Below, in pieces: positions 1 through 64,000 of a stretch of DNA of 64,000 bases (position 1 is its first letter; the number at the start of each line of letters is the position of its first letter). The notes beneath the pieces are model-generated. The model searched no databases and had not been told where the DNA came from. It saw only the letters and a list, made by a program, of their open reading frames with translations. The DNA is from Telopea speciosissima (Eukaryota; Streptophyta; Magnoliopsida; Proteales; Proteaceae): contig NC_057924.1 in NCBI RefSeq assembly GCF_018873765.1, positions 11,495,001 to 11,559,000 of the forward strand. Direction: 5' to 3'. The translations under genes were made by a program, and so were the position numbers.

Positions 1-174
1 CCTATATCATCATTAGAAGACCCACAATGGTCAAGGAGGATAGTTAGGACTTTTCCCCCTATATTGCCGACAATGTGGAGATACTTTCCCATACCCTCTC
101 ACATCCTAACGATATAGATCTTGTAGTGACATGTTCTCTCTCATACCTGACCATGTAGGGTTCCCTTTTGTCAA

Positions 175-343
175 GGGAGAAAGTTCTCTGTGTGGGAGTG
201 TGGCCTATGCCAGCACTCCCATGAGTCTATCTCTCTCCTCTCCATTTGAAAAAACACCTCTGCCCCCTTATTTTGAGGAGGAGAGAGATAGACACATGGG
301 AGTGCTGGCGTAGGCCACACTCCCGGATAGAAAACTACTTCCC
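175..343. repeat. Foldback element (MITE-like), 169 bp
   Basis: Two arms of about 65 bases are inverted copies of each other around a short AT-containing loop. The left arm holds GGGAGTGTGGCCTATGCCAG and its mirror ends the element near 325. The outer ends GGGAGAAAG and, on the other strand, GGGAAGTAG also match. No clear target-site duplication is visible. A half copy of the same family lies at 24488-24590. This is structure seen directly; calling it a non-autonomous DNA transposon is inference. Confidence 0.7.
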
Positions 344-549
344 AACAATTTATTACAATGTGAATGATGTGGTGTGGAAAATCCTCCCACATTAGCAGTT
401 TGGAGAGAAGATCAATACTAGGCTGCATAGCCCTGCACAAGTGTGGGGGCAATTAAGAGCGTGTGTAGATGAGATTTTCATTTTTGGGAGTAGGGCGATC
501 ATTTTGCATAGTTTTATGTTTGCAAACTACACAAGAGTCTAGATTTGTT

Positions 550-650
550 CCACACTTGGGGACTGTGGGGACAGATTTGAACCCTCCATGCAATGTGGGT
601 CCCACAACCCATGGAGGGTTGGGATCTGTCCCCATTGCTCCCTATGTGGG
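550..650. repeat. Inverted repeat around a GTGGGTCCCAC centre
   Basis: About 45-base arms (GGGGACAGATTTGAACCCTC on the left, mirrored by GAGGGTTGGGATCTGTCCCC on the right) meet almost without a loop at GTGGGTCCCAC. It is probably a short foldback or MITE. No coding potential is recognised. Confidence 0.65.
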
Positions 651-655
651 TAGCT

Positions 656-3600
656 GATCACAACTCTAATTGCAGCCTAACAAGGATCTCCAACCCTCCC
701 ACTTTTTCTTTTAATAATGCTTAATTAGATTCAATTTGAGGAAAAAGAAAACTACCATGTTGTGTGGTGCCTACACCGAGCACAGGAAGGGTAGGAGAAA
801 TGACCAACTCACCTCCATTAACTAAAAAATCCCACTCCTATGTTGCATTCGTATACTCATTAGGCCCGCATTGATGCAGGGGCCACGCAGCCTGATACTG
901 ATCCCTTTTCCATTTTTCTATAAGGATCGGACATATCTTAATGATCAAAGATTGATCCTAGGTAATAACTAATGTCTAATGTACTCCCCCACTAAATTAT
1001 CAACTGGTTCTACCGGTATTCCGGTAGTGCATTGGATCAGACGAGTCTCATAGGGATGCTTTGCCTCGGTAAGATAAAGTAATTTTAGACAAATTAGATT
1101 CTATCATTAAATGCATGGTCGGATTTAAATTCTGGGGACTTCTTATGCGTCAACAGTCAACTTGATCAGACAATCTCAGCCTTCCATTATAATCAATGCT
1201 TTATGTCACAGACAACGACGATTAATGCATAGTGGGTCCTCTTCGATTTGCTAATAAGGCCTCGTAAGTAGTCCTCAATTGGAATCACAAAAGATAATAA
1301 TAGTTTATTGTTTGACTCCCATTTAAACAGTCTTTGCTTTGCAGCTATGTACAAATCACAATCACCGAATAAACAAAGTCCTAATCACAATTATCTTTAT
1401 AGAGGTTAGTTGAAAATTTAGCCAATTTGTTTGGAAGTTTTTTTTAAGTTTTATCCACCGGGATAATTATAGAGAAAATAATAGTAGCAGCAACGATAAG
1501 AATACTATGGATTATGGATTATGGTTGGTAAGGCATATTTTCTTTTTAATTGAGCTACTTTCTTAGGGTTTAGATGAATGATTTAAAATAAGCATGTTTG
1601 CTTGCATGGTGAAGGAGGTATTTCTTCACCGTGGGAATTAAAGAAAGTGAGATGAGTGTCATAGATGAGGGAAGGGCATTTCAGAGCTTTAACTAGTAAG
1701 GAAACGGAATAATAATGTTAACTAGATCGTGGGTTTTCCTTCTCCCACGATAAAAGAAAATCTATCTCTATAATTTTAAACACATATTTTGACGCATGTT
1801 GCATTGGATTTTTTCACCGTGTTTTGATTGACTTAAAACATGTGTTTTTCACATATGAATCATTTTTGTCATGTTTAATGTTCTAATTTTGTTGAAATTT
1901 TAGATGTTAATAACATAATTGGAAAACCTGGTTTTTAACTTGACTTGACCTTTTCAAAACTTGGTGACTCAAGCGATTCAAACCAGGTTAGAACGAGTCA
2001 TTTGTTTTTTAAGTATCTTTATTCTTCTCCGTCTTTCAGTAAGGAGGAAGTGATGATGTGATTGTTTCCTAAGTGAGAAGAAAAATATGGGATAATATTG
2101 AAGACAACAAACATAAATTCTATGTTTTGTTTAATTGTAGACCAAAATTACGATGTATGAATAGTATACGGTCCAATAAAAAAAACCAAACTCATTGAGT
2201 TTCACATTCTAGGTTGATCATGTAACAAATTTCATATTAAAATTCAACCAGACACCCCTCTATATATTTATTTGCATGCCCATCTTTGGTTTTCCAAGTT
2301 TTTTTGGTTTTTTTGGCACGAAAACCCCGGCAAGCGGGATGATATATTCCAAATTAGACATGCACCTTTTTGTGGTAGTATTGGATTTTTGTTTGGTGAT
2401 TTATCTTGTCACTTTCTTAGGATTGAAACTTGATAAGTGAGCATGAGACCTTTGATGGTCAAAAAAATTTCAATCACATCCAATCTACCACAAGGTACAA
2501 TTAGTATGCCATCCATAGTTTGAGCTTGGATCAACTCTCGTACTTGGGAGCAACGATTCTTCATGTATGATTTCATGATGACATGTGTCTTTTTTTTTTT
2601 TCTTCTACAAATGCACACTTAAATACTTTAATGGCAGCACCAAGGGGCATTTATGAAAACAAAAAAACATGTGTCAACATGAAATCCTATGTGAAACCTT
2701 CACGTTTAGATGGTGATCCAAGTTCGCATTGATTTATAACCTATCAAAGAAAATCTCACTCTATTTTTTTGATGAAAATGTAATCACACAAACCACACAC
2801 CAATCCCAAAAGGTTAATCAACTTTTAGGATCATAGAATGACGGATATACACAATACAGACTTGATGTGAGATTAAACCCACGCACTCAGGTGCACACAA
2901 CGCAACTTTTTTTGATGAAAGTGTAATCACATAAAAATCATTCTCTGTTTTAAAACTATATCTCAGGGTTTTCTTTATCGTGGGTCTTGAGTGGGGGCGG
3001 ATGTAGCCAAGTGGATTAGGGCAAAGGATTGCCATGAGATTGGGTCCAAAAGCAAGAGGGTATGTGTGAAATTCATTCGTAATAAAAGGTTCTCTTAGCA
3101 AACAACATAGACGAATATACAAATGAGGTGTTGCGAAACGATCTCCTACATAAGATTTAAGAAGGCAACAAGATCATTTATATGGGGAAGAGAGAGAAAG
3201 AGAGCAAAGGTAACATCCCATGGCTCGGTGGCTCAAGAACCTTTTCCCTAAACTAAAATCACCTTGTAGGTTTTCCTTCTCTTAGTTCTACTTCTTTGTT
3301 ATGCGAGGGATTACACAAAAATATAATTCAAGGTAAAAGAATGTTGCAAACACATAAGCATGCAAATTTACCACCCGAACTCATGAAATAAAAACTCTTC
3401 ATTCATGTTGATGCCCTCGGAGCAATCTCTTGTCCTATAAATCGAGATTTAACTTTTTAAAAAAATATTCAAGCAAATTTAAAGGGAAAAAAAGTCAGAA
3501 AATTTTGCATGTCATATGCATGTTTGCTCACAGCCCATTAACTATGCTTTGACCATAGCATGGCAGTAACAGTGGGGACCACCTAATGGATATTTACCCA

Positions 3601-3840
3601 TAATCACGGCTCAGCATAGGGTTGAAGTGTGGAGCTTGGCATGTGTATAGTTAATTATTCACCAAAAACTACATTAAATTTCCCCAACTCACCGTCTCAC
3701 CGACAATAAATCTTATATTTAAACTTGATTATCTTTCCAAAATATACTTCTTGGAATTCTTTATTAAGTTTATCATTAACCGTCGTAGCAGGTTACTAGG
3801 TAGTGTCTAGTGAAGTGCTCACTGAACTAATTTTACTACC
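656..3840. other. AT-rich intergenic DNA, no gene recognised
   Basis: Both strands show only short scattered open frames without recognisable domains. Poly-pyrimidine and poly-A tracts are frequent. I see no RNA gene and no element with clear ends. Confidence 0.6.
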
Positions 3841-3845
3841 GTACA

Positions 3846-4488
3846 CACTATTTATAGTCTGAGACGAGAGATCGAGAGAACGAGAGAAAAAGGAACAAGC
3901 GAAGCGAGGCCGACGGAATCTCGCTTTCGCTCTCTCTCTCTGTTCGATTTGTTTATCTTATCACTCGCTCGCACAGTATCGAGCTTTTCTCCTTTATTTT
4001 AATGGAGATTTTGGCTTGACGCAGGAGTGAAATAACTTGGGTAGATGTGATCTGTGTTTCAAAGGAAGAATAGGAAAATGACGGGCCAAAGCGCGTTCCT
4101 GTCTGAGCGGGAGATCATCCGAATCTGCTGACGTTTCTCTGATTTATATTTGTATTTTTGTGTTTTCTTTCTATTAATCACTCCCTGTCTTCCACTTTAT
4201 GGTTGATTGAAAAGCCTGGCACGGATATGAAGATTCATCTTCTTCATCGCCAAAGTGCTCTGCTTCTGTTTGCCTGATTCTCATTTATCTGCTCTGATTT
4301 CGAAGATCTTAGCTGATACCGTAACTTTTTCTTCGTCACTGTAAGTTAAACGCTCTCATTTGGATCTATTAATTTGAATTGTTAATCAAGAATTCCTGAT
4401 TTGAGTTGTTTTCAAATCTCAGGTTTTGAGCCCAATCAATTCAGGGTTTAATATCTGAATACAGTTTTTCTTGCATTTTCCCACCAAA
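3846..4488 (+). promoter_or_regulatory. Probable promoter end, 5'UTR and 5'UTR intron of the methyltransferase gene
   Basis: A TATA-like CTATTTATAG lies at 3849-3858, followed by a purine-rich and CT-rich leader. A strong donor (CACT|GTAAGT at 4341) and an acceptor (AAATCTCAG ending at 4422) define a likely 82-nt leader intron. The next exon runs TTTTGAGCCC and reaches the start codon at 4489. The transcription start is not established; intron and TATA calls rest on consensus only. Confidence 0.45.
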
Positions 4489-5370
4489 ATGGGGAAAGCT
4501 GGGAGAGACTGGACACAGATCTACGCGATCTACGGATTGGATGAATGGCAGACCGTAATTTTCCTGCTAATCCACGCTCTCCTATTTTCGTTCCTCGCCG
4601 TTCTTTTCCTCCTTTACTTCAATCCCCTCTGTTCAGTAGTCGAATCACTCTTCCCTGCCCTTCCTGCTGGAGCTCCTCGCTTCATCGCTGGCTTCACCGG
4701 TTCCGTAACCGCAATCTCGGCCGTCGGTCTCTTCTTCGCCGCAGGTAACATCTTTTACTCCTCCGTGTCCCTCCACTGGGAGATGGCACAGCGCATGATC
4801 AACGTGGTCAGTGACTGGTCAACGGTCAAAACCGCCCTGGACGTTGGATGCGGCCGAGGGATCCTCCTTAATGCAGTGGCGCTACAGCTGAAAAAGGAAG
4901 GCAGCTCCGGGCGCGTCGTCGGCCTCGACTGCCGGAAAACTGCGGTAGCGACGCTGCGCAAGGCGGGGATGGAAGGCGTTCAGGAGTACGTGACTTGTAG
5001 AGAGGGTGACGCGCGGCGGTTGCCGTTCGCCGATAATTACTTCGATGTGGTGGTTTCGGCTGTTTGCTTGCATACAGTGGGGAAGGAGTTTGGGCATCGG
5101 ACTGCGGCGGCTGCGGCAGAGAGGATGAAGGGTTTGGTGGAGGTGGTTAGGGTTTTGAAGCCCGGTGGAGTTGGGGTGTTATGGGATCTGGTTCACGTGC
5201 CGGAGTATGTGCACAGGTTGCAGGAACTGCGCATGGAAGACATACGCGTTTCGGAGCGCGTCACTGCTTTCATGGTCAGTAGCCATATCGTATCGTTTCG
5301 GAAGCCGAGTCAGCACGTAGCTGGGTTGGGAGAGGTCAGGGTTGACTGGAGATGCACCAACATCTGTTAA
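4489..5370 (+). CDS. Membrane-anchored SAM-dependent methyltransferase (Methyltransf_11 type)
   Basis: Encodes 293 residues in one exon. Residues 22-44 and 65-90 are hydrophobic and probably membrane-spanning, so the enzyme is likely anchored in a membrane with its catalytic domain behind them. The Rossmann-like domain starts near residue 112. SAM motif I is ALDVGCGRG (116-124), an acidic residue follows strand 2 in VVGLD (143-147), then GDARRLPF (173-180), YFDVVVSA (184-191) and LKPGGVGVLWD (223-233). These are the usual motifs of the UbiE/COQ5-like Methyltransf_11 group. The ATG at 4489 (MGKAGRDW...) is chosen because the frame further upstream begins only with TTG and runs back into the leader. 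Plant relatives with the same two-segment N-terminus are, to my knowledge, uncharacterised, so substrate and pathway are unknown. The CDS is GC-richer than its flanks, as expected for a live gene. No break is seen. Confidence 0.93.
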   Translation: MGKAGRDWTQIYAIYGLDEWQTVIFLLIHALLFSFLAVLFLLYFNPLCSVVESLFPALPAGAPRFIAGFTGSVTAISAVGLFFAAGNIFYSSVSLHWEMAQRMINVVSDWSTVKTALDVGCGRGILLNAVALQLKKEGSSGRVVGLDCRKTAVATLRKAGMEGVQEYVTCREGDARRLPFADNYFDVVVSAVCLHTVGKEFGHRTAAAAAERMKGLVEVVRVLKPGGVGVLWDLVHVPEYVHRLQELRMEDIRVSERVTAFMVSSHIVSFRKPSQHVAGLGEVRVDWRCTNIC

Positions 5371-7368
5371 TCTACTCTTTATTATAGCAAAAACCCAAAA
5401 ATAAAAGGGAAAAAGCTCAAGGTAGATGAAGAAGAAGAAGAAGGATAAGATCAAGTATTCTTATTAGTATCTCATGAAACCTAAAAACAAAAAAGGTACT
5501 CTTATTAGTTTCTTATATATCTGGGGAGACGAAGCCGAACCAGATACTTCTCTTTCTTGTTCTTCTTTTTTTAATTATTGTTTATTTGGGAGAAAAAGAA
5601 GAGATGAATATAGAGATAGGGATATGAGGATGTCAAAGATATGGTCATGTTTGATCGTATGAGCTGTGTTCATAGAAGATGGGTGTAAGTTGTAAAGTGA
5701 TCATGAAATGTTCGAGGAAATGTCGGATTGAGACCGAAACCTGTTGGTATTCTGTTCTGATTTTAATTTTCAAAGTATAAATTGTCATATTCAGCTTCTA
5801 ACCTCTTTTGAGTTTTGACAGGCTTGGTGCCTTGGTGCTGGTGGGTCAATTTTAGTGTTTGTTAGTAAAACGATAAAGTTGGAAAAGAGCCACCAAAAGG
5901 AAGCACTAGCGCTGTGCTTGGTGGGTGTGTGTGGTTGCTTTGTGCGCCCTCAAAAGATGGAAACATCGGTTCATCAATAGTTAGTTTGGCTCTCTCAGTC
6001 ATGAGGTAAGGACTCAAAAGTGGTCGTTATACTTCCACATTACATTGTGGTTCCAACGTTCCATCAATTGTTAGGTGTAGGGTCGAGACTTCACTTGAAA
6101 GTTGGTCACTAACACATAGGTATAGTTCGGTCATGGATTCTCTCCCTATTTATGAGTAGAAAAATTCTATAGCACAATATGGAAGCAGGGTTCAAATTAA
6201 AAGAAAAAATTGCAAATCCATGAGTGCTTGTTGATGGGGTTTCTAAAATTTTACTGTTAAAATTTGATGGGAATGGTTTTTTTGGGTGGGGTGATGAGTG
6301 CTTGTTCATGGAGTTTCTAAAATTTTACTGTTAAAATTTGATGGGAATGGTTTTTTGGGATGGCACCCCACCATGAATCTATAAACTAATCTTGCCATAT
6401 GGCTGGTCAGATGGGAGAGTGAAATTTTATGGGCAAGACTTCAAGGTGTTCCCCCCCCCTCCCCTCCCCTCCCCTCCCTTCCAAAAAAAAATCGTAAAAT
6501 CTAGGATTATTGACCATGGGATTTTCTTATGTAATTTAAATTAATTTAAATTCTTCTTCCTACCAAAAATAATAAATAAATAAATTTTAAATTAATTTAA
6601 ATTCTTATTCTTTTAGTATAATATATTTATTTCTTTCAAATGAAATTAAATAGTGTCATTAAAAACTGAATTAACAATGACAACTTTTGATAATAACTTT
6701 CATAAAAAAAATAAAATTGATAATGAAATAATGATGTCATTTTTTAGTTATTTTTAAAAACCATTTTATACTCTTAACATAAATAATTTTTGGGAATAAG
6801 ACTAGTGGCAATTAAAGAAAGGGCAAAAGATTGCATGTCGGTCTTGTGTATATTCTTTGTATGCCTTCTCGGCCTCACATAAATGAGGGTCCTACACTCT
6901 CTCTATTTGAAAACTCCTATTTGAAGATTGGAGGTTTCTTATATCCCCGAATTAGTACTTAGTCAAGTTCTATATGCATTATAGAGTTGTCATTTAGACA
7001 ATCCCATTGACAATTGAAAGGATGCACACACAAATGTATGGATGAGTGTATAATTGAATATGAGTCGACTTACATAGATAAATATCCTTTGACATTGATC
7101 AAGTCAAATTTGTACAAAATATTAATCTTTTTACATACAAATGACCATTAAATTTGGTGAATTGAAGTAGGATTGGGACCTGCTCTAGTATCATATTAGA
7201 TTTCCATAATTAGAAGGGACCTGGTTTGGTGTCATTAGATTTTCATCTCAAAATACCAGTATGTTAAGTAGAGGTATTAGTGTATGGATGGAACAAGCAT
7301 CCTACTAACAGCAGATGTGGTATCCAACAGCCAAAGATGTGTAGGAACACAGATTCTTGGTGCAGGGA
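5371..7368. other. 3' flank of the methyltransferase gene and AT-rich intergenic DNA
   Basis: Holds the presumed 3'UTR, a 74-bp tandem duplication (listed separately), a C-rich microsatellite near 6450-6480 and strongly AT-rich DNA at 6530-6790. No gene is recognised. Confidence 0.55.
6220..6361. repeat. Tandem duplication, unit 74 bp
   Basis: ATGAGTGCTTGTT begins at 6220 and again at 6294. Both copies continue through TTTCTAAAATTTTACTGTTA to GGGAATGG. The copies differ at only a few bases, so the duplication is fairly young. Confidence 0.85.
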
Positions 7369-8577
7369 TTATGATCAACTAGGTTATAGCCTTCTCGTTG
7401 ACCATTCAAGCGAGCCCATTTTCCATACTACCAAGTTAGGTGAACATCAACCATTGAATCAAAAGATTTGATAATTAAGAGTGTTATCTCTGTCTCTATC
7501 CATATCCTTAATGGTGGAAGGCATTTCGATTGAGTTTGATTTAAGGATATAAACATTATTAGATACAATATCAAGCCTTTGAAAGAATATCAATATTGTT
7601 TCCAATGTTCAAGTGGGAAAGAAACCAGACTGCAGATTTTCTTCTTTTGTAGATAAGTTTAGCTACTAATTGAAGTGACACTTTAAGAGTGCAACTTTGG
7701 CCGTGGAGAAGAAGACTTTATATTTAACTGCCCTAACGCCTTATGCTTTGAACATGACAACTTTGCCAATTCCGCGAATTAGTAAAGGGAGAAAGTTTTT
7801 CTTTTCCCTGCAAGGATGGTTTAGTCACCACCATCTTAGGGTTTTAAAACATCCCCTATTTACGTTTAATTTGAATGTACCCTCATTGTTGAGCGATACC
7901 CTCTGCCACCGATCCAATAGCAAGGTCAAGGAATATCCCTTTACATGGCTTAAGGAAAACTCGGTCCTTAGACAAAAAGTCCTTAGACAAAAAAATATAA
8001 GGAAAAATAGATTTTTATATTAATTTTGGATTCTCTATTAAATGCAGCCTCAGTAATTTACAACAAAAAAGAACGAGTTTCCAACTTCACGATCAATAAA
8101 GACCAAAGAGGTTTGATGTTTGCTAGGGAAAATACATGGATATTATTGACCCCTACTATTGGCGTATTACGGATCAAATATCTACTCAAACAGTTGACTT
8201 GGATATATTTAAGACTTGGTTAATAACTCCCTCCCTCCACAGCTCACACTCCTAAGTTGTTACACAACTAAGTGAATCTATCCCAAGTTGTCACACAACT
8301 ATGTGTATCTTATCAATTGTAACAACCTTATCACATGTAACCACTCTTCATGTCGTTGTATATACAAACACAAACCCCATAGTTGACAAAAGGGGAAAAC
8401 AATTCAAATCAACTATCCTTGTCTTACATGGGATCAGATGCCAATTGATCCACGTCTTATCTGCAATCGCTCTCTCGGACTCTTTCACCACCTCCTCATC
8501 TTCCCCTCCTCCCCCCACGATTGTAGCTCCCACGAACATCGTTCAACTTCCCCCAGTTAATCTCGACCGCTTAAATT
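7369..8577 (+). mobile_element. Copia-type module, copy A: LTR region, primer-binding site and gag start
   Basis: This 1.2-kb stretch is repeated in the same orientation at 11489-12655 (copy B). Near its 3' end the sequence reads TTACATGGGATCAGATGCC (about 8427-8445), a decayed form of the tRNA-Met primer-binding site TGGTATCAGAGCC that follows plant copia LTRs. Soon after comes a frame with VNLDRLNYLLWKS, the conserved gag start of plant Ty1/copia elements. The exact LTR start was not found; the LTR may be only the last few hundred bases before 8430. Confidence 0.6.
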
Positions 8578-10345
8578 ACCTTCTTTGGAAGTCATAGTTT
8601 CTCCCTCTCCTGAATGTTCACGATTTGTATGGCTACGTCGATGATAGCTTCCCTTACCCATCCCCACATCTATCTCCCTCCACCTCCACCACCAACACCT
8701 CTTCCATGGCTCGTGATTACCTTGCCTACCTTTTATAGTGTCGACAAGAACAACTTATACTACTGGATAATATCGCTTCTCACTGAGCATGCTCTCGCCA
8801 ACATTGTTGGTCTCTCTCCATCTCATGTCGCTTAGACCACCTTAGCACGTATCTACACCTCTTAGTCGCATACTAGAATAATGCAACTTAAGTACCAGCT
8901 CTCTCAAATCAAGAAAGGAACCCTTTCAATGGTTGAATATCCATAATGGGTCAAGAGCCTGGTTGATAGCCTTGCTATGCCAACTCATCCTATTACTGAC
9001 TTTGATATGAACCTAAGCATTATACGTGGTCTCGACTACGATTCCTTCGCAACCTCCATTACTACCAGGCTCGACCCTCTCTCACTTGATGAGTTCACTG
9101 ACCTTCTCTTTAGCCAAGAAATCCTTAAAGAATCCTCTCCTTTTGCATCTCCCTCTACATCCCCTCAATCTCCAAATGGTGGTGCTGGTTGTTGCGGTTG
9201 CGACTGTGGACGTGTCCCAATTGCTTCTTCCCACAGCATTCAACTCCTATGCCACCAAATTCTACAGGTAGTAATGCTCGTCCTCTCTACCAGATTTGTA
9301 ATCGAACAAACTATACTGCCATGACCTTTTACAATCGCTTCAACCACGGTTATTAGGTTGCTCCTCCGGATGGACAGGCTCTCCTTGCCATTCCTTCATC
9401 TTCTTTGACTCGGCTTGGTACCAGGACTCCGACGCCACTCATCATCTAGCTTCTGACCTGGGTAACATGACCTTGAATACTCCCTACACTACTACTGATC
9501 AAGTGAGAGTGGGTAATGGTGCAAATTTGGACATCCATCATATTGGTGATGCTTCAATTTCTTCAACAATCCATATTAAGTTCAATGATGTCTTGCATGT
9601 ACCTAAATAATGTTAAAGACTTAAATTTCCTCCCACTTGTTGCTATGTGAAGTAACCTCTAACGGGGACAACCCTGCTCGCGGGATGGTTAAAGATGGTA
9701 TCTACCAACTACTCAGTGCACCAGCTACTACTCCACCTCTCCCTCCACAGTCAGCCATCTACATTGGTGAATGCGTCTCCAGGTCCATTTACCATGAGCG
9801 TCTCAGCCATCCCTCCTTCGATAGTCTTGATGGAATTATCTGCAAGTCTTAGCTTCCCACCAAGCCCGCGACCTCTTCTTCTATTGTGTCTCTTGTCAAA
9901 TGGGAAAATCACCCAATCTTTCCCTTTTCTATAAGAAATAGTGTTGTATTGTTGCCTTTGAACTGATACATTCAGACATCTAGGGCCCCACCCCGATGCC
10001 GTCAGTGTAAGGATACCAATACTACATTTCCTTTATTGAAGACTATAGTCGATTTAACTGGTTGTTTCCAATTATCAAGTGATCTAATGCTTTATCTATT
10101 TTTATTGCATTTCACAAGCATGTTGTCACTTATTTGAATTGTAACATCAGAATGTTCCAATAGATGACATTACCCATAGAGATTCCTACCTACACACTTC
10201 TGAACAAAAAGGTAGGGCTGAACATAAGCATCGGCATGTGGTTGAAACCAGACTCACTCTTTTGGCCGGTGCAAATCACCTGCTGAAATTTTAAGTATAT
10301 GCTTCAAAACAACCCCTTAGTTGATAAATCGACTTCCTACCCCAC
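8545..10345 (+). pseudogene. Decayed Ty1/copia gag-pol (gag, protease, integrase)
   Basis: The frame is broken by many stops and shifts, but the domain order is clear. Gag appears as NLDRLNYLLWKS, stop, FLPLLNVHDLYGYVDDSFP (8545-8660), then LSQIKKGTLSMVEYP and IIRGLDYDSFATSITTR (8900-9070). Protease appears as WYQDSDATHHLASDLGN (9417-9467), in which the catalytic D-S-G is now D-S-D, followed by VRVGNGANLDIHHIGDASIS and DVLHVPK. GAG-pre-integrase appears as GMVKDGIYQLLSAP and HERLSHPSFDSL (9680-9830). Integrase appears as QKGRAEHKHRHVVETRLTLL (about 10204-10263). The reverse transcriptase domain is not recognisable. This is a dead copy of a retrotransposon common in plants. Confidence 0.85.
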
Positions 10346-11107
10346 CACTGCAGTTCTGCCCTCCATTTCAGGTGCTCTTCGGCAAAGCCCCTGCTATAGT
10401 GCAACAATACCACTATTGACTGCTTTTTGTATTAGTACTGTAGTAATTTGCATTTCACAATGCCATTGCCGACTACTCTCTGTATTAGTACTATAGTCAT
10501 CTGCATGCCACAGACTTAGAGAAGTGTTCTTTTCTTGAACGCCTAATTGGGATATCGAATTGTGAAGCAGAGAGAAATGGCTGCAATACCAACTTCTCCA
10601 ACTACCTCCAAGCCCAATGTACCAGAAAATATATTGCATAAAAACTACTTACAAAAGTATGCACAAAGATCAGCCATACCCTTGTAGATATATCAAACCA
10701 TCAATGAAGGATCACCCCATGCACCTTTATATCTACTCTCTTGGTTGATGGTGCATCATATGTATTATTGAAGACGTTTTCACAACGTAAAAAAGTAGAG
10801 CAGGTTGTTGCCAAATATGCCTTTAGGTGTATTTTATAAAAGACAAAGGATGAAGGATGCTTACTAATTATTGAGGATATAATATTTTGCAAGTCTATTC
10901 TTAACGTGTATGCAGTTAAGATGAGCCTTAAGCCCTCATACAAGACTACTCAATCAGAAGGACTGCTTCTAACTAGTAGGTGGAGGGACTTCCAAGTGTA
11001 TTAGGGACGTTATAGGTAAGATAGTATCCAATGTGGGACTACCTCCAAACACTCCCCCACACGTGTTATAGTTCGTACTATGGACATGTGGATACAATGA
11101 AAACTTG

Positions 11108-11375
11108 CTCTGATACCATGTAAAATTTTCATCCCAAAAGTTTGAACTGTTAGGGAAGGGCAACGCCAATGTATACACAACACACTCCTGCACATGCAGG
11201 CCAAGTTCTCATGGTCCTTGCACGTCGAGCTCATACATTTCCTTCGTATGGCACCGAGGAAAAACAATGTCAAGTAAACTCCAAAGATGCACTTCCCAGG
11301 AGTCAAGCTCTCTACCTCCTTGCTCTGATACCATGTTCGCTATTGTTTCAACTAAAAGCTCGAACTGTTAGGGAA
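11108..11375 (-). repeat. Tandem modules with a minus-strand tRNA-Met primer-binding site
   Basis: GCTCTGATACCATGT occurs at about 11108 and 11319. Read on the minus strand it contains TGGTATCAGAGC, the usual primer-binding site of plant LTR retrotransposons. Each copy is followed by a related segment with AACTGTTAGGGAAGGGCAA (11146 and 11366). This suggests fragments of one or two minus-strand LTR elements lying between the two plus-strand copia modules. Confidence 0.5.
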
Positions 11376-11488
11376 GGGCAATGTAAATGTATACATCAAC
11401 ACTCTCCTCCCCCCCCCCCCATACTATATGCCAAAATCCGATGATCCTTTTACATGGACCAAAGTCGGCAATGGCACTGTGGTATGTA

Positions 11489-12655
11489 AATGATCAACTG
11501 GGTTATAGCCTTCTCGTCGACCATTCAAACGAGCTCATTTGCCATACTATCAAGTTAGGTGAACATCAACCATTGAATCAAAAGATGTAGTAGTTAAGAA
11601 TGCTATATATATTTCTAACCATATCTTTAATGGTGGAAGGAGTTTCGATTGAGCTTGACTTAAGGATATAAACATTGTTAGATACAATATCAATCATTTG
11701 GAAAATTATCAATATTATTTTCAACTGCAGATTTTCTTCTTTTGCAGATAAGTTTAATTGGTAATTGAAGTTTTACTTCAAAAGTGCACAACTTTTACCA
11801 TGGAGAAGAAGGCTTTATATTTAACTGCCCTAATGCCTTATGCTTCGAAGATGAAAACTATGCCACTTTTGCAAATTAGAAAAGGGAGAAAAATTTTCTT
11901 TTCCTTGCAAGGATGGTTTGGTCACCACCATCTTAGGGGCTTAAAACGTCCCCTATTTACCTATGATTGAACGTACCCTCACTGTTGTGCGATACTCTCT
12001 GCCATCGATACAAAAGCCGAGGTCAAGGAATTTCCTTTTACATGGCTTAAGGAAAATTCAATCCTTAGAAAAAATATAAGAAAAAATAGATTTTATATTA
12101 ATTTTGGATTCTCTATTGAATGCAGCCTCAGTAATTTAAAATAAAAAAAAGAACAAGTTTTCCCACTCCCACGATCAAGAGAGACTGAGAGGTTGGATGG
12201 TCTCCTTAGAAAAAATAAATAGATATTATTGATCCCTGCTATAGGGGTATTACAGATCAAATATCCACTCCAACAGATGACTTGGATATATCCAAGACTC
12301 GGTCAACAACTTTGTCCACAGCTCACACTCCTAAGCTGTTACACAACTAATAAGTGAATCTATCCCAAGCTATTACACAACTACGTGTATTTTGTCAATT
12401 GTAACAATCTTATCACATGTAACCATTCTTCACGTCTTTATATATACAAACACAAAAAATCCATAGTTGATGAAGGGGGAAAAGAATTAAAATCAAGTAT
12501 CCTCATCATACATTGAATCAGATGCCAACTGACCCACATCTCTATCCTCAGTAGCTTTCTTGATCTCCTCCACCACCTCCTCCTCTTCCCCTCCTCCCCC
12601 GGCGATTGAAGCTCCCATGAACATCGTCCAATTTCTCCTAGTGAACCTCGACCGC
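11489..12655 (+). mobile_element. Copia-type module, copy B (truncated after gag start)
   Basis: Direct repeat of 7369-8577, with shared landmarks TTAGGTGAACATCAACCATT, GCAAGGATGGTTT and TTACACAACTA. It again runs past the decayed primer-binding site (ATTGAATCAGATGCC) into the gag start (VNLDRLN), then ends abruptly near 12660. Since it includes gag sequence, it is not simply the 3' LTR of copy A. Confidence 0.65.
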
Positions 12656-12660
12656 TTAAA

Positions 12661-14499
12661 CTTGTACCCCTTAAAAAAGGTTTCTAAGCCTCAAATTTAA
12701 CTAAGTTTTTAAAAATCAGAATCAGGTATGAGATTAATCTTTGTCAATTTGAAATATCTTGAAATTGATCAGCTTGCCAGAATTAATCAGACTCTTCTGA
12801 CCTCAGCCTAACTCAGTGGGACTTAATATGAGTAAAATTGGATTCGTCGAATTTGATCATAATCAGTCTCGGTCGATTTCATGTCGAATTGCTCGATTCC
12901 ATCGATTTTGGTCCAAGTTTTAAATCCATGCATTTAAGGGTGAAATTTTAGAATTAATTGGCGCATAAAATGAAATTGGAACATGTTTAAGTTTTGAATT
13001 ATTGTAAACAAGTCATAGAGCTTCTTCAACAATTGATCTAAGAGTTTTAATGGTTGGCCATTGGTTTTGTTCTCCTTGTTACTAATTAGTAAGAGTTTAG
13101 AGTCTTGAGTTTCAAAGTCCTATTCCTTCATTTATGTTTCTCGAAGAATTAGAAGCTGATTTTCACTTAGAAAGATGCAAAATCCAATAGTGGATCTCCT
13201 ATCATCTTTGCATCCAATCAATATCAAATAAAACAGTGGACTTTGACTTCCAATTTGGGTATAAAATCCTCTTCCTAATGATTCAAGAAGCGGCTTTCAC
13301 ACCTTTACTGTTAGATTCCGCCAACCTTGGTTCAATCCAGATACTAAGAATTAATTCTTGTTTTCCAAATTGTTTTCATTTGGCATGATATGAGCTTATA
13401 TTTAAACCCAAGCCTAGTCGGCTAGCCCAACCAATAAATTTTGTTACACATTTTGGCCAAGGTCTAGAACAGAAATAGAATCCCTACATAGAACAGTCTG
13501 TATTTACTGTGAAATTCACTCCTAAAAACGTCCAACACAAAGTTAGCAAAAACGGAAACGGACGGTACGGGTTTTAAATGTGTAGATTTCAAAAATGAGA
13601 TCCAAAAGATGACAAATACTCGTATAAATTGATGAATTTTTACCTGAATACCTACATCTACAGCAAAAAAAAAATAATGATTACATTCAACATAATGCAT
13701 ATAATTTCCAAAATTCATTATAAGTTTCATGAAAAATAATAATCATAAAAGAAAAACATGAAATGAAAAGGGTTGTAGTTTTTGCATGTGAAACTATTTC
13801 AGCATAAGCAATTGATCGATTCGATATGGTTATATATTAATTATGACACATCTCACATGAAAGCAAGAGTCTTATGTTTTAGAATTTAGAACAAACACAA
13901 CCCAAAACACGAACAAAAATGAAAACAGAGCAAGATGACACAAAGATTTAACGTCGTTCACACACCAGTAAGGTGTGCTACGTCCACGAGCGAAGGCAAA
14001 GATGTTTCACTATATAAAACAGAGAAAATTACAATGGAGATATCTCAAGAACACCTAATTACGGCCCTTTGCTACCATCATAGATCTCAAAAAAAGTTCC
14101 ATTCGGGTCGCCACAAAAAATGTCGGAGCGGGTCGACCTACGAAACGGGTACAAGAATTCAAGACATACATAAAATTATGCTTCCTTATCGATATATACT
14201 TTATACATTTGAACGGCATATAAGATTCATGTGATGTTTTTTTTTTTTCAATTCGTTTAAGAGACATACGACAAAACGTGTTTAATATGTTAAAAAACAT
14301 GATCAGAGTTTTAAAAGGGTTTTAAATACTTTTTTGTCAAGAATGATCCAGCCACCCTTAGTACCTTTCGCTTTTCGCAAAAACGCGTTTAAAACGGGTT
14401 CCTATTTTTTACCGTTTTAAACACATTTTGCATATGGGAAAAAACGGCAAACAACAAGCACTCTTGTTTTAAACGTAATAAAACACATTTTTTACATGA
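12661..14499. other. Intergenic DNA with CGATT-rich degenerate repeats
   Basis: 12700-12920 is rich in imperfect GATT/CGAT words (AATCAG, GATTC, TCGATT), like several other places in the window. 13900-14170 resembles a worn LTR element (TTTAACGTCGTTCACACACC) but has no protein match I can name. Confidence 0.4.
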
Positions 14500-14880
14500 T
14501 TCCATTTTTTTTTGGCGTTTTTAAGACTTTGGACTCAAGTAACCATATCTCTCTCTCTCAAACTTTGATCGGCCTGATTCTTTCACCAACGTAAATATGA
14601 CTTTAATAGCTACATTTTTCATGATATTACCTTCAATTCAAGGTCAATGCACGTATACCGAAATTAAAAACATGTATTTCAAATAAAAATTCCTCAATCT
14701 ATATGAGAATAAAGTTGCTTTTGGTTCCCTTTTTTTGAAATATAAACGTTTAAAACCCGTATCATTCGTTTTCCATTTTTTATCATTCTCTGTTTTGTTT
14801 TACCATTTTATTTGACCGTTTGTTTGCAATTTTTAATGTTTAAAACATGTACCGTAAAACTCCATTTTTTATAATTATGG
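14500..14880 (+). repeat. Dispersed repeat, copy 1 of about 390 bp
   Basis: Matches 23380-23770 in the same orientation. Shared words are GCGTTTTTAAGAC / GCGTTTTTTAAGAC, GCTACATTTTTCATGAT, TATTTCAAATAAAAA, GAAATATAAACGTTTAAAAC and ACCGTTTTATTTGACC. No coding capacity or clear ends are seen. Confidence 0.75.
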
Positions 14881-14962
14881 TACCTGACTACCTTCCATAG
14901 ACATGCAGTTTTTTTTTCCTAGGGGGTATGACCATGTACATGCAGTGAATATGAGTTGCTTG

Positions 14963-15104
14963 AGAGAGAGAGAGAGAGAGAGAGAAAAAGAGAGAGCAAT
15001 TTAGATCCTCTACTGTCGAACTGCCCCACAGGACCCTACTACCAAGACACAGCAAGGCGATAAATGATCGCCTTACCCCAAAAGAGAGAGAGAGAGAGAG
15101 AGAG
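14963..15104. repeat. Two GA microsatellites
   Basis: Runs of GAGAGA lie at about 14963-14984 and 15083-15104, separated by roughly 100 bases of unique sequence. Confidence 0.85.
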
Positions 15105-15923
15105 ATGCCCGGAGCTGAATTGTTTCAGTTTCACCGAAAAGCAAAAGTGTTTAAAGTATAGTGGTGATATAGAAGATTGTGTCCACAGTCCGCACTCCAC
15201 AAGGCAAGCAGGGTTGAGTACACGAATAGCAGACAGAACCTCTTTCCTTTCTGAGATTTTCTTTGCCGACTGAGTAATTATAGCATGGCGTGACAGATTA
15301 ATACAGATGTTATTTTGGGTGATATTTCATCTTTCAACTGAGCTTTCCACCAAAAAAAAAAATTTAAACTCAGCGAAGTTGTACTAAAGTCACTGACGTT
15401 TCCTTGTTTTCTATTGCCGTATGACTCTGGGTTGAAGGTGAAGGTGGAACCCACCACATGTTTGTCTTAATACCTCACTGGGTGTCTCGATTTAACCATC
15501 AGTAATTCTGGGCAGAACCCTGGACAATACTTGCTCCTTGGTTTACTACTCTTTCAGCTTTTCTTTACTTTTGTTTCCCCATACAACAGGGCCATTGTGT
15601 TCTACTGTTCTTCTTATGCTCTGTTTGGCCAAAAAAAAATAAATCTAAAGGACAGACTCAGGGGATTGGAATTCGGGACTTGGGATCTGGCCACCAGATG
15701 ATCTCTCTCTGATATACGGCAAAGATATTGGTTGTTTTTGCAAGTTTTCTGGGTACCAATAAGCATTTAGTAGAACACAGTAGAGAGACCTTACAGTTGT
15801 TATCTGGCTATTGTCTTTGGTTCGTGGTGGATCTGGGAACTTTGGGTGGTTACCACACACTTTACCAGTACCATACATGTACATGAGTACATCATCATCA
15901 TTATCTATGAATGGACCAGGATC
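15105..15923. other. Intergenic, no gene recognised
   Basis: Only weak open frames. A long minus-strand frame at 15645-16148 crosses the neighbouring foldback and has no recognisable domain, so it is not taken as a gene. Confidence 0.5.
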
Positions 15924-16049
15924 CTCTGCAGTACCGGTGGGACGGGTGGTGCACATTCGATGACACATTAGAGGCCAAATGGCATACATGACACACATGG
16001 CCTCTAATGTAGCGTCGGATGTGCACCGCCATCCCACCAATACTACAGA
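15924..16049. repeat. Foldback element, 126 bp
   Basis: Arms of about 55 bases: GGTGGGACGGGTGGTGCACA on the left is mirrored by TGTGCACCGCCATCCCACC on the right. ACATTAGAGGCCA pairs near the loop, and the outer ends are CTCTGCAG and CTACAG. It is likely a small MITE and resembles the element at 17974-18121 at its outer ends (CTCTGTAG). Confidence 0.7.
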
Positions 16050-16739
16050 AAATTTTGATTCGGACGAATATGACCCACTTAACAACCTTTGGATTTCTTG
16101 ATGATATCTAAACTGTTGCACTTCCACCATTACCTTTGGTTGCCTCAATGGTCAAATTCAATGTGCTCCTTTGGGGACCAGGGATCAAGTATTGGTACCA
16201 AGGCCATCAATAAACTGTTGCACTTCCGTCTTTGAAGTCAATCACATGGTCTTTAATGTAATCCCCTACTCTCCCTTTAATGAGTCTTGGCCCTCAAGGC
16301 TGTCCAGTGGTCCAATTGATTTCCTTCCTTGAAGAACCCCTCTTTAGGCTATGTTTGGAAGCCCAGAAAAGAAAAGAAAGTAAGAGAGTATTATTGACTG
16401 ATCATATGTCAAGTTTAAGAATTTAATTCAATTAAAGACCTTCACGTGTATTAGTATGTACTTACATATTTTTCCATGATAGAATGGAGAAAGTTTTCCT
16501 CCACCTTGGGAAAAGAAGTAGTGGGTGAAGGGAAACTGCCCCCTTTTTTCCACAGGATACTAAGGTTACTTTTTGCAACTTTAATACACTTGTAGTTTTA
16601 GATTTTTTCAAAACCTCAATGTGATTACGAAAAAACTCCAGTTATATAAATTCACTATGTGAGTAAGAGATCTTGGGATGTTTGATATGCAAATTTTGCG
16701 CTCTATCAAAATTACCAAATATTAAGGTGTTGTAGGGTT

Positions 16740-17560
16740 ATAAAAATGGGACCGAACAAAAAAAACCCAAACCAAATGCCCTATTGGTTGTTTCAATTTT
16801 GGGATTTTAGAAACCGAAACAAACAGAAACGATCAGGTGGATCGTTAAAATCGTCTGAAATGACCGAATAGACTTTAAAAAAAAAAACAGTTGGGGAATG
16901 GGTTCTTTGAGAAGTCAGGTAGGCTATGCTAGTACCTTTGTGTCTATATCTCTCTCATTCTCACTTGAAATGACCTCGCTGCCCTCTTACATAAAGTGTG
17001 AATTGCAAACAAAAATCGCTTATTGAAACAAAATCAAACCGTTTAAATTGAAACCGACAAACAATATATTAATCGATTCGGTTTTTATTTTAAGAAGTGA
17101 AACCATTTATTTAACGGTTCAGTTTTGGTTTTAAGAAGTGAAAACATTTAAATCATGAATGTTGAACCAATTAAAATGGATTAAAACTAACATTCTATTG
17201 AATCAATTATACATATTAAACCCATTTTTTTTATACAAAAAATACAATTAGTCCTGGCATTCTATATTCACTCAAGTGTTTCTATTGGATGTACACCAAG
17301 TAAATTATTTTATTTTATTTTTATTTCCTAAGCCACAATTTATGATTTGATGCCGTAGTTCAAATCCAGCATCATCAAATTTATCTATTGGGTTCCAAAC
17401 GTATGTTCGTTTTCACTTGGACTTTGAACTATTAACTTGACTTGGCAACAAAATTTAAACCGGTAAAAACCATTTAAATCAAACCGTTTATTAATTGGTT
17501 TTGATTTGGGATATTAGAACCGTTTAATAATTGATTTGATTTTAATTTATCGTTGGGAGA
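16740..17560. repeat. Degenerate AACCGTTTAAA/GATTCGGTTT-rich DNA
   Basis: Imperfect repeats of AACCG, GTTTAAA and CGGTTT in both orientations, with no regular period. The same vocabulary recurs at 58140-58440. Confidence 0.5.
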
Positions 17561-17571
17561 AAGAATGCTAA

Positions 17572-17728
17572 CCAGTGCTGTGTGCGGGGGTGTACCTGCA
17601 CCCAAACACAACCCGGCGCCAAAAGGCCGCCACACTCCCTGAAAGGCGGAAAGATCCAAGAATGTAATGGTCTTTTCATGCCTGGCTGTGCCTAGACGTA
17701 GGTACACACACCCACACACAACACCGAT
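17572..17728. repeat. Foldback element, about 157 bp
   Basis: The left arm GTGCTGTGTGCGGGGGTGTA is mirrored by the right arm TACACACACCCACACACAAC, with an unrelated GC-richer core between them. Probably a MITE; no clear target-site duplication. Confidence 0.55.
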
Positions 17729-17973
17729 TAACGTTCCATTTCCTTTTATCATTTTATCGCATCTCATTGATGTGTTTTTCCAAGCCGCTTGCTCAATATC
17801 CCTTTTCAAAAGCGTCATTCTTATTTTTACCCCCCAAAAAAGTGTTATTCTTACATTAGTTTTCATTTTATATATGAAAAATTAAAACCGATAATAAACT
17901 GACGAGAGCTCGTTCAGAAAAAGCATTATCGATCGGATTGAAACCGAAATGAGCAACTTAATGCGTCGGGCTT

Positions 17974-18121
17974 CTCTGTAGCGTGCAGGGAGTTTAGTGC
18001 ACATCCAACGGCCCACAGTGCTTGGGCACACAGCCCAACACCCCGTCTATGTGTTGGGCTACATGCCCAACCACTGTGGGCCATCGGATGGTGCGCTACA
18101 CTCCCTGTCGCGCTACAGAGG
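17974..18121. repeat. Foldback element, 148 bp, strong hairpin
   Basis: Arms of about 65 bases with a loop near CCGTCTAT: GGCCCACAGTGCTTGGGCA on the left against TGCCCAACCACTGTGGGCC on the right. Outer ends are CTCTGTAGCG and CGCTACAGAG. RNA from this DNA would fold into a long hairpin. Confidence 0.75.
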
Positions 18122-18227
18122 ACCCAAATCCCAACTTAATGGTTTGGCTTTGGTTTATATCAATATATATAAAACCAAATTAAACCGACCAAACTGATTC
18201 TTTGATACCCTTAACCACAACTAATTA

Positions 18228-18804
18228 GGCCCCGTTTGTTTGATGGGGACATAGGTGGGGTGGGAAAATGCTAATGTGGCCAAGATTTTAGTGCGTGGTA
18301 TTGGAACAGGTATCGGTCAACTTGGAAACCGATACGGTATTGAACCGGTATCGTCAACAATCAATTGTATCGAACAAATTTGCCCTTGATCCTCATTTTA
18401 AAAAAAAAATTTATTTAATCGATTTATCCATTGTCCGTACCATGTCACCAATACAGTATCGGGATTGGTAAGATGCAAAACCGGTACGAATCACCTGATA
18501 CGGGCGATACGATTCCAATACTTAGAACCATGGAGGTGGCACTTTAAAATCCCACACCAACATTGTTTGGTTAAGTTGCGATGGTGAACTTACAAAAGCT
18601 CAAGAAACATCATTAAATGTTTTGATTGTTGACGTGGCATTTTAAAAGACCACATCTATCCTATCCAATTGGTGGGACTTTGGTTACTGTTCATGGGAAA
18701 AGTAACTTTATCTTAACATTTCCATCCTAACAAAATCCCACCGACATGTGGGTCTCATCTTTCCTACTATTCCACCTCACTTTCCCTTCTAAACAAACGG
18801 GACC
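18228..18804. mobile_element. PIF/Harbinger-type MITE, 577 bp
   Basis: The terminal inverted repeats GGCCCCGTTTGTTTGATGG (left) and GGTCCCGTTTGTTTAGAAGG (right, read on the minus strand) are flanked by TTA on both sides (18225-18227 and 18805-18807). A 3-bp TTA/TAA duplication and GGCC-type ends are the hallmark of Tourist-like MITEs. There is no transposase, so it is non-autonomous. Internal GGTATCGGT-like words are scattered in it. Confidence 0.75.
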
Positions 18805-19007
18805 TTAAGGAGTTAAGGGTCATTTGATTGACAGAGAGGATGTGGTGGAAATGTTTGGGATTGGATTCCACAGTAGGTTGGGGTTAGAGAACAGGGATGA
18901 GATTTTTATTTTTCCCTTTAACAGTAACCAAATTCCCACCAAATTGGTGTCACGTTAAGAGACAAAACACTAATGTTGTTCCTTGAGCTTTTCTGAATTC
19001 ACCACTC

Positions 19008-20316
19008 TTTTTTTGGTAGATAACATGGCTATTCATTTACGCACGCCCAACGCCAATAGAGAAACAGGATACATAAAAAGATACTAAAAAAAGATAGGTA
19101 GCATGACCAACAGAAGGTTTGGGTATACAGAATCCAGACCGACGGAGTGGAAAGCGACCCAGTTTCGCACGCCAAAGACTGAGTCATCCAAAGAAGGGGA
19201 TGGGTGAAAGCCATTGCCCCAGATAAAGTGCTGTCAACACAGCAACTGATAAGCTCATGCACTTTCGTGCCAAAAGAAAAGACCCCAAAAGTGCCGAAAA
19301 GATCTGCGCCATCGTGCCCACGCGAGCCGACACATTGCCACTCCTAGAGGAGCTTCGGTAAACGGTGACTGGGTCACAAGATCTGTATGGCGAGAGGGGT
19401 AACGAAGCCGGCCATTTCCATGGTAACACCAACGCCAGAACCGGCGTAACCTGCAAAACCAGAACCTAAAAAAGAAAAGAAGGTGGTGGAACTCGGCACC
19501 ACCAAATAAAAAAGAAAAACCTTCCGCACCAAACATCTCGGCATTGCTCACAGCTAGCATTGTTGATACTTCCAACAACTGCAGGGACTGAAACTCCATC
19601 AGCATTAGCCATGTCCCCCTGCCTATGAGGCTTCCACCACCTCCATAAATGAAGAACTGTCGAGTACCAACAACGTCGATCGATTGTTCAGCAGATCTGA
19701 TAATAAAATGGGGGGGCCAAGCGCTGGGTTGGGCGAGGTCTTTCATGCTACAAGCAGGGGAATCGACATCACAGTCTCTACCACCGACGTCGCCCCAGAC
19801 GATATCGCTGGCCAGTCCAACGGTTGGTGCCGAAAAATCACCGACGATCGGAACACAGTCTGGACAGTCCCATTGAGAAGCATAGGCAAGTGTTTCAAGG
19901 CGAAAGGGTAGACAACTAAACTGCTAAGGAGTTGCGCAAGTGTTGCAGATGAGCGTATCACTGTCTGCAGGCTGCATCTCGCACAGCAGGCAAATGCCAT
20001 CTTCGTCGCAAGGGAGTTGTCGTTGACACTACGCTTCCACCGTCGACGGAAAGGAGATGGCCACATAGGGCTTGCCATCGTCGGCATCGTCGTCGGCATC
20101 GATGTCAGCATCGCCATCTCCATCATTGGCAGGGCCGATGCTCATGGCGGAAAGGCTGAGGAGGAAATAGAGAAGAAAACACGCACAAGGGCGGAGATAC
20201 AACATGCACGGTGGTGGACGAAAGCAATCACAGCTGCGGCGGAAAGAAGAGAAAAGGGGAAAAAACCCTAATCGCTGGGGCAGAGGAAATAATTTTCATC
20301 GCGATCCAATGTTGTA
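19008..20316 (-). mobile_element. Poly(A)-tailed retroposon, 1.3 kb, carrying a PHD-finger pseudogene
   Basis: The 12-base direct repeat AATTCACCACTC flanks the segment (18996-19007 and 20317-20328). On the minus strand the insert ends in A7 directly against one repeat (CTACCAAAAAAA), as expected for LINE-mediated target-primed insertion. Its other end begins with a leader-like stretch before an ATG at 20145. The body is clearly GC-richer than the flanks. It is either a retroposed, partly processed transcript or an element that captured host sequence. Confidence 0.7.
19255..20145 (-). pseudogene. ORTHRUS/VIM-like PHD-finger pseudogene inside the retroposon
   Basis: Minus-strand translation from the ATG at 20145 gives MSIGPANDGDGDADIDADD..., a stop (20029-20031), then in the same frame LPCDEDGICLLC, DTLICNTCATP, a stop (19924-19926), QFSCLPFRLETLAYASQWD and CPDC (ending 19855). 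This matches the N-terminal PHD finger of plant ORTHRUS/VIM E3 ligases (LPCDGDGVC..C, C..C, TPWHV.CL, LQWECPDC). The C4HC3 ligands survive except the histidine: the Trp-His pair has become stop-Gln. The same frame stays open to 19255 without a similarity I can name, and no RING or SRA domain is seen. ORTHRUS proteins read histone and DNA methylation marks; this copy cannot encode one. Confidence 0.7.
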
Positions 20317-20407
20317 AATTCACCACTCATGTCAACCAAAAAAGGTTGGGGTGGTATTTTGAAGTGCCACATCAATACTTTCTTTCCCCAATTCCCCCAC
20401 GAATTTT

Positions 20408-20550
20408 ATCACCTCCAATTCCCTCCAATCCCTCACATAGGAGCAAAATGACCAACCCTCATTGGGTAGTGTGTTCAGACAGCGGATAAGGTGGTCATTT
20501 CCCCTCCTATGTGAGGAATTGAAGGAAATTAGAGCAGGCGGAGGTGATAA
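20408..20550. repeat. Inverted repeat inside the second MITE shell
   Basis: Arms contain CCTCACATAGGAGCAAAATG and CATTTCCCCTCCTATGTGAG, together with ATCACCTCC and GGAGGTGAT at the outer edges. It would form a hairpin of about 140 bases. Confidence 0.7.
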
Positions 20551-20605
20551 CGATTCATTCTCCCACCCCACCTAAATCCCAACTCCCAGTCAAACAAACG
20601 ACTCC

Positions 20606-20671
20606 TAGAGATTCGTTTCTACACTTGATCTTAGCCAAAAGGTCGAGAATGGTCTTAGAGATTCGTTTCTA
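20606..20671 (-). pseudogene. Retroposed 5' fragment of U2 snRNA between 16-bp direct repeats
   Basis: TAGAGATTCGTTTCTA occurs perfectly at 20606-20621 and 20656-20671. The 34 bases between them (20622-20655), read on the minus strand, match the first 34 nt of U2 spliceosomal RNA, including the near-invariant TTTTGGCTAAGATCAAGTG, with 3 mismatches by my alignment from memory of U2. The match starts at U2 nucleotide 1 and stops next to the branch-point-pairing region. It lacks the rest of U2 and any snRNA promoter (no USE or TATA at the right place), so it is a fragment, not a gene. Confidence 0.8.
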
Positions 20672-20854
20672 AACTGCCCAATTAGAGACCCATCTGTTAA
20701 AATTAATAAAAAGGGTACCCTCGTCCCTCATTGACTCTCCCTTTTTTTACTCGCCCTTTTTCTTTTCCAATGAATTTTTCTTTGCCTTTGAATATTCATA
20801 CTCTTTGTGCTTTCTGTGTCCACTCAACCTACCTTCCTCCCATCTTTGTTCCGT

Positions 20855-20856
<2 letters not shown>

Positions 20857-20899
<43 letters not shown>
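20857..20899. repeat. GA microsatellite in the leader of the MGCC gene
   Basis: About 20 GA units about 180 bases before the start codon at 21078. GA/CT tracts in 5' leaders are common in plants and may bind BBR/BPC factors, which is general knowledge rather than shown here. Confidence 0.85.
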
Positions 20900-20901
<2 letters not shown>

Positions 20902-21077
20902 CTGTGAAACTCATAACCAAAGATGAAAGCTTTTCCTTTGGCAGCAAAATTTTACTCCAATTCCGGCCAGTAGAATCACCGGTTGGAACAGAAATTTCCA
21001 TCCAAGAATGCTTCTGGCAATGGTGAAGAACAGCTGAAGCTTTCAGTCTCTGTAGTCTCTTAACAGTCAAACCTCAA

Positions 21078-21977
21078 ATGGGTTGCTGTGTCAGCACAAA
21101 CAAGACTCCTTCGGCGAAAACAGTTGAGGCAGAGGCGAACTCTTATGCCAAAGCAGCAGCAGGAATTAGCAAAGCTCCTCCACCTCCTCCTTTGGAAGAG
21201 GAGACAGTGAAGGAAGTGCTCTCAGAGACTCCTACACCAAAACCCTCTTTCCGTAATGTGGAAACCCAAGAGATTCCTTCGCCCTCTTTCCTCAAGATCG
21301 AAACAGATAAGCGTTCTTCCCCACCTACTCCTCCTCCCTCTTTTCCCATTAAGCTTGAAGAAGCTACCAACATGGGGAAGAAAACAACTTTGACTCCTGA
21401 TCCAGCAGTAGAAGAGATCTCTGAAGTCTCGGACATGTGTAGCTTGAGCGAGAGCTTGTCCACTACAACGATTGGGGAAGGACGCGTTGACGATGGCGAG
21501 GTCCGGCAGAGGGTTGACAGATCTCCGGCTAAGCTCCCCAGGAAACTACTTGTCGGCGGGGAGTTCATCGGAAGGACAGAAAGAAGAGAGAAGAAAACAA
21601 CTTTGTCTCCGGCGAGAAGGTTCGACCAATCGCCTAGTAGGAGAGATGACAACAATGCCATGAAATCATCTCAGGTTCGTCATCATCACAGCACTAGGGA
21701 CATGCGTGGTGCCGGTGCTGCTTATACTAACAGACGACGAATCCCAGATCCAGGTGAGGGTTTGGGGAGGAGATCGAGGTCTCCGGCGCCACGGCACGCT
21801 TTTGGGCGGAGCCCATCAACGAGGGGCGTGAGGTCACCAGGACGAATCCCTGCTTTGGGTCCGGAAAACGGACGGAAACCAGAGGAATCGAAGGTAGACG
21901 AAGGGAATTGCAATTGGCCCACGAACGAGTCCCTCGAGAACCCCCTTGTCTCTTTGGAATGCTTTATCTTTTTGTAG
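21078..21977 (+). CDS. MGCC-motif Ser/Arg/Pro-rich plant protein, predicted N-myristoylated
   Basis: Encodes 299 residues in a single exon from ATG 21078 to TAG 21975-21977. The N-terminus MGCCVSTNK fits N-myristoylation at Gly2 with possible palmitoylation at Cys3 and Cys4, so a membrane-associated location is likely. A proline run (34-38) is followed by an acidic/Ser-rich stretch EEISEVSDMCSLSESLSTTT (about 111-130) and basic SPAR, SPSRR and RSRSPAPR segments (about 175-250). The end NESLENPLVSLECFIFL is, as I recall, conserved in a plant family often labelled serine/arginine repetitive matrix-like; that label reflects composition only. No enzymatic domain is present and the role is unknown. 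The protein is probably intrinsically disordered. The frame is intact and both ends look authentic. Confidence 0.88.
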   Translation: MGCCVSTNKTPSAKTVEAEANSYAKAAAGISKAPPPPPLEEETVKEVLSETPTPKPSFRNVETQEIPSPSFLKIETDKRSSPPTPPPSFPIKLEEATNMGKKTTLTPDPAVEEISEVSDMCSLSESLSTTTIGEGRVDDGEVRQRVDRSPAKLPRKLLVGGEFIGRTERREKKTTLSPARRFDQSPSRRDDNNAMKSSQVRHHHSTRDMRGAGAAYTNRRRIPDPGEGLGRRSRSPAPRHAFGRSPSTRGVRSPGRIPALGPENGRKPEESKVDEGNCNWPTNESLENPLVSLECFIFL

Positions 21978-23379
21978 AGAAATACTAAGAAAAAAAAATT
22001 AGCAGATTAGTAGTATATGATATTAGGTTGTTTCCTTCTTTACTTTGTTTATAAATACTATCATCTATTCCTGAATCTTGATACCAATAGAATTCAATGT
22101 GGGTTGTCTTGGTGGAGGAACTAATTGCAGTATGGTTAATTTGCCGGCGAAATTGTTCTCGCCGGCGATGTTGTCGCCTGGGATTTGGGTTTGAGTGAGG
22201 GGAAAAACAGTAAAATTGCAAATTACTTGGTGTTAAAATCCCATCTACTGTTATCGTTTTTCTCTCGGAATGCATTTCTTCTCTTTCTCTTCTGTCTCTA
22301 TTAAATAATCTGGGGTTGTCCAACAGGATACTATACCATCTGGTTCTGAATCAGAACTTCTAGTAATACCCAGAAAGAGAAAAGAGTTAGGAAACTCATC
22401 TGAGTAGTTAATTGACCCATATTAATGATTGCCAAAATGGGTTTCATAAATGGTATGGGATGCAGGAACAGCACATGGCAGGATTGCCAAGTATGGGCGT
22501 TGATTGGCTCTTCTCCGCTACCAACCAAGAGGAGAGTAGGACTGAGTTGCAGAACTGATGGTTCTTCTCTGGCAGTAGCAGACCTGCGATAAGGCATTAA
22601 GGCCCATGCCATGCTCACCAGTGGAAGAGGAGAATAGATCCTCAGGTCATTTAGGTGTAATTCTCGTTCTTCAATCGGTGATAAGAATAGATTTCCGTTT
22701 TAACATCAGTGTTTTGAAAATACAAATTGGAATTTTTTTGGCGGGCGACCCATTTGTAGCCGTTGGGTTTGGAATTTTTCTGGAAGATGGTCCGTGGTCC
22801 TCAAGCTCAACTACTCAAATCTGAATTGCTTTGGTGTTTCTGCTGTAACTGAAACCTCTATTAAATGAATGCCTGGTCATATTTGTCTCTTCCCTTGAAG
22901 AAGATTAAAAAAAGAAACATGAAACATACAAAGACATTCCCATGGCCCTGCAAATCAATTCTCTGAAGTTGCTTGCATAATTGGTGTCGTGGAATATGAA
23001 TTTCAATTAAATTTTGCTCTCCATGAGTGGAAAACATAACCATTATCTTTTGAGTTTTTCAGGATCTTTGATTACACTGATTCATAATGGGAGACTCACA
23101 GATGTTCCCTGGTTTCTTTTATTATGGTTGTGGCCCTTTGGGAGTTCCACACGTTCTTACTTGGCAAGTGATAATGGTATATCCTTTACCCATTAACAAT
23201 AGTCCTATAAATTCTAGAAAGAAAACTGCTATCCCACTTAAAATCTGGACCGGGTCAGGAACAGTTGGGTATGAATGAACTGGTGACCTAAATCACTTAT
23301 TTGACAACTATAACTAATGATTTGGCAAACGTAATACAATAATAGGCATGGAACTAAATCTCGATCGAAACCTCTGTGA

Positions 23380-23770
23380 CGTTTCCATTTTTTTTTTTTG
23401 GGCGTTTTTTAAGACCTTAGACTTGTTGAACAATGGCTTATTTAACTGATCATATCTTTCTCTCCCGAAATTTGATCGACCCGATTCTTTCAACGACGTA
23501 TAGATGACTCGAAGGGCTACATTTTTCATGATTTCACCTTCAACTCAAGGTTAATGCACGGATATTGAAACTTGAAGCATATATTTCAAATAAAAAATCC
23601 TAAATTTATACGAGAAATAGTGTCGTTTTTTTGTTCCGCTTTTTGAAATATAAATGTTTAAAACCCGTACCGTCCATTTTTTACGGTTCTCTGTGTTTTT
23701 TTACCGTTTTATTTGACCATCCGTTTGTACTTTTTTAACATTTAAATCCCATACCGTAAGATTCTGTTTT
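23380..23770 (+). repeat. Dispersed repeat, copy 2 of about 390 bp
   Basis: Homologous to 14500-14880 over the whole length and in the same orientation, with scattered substitutions, for example in GGCTACATTTTTCATGATTT and TTTGAAATATAAATG. Confidence 0.75.
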
Positions 23771-24487
23771 TTTCTTTGCTAACTATGATCAAAACTTATG
23801 GAAATCTTCAAATTGTCTTGGTTTTGGGCCTAGCCAAAACAAAACCAAAGTTAAAACTCAAGCTTCGACCCTGGTACCCACCCGGACAGGGCAATGGATA
23901 GGGCAGTCATTTTGCTCCTGCCTGCGCAAGGCAGCAAGCAGGCAGCAGCTGAGGATCCAAATTGAAAAAAAATAATGATGTTTAAAAACGTATTTTAAGA
24001 CATTCGGTATACCGCTAGCACACCTAGCCTTTTCCCTAAGTTTTAATTGTTTTTCTTACCAGCTTGTGTCTCTACAAGTATTGGGCCGTGAGTTCTGATC
24101 TGTGGGCCATTAGGTTATTTAGGCTCTAAACAGATATCCTACATAAGCTTATGGATTTTGAACTGTTGGCCCCTGGGCCTGAATCTCTCAAGCATTAAGC
24201 AACTTTATTGGATTAGTTCATAATAAGCTAATCTTGAGCTAGTGATGACTGAGTCCAGGGCAACCATTTTGAAGTCTTATCACCCCATACCATCCTCTGG
24301 CTAAGATGTGCTGTAATTGAATATGCCAGTCCCAGGCATAGAGGCTAGGCCTACTTTGTTTTGAGACCAAGCCCAAACCTAGTTTGTTTTCTGTTGCCTC
24401 ACATCTTAAAGTACAGTGGTACCGATATGCCTAAGGGTGTCAAATTGGAACCGAAATGAAAAAACAAAACTGTAACCAAAGTTCCCA

Positions 24488-24590
24488 ACACCTTATTTGA
24501 AAAGACAATTCTGCCCTCTTGTTTTGAGGAGAAGAGAGAGAGACATATGAGAGTTCTGGTATAAACCACTCTCGGACAGAAAACTACTTC
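24488..24590. repeat. Half copy of the 175-343 foldback family
   Basis: Matches the right half of the element near the window start: TTTTGAGGAGAAGAGAGAGA, then GAGAGTTCTGGTATAAACCA, and the shared end CAGAAAACTACTTCCC. The left arm is missing. Confidence 0.65.
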
Positions 24591-25492
24591 CCATATATAA
24601 GAAACAGGGTACAAGATTCAGCACCGAACCGTGTAAGAAACAAATTTCAAAACCAAATAGAAACCAGAACCAGACAGGTTCAGTATGATTACCCATTTTC
24701 AGAACCGAAGCAGATATTGGTCCCGTTCCGGACCAATTTACACCCTTAGCTAAGCCTATAACCGAGTCCATCTGAAATCCCCTAACCAAATGGAGAGAGC
24801 AGCAGACTTGATATCTAGGGAGGACTTGGAGAAGATTACTCAAAAATCAACCATGGCCACTCGGTAAATCATGAGATTCTACCAAAAATTGTGATTCTCT
24901 TTAGCACGTAAAGCTTATTAAACATGGTAGCGAGTAAACCAGCATTTAATGAATGAACAAGTCCAATAATTACATACCATTTCTTGGTATTCTAATGAAA
25001 CCTTTCACCAGTAATTTGATTGAGAGTTGAGACAGACACCAATTAAGCAGATTTAAGTCAATAGAAGAGTATAGACATGCACAAACAATTAACAGTAGTA
25101 TCAAGAATCCACTACTTTTCTTTTAAATATACAAAATTCGACGGTTCTCCGTGACCAGAGAAGCAATCCCACACATATTGAATATGGGTGTGGTTGCAAG
25201 AAAATCGAAAAAAGAGGAAAAAAATCAACAACGAGGCCTGATTAAATCAAGTGGAATGTTAAATTTGATCCTCTGAACCTAAGCTGGAATATCTTAAAAA
25301 CCAGCCCCATTCAATCACAAGATGCAATATAAACATCAGAACACATGGCAAAGACAAGTGACTTAGAGCTCAGTCAAGCACCCGGTATCTTTCCATGAGA
25401 GACTTTTCTCCCAGATTTGCTCTGATTTGGTCTCTGTTCAAAACCAGCATTTGATGTACATGGTACATACATGTTTCCATTTTCTGTTTGGT

Positions 25493-28400
25493 TCAAATTG
25501 AATTCGAGTTCATGTTTGAGGCAGAGCTGCTGAATGCTTTATGTTGATGGGGAGGCCGTAACATGTGCTCTGGTGGGCATGGTGCAGGTGCTGGGTGTGC
25601 AATGAATGTAGGAATTTCTTCTCCAGGCATTAGTACTGAAACCCCATTAGTATACACTGTCATCTGTACAAATCAAAAGGTAAACATATAAATAACCATG
25701 AAAATATATCAGAACTGTAGAGGATTTTCCACCGTTAAATTCTTTTAATTGCAGCATACAGCAGATTAGTAGTTCACAGGATAAGTTGGGAACAACACAA
25801 TTTAGCATGATCAGAATGAAGCTTTGTTTTTTATGGGTTTTTTTTTCCTGGGGTGGGGGTGGGGGTTGGGTTGGAGTATTGGACATGTACAATGGAGGAC
25901 ATTGACTGCATTGGTAAGGAAAAGTGATATTTTGCATATTAGAGGAGCTAAAAGAACTAGTGTTACTTTGAAGATCACTTATGTATTGACAAAAGATATG
26001 GATTCGTTAGGTTTAACAATAAATATGGCCTTAAATACGGTTGAATGGTGAAACAGGATTCATATAGCAGAACCCATTTGGTTGGAAAAGGCTTAGTTGA
26101 ATTTAGAGAGAGTCGGGATGGGGCAAGAGGGATATAGTCTTATTAACGACCAACGCTGTAACAAACGGATCTGCAACTAAATTGTTCCAGAACAGTAAGT
26201 CCTGCCATTGCTATAACAACCCGTATAAAGAACAAATTAATAAGAATTGGTTATGGGTAGAGTAGGGCATACATAGTGATATACAGACCATCCCATAAGT
26301 ACAACCTAACTAAAATTAGTTTAGCTCAATCTACGACCATTCTGTTGAAACGATAAATAGCAATATTTCCATGATCTAGAACATAACATAGACTGCAAGT
26401 CCCTTTAACAGAAAAACTCAGAACTTCCAGGCTCTGTAACCAATATTCTATGTAACCAGTATTATATTAAGACAGTAGCCAACCTACCTGCTAACCAGGA
26501 GAAAAATAAACAGCGAACAGATTCCCAAGACCTACTACAATGAACTAACTATTTTACGACAAGGCATACAATAATTGAGATTATTGAAAAATAACTACAA
26601 TCACCATAAAGTAGCTTCAGCAATACCACCACCAAATAAGAAATGACAAACGAAAAATGAGAACACAATTTACTCTATAAGAATGTATTCAACACTAATA
26701 CCCCCAATGGACATAGAACATTGGAAATTTAAATTTTCTACAATCAAACTAGAATTGTTGGACATTCCTTGTGAACAAATTCGACATTTTATTATTGAAT
26801 AGAAATGAGATTGTATGCTGTATGATCTTTGGGGGGGGGGGGGGGGGGGCATTAATATTGTTTTATGTTTAAAATTTTAATTTTCCTCTAGGTTTTAGCA
26901 ATCCAGAAGATGATGGTAATTGGATGCCAAGGATCAACAAAAGGCCCACAGGTTCTTTTGTAGGTTTTTACCATTCAGGTTTTGGTCCATTTGTTTGACA
27001 GTGTGAATGGTTTGAATTAGTGAGATGAGACCCACAATAGTATTTTCTTCCATGTTGAACATCTTAAGTAAAAGAAAAGTGATAGATTGAGTAACAACCA
27101 AGACATACAAAGAAAAATTGTTTACTATTCTCATGATGCTGTTTCCTTTCCCATCTTCCTTAGAAAAATCCTTATGATTAGCAAAACTACTGATAAGCAT
27201 TTGACTTTTTTTTTTCAGCATAATGAATGGGACAGAAGAAGGTGGAGGTTGAGGTAATAATCATATTTTATGAGGACAGCCACACCATAAAATAAATAAC
27301 TTTGTCTGCTGGATTTTACACTTATCCTTTCCTTAAAACAAGGGGATTCTAACTGCAGGATAACTCTAATATAATCAGACAATTCCATGGGTGGAGAGGC
27401 ATGAAAACAGACTTCTTGTAACTCAAAAAGTAATATGACAAGAATGTTCATTAAGTCTAAGATGATGATTTACCGATAACCCATTGAAACAACCAGAATG
27501 TCCAAGTAGTAACAAACCCTTGGCTGCAAATGAACCTAAGATATGTCAAACTGGAAAGTTCGACACAGCCGATCTGACCAGTAGGCTGTCTCACCAGCTG
27601 ATCAACCATTCTTTTTCATCAGATGCACCATTTTGATCCCTTGATCAAAGGCTAAAGTAGTTTAGAATGTCTGGTTTGTAGTTTATACCTCGCCTAAGAG
27701 GTAAACCAACAAATGATCATCCAGATAGAGAATTGTGGGCCACACCCATTGTATAAATTCATGAAGAATGCACTACTAGCCTACGTAAAGGATGCTGGAG
27801 GATTAGATCTATGGCCTTACTTAAATAAACTATAGATAATCCTGGGAAAAGTCAACATCTGGGGACCAAGAAACAGAAAATTAAATGCTTCCAAGAGGAA
27901 ACATGGGGGAAGTAAGGTGATGTGAATCACAAGGCAGTGCGCATTGTGTAGTGAAGAATAAAATGCCTTGTTTGACATGTCACGGCATGAATATCTGTAT
28001 TCATATTTTTTTAATGGAAAAAAAAATTTAATTAATAAATGTAATATAAATTATGTATAGAATTCATACAAGACTGCACAGTGCAGAGAGACACTTCCAG
28101 ACAAAATGAAATTACACTCCAAAGTCTGTTTGTTTGTTTGTTTGGAACTTGATTATTGGAGGGTTCTTCTCTTATTTATTGATATTATTAAATATTTTGT
28201 TGGTTTTTTTAGGATAAGTTGGGATTTTGCAAGGCTCAAAGCAGGAAATGCAAACAAGTTGAAACTCAAAATATTAGTAATGGTAGAGCTTATATCTATG
28301 GGAGGTTGGATACTAAAGGCTTGCATCATGGATTTGGATTGGACCTCCATGGACTGGGTGGACCAACTAATCAATGCCCACCAGACATGAACAGCTTCCT

Positions 28401-29284
28401 GGATTAGAAATAATCAGAAAACTCAGAGGCTCATGGCCATTTCTAACCTATCCATTCAATTATTCAAAATCAATAAAGAAAACAAAAGGGGGGGGGGTGG
28501 AAATTAGCAAGATACCCAAAAAAATGAGAAAGAACAACCTTTGTGCCCATCTGATTAGAGTGAAATCTAGATTATGGCCTCATGGGCAGTGCCTAAAGAT
28601 AGGCCTCAATTAATCCTCAGGTGAAAGAAGAAGAAGAATGGAATGGGACAAAAATCAGAATAAAGTAAAAGGAAAAGCACTCCGTTGTAACAAAAAGACC
28701 CAACTACCTCCATTTTAAGATGAGAGAATGAGAATATCAGCTACAGAGGCCAAAAAAGAGAAAAGAAGGAAAGAAAAAAATCTCAGTGAACAACAGTAAA
28801 GAAGGAACCCCTGAAATTTTTTTACTTTTGCTTGGTCAGTTGTAGAATGAGAAGTTCTGGGACACTTTCCCAGAGAATTATAATTCAGTTTCACAACTCA
28901 TTATGTCATCTACAATCTTAATTCATAAAAACAAGGGAAAAGGCCTTTTCATGGAGGAGCAGTGGAGGTAACTATTACAATTTCACACCTCTCATTTACA
29001 ATCTTAGTTAATTCATAAAAACAAGGGAAAACGCCTTTTCGTCAAGGAGGTAACTATTACCATTTCTCACCTCTCATGATGGCGGAGCAAGGATTCATTA
29101 CCCGGTCAAACAAAGAAAGAAAAGTACCCAAAAAAAAAAGTAACCATTCGAGGGCATAGCTTCCTTAGGTCTCTAGTCTCTACCCCATTTGCAGGTAACT
29201 GAAAAGATAATTAGAAAAAGCAGAGAGACAAAGATAGAGAGAGAGTATTCCTAGAACAAGAAATTAAAATATCTAAAAACCCAT

Positions 29285-29315
<31 letters not shown>

Positions 29316-29593
29316 CTTACTTTCGGTGATGGGTGATCAAGCTTTCCATTGAAGGTGAGCTGTGACTCGAGATCTCCACGATTCCGACCACTGGAACCCG
29401 ATAGAGAAGATGATCGTGGCCTAAGAAACCTTTCGAAGATGGCCATAACAAGAAACATGGAGATGAGAATCGCAGTGGCGACAAACCCAAAAGAAACCGC
29501 ATTTACAGAGTTATCAAAATGCCTCCAGTGCTCCTCTCTCTGAACATTCAACGGAGCCCCAGAAGGTGGCAAACCCCAACTATCTTCCCTCAT
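25493..29593 (-). CDS. Single-span membrane protein, 147 aa, two coding exons
   Basis: Coding exons are 29593-29321 and 25663-25493. The exon 1 donor is CCGAAA|GTAAGC, the exon 2 acceptor is TTTGTACAG|ATGACA, and the join is in phase 0 (91 + 56 codons). The intron is 3657 bp. The protein starts MREDSWGLPPSGAPL, has one hydrophobic segment at about 33-53 (VSFGFVATAILISMFLVMAIF), then a basic Arg/Ser-rich stretch, and ends in KMTVYTNGVSVLMPGEEIPT, FIAHPAPAPCPPE and NMNSNSI. The VYxxGVSVLMPGxxIPTFIAHP segment is, as I recall, conserved in a plant-specific family of small membrane proteins without known function. The second exon was found by eye; its ending is supported by the in-frame TGA and the family-like motif. 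A CT/GA microsatellite lies just inside the donor. A leader intron at about 29715-29621 is possible (acceptor TTGATGACAG). Confidence 0.82.
25664..29320 (-). other. Long intron of the 147-aa membrane protein gene
   Basis: AT-rich throughout, with a G homopolymer near 26830-26848, a tandem pair near 28911-29075 and a GA tract at 29285-29310. No nested gene is recognised on either strand. Confidence 0.6.
28911..29075. repeat. Imperfect tandem duplication in the intron, unit about 86 bp
   Basis: TTCATAAAAACAAGGGAAAA, GCCTTTTC, GGAGGTAACTATTAC and CACCTCTCAT occur twice in the same order, starting near 28911 and 28997. Confidence 0.7.
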
Positions 29594-31119
29594 TCTTCCC
29601 CGAAATTTAGCAGAATCCCTCTGTCATCAAGAATAAAACAGACCCCAAAAAACAAACTCCAAAAAACACAGAGAGCACAAGTAAAGAGAGGAGAGATAGA
29701 AAGAAGAAAGAGAACCTCAGCTCTCCTTTCCTTCATAATACTACAGCTCTGTTATGGTTCAGAACGGTCATGGCTCCTTCCCTGACCAATCCAACTATAA
29801 ACGAAAACAAGTAAAGACTCAATAGGTTTTGGAGAGCTGATGGGGAGTCTCTTGTCAAGGCTTTTACACCATTACCAAAGCTTAAACCGCGAGACAGAGA
29901 GAGAGAGAGAGAAAGAGGGCTCTTCTGTCTCCACAAAAAAGAGAAGAAAAGGTGTTATGTTGTGAGTGAGAGTGAGAGAGGCATGTGACTTCCTCTACAT
30001 ATGGCCCTCAGGTTGGAAAAGATTACTAACCTCTAATAACTATTACTAATTTGTTAATAGGTTTTTGTCTAGCCAGTATGGGCTTGGGCTGGGCCCAAAC
30101 CATAAGAGTCTTTAAATCTTGTTTCTTCTGTTTCACTAAAATCCAAGAATCACAATAGTTTCGATAGAAAATTGTGAGATTCCATGTTTGTGTTGTGGGA
30201 CATCATCATATGAATAATGGACCATGTCAAAATCAGATCATTCAATGTAACAATTCTTGGAATGACCAAGTCGTTATCCATTTGGTACTAACAAGTAAGA
30301 CCTAATTTTAATAGGGAAAAAAAATGTTTTCAAATGTTTCAACCAAATGGACCCTACAAAATGGTTGAAATTTTTGACTCTTTATCTCTCCCCCTTTGCC
30401 ATAATCTATCATCTAAACTAGTTATATGGTCAAAAGTTTGAAAGTTGTGAACTATCTTCTTCTAAACTGATAATTAAGCTCCAAACATGTAGGACTAATG
30501 GCTATTAGAGAATGGAAAGGTTGTTTTTTTTTAGGGGATGACGGTTTATGATCCCGACCCAGATCCTTTCCAGTGTGTAATCCGACAGTTGGTGCACCCA
30601 GCATGCATCCCAGTGCGCTATCTAGCCGTCAGATGCACGCTAGATACGCTGTAGAGGATATGGTTCTGTTACGATTCATAAACACGATATTGAATGGGAT
30701 TAAAAGAGAAGTTTTTTATGGCTTCAGCATTGGTGATGTGAGACAATGATTGGACTATGGGTTCATTATTAACTCGCATCCCCTATTTGTTCATAATCCG
30801 AAATATCCTTCTTCAATCCATTCAGCAGGGACAAAAAGATTCTCTCCACCATGGGTGGGGAGAGAATGAGTCCATTGAATGAGATACTTCAACTTAGGGT
30901 AGGAGTTGGTTATGGATGCTTGCATCTCAAAAGTTTTATGTCACCATACATGATGACCCATCTGCCCTAGTGATGAACCCTACTAAGTATGGAAGTGAGG
31001 CAGAGTTGGGCTTCTCTCTCCCCCCCTCGGCCCAAACCCAACCCAGCAAGATTCTCCTGCACAGGCAGAATAGCCTGCCACGCAGTGTCCCTATCGATAG
31101 CCTCTATTTTCTCTCTTTT
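29594..31119. other. Leader/promoter region of the 147-aa gene and intergenic DNA
   Basis: 29594-29990 is purine/pyrimidine-biased and probably holds the 5'UTR and core promoter of the minus-strand gene. 30540-30665 contains a MITE-like segment whose right end (CGCTGTAGAGGAT) resembles the outer ends of the foldbacks at 15.9 and 18.0 kb. No further gene is seen. Confidence 0.45.
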
Positions 31120-32500
31120 TGTCCTCTCTCTCTCTCTCTCTCTCTCTCTCCTAGGAAAGTTGTAAAAACCCAGAAGATTGTACAGTGTTGACCTATAGTT
31201 TTCTCTCAGAACATTAATGGGTGTTTCCGTAATTTCGTATGAATTGATGGAAAGGCGGAACTTACAAACAGTGAACAGACTGAGTGAGACTCATGCCTCA
31301 CGCTCATGGGAAATGATAAAGGGGCAAAGTACGTCACATTATCTCGAAAAAGAAAATTGAACTCGTGGTCCCCACGTACCCTCTCTTTGCTGACATGTCT
31401 TGCCACGCCATCAGATCCTTTCCCCACTTATCAACCTCACATGCTAGTTGCCAAGAATTAAAAGCTCATGGTCTCCCACCTAGACCTTGACACGTGGTTA
31501 AAAACAGAAGGAGCACAGGAATCGGACACGTGCCATGGGCTGGAGTGGACGGAAAGGAAAATGGAGAAAATTGCATAAAACTAATAAAGAGAAGGGGTGG
31601 GGGCGGGGTTCTGCGTCTGCCACCTTCCCATACCATACACGACCACCGACATATCAGCTTTCCATGTCGGCCTTTTCAGGGTTCTCTCTTTCTCTGCAAG
31701 TGGACAACGAATCTCGAGATATGTCTCCCTCCGTTGGCTACGATTTATTTCCTTTTAGTAAAATTACATCTTCACCGTCCGATTTATTTCAGATGATCTC
31801 ATGGTGCAAACTGACTCAAGACAAGTCATCACGCGTGCGATAAAGGTCACACGTGTGATTGCGTGTGGAAGTGTAGAAACTGGTAATTTGGACTTTTGAC
31901 TGTCAGAGTGACATGGGTCGAGTCGGGTCGGGTTTGGGTTTCTGACTTGCTGCTCAGACTGCTCGTGCGTATCGGGGTTCATGTGGTGGAGTGACTTTTC
32001 CCCTTCGTTTGTGGGAAAATTGCTTTCTCTGCTTTTGATGGTGTAGAGACAGAACTTTAGCTCTTTCGGATTTGAGATGATTCTTACACAACACGCGATA
32101 GAGTTGACGAGTTGTAGAGGTAAAGGCTTATAGGAAAGCAAAACCAATTTGATAAACAGTAATCGAACATGGGCCGTGGGCCCCAATTTGTATTTTGGTT
32201 GGGTGAATGGCCCACGATAACTTGAAAGCACCAGATCAATGGGACAAGATCAAAATGATTCTGTTGGTCTACTATTATTAGTGATTACAATGCAAAGCCT
32301 ACAACATAAATTTAGACGTATTGACAAAACTGAGAAGAAAGTTTCTCAATTCTTTGTGATGGTTATAACCTCTGCTCCCTATTGTACGAAGAAGTCTCCA
32401 AAGAAACTGTCCTTGAGGAGTGTCCACAGAATTTCATTTAACAGTAATAATATATGTGTGGTGGAGAGGGTGAAGGGATTTCACCGGGGGGGGGGGGGGG
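31120..32500. other. CT microsatellite and GC-richer non-coding stretch
   Basis: A CT tract lies at about 31121-31151. 31480-31900 is GC-richer and contains G-box words (ACACGTGG at 31489, CACACGTGT near 31850), but no open frame there has a recognisable protein domain. It may be an old promoter or repeat remnant. A G homopolymer follows near 32487-32502. Confidence 0.4.
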
Positions 32501-32579
32501 GGAAGAAAACTCTGGACCAAGAACTGATATAATTAAAAAGGGGGAGAGGGTTCCTTGAAAGGCAGTCTGGAGCCTATGT

Positions 32580-33120
32580 TAGGGCGGGGGCAATGGGAGC
32601 ATCCACTCAAGCATCAGTAAGGGAGATTGGGTGCAAAGGCCAGGCTGTCTTTCATGCTTCTTTTTTTCTTAAAAAATGAAGGGTTTGTTGTCTGATCGTG
32701 TGGCACTGTGGCCTCTACACCAGTGTGGGGGCCAATGAGGTGGCACAAGGGAGTATTCAAGGGGCATGGATCCCCCTTTATAGGCCCCCATGTCTCCACA
32801 GGCAATCATTTTTTTCCCCACAGGCATTCATTTCACACCCCTATTGCTGCCATGTCGCGTGATCTCTGCACCTAAACACAGGGAGGGTGAAATGGTCACA
32901 CCGCCCCATGAGGCCATCCCTCTTGGATGTTTGTATGCACATTCCCATTGGCCCCCACACTGGAGCAAGAGCCACACAACCTGCCAGCCTTTTTTTTCTC
33001 TTAAAAAAATTTGATAGATTTGGCGAGTCTACTCAATGAAACCAATGTGGGTGGTTTCCAGTTTAAATTAAGATTGGATTGAGTTCCCAATCCGGTTGGG
33101 TAGCATACGCTAGCGCCTCC

Positions 33121-33170
<50 letters not shown>

Positions 33171-33700
33171 ACAATAGGGGGGCAGGTATGCCATTTCATA
33201 GGAATTCGATCCTGATTCGAACCATCTACAAATCAGCCAGAATCCTCGAGAATCAGTCCAAATCGGGCGACCTCACCCCAGATTGGTCCAATTCGGTAAG
33301 ATTCAATATGCATAGTACCAGGTTAAATTAGAATCAACCCTAGACGATTCCAAGTCTACTTGGCCAATTCAGGCGATTCAGAGATTTAAAACCATGGTAG
33401 GGCAAGAGATCTCTGCTCGGTCACATGGGCTCTACACAAGCATCTAGGCCAATGGGTGACTATGCCTAGGTATCTACCCAGGGGCAGAGGTGTCATCTCA
33501 CAGTGCCTTGTGAGAGGGCTTAGGAAACACCACCAAGTAGAGACCTTTTTCCCAAATTTCAAATACAGTGTTTTCAGTTGCGGACCGTAGCCTATGCCTA
33601 CAGAGAACATCGATAGGAAACACCCAATGGGTGTCCCTGAAAAAGAATGATTTTAAAGGGTAGAGATGTCCAGCTTTTAGTGCACGGAATCGAAACATGT
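32580..33700. repeat. MITE/repeat fragments with ACACTGG...GGGGGCCA words
   Basis: TGGGGGCCAATGAGGTGGCA (about 32725) and CCATTGGCCCCCACACTGG (about 32945) are partly inverted to each other. A related segment lies at 53020-53190. A CT tract of about 40 bases occupies 33124-33166, and 33200-33380 is another CGATT-rich degenerate stretch. No gene. Confidence 0.45.
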
Positions 33701-35345
33701 ATTAGTCAACTCAGAAACCAATACGATATCGGATCGGTATCAACAAGGATCAACCTTATCAAACAAATTTGCTCTTGATCCTCCTTTAAAAATAGATTTT
33801 TTTGACCATTTGTGGCATCTCAAAGCACTTATTAATCCCGCGTCCTACGGTAGAACTTCAAAGAGGCTTGACAAATGATTCTTAAATTAATAAAAATGAA
33901 AAATTCACCCAATTATTCCTTCCCCCCCCCCCCCCCATCTCTTTTTTCTAAGCCATCCAAATGTCATGAATTATCTAAACATGAAACAAAGCCAGCTCCA
34001 TATCCATAAAGTAAGGAAAGCAACAATGTAAATGATTCTATGGTATTGAGTAATAGAGATGATGCATGATGGTTATGATTGGGTTATTTATATTGTTTTC
34101 CATTTCAATCGTAGATCAAGATGGAACTTACTTCAGGTTTTTATAATTTTTTTTTGATAAAGAGATCGACATTTCATCATATACGTCTAGAGCGAAAAAA
34201 AGTTTCAGTGGATATCGATTCGTGTATAAAAACCCACGTCATTAGATAAGAAGAGAGCCGGTGAGGGGCGTGTACACCACGATTGCTTGCCTTCCTTTTT
34301 CCAATTTCTTTTATAAACCACTATCTCTACTTTTTGAGTACCCAATCAAAAATAAAAACCCTATGTGGAGGTTTTCTTTCTTTGCCTTTTAATCCATAGT
34401 AGTTGCTGTTTGGAAAAATCAAAACTACCCTCTCTCATCAAACCCATTTGAGCACTCATGGACCTATGAGGTTGTAATTCTAATTGACAAGAACAAGATA
34501 CAAAGGCTATGGTAACTATCAGGTTTTATGAGGTGATAGCTTAAGGGTTTTTTTTTTTTTTGTTTTTGTTTTGATTAGTAAAGTTTAGTTAGGTATATCT
34601 CTCAAGTCTCAATGTCTTTTTACAGATTAGAAGAAGGTTTTTGATGAGTTCAAGGAAGTGTACTGTAAAATCAGAAGACAAGGTTCTCAAGAAACCAACA
34701 ATTTTTCTTTGGACATATCTTTGAGACATAAACACAAACACAAAGAGAGTCATTTTGGCTGTTATGGATGATGATTGTAAGGTGCATCAATCACACAAGT
34801 GAGTTAAACTGATATCTAATAATAGAAAGAAAAGAAGAAAAAAAAGGAAACTAGGTCATCAATAACCAAGAACATGTTGGGATAGCCCATCATTAATCCT
34901 CTCCCTAAAGCATAGAAAAGTGTGTATGGACAAGTTTGAAGTGTCATTAGGTTTCCCAACACAACCAAACATTACATGTGTAGGTAAAGTACAACCTAAG
35001 TGATTTAATATATGCAACTTGAAGTCCTTAATGAACATTTTCATGTGTCTCGGAGACATTTGGGTCCCAAGTTTTCAGGAGTAAGCTTTTGCAAACCAAG
35101 CTGAAATGGATCAAATCAAGCATTGATTACATGGGTTTAGTGTACAGTATCGAATCGGGTATCGGTCATCTTCAAAAACTAATACAAGAATAGTAAAACT
35201 GGATATAACATATATGCCCTTAAAGCAGTGCATTTATTACAACTAAATCATCTACTTTGCAATATCACATATGGGAAATATATGAACATGAAAATAACTA
35301 TTGTCACCACCCTAGTATATTGAAATGTTTTAATCAAAGAAGGAT
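33700..35345. other. AT-rich intergenic DNA
   Basis: C and T homopolymers near 33925-33937 and 34547-34561 and short degenerate ATCGG words at 33690-33760. No gene or bounded element recognised. Confidence 0.5.
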
Positions 35346-35371
35346 GTGTGTGTGTGTGTGTGTGTGTGTGT
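35346..35371. repeat. TG microsatellite
   Basis: About 13 TG units directly before the tandem duplication that starts at 35371. Confidence 0.9.
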
Positions 35372-35830
35372 ATTCGGCCTCAATTGTAGGCAGCTTGGTC
35401 CATGAGGTAGTCTACCCACTTTCGTAGATGAGCAATATCCGCTTCTGGTTGTTTGATCTTAATACGTAATAGAACGTGCTCTTGATTGAGAATCTTTGGA
35501 TTGCATAGATGCTCGTTAGTTATTATTTCTTGAGAATTGCTCGATCATTTGCTCATTACTCAGGACTCCATGCTCATTATTCTCCCCTCAATTGTATGTA
35601 TTCGGCCTTGTTGTAGGCAGCCTAGTCCATGAGGTAGTCTACCCGCTTTCGCAGATGAGCAATATCCGCTTTTGGTTGTTTGATCTTAATACGTAATAGA
35701 ACATGCTCTTGATTGAGAATCTTTGGATTGCATAGATGCTCGATAAATTTTTTATTTCTTGTTGATTGCTCGATCATTTGCTCATTACTCAAGGCTCCAT
35801 GCTCATTATTTACGATTCCTCGTTCATTCC
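35371..35830. repeat. Tandem duplication, unit 228 bp
   Basis: TATTCGGCC begins at 35371 and 35599. Both copies run through CATGAGGTAGTCTACCC, GCAATATCCGCTT, TTTGATCTTAATACGTAATA and GATCATTTGCTCATTACTCA. On the minus strand the second copy is the end of an open frame (35622-35957) whose product ends in HLRKRVDYLMD. That frame is Lys/Arg/Glu-rich and coiled-coil-like but has no family I recognise. Confidence 0.85.
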
Positions 35831-36267
35831 TCTCATCAGTTACGACTCCTTGCGGATTCGGCTCAGGCTTTTTAAGTTTTCTTTTCCATTTCTGCCTGGC
35901 TCTTGCAAACACCATGAATATATCAAATGCACTAATATATAATTTCAATGACATCAATTGTTAATACACTAAAATCTATAATGTCTATCTGCAATGTTAT
36001 TAATTTTTAGTTTTGAAGACAGAAGGGTAGAGGGGTTCGCTTGTGATCTGGGTGCCAGTACTTTTCATCTTCTTCACAAAAGGTGAGATCTAGGATTCTA
36101 GGGTGAGGAAGGCGAGCTACACCTCAGCCTAGGTTTTCAAGGGCACATCGTCGAGGTCTCTACAAGTAAGCCAACTAAGAAAAGATCCCATTGCAAACTT
36201 AGTAACATTTCCGACGCCATATATGATCACTCCACCAATTGCAACTTACTAAAGAGAATTTTTTCCC

Positions 36268-36700
36268 TTTTTTTTTTTTTTATGAAAAAAACAAATATCT
36301 ATAAATTAAAAGGAAAGGAAGGTTTGTACATCATATAAGAAAGGATATATAGTGGTTCTATTTGTAAGACAAAAAGAGGCTAAGGATTGTAGTGGCCTAG
36401 ACCATTGGGTTTTTTTGTACACAAAAGTTACGGTTGAGAAGTTTGCAATTACTTCGGCTAATTCAAAGAAAAAAAGAGTTAGGTTCCAAGGGATATGCAT
36501 ATTCCTTTGAGGAGTCAAAAGGTCCTTTAGTCTATAGTTATCGAACCAAATTTCTTTGAGATGGATTCCATCCTTCCAAGCATGTTTCCATCCCTGCAAA
36601 ATTTCGATTAGCTCAGCCTCCATTTTGTCAGTTGAGCCTGAAAATCCTGTAGATATTAAAACACTTTGGCCCTCTAGCAAAAAGCAATACGCCCAGCCTT
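36268..36700 (-). pseudogene. LINE 3' fragment: RNase H-like domain and poly(A)
   Basis: Minus-strand translation gives WAYCFLLEGQSVLISTGFSG, then STDKMEAELIEILQGWKHAW and KEIWFDNYRLKDLL. This is the E-A/L-x-A...D-N pattern of the RNase H-like (RVT_3) domain that ends many plant LINE proteins. The frame stops near 36306. On the minus strand a run of A (T-run at about 36269-36282 on plus) follows, consistent with a retroposed 3' end. The 5' part is missing. A dead fragment. Confidence 0.6.
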
Positions 36701-39700
36701 AAGTGATCCAGTTCAATATACACATATGTACATTCACAATTGTGTCTGAAATCTCTAGCTCTGATAACACACATATGCCCAGTTTTGCCCCTAGAATTCA
36801 ACAACTTTTATGTATAGTCCTAATTAAGAACAAACAATAATAGCCCCATTTATATCATGTAAAATAACAAATATTAAACAATTCAAGTATTAATTTGATA
36901 GACACACTTCCAACATAATGCGGTGGTAGAATAAAATAATTTTTTATTCTTCCTTTTCTAATAGAAGATCTTTAGAGCAAGATTCTTGGTTACAACAATA
37001 ACTCCAGTAGATATAAAAGAGTTATTCTTGAAGTTAAATACTCCCACTAAACAAAGATTAATATTTTAGTGGAAGCTGTTTAATCTTAACTCTTAAGATA
37101 CCCATAAATTAAAAACAAAAAAAACCCATCATTCCCTGTTCTGGAATTGCTTCAAAAATAGGTATACAAAGGAAGAGAATGCTTTGCATTCTACAAGCAC
37201 ATAGCAATGTAGAGCAAAAGCAATACGAATAAATTGAGAAAAGAATTAGGGAGCAAATCCACATTATAGATACTACATAGATATGAGCATTTGAATCCCA
37301 CACTTTGGTGTGATTAAGCCTACACAGGATAACCAATTAGGGATTAAGTTTTGTGCATTTGGTAATAATAACTATTTATTGATTAATTAAGCATTCAGGT
37401 TGTCCCTACTTTTTCTTGATTACTTGTTTGGGTTGTTAATCTACTCTCACAACTGGGTTTTATATTTTTTAAGAGTTAAGTTGGAAACTTTATGAAGCCT
37501 TTTGTTTTTTTTAAACCCTGTAAGCCAGATCCAAGACATTCTTTTGATAATAATTGAATAATTAAAAACTTTGTTTTTAAGTTTAATCACATGAGGTCTT
37601 TGTTTTGTATTAAATCAGTCTCATTGCAAAGTTGAGCATGCGAGGTTATGCCTAATCACAAGCCCTGGATTGATTAAGAGCTTCACTGAGTAATGCTTGT
37701 TTATAGTCATTTTGATCATGGAGCTAACATGGACGATCAGTCCCTCTCATTTCGCAATTGAAAGGAGAAATTTTTTTATATTTTTTTTAAATTTAAAAAC
37801 ACGGAATCGGGGATCGAATCAGGTCCTTGTCGATTTGGATCGGAATAAGCCGGAATTAATCCCAAGAATCCTATAATCGGCTCTCAGATCTGAAAAATTA
37901 ATGATTTTAGGTTTTCTTGGCTTGAATGGCCGTGTCGGATAAGCCGGAATCAGGATCGGTCATGACCAATTCCAATCTAAATTGGCCAACATACCACCAT
38001 GATTCCCAATTATTGAAATCAAGCCCCCAAAGAATTGACATGAAAAAGGTAGAACAATTGAGTAGGGGTGTCAATTGGTCCGGTTCTGGGCTATTGGTCT
38101 TGTTCTTTAACGGTTCCAACCTTAAGGAGTCAGGTCAGACAAACCAATAAACTAATCGGTTCCAAACTTGAGATCTAGGATCATTAACTAATGGGTGGGT
38201 TGGTTTCGATTCCTATACAGTTCCAAGCAATCCAAAATTTAAAACAAAAAAAAACCCTAACATATGCTATATATATTTAATAATATTATAATAAGAAACC
38301 ATTTTCTTTGTTTTTTGGGTAAACATAAGACACCAATTTCAATCACATGAGATATGCTTCATTAATTTTCTTCAAATCACATAATTAATCTATATTAGCT
38401 CTTATTTTGTATTAATTAATAAATAGGAATATCACCAACCTCATGAGTTAGGATTATTTTAAGATATGTTCTTAAGTTAGCATTCCAAATGGACCTTTAA
38501 ATTTATAGCCAAATCTTTGGTTCAAGTATATGAGACAAGTTATACCAACCAAAATTGAAAGACTAAAAAAATAAGGGTTTGATAGCTCTCATGACCATGA
38601 ATCTTAAGAATTATATAATATATAAGGTTAGGATGTGAATTTGTTCCGATTCCACCGATTTCTAATTGGTAGATTCGGAATCGGACCGATAACTTATCGT
38701 TAGATCTAGAACCAAACCAATAATAAGCTATTGGGTGGATCGATTTTGGTTCAATTTAATCGAGATGGGTCTTAATTGGTTCTACATTTTTTAAGGCTAA
38801 GACCAGAATCGTTCCTTAAATAATCAAATATCAAATAACAATGGGAATGCTCCAGTTCTGATTCTTATTTGGTCCAAAGACCAAAATATAAATCAATTAA
38901 GTTGAAATAAAATATTTTTTAAGCCCATGGGCCTAAAAATAATCTATGATAAACTTAGACAAAATTCTATAAAATTAAAGCCCGTGGACTCAATATCTCA
39001 TTTTAAAATGAATACGGTTGGCCCAAAAAAGTGAATAGTAAGTGAAAAACCTATACTCATATATAAATCCCTATAATCAGTACTGGATCTGATTCTGATC
39101 AGTTCTAATCGATTAACTGGTTCCATCCGCTTCCGATTTCGATTATTGTTGGGCTGTTCCAATCCGATTAATCAGTTTTGGTTCGAGATTGATACCTGTA
39201 GCCTTGTGATATTTACTCATTGGATCTTATTTTGGTGCACTAAGCCCATGCTTACCAGGAGGTCTCAAGTTTGAGTCGTTCCTCTGGCGCCATATATGAG
39301 AGATTGTGGCGCAAAAAGGCTAACTTAGCAATGATACCACTGGAGATAACACCCCTCAAACTTCTTGGCAATCCAAGAAATCGCCAACATAATATCGTGA
39401 TGGGTCGAGCAAGAAGGGGAGCACAACTGTAGAATGTCTCTCCATATCTGCCGTGAGAAATCACTCCAGAAGGAAATGTGATTCCTAGAATCATGACCAG
39501 CCCAACAAAAACAACGGGAGGAAGTCACCTGGACCTGTCTCTGTTATGGTTCATGAGACATCTCCATGTAGTAAATGAATGTCTAGAGATGCAACTATGG
39601 AACCAAACTGACCCAAATTCATAGATTGAGGAATCAGAATCGAAATTGGATTCGATGAATCGTCCAATTTGAATTGAAATCCACATAACCTATCCCAATT

Positions 39701-39899
39701 CTGTATCAGTGTAATGGTAGGGACCAAGGGTAAAATGGTCAAAAATGATTTTTGAAGAAAATCGGGGCCAAAACTGTCTGATACTGTGTTGATACATCGA
39801 TCCATTTCTGATCCCATATCGATTTCTAGGTTAACCGACCCGGCTCCGATGCCGTGAACTTAATCCATGCACCTGACCCCTCAAGTCTTAGTCTATCAG
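36701..39899. other. AT-rich intergenic DNA with GGAATCGG-type degenerate repeats
   Basis: 37790-38170 and 38640-39190 are dense in CGGAATCGG, GGTTCCAA and TTCCGATT words in both orientations. The remainder is AT-rich without a recognised gene. Confidence 0.5.
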
Positions 39900-39939
39900 C
39901 TAGGTTTACCCCCCAAAGGCCAAAACACAGAAAAAAAGA

Positions 39940-40368
39940 GAGTCTCAGATAGGTTCCAAAATCCATAAATTTGTGGGCCTGTGGGAATGAGGGAGGGGGG
40001 CCTCACAACCCTCAATAAACAAACAGAGGATGGATGGCAAGATGGAGAGAAGGGAACCCAGAAGAAGGGTCAGAAGGAATTTAATGAAGAATATGTATCA
40101 AACAAAACAACCAAAAAGTAATGCCAAAATGGCTTTGTTGATGATAACGAAAAGAGAGAGGACTCCAGTTCGGACTCTTTTATAGGTATATGGAAAAGAA
40201 AATCACCCACCCTGGCACCCCACTCATCCAATTCCATTCCTATTGTCTCAGAAAAGAGAGAGCTTCAGGTTCTACCATAAAGCCAAGCATGATTTTGATT
40301 GATCAATGATCAAAATCCGTCACAGAGCCTTTCCTCCTCACCTATTGTTTTTACGACTGGAGAAGTTC
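39940..40368 (+). repeat. Upstream duplicate of the promoter-proximal region of the 43-kb gene
   Basis: Matches 41785-42112 in order: AACAGAGGA, TATTTAATGAA-like AT words, AGTAATGCCAAAATG, CCACTCATCCAATTCCATTC and TTTGATTGATCAATGA. The copy breaks off at ACGACTGG where an Au-type SINE begins. Confidence 0.7.
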
Positions 40369-40536
40369 GTGCTTGGCGGGTTGGTCAAGTACGCACTTGT
40401 TGAATGCTTGGTCATGGGTTCAAGTCCTGGAAATAGTCTTTCTGGAAACAAGGGGTAAGGCTGCATACATTTGACTTTTCCCAGACCCTGCTAAATGCAG
40501 GAGCCTTGTGCACTGGGTACAGCCTTTTTTTTTTAT
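40369..40536 (+). mobile_element. Au-type SINE, copy 1
   Basis: tRNA-like head with a B-box-like GGGTTCAAGTCC (40426-40437), then AAGGCTGCATACATTTGAC, CAGACCCTGCTAAATGCAGG, TTGTGCACTGGGTACAGCC and a T run. This is the layout of the Au SINE family of angiosperms. A target-site duplication is not obvious. Confidence 0.8.
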
Positions 40537-40799
40537 GTGAGTTATTTTATTGTTGAAAAAAAATTGTAATCATATTTTTCTTAATCTTCCGATTATAATA
40601 CACTTTTTCTTTCACCGAGTATCAAAAAGATTTATGTGAATAATGAATGATATGGATACACCTAGAATTGATAGAAAGGGCATGAGTTAGCCCAAAAGTA
40701 TTTTACATACTTAAATGTCCATTTACATATATAGATTTCAAGCTCCTACTGAGACTCAATTTCAAGCATTTAGATTTGAGGGTCATATGTTCTCTCAAA

Positions 40800-41130
40800 C
40801 CCAGGGTTTCAAGAATCGGCAAATCAGATTAGAATCAGTTGTCACCAATCTTGATTTCTGACAATTTGATACAACCAATTTCTAGATAAAAATACCAGAA
40901 ACGGCAGTATATTCCTCGAATATGTCGATTCTAAGGCTTTTTCAGACTGATTCAAGTTGATTTCAATCGGGAAAAAATCGACTGACCGCTTTCTTGGTTT
41001 TTAAGTATCGACAGATCAGCAGATCGATATCGAGCAATGGTATCAGATTGGTTACAGGTCAATATCGATCTGCATGAGTCATATCGGACAGTTTTTCCCT
41101 CTTGGAGAAGGTATTGGATACTATAGATCC
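40800..41130. repeat. Degenerate ATCGG-rich stretch
   Basis: Imperfect TATCGAT, AATCGG and CCGATA words with no fixed period. It resembles the degenerate stretches near 12.8, 18.4, 33.3 and 38 kb. Confidence 0.45.
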
Positions 41131-41523
41131 GACACCGATACCTCCATGCATTTAGTACCAAACCTCCGGACCAAGGATCATTCCAAACATTAACAACCCC
41201 CACACAAGAGGCCAAGAGAGGGAGGTAAACACGCTACAGAGAGAATCTCAATGCAACGAAGACAGCCTGTGATATGTCAGCAAGAAGAATGACAGGTCAT
41301 TGAGATTTTAGGGGCCCACTAATCCATATTCATCTGCATATTGATTGGTCCTCCAATCTCAAATGGAATCGGATCTCTTATTTTTTTTTTTTAAAGAAAA
41401 ACTCCGGAACCCATCCAGAGCCAGCGACTAGCAACAGAAAATTATCTCTTACAGTTCTCTGCCCAATACGGTTCCTAATGCCTCTAAAAAGAGGAATCGT
41501 TATCGTCTATGGTTTTCTGATCT

Positions 41524-41641
41524 GTGCGGTTCCCTAGTGCCTCTCACAAGAGGGGGGTGAGATCCACCTGGGGCACCTGACCGAACACCTTGCCCAGGTG
41601 GGGTCGACCCTCCTCTTGTGAGAGGCACTAGGGAACCGCAC
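41524..41641. repeat. Near-perfect foldback, 118 bp
   Basis: Outer arms GTGCGGTTCCCTAGTGCCTC (41524-41543) and GAGGCACTAGGGAACCGCAC (41622-41641) are exact inverted copies and extend inward through TCACAAGAGG and CCACCTGGG. A third, weaker copy of the arm (CGGTTCCTAATGCCTCT) lies at about 41470. Transcripts would form a stable hairpin. Confidence 0.8.
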
Positions 41642-41784
41642 CGGTCAGGGAACTGTATCGAACCGATAAAGAATTCAGCCGGTCAGTTTTGATATGGTCC
41701 AGACTATTTTTATTGATTCAAAAATGGGTCCAAATCTCATTTTGGACACCCTTATAGGTCCCCACCTAAAAAATAAAAGTCCCA

Positions 41785-42112
41785 GCTAGGGAGGTGGGAA
41801 ACTAGGGAGGGACCTCACAAGTCACAACCCTAGCTAAACTAACAGAGGACGGCATGAGAGAAGGTCAAAAATGTATTTAATGAAAGAATATTTATCAACC
41901 AAAAAGAAGTAAATAGTAATGCCAAAATGACTTTTTTAGATGATAACAAAAGCACGCTGGAGAAAGAGAATCAGACTCTCCACTCATCCAATTCCATTCC
42001 TATTGCCTCAGAGTTTCAGACAAAGGAGAGCTTAAAAGCCAAATGGGTGATTTGATTGATCAATGACCAAAATCCATTAGGGACCCTTTACCTCGCCGAT
42101 TCATTTTACAAC
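41785..42112 (+). repeat. Promoter-proximal duplicate next to the 43-kb gene
   Basis: Second copy of the 39940-40368 segment, lying just before the presumed transcription start region of the small gene at 43156. Shared words include AGTAATGCCAAAATG and CCACTCATCCAATTCCATTC. Confidence 0.7.
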
Positions 42113-42179
42113 TGGTATTGATTGATTGATCTCTCTCTTGAGCTCATTTTGATCACTTCTGTGGTCCCCCTTTGATCTC

Positions 42180-43155
42180 TCCAAATGCCTTATATTTGAA
42201 GGGTTTATCTCCATGCAGAGCTCCAGATAAGAAGAGATGAGACACAACAGTTGATGGGTATTTCTCAGTCCCAGCTTGATCAGATCAGATCAAATCAAAT
42301 CAAATGCTCCTATAGTCCCACTCCTTGTAAAAGTGATTTTTTCTCTAACTTCCCAAAGAGGAAGGAAAGGGCATATAAGGGCCTTAGTTAAGAAACTGCT
42401 GCGGAAAGCTTCTTTAAAGCACAAGCAAATTGCATTTGCTTGGTTCATTCCTGGGTCCTTGTTCCAGGTCTTCTTCAATCCCTTTTTTTTTCTTTATGGA
42501 CAAATTTAATCTGTTCTTAAGATACAATTGCTCTTCGTTCATCTTAAATTCTGGGTTTTCATTTGCGAATCAGCATCTCTTTGTGGAATGAAGCATCCAT
42601 TTCCCACGAAAGTCTGAAGCTTCTGGGCTACGGGAGTCTATATACTCTGGAGAGCAGAGCAGAGCAGCCCGAGGGAAGTTCATGTCCCATCAATTCAGAA
42701 GTAACCATATATTATACTGTGTCAACACCCCGAGAGGAAAGTTCCAATTTCCAAGTAGGTTTTCTCCATTTCCCACTGTTTGACTGTCCTTGGTCTTCCC
42801 CCATCAATTTGGTCGAAGTCCAATGGGATCAGTTGCAGAACTTTTTTCTAGGTTTCTTACTCAAGTAGGGGGGGGGGGGGGGGAACCAAACTTCTAGTTT
42901 GTAACTGTTAGCTTTTTTTATTTTCTAGAGAACACTGCAAGAACTCGAGGAAGCTCAAGCCTCCAGTCATGGGTTAGGTAAGTAAAGCTCTAATGTTGCG
43001 AAAATTGTATGAACTGGTTGGGATTTGCAGGGGAGTGGAGCGCAGTTGTTAAGTTCACTATGATGATGATTATCTTCAAGCTAAGACTTATATCTAAACA
43101 AAAGGAGCTGAGACTTATATCTAAACAAAAGGAGCTGAGACTTTTATCTAAACAA
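42180..43155 (+). promoter_or_regulatory. Presumed leader exons of the small FQYDP-family gene
   Basis: Consensus splice signals suggest a multi-exon leader: donor CCAA|GTAGGT at 42755, acceptor TTTTCTAG ending at 42928, donor TTAG|GTAAGT at 42978, and acceptor GATTTGCAG ending at 43030. The last intron would be only 53 nt, short for a plant, so at least one of these calls may be wrong. A G homopolymer lies near 42867-42883. Confidence 0.35.
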
Positions 43156-43159
43156 ATGG
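43081..43159 (+). repeat. 27-nt tandem repeat, about 2.9 units, at the gene start
   Basis: Units at 43081, 43108 and 43135 share CTGAGACTTATATCTAAACA. The unit is a multiple of three and in frame with the CDS, so a start at 43060 would add LRLISKQKE-type nonapeptides before MDWEGLL. The third unit carries the changes that create the ATG at 43156. Confidence 0.85.
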
Positions 43160-43401
43160 ATTGGGAAGGGCTACTAGCATGGGTGAATATTTGCAGTAAG
43201 AAGCATTTCAGAAGCCTTTTCTGGAGAGTGAAAGCAGCAACTAAAGAGGCCATTAAAGGTGGAGGGAAGCAGCGGTTGACATTCCAGTATGATCCTTCAA
43301 GCTATGCTCTAAACTTTGACGATGGCTACAGCAACTTGAGAGAAGAAATCAATGAATTCAAGAAAACACATGTTGGTGATTCACGTCCACTCTCTTCCTA
43401 G
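43156..43401 (+). CDS. Small plant-specific protein, 81 aa, FQYDPxSYALNFDDG motif
   Basis: From ATG 43156 (MDWEGLLAWVNICSKKHFRS) to TAG 43399-43401. The centre reads SLFWRVKAATKEAIKGGGKQ and the core RLTFQYDPSSYALNFDDGYS. As I recall, short plant proteins of unknown function share SLFWRxRAxxKR...FQYDPxSYALNFDDG, usually with a basic middle as here; the family has no assigned activity and may be nuclear or cytosolic. In-frame ATGs at 43060-43068 would give a 113-aa form beginning with hydrophobic and 9-residue repeated sequence. I prefer 43156 because the upstream part is tandem-repeat DNA, but this is not proven. No transposon signature overlaps the CDS itself. Confidence 0.78.
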   Translation: MDWEGLLAWVNICSKKHFRSLFWRVKAATKEAIKGGGKQRLTFQYDPSSYALNFDDGYSNLREEINEFKKTHVGDSRPLSS

Positions 43402-44383
43402 GATAAAGTCTCAAACCATTACTTCTTTATCCTCCCCAAGAGATTTTTCAGATGGCCTATTGTATTGTGGATGACTTAGCTCCTAGCTCCGACTCACAAG
43501 AACGTTCAAAATTCCTGTTAGTTAATGAAAATGGATGAGATTCTAGTGTTGGGAAAATAATTTGTTAGCTTTCTTGGAATAATTTTACTGCAAATTCTTT
43601 TAAGAGGAAGGAATCCAGAACACAATTGTATGGTTGTAATACACCAGCTATTTGCTGGTTGGCCCCATTCAAAATTCTGCCAATATCACTGCACATAAGA
43701 CCACCAACCTAATTAAGAGCAAGAACTCCATAGCAACAACAAACCCCCCCCCCCCCCAACGTTTCCTTTTTCACTTAATTGTTTGATTGGTTGTAATGGT
43801 CAAGTTTTTATTAGATATGCAGAATCATGAGATGCAGTGAGAATGTGTATGTAAACATACGCATTCTTTCTGGTTTGCGTACATTCTCTCATTAAAAACC
43901 AAACTCATTACAAAGGAATATCAAATGGAGAATGCCCAGAGGCTCTCTCCTTTCTGGCTTTCACCACTAGCTGGTGAGCATGTGAGTCGCTACTCGGTTC
44001 TTTTTAATAACCAAAATAGAAACAAGCTCACATTAAATTTTGGTGGAAAATATAGTATCATGGGATTCAGTAATCTCTCTCTCTGAGCCCCAGCCTCGGC
44101 AATGTTGCCATTCAATTATTTTGCCTAATTCTTATGACAAAAATAACCAGCATTGGTTTGAAAACCTGGCGAGTAAACCCCATTTAAATTTTAAAATGCG
44201 GGTAGCTTCAGATTTGCTCCAATGCTGAATATAAAGATCAACCACAAGGCGGGGGCATTGTCCAAGTTATTATGAGGTGTCTTGATGATGGTATTCCTGA
44301 GATACTTCTATTCATATAATACCAAAAACTTCTATTATTTTCACATATTAGAATCCTCGGCTTTTTTTTTTTCTCATGAATTG
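43402..44383. other. 3' flank of the small gene, intergenic
   Basis: Presumed 3'UTR, a C homopolymer near 43746-43758 and AT-rich DNA. No further gene recognised. Confidence 0.5.
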
Positions 44384-44560
44384 GAAGGTTGTGCTTATCG
44401 CGTTGGTCAAGTGCTCACTTGCTGAACGCTTGGTCACGGGTTCAAGTCCTGGAACCCGCCTCTCTGAAATCAAGAGTAAGACTGCGTACATTTGACCCTC
44501 CCCAAACCCTGCTAAACGCGGGAGCCTGGTGCACTGGGTACAGCCCTTTTTTCATATTTT
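44384..44560 (+). mobile_element. Au-type SINE, copy 2, with 10-bp target-site duplication
   Basis: TCATGAATTG flanks the element exactly (44374-44383 and 44561-44570). Inside are the head TTGGTCAAGTGCTCACTTGC, a B-box-like GGGTTCAAGTCC, GACTGCGTACATTTGACCC, GCTAAACGCGGGAGCC and TGCACTGGGTACAGCCC, then a T-rich tail. Better preserved than copy 1, so probably younger. Confidence 0.9.
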
Positions 44561-44898
44561 TCATGAATTGCCATTATGTTTCACTTATTTTTGGGGCACC
44601 AGTATCATGGTCACTTATGAAACCATTAACCTCATCTCAGCCTACACATCAATCAAAGCCCAAAGCAATTCCAACAGCAGTATATCCTCTCAATGACATC
44701 ATTCTTCAAAAACTAAGAAATCACTAAGACTAGTGTTTTTACCAACAAAAAAAACTAAGACTAGTGTTCACCTACGGTAATAAATCATATTTCTTGCATT
44801 CTAATCAATCAGTTTATTACGAGAACAATACATCATAAAACATGATGACCATAATAAGAGTATTCATACTTTATTGATAAAATCATAAGGATAATGAA

Positions 44899-44996
44899 GT
44901 TTTGCCAATAGTAATCAGTAATACTTCTATTTGCACTATACCTTATTGATAAGTTTTGCCAATAGTGACCAGTAATACTTCTATTGGCACTATACC
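44899..44996. repeat. Tandem duplication, unit 54 bp
   Basis: GTTTTGCCAATAGT, CAGTAATACTTCTATT and GCACTATACC occur at 44899 and again at 44953. Confidence 0.8.
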
Positions 44997-45139
44997 CTGT
45001 CAAATTATCAATATACAATCTGAAATAAGAAGCACTGATTGATTTGCTCATGTACCAACTAAAATACATTATCTTTCTTGCAACCTAAAATCCTTGTGCA
45101 TTAATAGACAAGCAGAAAGCTACAATAAAAGGCATAAAT

Positions 45140-46240
45140 GATTTGGATAATGATGATTGATTCAGTAGATGCAGTACTCTGCTAGAAAGGAGAAATTAAA
45201 CCAGTTCCTGTTGGTTGGGTTGGTCTGGTTCAAATCTGATGCAGTTTTCCAGTTTAACCCAGCATGTGTACCGTTCCCGTGTAGTTTAGGTCAGTTTCCT
45301 TTTAGTTACTATTCTTTTTGGTTTGTTTCTATTTTCAGGTCTACAGTCAGTTTAGGAGACCTCCCATATCGTTTGCGATTGGGAGATTATGGACATATTT
45401 GTTTCAACTATTTATTTGCTGCTTTAAGTCTTTATAAAGTTAATGTTTAGTTTTAAGCATAGTCGTCATGGCATCTAGATGACCCAAGGCATTAGAGGGG
45501 GCCTAGAGGCAAGGCGACACCAACAAGGCAATCAATGCGTCCAAGGCGCCTAGACACCTAGGTGACGCCTTGACTACTATGTTCACATTGCTGTTCACAG
45601 TCCTGCAACAACACCTTATCTTCTCTTATTTTTACTCTTTATTCTCTCTCTTAAGCCCACCACAAGCAGATCCTTCTTTTGATCTGCATGAGGTCTGTCA
45701 ACCACCTATTGTTCACCAGAATTTCAAGTCAACCAATATTCTTGATGCAGATAAAGTAGATAGTTCTGCTGGTGGTGAACAGCAGGGTTGAGAGCATAGA
45801 GAAAAAAGGAGGGGAATAGAGATAACGGAGAGAGGAATACAAGAGACATAGGCCTAAAGAACTTTATAAAGATTCAAAACAAAAAATAAAAATAGAAACA
45901 AATATTGCCCCAATCTCCCATTCGCAAGCTGTATAGGAGGTTTCCTAAACTAGCTATAAAACTGAAAATACAAACTACTAAAGAAAATAAAAAGGACACT
46001 GACCTAAACAACTGGATTTATAAGAACCTACTCTAGCCCAACTATTACAATGTAATAATAAAAATGAGCAAATAAAATCCACACAGAATCTGGCATGAAC
46101 AGTACACATGTTAGAGGCCTAAACCAGAGAACTGGTACAGAACTGAACCCAACCAACACAACCCGTAGGAACTGATTTGCTTTCTCCTTTCTAGCAGAAT
46201 ACAGCATCACTATTGCATCAATGATAATATCAATCATAAA
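45140..46240. repeat. Inverted pair of LTR-like sequences
   Basis: 45140-45457 (+) and 46240-45862 (-) are homologous. They share CTGCTAGAAAGGAGAAA, CAGTTCCT, GTTTAGGTCAGT, AGTTTAGGA.ACCTCC and CTTTATAAAGTT. Each looks like one LTR, with a TATA-like CTTTATAAAG near its end. The plus copy is interrupted at its end by a hAT-type MITE. No internal retrotransposon domain lies between them. Confidence 0.65.
45458..45581. mobile_element. hAT-type MITE, 124 bp
   Basis: The ends CATAGTCGTCATGGCATC and, on the other strand, CATAGTAGTCAAGGCGTCAC match the element at 50651-50806. CCTAGGTG and GGCGCC words are shared. A target-site duplication is not visible here. Confidence 0.6.
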
Positions 46241-46482
46241 GATGATCTATTATTAGCAACAATAACCTTGTGATATAGCTTGGTCAATGAGCAAATATTA
46301 GCTAAGGAAAAGTTTGTCAATGAGCAAGCATGTGTACAATAGAGCATCAAAGGCCAGAATGAAAAGGGAAAAAATCATACTACCCAAACTCCCAAGTATT
46401 CACATGAGTCTTCATTCTGCTCATTCAATGCAGTAGTACATGGACTGACCCAGTTTTTTCACATTTGAAGTTTTTACATCCT

Positions 46483-49400
46483 TCAAACGGTAGGATCCTC
46501 CAGTATGGCAGTGGATAAATCATTTATTCGGGGATACACAGCCTTCTCATCAAGTTGATTCTGAGCCCAGATCAGCATCTTTAACAAGCTTGGAAGCTTT
46601 GGATCTGTGATTCAACAGAGAAATGATCCTACTATAAACCTTCCACGAATTTTATTACTAGAGAAGAACAGAAGCTGAGCACAGGCATACAGTAGGGACA
46701 AGTGGGAATATAGCATCATTTAGAAGCACAAACAGGAAATGATGTTGGTCCAAAATATATAGAGGTATCTAAATAAGCAATATTCTTCAAAGAAAGAGCG
46801 TCACTTAGATTAGTAAAGGACATGAAATCAATCAAATGTGAATAGCTAATTCCCTGTGATGCAAATATATCGGAAAAGTGGGACTATTTAGTGAAAACAA
46901 GCCTTGGGCTGGGCTACATATGTGTTGAGACTTTAGTCCAAGCGGTTTTCATTGTAATTGGCCACTTTCATGGGCTTAAAATATGGATTATGTTAGGAAT
47001 GCGGGATTTATTAGTTAATTAGGTTGTGGTCATAGTGTGTGTGTTTTCTTTTAAATTATGTTACTATATATTTATAATATCTTAGTTGGATTAGATGGGA
47101 TACTGAGATGTTAGATTTCCAGCTTGTCTCAAATTTGTAGTCTTTTAATAAAATAAGTTGTTTCTTTATTATTTTCTTTTGGACAAGGTTATCTGTAAAC
47201 AGTAACTATGCAATCTTATTTTGGGTTAGCAAACACTATAAATACATGTAAGAGCTTATGGCCTCTCCAACCAATTTGAGAAGCAATACAGTTTAGATTT
47301 TTCTGAAAATTACCATGGATTCAGTATATGCTTCATTGGATTCTCAGGTGCTCTTGGTGGATTCCTTAGCGGAAGAATGTATTTTGGTGGATTCAAAAAC
47401 TACTGCAGGTGGATTCCTGCCTATAATCCCTTACTCTCTTTCTATCTATTTTATTCAAGTTCGAGGTCAGATTTTTGTCAAATTCTTCAACTTGCAGCTC
47501 TTCTGTTTTCACTCAATTTTCAGGTTTTGTTCTTCTTCAATGATCTCGCTAATTGCTGGTCTAATTTGATACGTCAATTTCTATTCTCAAATCTGGAATT
47601 TTATGGTATAGCCCTCAACTAGTTTCTGCTAGACTATTCTGGTCAGGAAACTGTTTTACATTACTCAGTTTCATTCAATTTAAAATAACATGAATCAAGA
47701 GAAAGAAACTGAACATTTCAAGTGTTTACAAGTCCCAATCTACACGCATGTTGCCTTAAAGAGCATGCCCAAGTCCTCTCTGATGTAGATATGGTCATTC
47801 GATTGGGCTCTAAGGTGGGCATGTACCTGGTCCATATCGAGGATTTATTCAAATCCATATCGAGCCAGCATAGTATAAGGAGATCGACATGCATATCTTA
47901 TGGGCCCCAGGGCCAGATAACTTAGAGATTGAGTTGAAGTTTAACTACCAATTCCGTGGAGGCTTGTTAGGATCAATTCTACTTAATTGTATTTCCTATT
48001 TCAATTATGATTTGTAATAGGATTTTACTTCCATAGTTAGTTTAGGACTATTTAGTTTTCTATAAATAGATTGTATTAGCCATTAGCTAAGGACGATTGA
48101 CTGGAGAATTATTAAAAGCTTGAAGAGTTTCTTCATGGAGCTGTATGATTCAGTAATCATGGGTGTGATGCCTTGGACAGTGAGTGCCTGAACCATCGGT
48201 GGGATACCATTGTTACTTCTATTATTCTCCTTTTCTATGTCATGTATTCTTACCATAAAGGTACTGCTATCTACTCGTCAATTAGCATCCTCAGATCTAT
48301 TATTAATATTGGTTCTCGGATTTCTGATATTTTCGACACTAAAACCCCTGATCTAATAACCAGCGGCACCCCTGTTTTTTTATCACTTTTCAACCTGATC
48401 TCGTTGGCCACTGCATGCTGATCTACTTGGCAGATTAGGATCATCTCTTAGGGTTTTCAAGGCCCTCCTAAGAGGAGTACCTGACCTGGGTTTGGGCTGG
48501 TTCTGAAGTGTAGAACAGCTGTTATTAAAAAATCACCTAAATTCTACCTGTGTTAAAACAGACGTGACTTCTTTTGATTACTATAAATCTATCCATCAAC
48601 TGAGAACTAGAATTTGGGAATTAATTGATTAGCCCTAGGTGAAACACGATCTGAATTTGAGGCTCATCTGACTCTTGGATTCAAGTTAATTTGGAATCTC
48701 TTTTCTCTGCTGAACTTGGTTTAAGATTTGGAACTTCTCAAATTACTTCCAATCTGACCTTTAGATCTTTCCTAACTTCTGAGGAGTATCGATACTACTA
48801 AGTAGTGATTGTTGGACAAAGTTTGACCTTCATCTGAGAAGATTGACTTTTCTGTTGACTTTTGGGTTGCCTTTCTGATTCAGAGGTTTGGCGTTGGGGA
48901 TCCTGTCTGAGAACGTTTTAGGTTTAGGGTTCATTCTACCCATCCCCTTCCCCCATCACTCTCTCTTCAGTCTCTTGATTGTCTCATAGCCCCAACATGG
49001 ATAGAGGGACCACATCGTACACCTAGTTGAGTATCTTAAAGTACAAAGATGCCATTTTGGGACACACGAACAACCGAATCTTCTTTTCCACTGCTGAGTT
49101 TGAAAGGGAAATCCAGCATTGTGTTAAATACCATGAAGGATTCAAGCACCAGTGACATCCCTCCAAGAAGGATGATCTTCTTAAGGGATTGAATGTTCAA
49201 CAGAATAATTGGTAATGGAATAGAGAATGAGTGAAGAAAATGCAGTGACCAAAAGAAACTGGTTGAGCAATTACAAATATCATCTCCTTTTAATCAGCAT
49301 CAAAGTGTTTCAAACAACATATATATATATACATATATATACAAGCACAGAAAAAGAAATATGCAGGATATACAGTGCATGTCCTGTACATATACAAAAG

Positions 49401-52400
49401 TAATACCACTATGTCAATAGAATTGCCTACTACAAACAGGAAAAGACATCAGAAAACAAAAACAAATATACATTCAAATAAAGCAGCAGAAATCTACCAA
49501 CCTTTTTCATGACTCTGGCTAGTCAGAATGGCTGCATTCACCTCACTAGCAGTCTTCAGACGCTGTGATATATCAAGAAGCTCTCCAACAGGGCAATTTG
49601 ACACATCTTCAAATGCCAAAAGTGCAACAGTCCTTTCCAACTCTTCTAAAAAGCTTTGCTGCATAAAAAAACAAGTCGCTTAAACCTCAAGAAAATTGTA
49701 AAGAAAGCAATCAAAATATGGTTGTTGCTGCTATTTCATTCATGCAGGATATGTACTAACCTAAATATCTCATTCTATAAAACCAAAGAATAGTCAATTT
49801 TTTAAAATAATAACTTAAGAAACACTGGAACCAATGATTCAGAATCTACCATTTGGAGACAAGAAAATAAAGTGATCTTTCATTTAATCCAAACTGGGAC
49901 AGGCAAGCATAACAAAAGCCAAAAGGAATCTAAAAGTTACATTTTCTTCACCCCTTGGTGCAAGCTCCTCCTGAGCAAACTCCAGTGCTTCCTCTACTTT
50001 TCCATTGCGTATTAATTCAATCAACCTTTGCTGTTGCAAATGGAAAAATAGTTGTGGATTCGTATCCAGTATCTGCAACAGACAATCAGAGGAGTGAGAA
50101 GTCACATTGCAAGGACAATCACTTGGTTGCTAATCTCAGGAAGAAAAGAACTACAGATTCATCAACCAAATAATAGGTAATTATTTATTTCAAGAATAAG
50201 CCACATGTCAAGACTTCATGATCATAAATAAAAATAATAATCAAAGTTACATGTCATGGAATCAATATGCAGATAATTTCAGTCAAAGTAGATTTTAACC
50301 ACAGATAGGGCTGGAAATTGTACCCGCCTACCCACCTTCCCCGACCATTCCTAAGGTACGATTATGTAGATATGTCACTTAGGGCTTATTTTAGTGGAAA
50401 TAAGCTTTGGGTTGGGTCATATATGCATTGGGACTCCCATGGGTTTATTTTGTAATCAGCCAATTTAATGGACCTAAAATATGGGTAGAAAATACGAAAA
50501 CGGGATTCACTTACTTAGTTTAGTTAAGAGTTCTATTTTGAGTTTGTTTTCTTTATTATTTCACTTTCTTAGTCAATTTAGGCGACCTTATTAGTTAAGG
50601 ATAGGGTTAGGCCTTTCCTTTTTAGTGTCTAAGTCTAACTTTGAGTCTTCCATAGTTGTCAAGGCGTCAACTAGACAACACCTAGGTGTCCAGGCGCCTT
50701 GGTTGACTAGGTGGGCGGCTAGGACGCCTTGATTGCCTAATTGGTGTCGCCTGGAATTTGGACCCTCTCCACCACCTTGGGTCGCCAAGACATCGTGACA
50801 ACTATGGAGTCTTCTATATAAGTTTGTAATGGAGGCCAACATTGTATTCGAATTTGATTAATGAAATATTAGCTTTAACCTTCGTTAAAATCCTGAGATA
50901 AGTTGGGTCAGATGCCCATTCCCTTCCATCGCTTATTGAATCCAAACCCTAATTTTGTTCAAATCGAGTTCAAGAGTGCTACAAGCTGCTGGGATTTCTT
51001 TCAATTGATTGTCACATTGATTTCTTGAAGATTATTACATCAAGATCATTCCTGCATCAACAGGTTACAAATTTGTGGGTTTTTATTTGTCACTGCAACC
51101 AAGGAAATTGTTCCCTCATTTGAGTTCCCATTGTTCTCTTGTTTCCCTTATTCTTAGTTATTGTTCTGTTGGTTCCCTCATATGATTTTAGTCCCCATTG
51201 TTCTCTTGGTTCCCTCATATGATTTCTTGTTTACTGGAGTGTTTTTTTATTTGATCCTGCCTGGGATTAGACCTATTCAGGTTCTAGTCTTACATTAGTC
51301 CCCCCCCCCTTGTCTACCTCCATACCTTCACCCCCCACCCTCAGAGTAGCTCGTTCTTTCCACCTCACTGAAGGTGTGTTGGAAGAAGGAAAAAAAAGAG
51401 GTCATCGGTCAGATGTTCACCCCTAAGTACCCATTCACCCCTCAGCCCCTATAACCACAGTGTTACAGAACGAGACCAGAACAGCTGCATCGAGTCTGCC
51501 TGAGCCCAGGGGCATGTTGGTTTCTCGTTAAATTTCTCCGAGCTCATTTTCGGCTACGATAAGATCCCCTGACCCAGTCTGGCATGGGCTCCGGTAGGCG
51601 GTAAGATCCTCCCAGCACTAGCAGATTCACTCTTTTGCTGGTAGTTGGTTCTGGTTTTATCTTTGTAGGCTCTTTCCTTCCTGTGCTTACGCCTTGTTTG
51701 TGCTACTGGTTCTTTTTCTTTTCTTAGCTCTATCTATTGATTTATTTATTTTTTATTTTTTATGTTAGTTTGCTACTGGTGTTTGCTGTACCCTTAATAT
51801 TCTACTGTTTTGGTGTTTAATTGCTTATTGATTTTTTTTAACGAGAAGCCATGAGATTGCTCTGATCTATTGCATCATCTTTTACTTTGCGTTATTAATT
51901 TGGCCAAGCTGTACTATTGGATTCATAGTATTCTGAGCTACATATTCAGTTATCCCTTTATACTACTGCATAATCACCTTGTTTAGTGTGACACAAGTTG
52001 CACCACCGTATTGGTACCATTTCCTTCTTATATGTTATGTTATTCTAGTTGCTCCTTTTATTGCTGCCATTTTAAGTTACTGGTTTGGGGGGTCTGAGAT
52101 ATTTATTCCCGCGTATGAATCACTTGTTCACGCTTTCAATATTATTTATTTAGTTCTTGCACTGTTGTACCATCCCTTCGATGTCTTGCTTTGTTCGACT
52201 ATGCACCTTCTTTAGCTGTGTGAGTGTCTTTTAATGCATTAGGTGTGCTTTCCCCTCTACCCTTTTGTATATTCTTATCTACTATTTTTCTATTTTCATA
52301 TAATGGTGCATCAGGTAGGCAGCCGGCACTTTATTTATCCAGCCAATCACCTTTTAAATGGATCCTCTTGTTTTCTGATCTCTTTCTCTTTTTCTTTTTA

Positions 52401-53939
52401 TTTTTGTTATCATGTCTTTTCATCCTTATTTGGCTTGCTATGACTCTTATTTCCTAAACCAACTTTTCCAAAAATTGGAAACTACAATAAGACTCTATAT
52501 AAATACAATAACTAACTCATAACCCACACTTACAAAAGCCATCAAACACCTAAATCGATATCTGCCACTGGGCCCCACAATAAGAATGCTATTAATTTAA
52601 ATATTATCCTATACTATTGGACTATATTATTACATTGCTTCACATAAAAAAATACAGATTTCAAAACCAAATTATAAGATCAAACCATCTCAAAGTGTTG
52701 AAATTCATGCTCCTGTACTGCATGTTAAAAGTCAGGTTTAGGAAGGCTACTTAGGAGTTCTCCTTATGTTAGACTCAACACTTCCCGGCCTATTACCAAG
52801 ACCAACATCTAGCTAATAAGCAGATTTTGGAGCTATCGAAGTGGAGATAATTTAATGGATTCACAAAAAACTATGAGTAAGCAAAATTAGATGATGGAAA
52901 GTTAACAGTGATAGTTCGCAGGCATTTAAAATGAAGATCAATAAGACGACAAAAAATAACACAAGTTGAAGCAGGGAGAAAAGTCATGAGTTCTTATGAT
53001 TTAGCATAAAGGAAAAAGATCCCCCCAGGTCACGTGGCGCCTGCGCCCAGACAGAGGGGGGAAATGACGCCCCTGCCCTGTGAAATATGAAAAACCCACC
53101 CTGTCAATGCCCCTGCATGCCCCCTCATTGGCCCCCATACTAGTACTGGTGCAGGGGCCACGTGATCGGACAGTGTAACTCTCTTTTGCATGCCTGAAAC
53201 TACAGCTCATCAATTGCAAGTCCAACAAGACCAAGTTCAATTTAACAAACTTTTTTTTATCATCCAGGAATGCTGGATGCATTTTCTAATCAAAATGAAA
53301 CAGGGTAACGGATATATCATCTTACCTCGGGATTCAGATCATTAACCTTTTCAATTGCATCCTCAACATTTCCACACTGCACTGCCGTCTTTACTGCCAT
53401 GCGGTCAGTAATTGTAGCAAGATCAATATCTGCTGTTGGCTGATAAGGAAGGCTTATATACAATAATCATACGTGAAGCAGTGACCATCAAAAAGTAGAA
53501 ATAGATAATGGCAAAGAATGAATGAATGAAAGGAAGGAGGATCAACTGGTAAGGATACGTTCAGTGCCAGACTCCATCCGAAATTTTTCTGCAGCTTCAA
53601 CATAACCCTCTGTCACAAGAAAATTCATCACTAGTTTATTCATATCTTCCTTCCTAATCTTTACGTCTTCTAGTTTCTTTTCCCACTCCTCCCTTGTAAT
53701 CACTTTCTTTGAGGTGGACTGCATCAAATTGCATTTTACATACGTTAAAACCATTCTCTGTATTCTAGGTTATAGTGCCAAAACGAGTGACCTAAATTCA
53801 GGTGCAGAAAAAAAAATACTGAACCAAAACATCGATCAGCTGGAAGATAACCAAACCCTAGATGACCAATAAAAAGGGGAACAACAAACAAAAACACAGG
53901 AAAACACGTTCAAAATGAGGAAAATAGTATATTTACCAT
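46483..53939 (-). CDS. GID8: GID8 homolog, LisH-CTLH-CRA subunit of the GID/CTLH E3 ligase
   Basis: Six coding segments join in frame to 226 aa: 53939-53937 (ATG only, donor ATG|GTAAAT), 53718-53559, 53432-53326, 50072-49941, 49658-49502 and 46604-46483 (TGA 46485-46483). All introns are GT-AG. The protein reads [16 protein letters not shown]..., LisH at about 26-58 ([20 protein letters not shown]), CTLH at about 61-121 ([20 protein letters not shown] in the middle) and CRA to about 215 ([38 protein letters not shown]). It ends ILEDPTV. Length and order agree with plant and animal GID8/TWA1, a scaffold subunit that binds RING partners of the GID/CTLH ubiquitin ligase. No residue loss is seen. 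Introns 3 (3253 bp) and 5 (2897 bp) are swollen by transposons. Its neighbours are unrelated. Confidence 0.95.
46605..49501 (-). other. GID8 last intron with LTR-like insertions
   Basis: 46891-47300 is one member of a three-copy LTR family (see 50392 and 63098). 47940-48160 looks like another LTR, with a TATA-like CTATAAATAG at about 48060. 48500-49210 resembles a worn internal or untranslated part of such elements, but no protein domain is recognisable. An AT-rich microsatellite lies at 49318-49342. Confidence 0.5.
46891..47300 (+). mobile_element. Solo-LTR-like repeat, family member 1
   Basis: GTGAAAACAAGCCTTGGGCT, TACATATGTGTTG, GGGCTTAAAATATGG and a TATA box (CACTATAAATACATG, about 47231) match the copies at 50392-50890 and 63098-63560 in order. 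Confidence 0.65.
50392..50890 (+). mobile_element. Solo-LTR-like repeat, family member 2, in GID8 intron 3
   Basis: GTGGAAATAAGCTTTGGGTT, TATATGCATTGGG, GGACCTAAAATATGGGT and a TATA box (CTTCTATATAAG, about 50811) line up with the other two copies. A hAT MITE is inserted in it just before the TATA box. Confidence 0.65.
50651..50806. mobile_element. hAT-type MITE, 156 bp, with exact 8-bp duplication
   Basis: GAGTCTTC flanks the element on both sides (50643-50650 and 50807-50814). Ends CATAGTTGTCAAGGCGTC and, inverted, CATAGTTGTCACGATGTC. An 8-bp duplication is diagnostic of the hAT superfamily. The insertion sits inside the LTR-like repeat and is therefore younger than it. Confidence 0.88.
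50891..53325. other. Rest of GID8 intron 3
   Basis: 51000-51700 has T-rich and GTTCC-repeated sequence (TTCCCTCATATGATTT occurs twice near 51174 and 51209). 51950-52460 holds short hydrophobic frames without a known family. 53020-53190 is a MITE-like GC-rich segment with CAGGGGCCACGTGATCGGAC. No nested gene is recognised. Confidence 0.45.
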
Positions 53940-54545
53940 TGTTTCGATGGCTGCAAGCTGACCGACGACTATCCAGAATAATGACATCAGTACGCCTCAT
54001 GCAGATCCATTGAATTAGAGAACAAATTATACAGTCATCCTAGGAAACCCAAACAAAAACGCCATCCAATAAGAGAATCTTAAAATGCAGATTAAAATTT
54101 TCTAGGGTTTTACCCTCGTATCTCGGAATGAGAATATCGATAGCTAGGGAAACAGAAAGCATGGTATCTCTTTTCAACTTTCAGAAACCCTAGATTAAAC
54201 AGAAGAAGAATAAGAAATATGCTTTTAGCATTGCATGATTTGGAAGCCAAGCAAAAGCTGATTCATATTAATCGAGAAGGAAACTGAACCCAGTGGCAAA
54301 AAATGTGAATTTGGTAACCAATTAGTGGCCTGGAATGATTTGTGATGGGATTCTTAGGGGATAACGTACCTTCCGATACGGTTTATCGACGAGTCTATGC
54401 TCGAATCTGGGCGAGCTTTACCGGGAGATGCCGGAGATTCTCTCCTTGTTTGACGTATTCGATAAACTGTTGTCGCGTCTTCCCAGGATTTTATTTTGGG
54501 CAGCACAATTTGATGACCGTAATGCTACCCGGCGTTTAAAACAAA
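53940..54545 (-). promoter_or_regulatory. GID8: GID8 leader exon(s) and promoter end
   Basis: On the minus strand a strong donor CGGAAG|GTACGT (exon end at 54370) marks a leader exon at about 54545-54371. The leader resumes at an undetermined acceptor and runs GCCATCGAAACAATG into the start codon. A possible acceptor is GCTTGCAG just before CCATCG (about 53953). The exact 5' end is unknown. Confidence 0.5.
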
Positions 54546-54760
54546 AGTTATTTCTCCCACCCCTTAGTCAGAAATTCTACCTTTGATTCCTCCAAAAAAG
54601 TGAATTCTTCCCTCTTGTTTTCCCCTCTAATCTTGAAATACCCAAATTACCCCTCATAATAAATATCCTATTAACCTTTTGTTTTTTTTTTTTTTGGTAA
54701 AATCCTATAAACCTATTCACATCACCGAGATTTTCTCCTTTTTTTATTATTTTATTTATT

Positions 54761-54918
54761 GGAGAAAGTTTTCATTCATGATCGTGTAAACCATGTATGC
54801 GAGAGGGTGAGAGTTTCCAGGTAATAATTAATGAGTGGGTATTTATGCATTTTCCAACTTTTTGTGAGAGACTCTCTCCTGTACACGGTTTACACGACCG
54901 TGTACAAAACCTTTCCCC
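54761..54918. mobile_element. Mutator-type MITE, 158 bp, with 9-bp duplication
   Basis: TTATTTATT flanks both sides (54752-54760 and 54919-54927). The termini GGAGAAAGTTTTCATTCATG and, inverted, GGGGAAAGGTTTTGTACACG are followed by matching CGTGTAAACC blocks. A 9-bp duplication is typical of Mutator-like elements. It lies roughly 220 bp upstream of the GID8 leader exon. Confidence 0.78.
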
Positions 54919-55019
54919 TTATTTATTTCTTCCTTTCTTCTTCTTATTGGAAATGCCACATTGCAAATCCCTCCCCCACCCTCACCTACCACCTCTATGT
55001 CTACCCCACCCACCTTGCA

Positions 55020-55090
55020 AACCTTGCAACCCCACCCCCACCCCACCCCACCCCACCCTACCCTACCCTACCCTACCCTACCCTCTCCTC
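55020..55090. repeat. CCCACC/CCCTACC minisatellite
   Basis: Five-base units CCCAC change into CCCTA (ACCCTACCCTACCC). The plant telomere unit is CCCTAAA, so this is not telomeric. Confidence 0.8.
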
Positions 55091-55219
55091 CCCTACCCCC
55101 TCTACGAACCATCCCCCTCCAGTCCTCCCTCTCCTCCTCTACCCCCTGTATGAACCATCCCCCTCTGGTCCTCCCTCTCCCGCTCTCACTCTCAAGTCTC
55201 ACCTCACCTCCCCTCCTCT

Positions 55220-55402
55220 CCCTAAGCCCCCTCCTCTTTTGACTGTGCCCGTACACCATCCCTGTTGCAACCCCGCTACCACACCCACCCACCCCCTCCA
55301 AACAACAGGGGTGGGCTTTGCAGGGTGGATGGGTGTAGTAGCAAGGTTGCAGCAGGGGTGGGGTACAGGCGCAATCAAAAGAGGAGGGGGTTTGGGAAGA
55401 GA
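55220..55402. repeat. Foldback element, 183 bp
   Basis: Arms of about 85 bases: CCCCCTCCTCTTTTGACTGT on the left against ACAGGCGCAATCAAAAGAGG on the right, then inner pairs such as GTTGCAACCCCGCTA. It abuts the decayed LINE, probably inserted in it. Confidence 0.75.
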
Positions 55403-57040
55403 GACAAGGGATTGCATGCCAAATCTTCCATAGGAGAATAGCATTAAATTGAGCTAGCTTTCTAATATCTCTTTTAATCAAATCATGGACCTCAAACCAT
55501 GATTTAACCCACTTAGCAAAAGAGAGGTAGATCTCTGAGGGGTGAAGGCAGAATGAGGATCCAAAATAGGCTAACTTAGCCCGATTATAAGTTGGAAGGG
55601 CATGTGTAACAAACTGAACTGTTTCATTGCAATATGAGCAATATGGGTTTGAGATTAGGTTTTTCTCAACTAATATGGATTTAACATGTAAAGCATCATG
55701 GCAAACCCTCCAAACAAAAGGACTTGATTTGGGGGGCGATATTTATATTCCAAACAGCTTTCCAAGTATAGGATGGGAGGGGGTTTGATCTAGCGAAAAG
55801 GGAAGATGAATTGAAAAATGGTAAGTTGTTTTGACTGAAAAACACCATTACAATCATAAATTCAAATCAACAACAATAAAAAATAGTGGAACTCAAAGGA
55901 ATTTTGTTACCTCATCAGCAAAATCATATGGAAAATTAGAAAACATGAGGTTGACTTTCCATTTCATATTGACCATGTCAATAAGATCAACAACAAACTC
56001 TATATTACAATGAGTCGGTTTAGAATTGGGAACTCTAAAACATTGGATGAAGGGAACCGAGGGATCAAACCATATATTAATTGATGAGCCAACTCCATCG
56101 CCAATAATCCTTCTAATGCCCTTACAGAGGATGTCTCTTCTAGCAATGACACTTCTCCAACCATGGGAGGATTTTTAGGAATGTGAGTGTGTAAAAATGA
56201 AGATTTATGAAAATACCATGCTTTTATACACTTAGCCCAAATAGAAGCGCTAGACTGAAATGGCGAAGATCCCTAAAACCTAATTATCCTTCACTTTTGC
56301 TCTTAGTCATGAAATCCCAATTGACCCAACAAATTATTTTTTTCATCATTGATGTGACCCACCAAAAGTACTTTTGAATATGAATAATTTCTTCAGTGAT
56401 ACACTTTGGGAGGAGGAAACAAGACATCAAATGATTATGAATAGTTGAAACGACAGATTTTATAAGAACCTCTCTCCTCGCATAGGATAGAAGTTTTTCC
56501 TTCAAACCTTGCACTCTATCCCTAACCCTAGCAATGATGAAAGATAATGTTTTAGACTTTGATGAACCAATGTTAGAAGGAAGCCCAAGATAAATGTCAG
56601 AGCAAGAAACATGTTTCACATTGATGATTTCCAAAATGTCAACTCTGAATTGATAAAAAAGATCACCCTTTTTATGGTTGTCCATTTGACCTGAGGCACC
56701 TCTATAGAGAAAGAAGACACCACAAAATTATTGAGAATCTCTAAGAGTAGTCCACACGAAGAAGTAACCATCAACAACAAAGAATATGTGGAAAACCCTT
56801 TAGGCCTCTTCTATCAACTGTGAAAGTAAAAGGCCTCTTTTGATCGTTCATATTATTGATGATACAGTATAGAGCTTCTAAGCAAATGAGGAAGAGATAT
56901 GGGCTAATGGGGTCTCCTTGACAAAGCCCATGACTAGGGTTAATGGTAGTGGAAGGAAAACCATTAACGAGTTCTATATTTCATTATGGAAATGCATTAA
57001 TCAATCAATTTTATCCAACTATTCCCAAACCCAAGTAGGA
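55403..57040 (-). pseudogene. Decayed L1-type LINE ORF2 (reverse transcriptase to zinc-binding region)
   Basis: Minus-strand translation in shifting frames gives NGFPSTTINPSHGLCQGDPI then SPYLFLICLEALYCIINNMN (about 56970-56840), the RT motif G-L-R-Q-G-D-P-x-S-P-Y-L-F. It continues with DIYLGLPSNIGSSKSKTLSF, GLKEKLLSYARREVLIKSVV and SCFLLPKCITEEIIHIQKYF (56600-56370), which is the thumb and connection region of plant L1 LINEs. A zinc-binding part follows (ISNPYCSYCNETVQF, about 55660-55615), then KLAQFNAILLWKIWHA. The catalytic YADD box is not recognised. Many stops; non-functional. Confidence 0.85.
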
Positions 57041-58139
57041 ACTTGAACCCAGATAGGGTAAAAGGTACTGTCTTCACGGGCGCTGATCAAATGATCATAA
57101 GATTTCCTTATGATGACCACAACTCCCATACAAACACATCATACACAACGGAAGACTTATTACTAGAGTTGGGTTATACTACTGAATTGCAAACATATAA
57201 AAGCATTGGTGGCAAATCTGATACATATTTAAAATCAATTATTCTAAAGTGATAAATTGTTTTTTCCGGTAATAATTCTAAAGTGATATTACATATTTAA
57301 AACCATCGTAATTAGATCACTAATAAAACTCTTTACATCAACATCATTCTCAATGGCTCTCAAGCCCTGTCTCTAACGTTCGAGCAACCTGGGCATTCAC
57401 AGCCCACAATATCTGGAGATATACATACATACCCTCCAATCTCATCATCTATAAAATAACACCAATAGAGAAGTGAGCTAAAAGCTCAATGAGGTAAACA
57501 TGCTAATATATAAAAATGTACAAATGCATATAATTATTAATGAAAAACATAACTTTACTGGTTAAGTATAGCCATTGGTGAACTACCGGATGTGCACATA
57601 AGAGTGAGAGGTCAGCTAGGTCTCACATCACTTATTCTACTCATGTATCCCTGTCACTCCAGCCTGGCGAGGAATGATGTGAGACAAATCTCCTCCTCTC
57701 CGTTTTCCCTTCCTCTGCAACTTTGTTGGGGTTGTCATTCTGGATGTAGTCAAATAGAAACAACATTGAAGGCTCAAGGAAGGTCGAAGACAAAGAGGTG
57801 ATGTTCTATGTGGAAGGCTCAAAGGACGAGGGGTTTGCAGGAAAGAGAGTAGAGTCAAAAAGAGTGGGAGAGGGGTTACCTTGTGGAGACCAAACACATG
57901 AAAAAAACAAGATTTTGGGGGTGTTTTCACTTACTTTAAATAAAAAAAGTTGTAAAAATGATACAAAACACATGGAAAAATGAAAAATGATCATATAATA
58001 AGATGATACCAAAAAGACCTCAACTCTTTAAAAACCTATTTTTATTTATACACATTAAAAAAGATAAAAAGTAAGGTTATAACTTGGTAGTTTACCTAAT
58101 TGAAGAGAACAAGGTCTACCCTTGGTAAGCTGGCAGCAT
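57041..58139. other. Intergenic, no gene recognised
   Basis: Mixed AT-rich DNA. A minus-strand frame at 57637-57930 is Pro/Ser/Leu-rich without a known domain and is not called. Confidence 0.5.
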
Positions 58140-58440
58140 TACCCGACTCCCAGAGTGTCAAAATCAAACTAAAACCGAACCTAACCATTTAAATCAAAAT
58201 CGTGAAAACATTTAATAAATGGTTCAATTATGGTTTCAAAATTAAGATCGTTTAGTTAAACGGTTCGTTTAACTGAATAAACCGTTTAATATTCTTAAAT
58301 ATACATAAATATGCTAAAAGCAAATAGAAACCGTTTACGGAATCAAATTGAACGTTTAATAATTGATTCGGTTATGATTTCAAAGTTGAGACCGTTTAGT
58401 TAAACTGTTTGAATCGAACCGATTAACTCTCACATGAGTT
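58140..58440. repeat. Degenerate AACCGTTTAA-rich stretch
   Basis: Imperfect GTTTAGTTAAAC, AACCGTTTA and GATTCGG words in both orientations, similar to 16740-17560. Confidence 0.55.
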
Positions 58441-58469
58441 CATTTAAAAGAACGGAAACGTACAAAACC

Positions 58470-59345
58470 CCAAAACCCCGATTCATCCGGCCTTTCTTCC
58501 TCTTTTCTAACACTTCCCTACTCCGCCACTCTCATTCTCTGCCGGCACTTGCGGCACAGAGCTCTGCAAGTGCCTCTGACCAGCAGCCATTTGTGTATCA
58601 AAACTAACTTCATATGCTCCAGGTATCCGAGTTAATATCAGGTAAGAGATTCTACATCTCACTGTTTATTTTTACTCTCAGCAAAGGAGTAGTGGAGGTT
58701 AATATTCAATCTTTTTGGCGGAAGTTGTTCATTGTTCTGTTAATTATCTCTATCGAGTCGGCGACTGCATCTATGCAAATCGGAAGTTTGTTTTTTCTGC
58801 AGAAGTTCGTTTGATATATAGTTTCTGAAACCTGATTCCTGTTTGCTATGGATACTATCTGAAATTTTGTGTTAGCGTGTAAGGGGTTTCGTACATCACG
58901 AGTTCTGTACGAAGCTTGAGATTCTGCAAGTTTTTGTGTTAGCGTGTAAGGATTTACATAGAGTTAGGCCTTTGGTGCTTAATAAAATACTTAAATAGGC
59001 TTTGAGTGCTTAATAAAATACTGAAATCTAGCGTATGCCGAGAATGAGTCCTCCAGTACTTAATAAAATACTGAAAGGTTCTATGGGCGAAAATTTGGTA
59101 ACTTCAACTCCATTAACAACCACTTACGAATCATTTTTCGGCCTACACCCCTTATCACAATTTTTGGATCAAACAGATCCATTGACACAAATATTAATGG
59201 GCGAAAGTTGAGTTATTTAGGTCCTGGAGGAGCTCGTCCAGGGTGGCATCTCACTCATGGCTCAGGGCCCGGAAGTAGGCCTTCTTCACCCTCTACCTAA
59301 GCTGCACAGGAAAGGCCCAAAGCAAATCCTGGGGAACAGTAAGGC
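58470..59345 (+). other. Leader-like stretch with a strong splice donor, no CDS found
   Basis: 58480-58640 is CT-rich like a plant 5'UTR and ends in ATATCAG|GTAAGAG (donor at 58640). Downstream I find no convincing coding exon; 59225-59340 is GC-richer but matches nothing I know. This could be the start of an unannotated or dead gene. Confidence 0.25.
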
Positions 59346-59520
59346 TGCGTTTTGTAACGATGCTGTTTTGGGAACACTGTTCTTTGACAAAATCATCTTT
59401 TGCTGTTTCTTCATTGAAAGATCATTCTTTACCTATTGTTGGGCGTTTGGTAAACTTGTTCTGGAATTGTTCCCGGGATCGTCCCTTAACCGAAGTGTAA
59501 AAATGAAAAAATACATTTAG
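59346..59520 (+). repeat. MITE-like fragment
   Basis: GGCTGCGTTTTGTAACGATG, GTTGGGCGTTTGGTAAAC and GGAATTGTTCCCGGGA resemble a widespread plant MITE type whose ends read GGGTGCGTTTGGTAACG. The right terminus is not clear. Confidence 0.4.
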
Positions 59521-62446
59521 TTTAGCGGGCATGGAGCGATTCGAGGTGGTTAACTTGTATACCCTAATTCTCAAACTTGGAGTTCACGTTCTGATCTAGC
59601 AAATCGACTTTTTAGATGAGTTCCATAGTTTTGGACAGGACGGGGGGAACCAGGAGGTAAAGCGGCTGTTATAGCAATTGGGCAAATACGTGTATACTAG
59701 CTTATTAGCAAAAAAAAATCCAAATCTCAAAACCCCAAAACCCATTCACGATCGAAACCTTCTTCGTTTCACTTTCCATTCACGATCGAAACCCCAACAC
59801 CTTGAGCCGCTGCCGTTTCCTGCAAACCATCCTCAAATCGAAGGAGCCTTAGGATACCTCTGTAATCAACACTGGAGTTGAGCACTTGAGCTACAACCTG
59901 AGAACCAAACATTCCCAAATCCTAACTCTCTCGCTGGTGTCTTTCTCTCTAATCCCCATCACAGATTTGCGGACTAACAAATAGGGGAATTGTGGCTACT
60001 GATGTCTTTCTCTCTAATCCCCATTACCCCTCACCCGGATTTGCAAACTAGCACTATCCTCTCTCACGATTAACCTCAAACTCGGAACAATTTCAACAAT
60101 TCGAAGCTTCAAGACCGTCCAAACGAGGAGGAGAAAAGAGAATTTCCCCCCCCCCCCAGAAGAGTTGTAGTGAAGGAGCGATGTGATCGTTGTGGTGGTG
60201 GAGAGCTTGTGATACGACAACAGAAGGTAGTTAATGGCCTTGCAATTGACTTGGCAATCGGAAATCCTTGAGTCCAATTTGCAGCAGATAGATAGATAGA
60301 TAGATAGACTCCATACCTTCTCTTTGTAGCGGCGAGTTGAAGAGAGATGAGCTCCTTCAACTGAGAGAGATACCCCTAACGGATTTCTTGGGTTTCATTG
60401 GGTTTTTAGGGAACAATCTTCTTTAAACTCATCTTCAAATGAAGAAACATGGGTCGACATGTTTTAAAAAAACAGAAGTCGTGCGTGCCCTAACAAGAAC
60501 TTGCAATGCGGAGGAAAAGAGATTCAAGAGAAAACCCTTTCGTGCCTTAATTTTTGGAAGAGGTAGGGCACTTCCTCCAACGAAACCTCTGATTCTGATA
60601 AGCTTCCCCCCCCCCCCCTTCTTCTTATTGTGCCCAATCAACTACAAAGATAGATTTGTATTGTTTACTGGTCGTTCATGAACTTCTTTATGCATGGTAT
60701 TTTTTTCAGTTGATGGCTCCATGATTTATTTAACTATTAGAATTTTTTTTAGCCGTGGAAATAATTTAGGTTGTAGTTTAGATCTTTTCAAATGTTAAAA
60801 GTACTCGTGACAATCAAGTAATTAACATTTCAAAGCTATATCCTTTGGGCAATTGTATTATGATGCTTTGTTTGATGGACAAGAAGCTGAATGGTGTAAA
60901 CAATGTGTTTGCTTCTTTTCCCCCCTTTGATGCTTTGGATATACAAATTAGCGAGTGTGTAATTTAGGATGAACCACTTCCATATATAATAAAAAAAAAA
61001 AAAAAAAAAAGGAAAAAAAAAGGATGAACCACTTGGCTGTAGCATTTGGACACTATTCTCATTCTTATTGCTTTATTGAAATATCTATTGTTTTGCGCTT
61101 TTGCTAATTGGAAAGTGTATGTGTTTGTGTAGTTTACAGTTTACACAAAGTCATTTCCTCATTTTATGGCTTGTATGTGATTCTTGATGTGGCTTAAAGT
61201 TTTGATTCTTGATATAAGAATGATTATATCATTGCTATACTAGGTATATTAGATCTATATAAAAAAAATACTAGGGCTCCTAAGCAATGCCTAGGTGGGC
61301 GCCTTGTTGCCTAAGTTCTTAGGCGGCCCTCCAACGTCTTGGGTCGCCTAGGTGCCGTGACAACTACGGAAATCTAGTACATTTCGATTGGCCGTATCGG
61401 TTGATCATTTTGGTGGTCAAATGGTCATATTTTGGCCTGAAACTTCAAGAAAACCCTAATTAAGCATCTCTAAACATATTTGAACTTTTAAGACTAAAAA
61501 AAAAAACCCACACAAAATGGTTGTTTGGCTTTGGACCCTAGGTTGTTTCTGTACATTGTATGTTTTGGTATCCTTTCTCTTATGTAACCTCTTTTACGCT
61601 CAATTTAGTAATAGAAAACACAACATTCAATAACAGCAATTGAAATATGTATTAAAAATGAAGAAAAGCCATTCAGTACAAAATGTTAAAAAAGTATCAT
61701 CATAGACACTTAATAGGGATTGCCTATTTAAGCATGTTTACATATGTTTGAAGCATTACATTGGAAAAAAAAAACATCCAAAGTAGTAGTTTGACTTTCG
61801 ACCCTACGACATTGTAGCCATGTCATCCTTTGTTTGAAGAATATCTTAAAGTCCATTGCAACAGCTCTATAGGTAGAAAATTTGGCCAAATGATGCTTCA
61901 AATCCATCCAAATGTTGGAATGGATGCTCCATAGTTGATAAATGATCACCATGTCTTGATTCAATAGCAAAAATGGAAGGTTTTGCCAAAAAATTGAGGT
62001 TTTCTAGCGGTTATGGTGTTCTCAGGAGAAAAGCAAGGTTCTAAATCTCGGTTTTGAGGCCGGTTTCACCAGCCAGGAAATCGAGATTTTTTAGGTTTCG
62101 ACTGAAACCAGGTCGAAACCTGATACCTTTCCCCAACCAACTCAATACCATGGTTTCGAGGGCCAAACAATTGTTTTTTGCCCTGGTTTTTTCTGGGCAG
62201 CCTATTTTGGACATTTCAAACATAATCCATTAAGTATTTTCACACCCAAAAAAAAAAAAATAAAAAATAAAAAATAAAAAATAAAAATCAAAATGGTACT
62301 TGTGGTTTTTACCCAAGTTTGTATACACTGAATGATCTTGTAAAGTGTACACTAGCCTTATTATAAAATTTAACTGAACATATAGATAAACTACTGGAAG
62401 TGTAAATAATCCATTTTAACAATATGGATGATACAACACTCATCAT
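59521..62446. other. Intergenic DNA with microsatellites
   Basis: GATA repeat at about 60287-60308, C homopolymers near 60147 and 60606, A runs near 60990 and 62250. 61274-61372 is a partial hAT-type MITE (listed separately). No gene recognised. Confidence 0.5.
61274..61372. repeat. Partial hAT-type MITE (third family member)
   Basis: Shares GCCTAGGTGGGCGCCTTG, TTGGGTCGCC and the end CCGTGACAACTACGG with 50651-50806. The left terminus is missing. Confidence 0.55.
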
Positions 62447-63082
62447 TCAATTCCACGAGGAGTTTCTTGGTGGGTCCAATCCACGAGCTGCGTACCACTG
62501 AAGATGTGGTAGCCGTTCCTCAGAATGCAACACATATGTATCCCATGACATGTTTTGGGCCCAATTGTTTTGATAGTCCATTATTGCCCATTTATAAGCC
62601 CCATCATCAACTTGTCCAAGATATCCCAATCTAGGGAAGGGCTCCCTGAGATTGTAAGAAGGTGGAGCTGACACACATGGTTGGGCTAGATATCCGAAGA
62701 TGCTGTCGACAAATGATGACCCAACACCTGACCCATCCCCATATCCAAAAGATGCAGAAGATGCACCATGGCCACTTCCATATCCAAATGAAGCAGAAGA
62801 TCCACCATGACCACCACGACCACCACCATATCCAAATGAACCGGCGTTCTCAAAGGATGGTCCACCAGCATATCCACTATACGGTCCATTCCCAGCATGT
62901 GATGCTGATCCGACGCTTTTGAAGCCACTATCACCATGATGCGCTGGATTGGGACTTTCTTCTACGAAGGATGGCGTGTGCCAATTCCCAAATCCTCTAC
63001 TATCCCCCAAACTCATGGCTTCCATTGTGCCAGAGAAGCTTGATATATCCATTCCAGCTGCCTCCTGATGCAGATTCATCAC
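62447..63082 (-). CDS. Gly/Ser-rich open frame of unknown origin, about 210 aa
   Basis: The minus-strand frame from ATG 63079 (MNLHQEAAGMDISSFSGTME) to the stop at 62449-62447 is unbroken. The middle (about 75-125) repeats SASFGYGxGxG two to three times within a glycine-rich stretch. The end is non-repetitive with several Trp residues (YKWAIMDYQNNWAQNMSWDT; LPHLQWYAARGLDPP). I do not recognise the family. It could be the last exon of a gene or the C-terminal part of a DNA-transposon protein; an LTR-like repeat starts directly upstream at about 63098, so any earlier exons would lie beyond it or be lost. Codon-like structure and length argue against chance. Confidence 0.45.
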   Translation of the reverse strand: MMNLHQEAAGMDISSFSGTMEAMSLGDSRGFGNWHTPSFVEESPNPAHHGDSGFKSVGSASHAGNGPYSGYAGGPSFENAGSFGYGGGRGGHGGSSASFGYGSGHGASSASFGYGDGSGVGSSFVDSIFGYLAQPCVSAPPSYNLREPFPRLGYLGQVDDGAYKWAIMDYQNNWAQNMSWDTYVLHSEERLPHLQWYAARGLDPPRNSSWN

Positions 63083-63097
63083 CGAAATAAACTTGTT

Positions 63098-63560
63098 TTT
63101 AGGAATAAGTCTAGGGTTGGATTATATACATGTTGGGCCTTTGATCCCATGGGTTTTCAATGTAATAGGTCACTTTTATAGACCTAAAGTATGGGTAATA
63201 AGGTTGCATACGGGATTAGCTGTTTTAGTTCTATACTTAGTTTTATTTGTAATTTTTTTTTTGTGTTTTAAATTGAACTTGTTTGAACCAGTGATTCTAT
63301 TTAAGTGTAATTAGTAGATTTTCTTTTAAGTTGGTTTAGTGGTCATGTGACTACTTAAGTAAGTCACATGACTTTTTAAGTCATCCACTCCTCCCCACAG
63401 TTCATAGGGAGGATGTGCTTTGTAATAGTCGGCTAGGGGGGATTCTCCCACTCCTAGACTGAATAGGAAATAGGCCCTTTGGCCCTTATAAATAAATAAA
63501 ATCGTGGGGCTCCTCTTTACCTCACAATTTAAAAAATTACTCTTCAAGGCCGCTGCTGCA
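63098..63560 (+). mobile_element. Solo-LTR-like repeat, family member 3
   Basis: GGAATAAGTCTAGGGTTGGA, TATATACATGTTGGGCC, AGACCTAAAGTATGGGT and a TATA-like CCCTTATAAATAAATA (about 63483) match the copies at 46891 and 50392 in order. The segment after it (63561-63760) may be its R/U5 part. Confidence 0.6.
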
Positions 63561-63760
63561 ACTTGTCTTCTCCAAAGAGAATTGTCTTGTGTTTGATCAA
63601 GGCTGATCCGATTGACACCTTGCTGGGGGAAGCCCGGGTGGTTCGAATTGTTTACATTATCTTCTCCATTACTGTTACATTCAAGTTCTGGTTTCAAGCA
63701 TCATTCTACATCAACAAAATTCTGTTCAAGTTGTTCTTCATTCAACAAGTAAGTTTGAAC

Positions 63761-64000
63761 TAATCCCAAACCCTAACCATTATCTTCTTCTCCTCTAGAC
63801 CATCCATAACCTATATAGCATAACCCAACCATCAGAACACTACCCAAAGCTGACCAAGTGTCCCTCTGTACTCGATCTAATTCTGGTCCCATTCTGCCCA
63901 GCAAACCCTAGTATCCCCACTCTCCTCTCTTTCCAAACCCTAACCCTAATCTCCATTAAACCAACATCCCTTGCTGCCGATTCAACCTATACCTTCTCTA
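63761..64000. other. Window end, CT-rich with CCCTAA words
   Basis: AAACCCTAACC and AAACCCTA occur several times (63767, 63904, 63934). Such words are common in plant leaders (telo-box), so a gene start might lie beyond the window. Nothing further can be supported. Confidence 0.3.

Follow-up and report, generated by a model that had tools for sequence, protein, structure and literature searches.

A short U2 snRNA piece between 16-bp repeats in Telopea speciosissima, very probably a tailless retropseudogene made by target-primed reverse transcription

Tailless retropseudogenes were reportedly described by Schmitz in 2004. Tailless copies of small nuclear RNAs (snRNAs) are known from mammals (PMC5322556, PMC4476161). 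The first of these studies, Noll 2015 (PMC5322556), names U2 as a tailless source, counts eight U2 cases in Zea mays and states that the copies show target complementarity to their terminal 2-18 nt; the second, Doucet 2015 (PMC4476161), describes human snRNA copies with homology at the 3' junction. Plant L1-clade LINEs, which terminate in poly(A) and presumably recognise their templates in a relaxed manner, have been reviewed (PMC3747384). Dicot L1-like retrocopies have been reported (PMC4838847) and LINE-1 chimeras with other RNAs have been catalogued (PMC13174262). In our literature search, conducted mainly at the level of titles and abstracts and largely in non-subscription sources, the eight maize U2 cases of Noll 2015 were the only tailless snRNA copies from a plant to come up.

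The window studied here is a stretch of 64,000 nucleotides of the Telopea speciosissima genome (C9:11495001-11559000) and contains a short insert that very probably arose through target-primed reverse transcription as a tailless (3'-truncated) retropseudogene of U2 snRNA. Like the tailless retropseudogenes of PMC5322556, it keeps a near-complete 5' end, is truncated at its 3' end, has no A-tail, is bordered by a target-site duplication and meets a target that is complementary to U2 at the break, whereas the TT/WAAAAWW targets described there are not followed in this genome. The human 3'-truncated snRNA pseudogenes presented in PMC4476161 share with the insertions described below the truncation, the duplication and the extra homology at the 3' junction, but differ in a cleavage consensus like TTTT/A, which is unseen in our seven cases. 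Locally, the evidence is strong that the insertion is an ordinary one that belongs to a known class, and we propose no function for the copy. Taken with similar loci, it extends the record of tailless U2 insertions beyond mammals by a small set backed by controls, and neutral insertions of this sort could be used as presence/absence markers between related plants.

Sequence, flanks and ends of the insert

The insert occupies 20622..20655 on the minus strand, where it reads AGACCATTCTCGACCTTTTGGCTAAGATCAAGTG and corresponds to U2 nt 1 (or 3) to 34, with three differences from U2 at nt 2, 6 and 13. It is enclosed by two copies of the plus-strand 16-mer TAGAGATTCGTTTCTA, neither assigned a strand, which are spaced 50 bp apart and identical at 16/16 positions: the copy on the U2 3' side lies at 20606..20621 and the copy on the U2 5' side at 20656..20671. 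Read along the minus strand, the order is left target, TAGAAACGAATCTCTA, AGACCATTCTCGACCTTTTGGCTAAGATCAAGTG, TAGAAACGAATCTCTA and right target. An earlier note on this DNA, made from the letters of the window, had described 34 nt of the U2 5' end between perfect 16-bp repeats; this arrangement is real, and its flanks score above all of the mispaired-flank controls described below. The U2 model (RF00004) matched the insert at 34.1 bits (E 0.0119) in the whole-genome search, under the cut-off of 46, and Rfam at gathering score gave no match across the whole window.

At the 5' end of U2, the 16-bp repeat is followed by AGA in the left copy (insert side) and by GGA in the right copy (target side), and a repeat tool lengthened the match between the flanks to 23 bases, with 91% identity. 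To judge from these letters, the duplication may be 19 bp long with one difference, the cDNA ending at U2 nt 3; nt 2 would then be a target base, which would account for the mismatch at that position. The note had placed the start at U2 nt 1, and of this the U2 5' region holds while the exact nucleotide is not secure, given AGA/GGA past the repeat and a possible start at nt 3. At the 3' end, the sense triplet TAG (20619..20621, minus strand), with which the duplication begins, is also U2 nt 35-37, so that the insert may end anywhere from nt 34 to 37; the proposed end in the branch-site recognition region is upheld, with the break placeable across that interval. This triplet is the probable priming site. 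In agreement with the same note, no A-tail was found at the window insert, where the duplication directly abuts U2 nt 34-37. The exactness of the duplication (0/16 differences) beside 3/34 differences in the insert is odd, and weighs against target-primed insertion, unless nt 2 derives from the target or copying errors occurred. U2 is the only template found within the duplication at the window insert.

U2 pieces across the genome and their flanking duplications

The surveyed genome comprised 822.9 Mb in 1287 contigs. The 21-nt core CCTTTTGGCTAAGATCAAGTG was found at 23 sites with at most one mismatch in 823 Mb, the window site with none, and its reversed control at 0 sites; a 24-nt core (U2 nt 6-29) gave 42 sites at up to three mismatches against one for the reversed control. 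RF00004 gave 37 matches, 21 of them over the cut-off, among the 46 scored of 37427 candidates. Merging left 45 distinct U2 sites, and nine of these were removed by hand as repeats of counted loci (L089, L090, L091, L092, L100, L101 and L102 with L031; L030 with L025; L080 with L083). The remaining 36 were divided into 21 short and 15 long sites, a long site being one with a match past nt 48 or one assigned by hand (L027 and L042). Five copies found by RF00004 only and anchored by hand (L054, L057, L103, L107 and L108) were added, giving 41 sites. Ten further copies found by the U2 model were left outside this set on the grounds that they were near full length, had no readable U2 5' start or were masked (L040, L044, L046, L048, L049, L050, L051, L060, L105 and L106). 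All U2 copy counts are lower bounds, because some U2 5' stretches are masked. The pairs L080/L083 and L025/L030 are U2-like pieces with common flanks, that is, U2 fragments inside small repeat families. A covariance search for U1 placed all 42 scored matches over the cut-off (133-162 nt; 42 scored of 15591 candidates), and no short U1 copy was present among those 42; comparison with the U2 model is unfair, since short U1 pieces may fail at the first look.

Flanking duplications were then evaluated against controls in which left and right flanks were mispaired, 420 in the free and flush tests and 1640 in a wider test that covered all 41 sites and allowed the right copy to begin up to 75 nt in. 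In the free search, nine of the 21 short sites scored at least 10 (0.25 expected from the 420 controls) and five scored at least 12, a level reached by no control. In the flush geometry five of 21 scored at least 10, while no control of the 420 rose above 8. The wider test gave eight of 41 sites at 10 or more (0.23 expected), namely seven simple tailless insertions, the window among them, and the compound locus L031. The earlier note had proposed to search the genome for the same 34-nt fragment with other flanking duplications; several similar copies are present. The window duplication outscored all 420 controls in both the free and the flush test and all 1640 in the wider test.

Support for the individual loci was uneven. 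In the wider test, none of the 1640 controls reached the window, L031, L054 or L057; one reached L014, seven each L024 and L085, and nine L021, so that some of the seven are attained by controls, a point against target-primed insertion as the explanation of the set. Counting in the same direction, 16 of the 21 short copies scored below 8 in the flush test. In the free search, three of these 16 (L022, L029 and L031) showed a duplication of different geometry and the remaining 13 no convincing one; these 13 may be old, or may not be retrocopies. L087 and L096 were kept as doubtful after the free and wider tests, and L103 (C4:3622173) was not accepted as a clean case because U2 nt 35-46 recur in its left flank; we think that this flank lies behind the highest control scores of the wider test. 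The recurring segment lies immediately upstream of a longer piece of the U2 5' end, either as a U2-U2 join or as a coincidence at the target.

Junctions, template and alternative explanations

The seven simple insertions differ in where U2 breaks off and in how far the target matches the next U2 bases at the junction, which we term the 3' overlap. The break falls after U2 nt 34 at the window (duplication 16, overlap 3 nt), after nt 31 at L014 (C9:51897946; duplication 16 with one difference, overlap 4 nt), after nt 29 at L024 (C3:70127331; duplication 14 with one difference, overlap 3 nt), after nt 32 at L085 (C7:5381352; duplication 17 with two differences, overlap 0 nt), after nt 39 at L021 (C1:25866288; duplication 10 exact, or 17 including eight bases common with U2 nt 3-10; overlap 1 nt), after nt 59 at L054 (C3:38523767; duplication 14, overlap 4 nt) and after nt 46 at L057 (C7:18936570; duplication 21 with one difference, overlap 3 nt). 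The apparent U2 starts, as read from the sequences, are nt 3 at L085, L021 and L057, nt 1 at L014, and nt 1 after one extra base at L054; this last copy also lacks ten bases close to the 5' end of U2. Retroposition of a 5' piece of U2 with a LINE-like duplication, as originally proposed for the window, is well supported by the window together with these six similar loci.

An overlap of at least 3 nt was found at five of the seven junctions; swapped junctions had a mean of 0.36, with 0/42 at 3 nt or more, and an overlap of 18 nt in all has a chance of 4e-7 to 8e-5 when the probability of a base match is taken as 0.25 to 0.35. Overlaps so far above those of swapped junctions favour priming inside the U2 RNA, with a breakdown fragment not needed, although the overlaps of 0 and 1 nt at L085 and L021 depart from this pattern and weigh against it. 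A further property of the sites speaks against target-primed insertion. The canonical TT/AAAA target occurs in none of the seven, only the window having TT before the junction (TT/TAGAAA, a loose fit). The fold of the isolated 75-nt U2 5' end may point the same way: nt 31, 32, 34-36, 39 and 46 are paired there and nt 29 and 59 unpaired, leaving five of the seven breaks outside unpaired bases, although pairing in the U2 particle may differ. In our judgement the L1-type cleavage site characterises therian L1 without defining the class, since Noll 2015 includes the maize cases in that class (PMC5322556).

Under target-primed insertion, a LINE-encoded endonuclease would nick the plus strand of the window target after ...CGTTTCTA, and the exposed CTA-3' end would pair with UAG, nt 35-37 of U2 RNA, within its branch-site recognition segment. 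The LINE reverse transcriptase would then copy U2 beginning at nt 34 and ending at nt 3 or 1, and a cut of the second strand 16-19 bp away, followed by repair, would duplicate the target. LINE-type machinery is the most likely agent of the window insertion, while the exact route, from intact U2 or from a fragment, is likely but not proved. Domains of the zf-RVT family, which we take to mark plant LINEs, scored over the cut-off in all 150 of the candidates scored (from 14907 first-look candidates), and 0/14 control genomes matched.

The same target-primed insertion could have used as template a U2 breakdown product ending at about nt 34-37, with little or no pairing to the target; this is a variant whose probability overlaps that of priming within U2, and taken by itself it seems unlikely. 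Five of the seven simple breaks fall after nt 29-39, and a nick after ...CGTTT would put the RNA end exactly at nt 37, both as such a template would have it. Two breaks, however, lie further along, after nt 46 and nt 59, the 3' overlaps clearly exceed chance, and Noll 2015 (PMC5322556) did not find truncated U2 RNAs fitting the breakpoints in human small-RNA libraries. The breakdown route of the earlier note is possible and not required, the target/U2 overlap of at least 3 nt at most junctions fitting internal priming on uncut U2. Its other route, template switching, would here mean that copying moved to U2 from a different RNA, of which little or nothing was kept. We judge this very improbable for the window: no foreign base stands between U2 and the 3'-side duplication there or at the other simple sites, and with no second template at the 3' end the route is unnecessary. 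It finds support at L031, where U2 nt 1-34, a repeat 3' end and an A-rich tail share one 17-bp duplication, and for which it is one of two readings; that locus also allows two nested insertions.

Chance similarity or an ordinary tandem repeat can be practically dismissed, as 0/420 controls in the free and flush tests and 0/1640 in the wider test reach the window score, and the two copies of TAGAGATTCGTTTCTA are the only ones in the repeat search of 20100-21200; over these 1.1 kb, the tandem repeat named in the note as a refuting outcome was not borne out. In plants, short stretches of filler DNA bordered by duplications may arise, and the insert could be filler copied at the DNA level from a U2 gene during double-strand-break repair, its repeat arising from staggered-end fill-in. 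In favour of this origin, two U2 pieces, L105 (C7:34263929) and L106 (C8:26242356), begin mid-gene at about nt 26 and lack a flanking duplication, their best scores being 6 and 5. We nevertheless give this explanation little credence, since all seven simple copies start no more than about 3 nt from the 5' end of U2, which fits an RNA template. The weight of this evidence is limited: the search patterns lay in U2 nt 6-34 and the flush geometry demanded a start close to nt 1, so that most pieces beginning elsewhere would have escaped. Target-primed reverse transcription of U2 RNA thus remains our preferred explanation.

Compound insertions and the surroundings of the window insert

At L031 (C11:53215648), a 17-bp duplication encloses U2 nt 1-34, then a stretch with GTTTGTGTGATTACACTTTCATAAA and an A-rich end. 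Eight copies of this locus were seen (with L089-L092 and L100-L102) in repeated surroundings, the locus having later been multiplied. The 3' 25-mer GTTTGTGTGATTACACTTTCATAAA has 1459 sites in the genome at up to three mismatches, with none for its control. Variant copies of this repeat 3' end stand head to tail in the window on the minus strand (2772-2792 and 2915-2935), and L109 also carries two copies of it, one of them containing AGTCCCACATCGG, which presumably resembles the plant snRNA upstream element. The U2 piece of L031 is thus fused to the 3' terminus of an A-tailed, high-copy repeat that is probably SINE-like. This structure would result if the enzyme changed template from the repeat RNA to U2, or if a U2 copy received another short insertion, the latter being allowed because TGCTAGTT is shared. 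L031 may thereby join two RNAs in one duplication like the LINE template-switch chimeras of, for example, Magnaporthe grisea (PMC2104539), in which respect the window insert, with its single template, differs.

Another arrangement was found at L029 (C9:11681263-11681453), about 166 kb from the window insertion, where an 18/18 duplication surrounds a structure that, read in reverse, consists of antisense U2 followed by TTCCCATAAAAAATAAAAAAG, an A-rich end. By analogy L029 resembles a product of twin priming, and L022 may be similar but more decayed. L031, L029 and perhaps L022 recall the human snRNA-LINE fused and inverted (twin-priming) chimeras described in PMC4476161. We tentatively suggest, with somewhat less than even confidence, that the LINE machinery of this genome has the range of human L1, covering simple tailless copies primed around the U2 branch-site segment, a SINE-like fusion (L031) and inverted joins of the twin-priming kind (L029, perhaps L022). 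If true, priming inside an RNA by short target complementarity would be a general LINE property independent of TTTT/A.

The surroundings of the window insertion were searched against the genome itself with 20500-20780 as query. The 40 scored of 144 candidates comprised the window and 39 further matches, none of which reaches beyond query base 73 (20500-20573). These 40 contain no second copy of 20574-20780 and, the matches being confined to that initial part of the query, no empty paralogous site. The neighbouring ORF at 21078-21977 gave no Pfam match, and a GA microsatellite (20855-20900) lies upstream of it. A MITE-like repeat, its inverted arms at 20413-20443 and 20504-20534, lies next to the insertion and has at least 39 other related places genome-wide.
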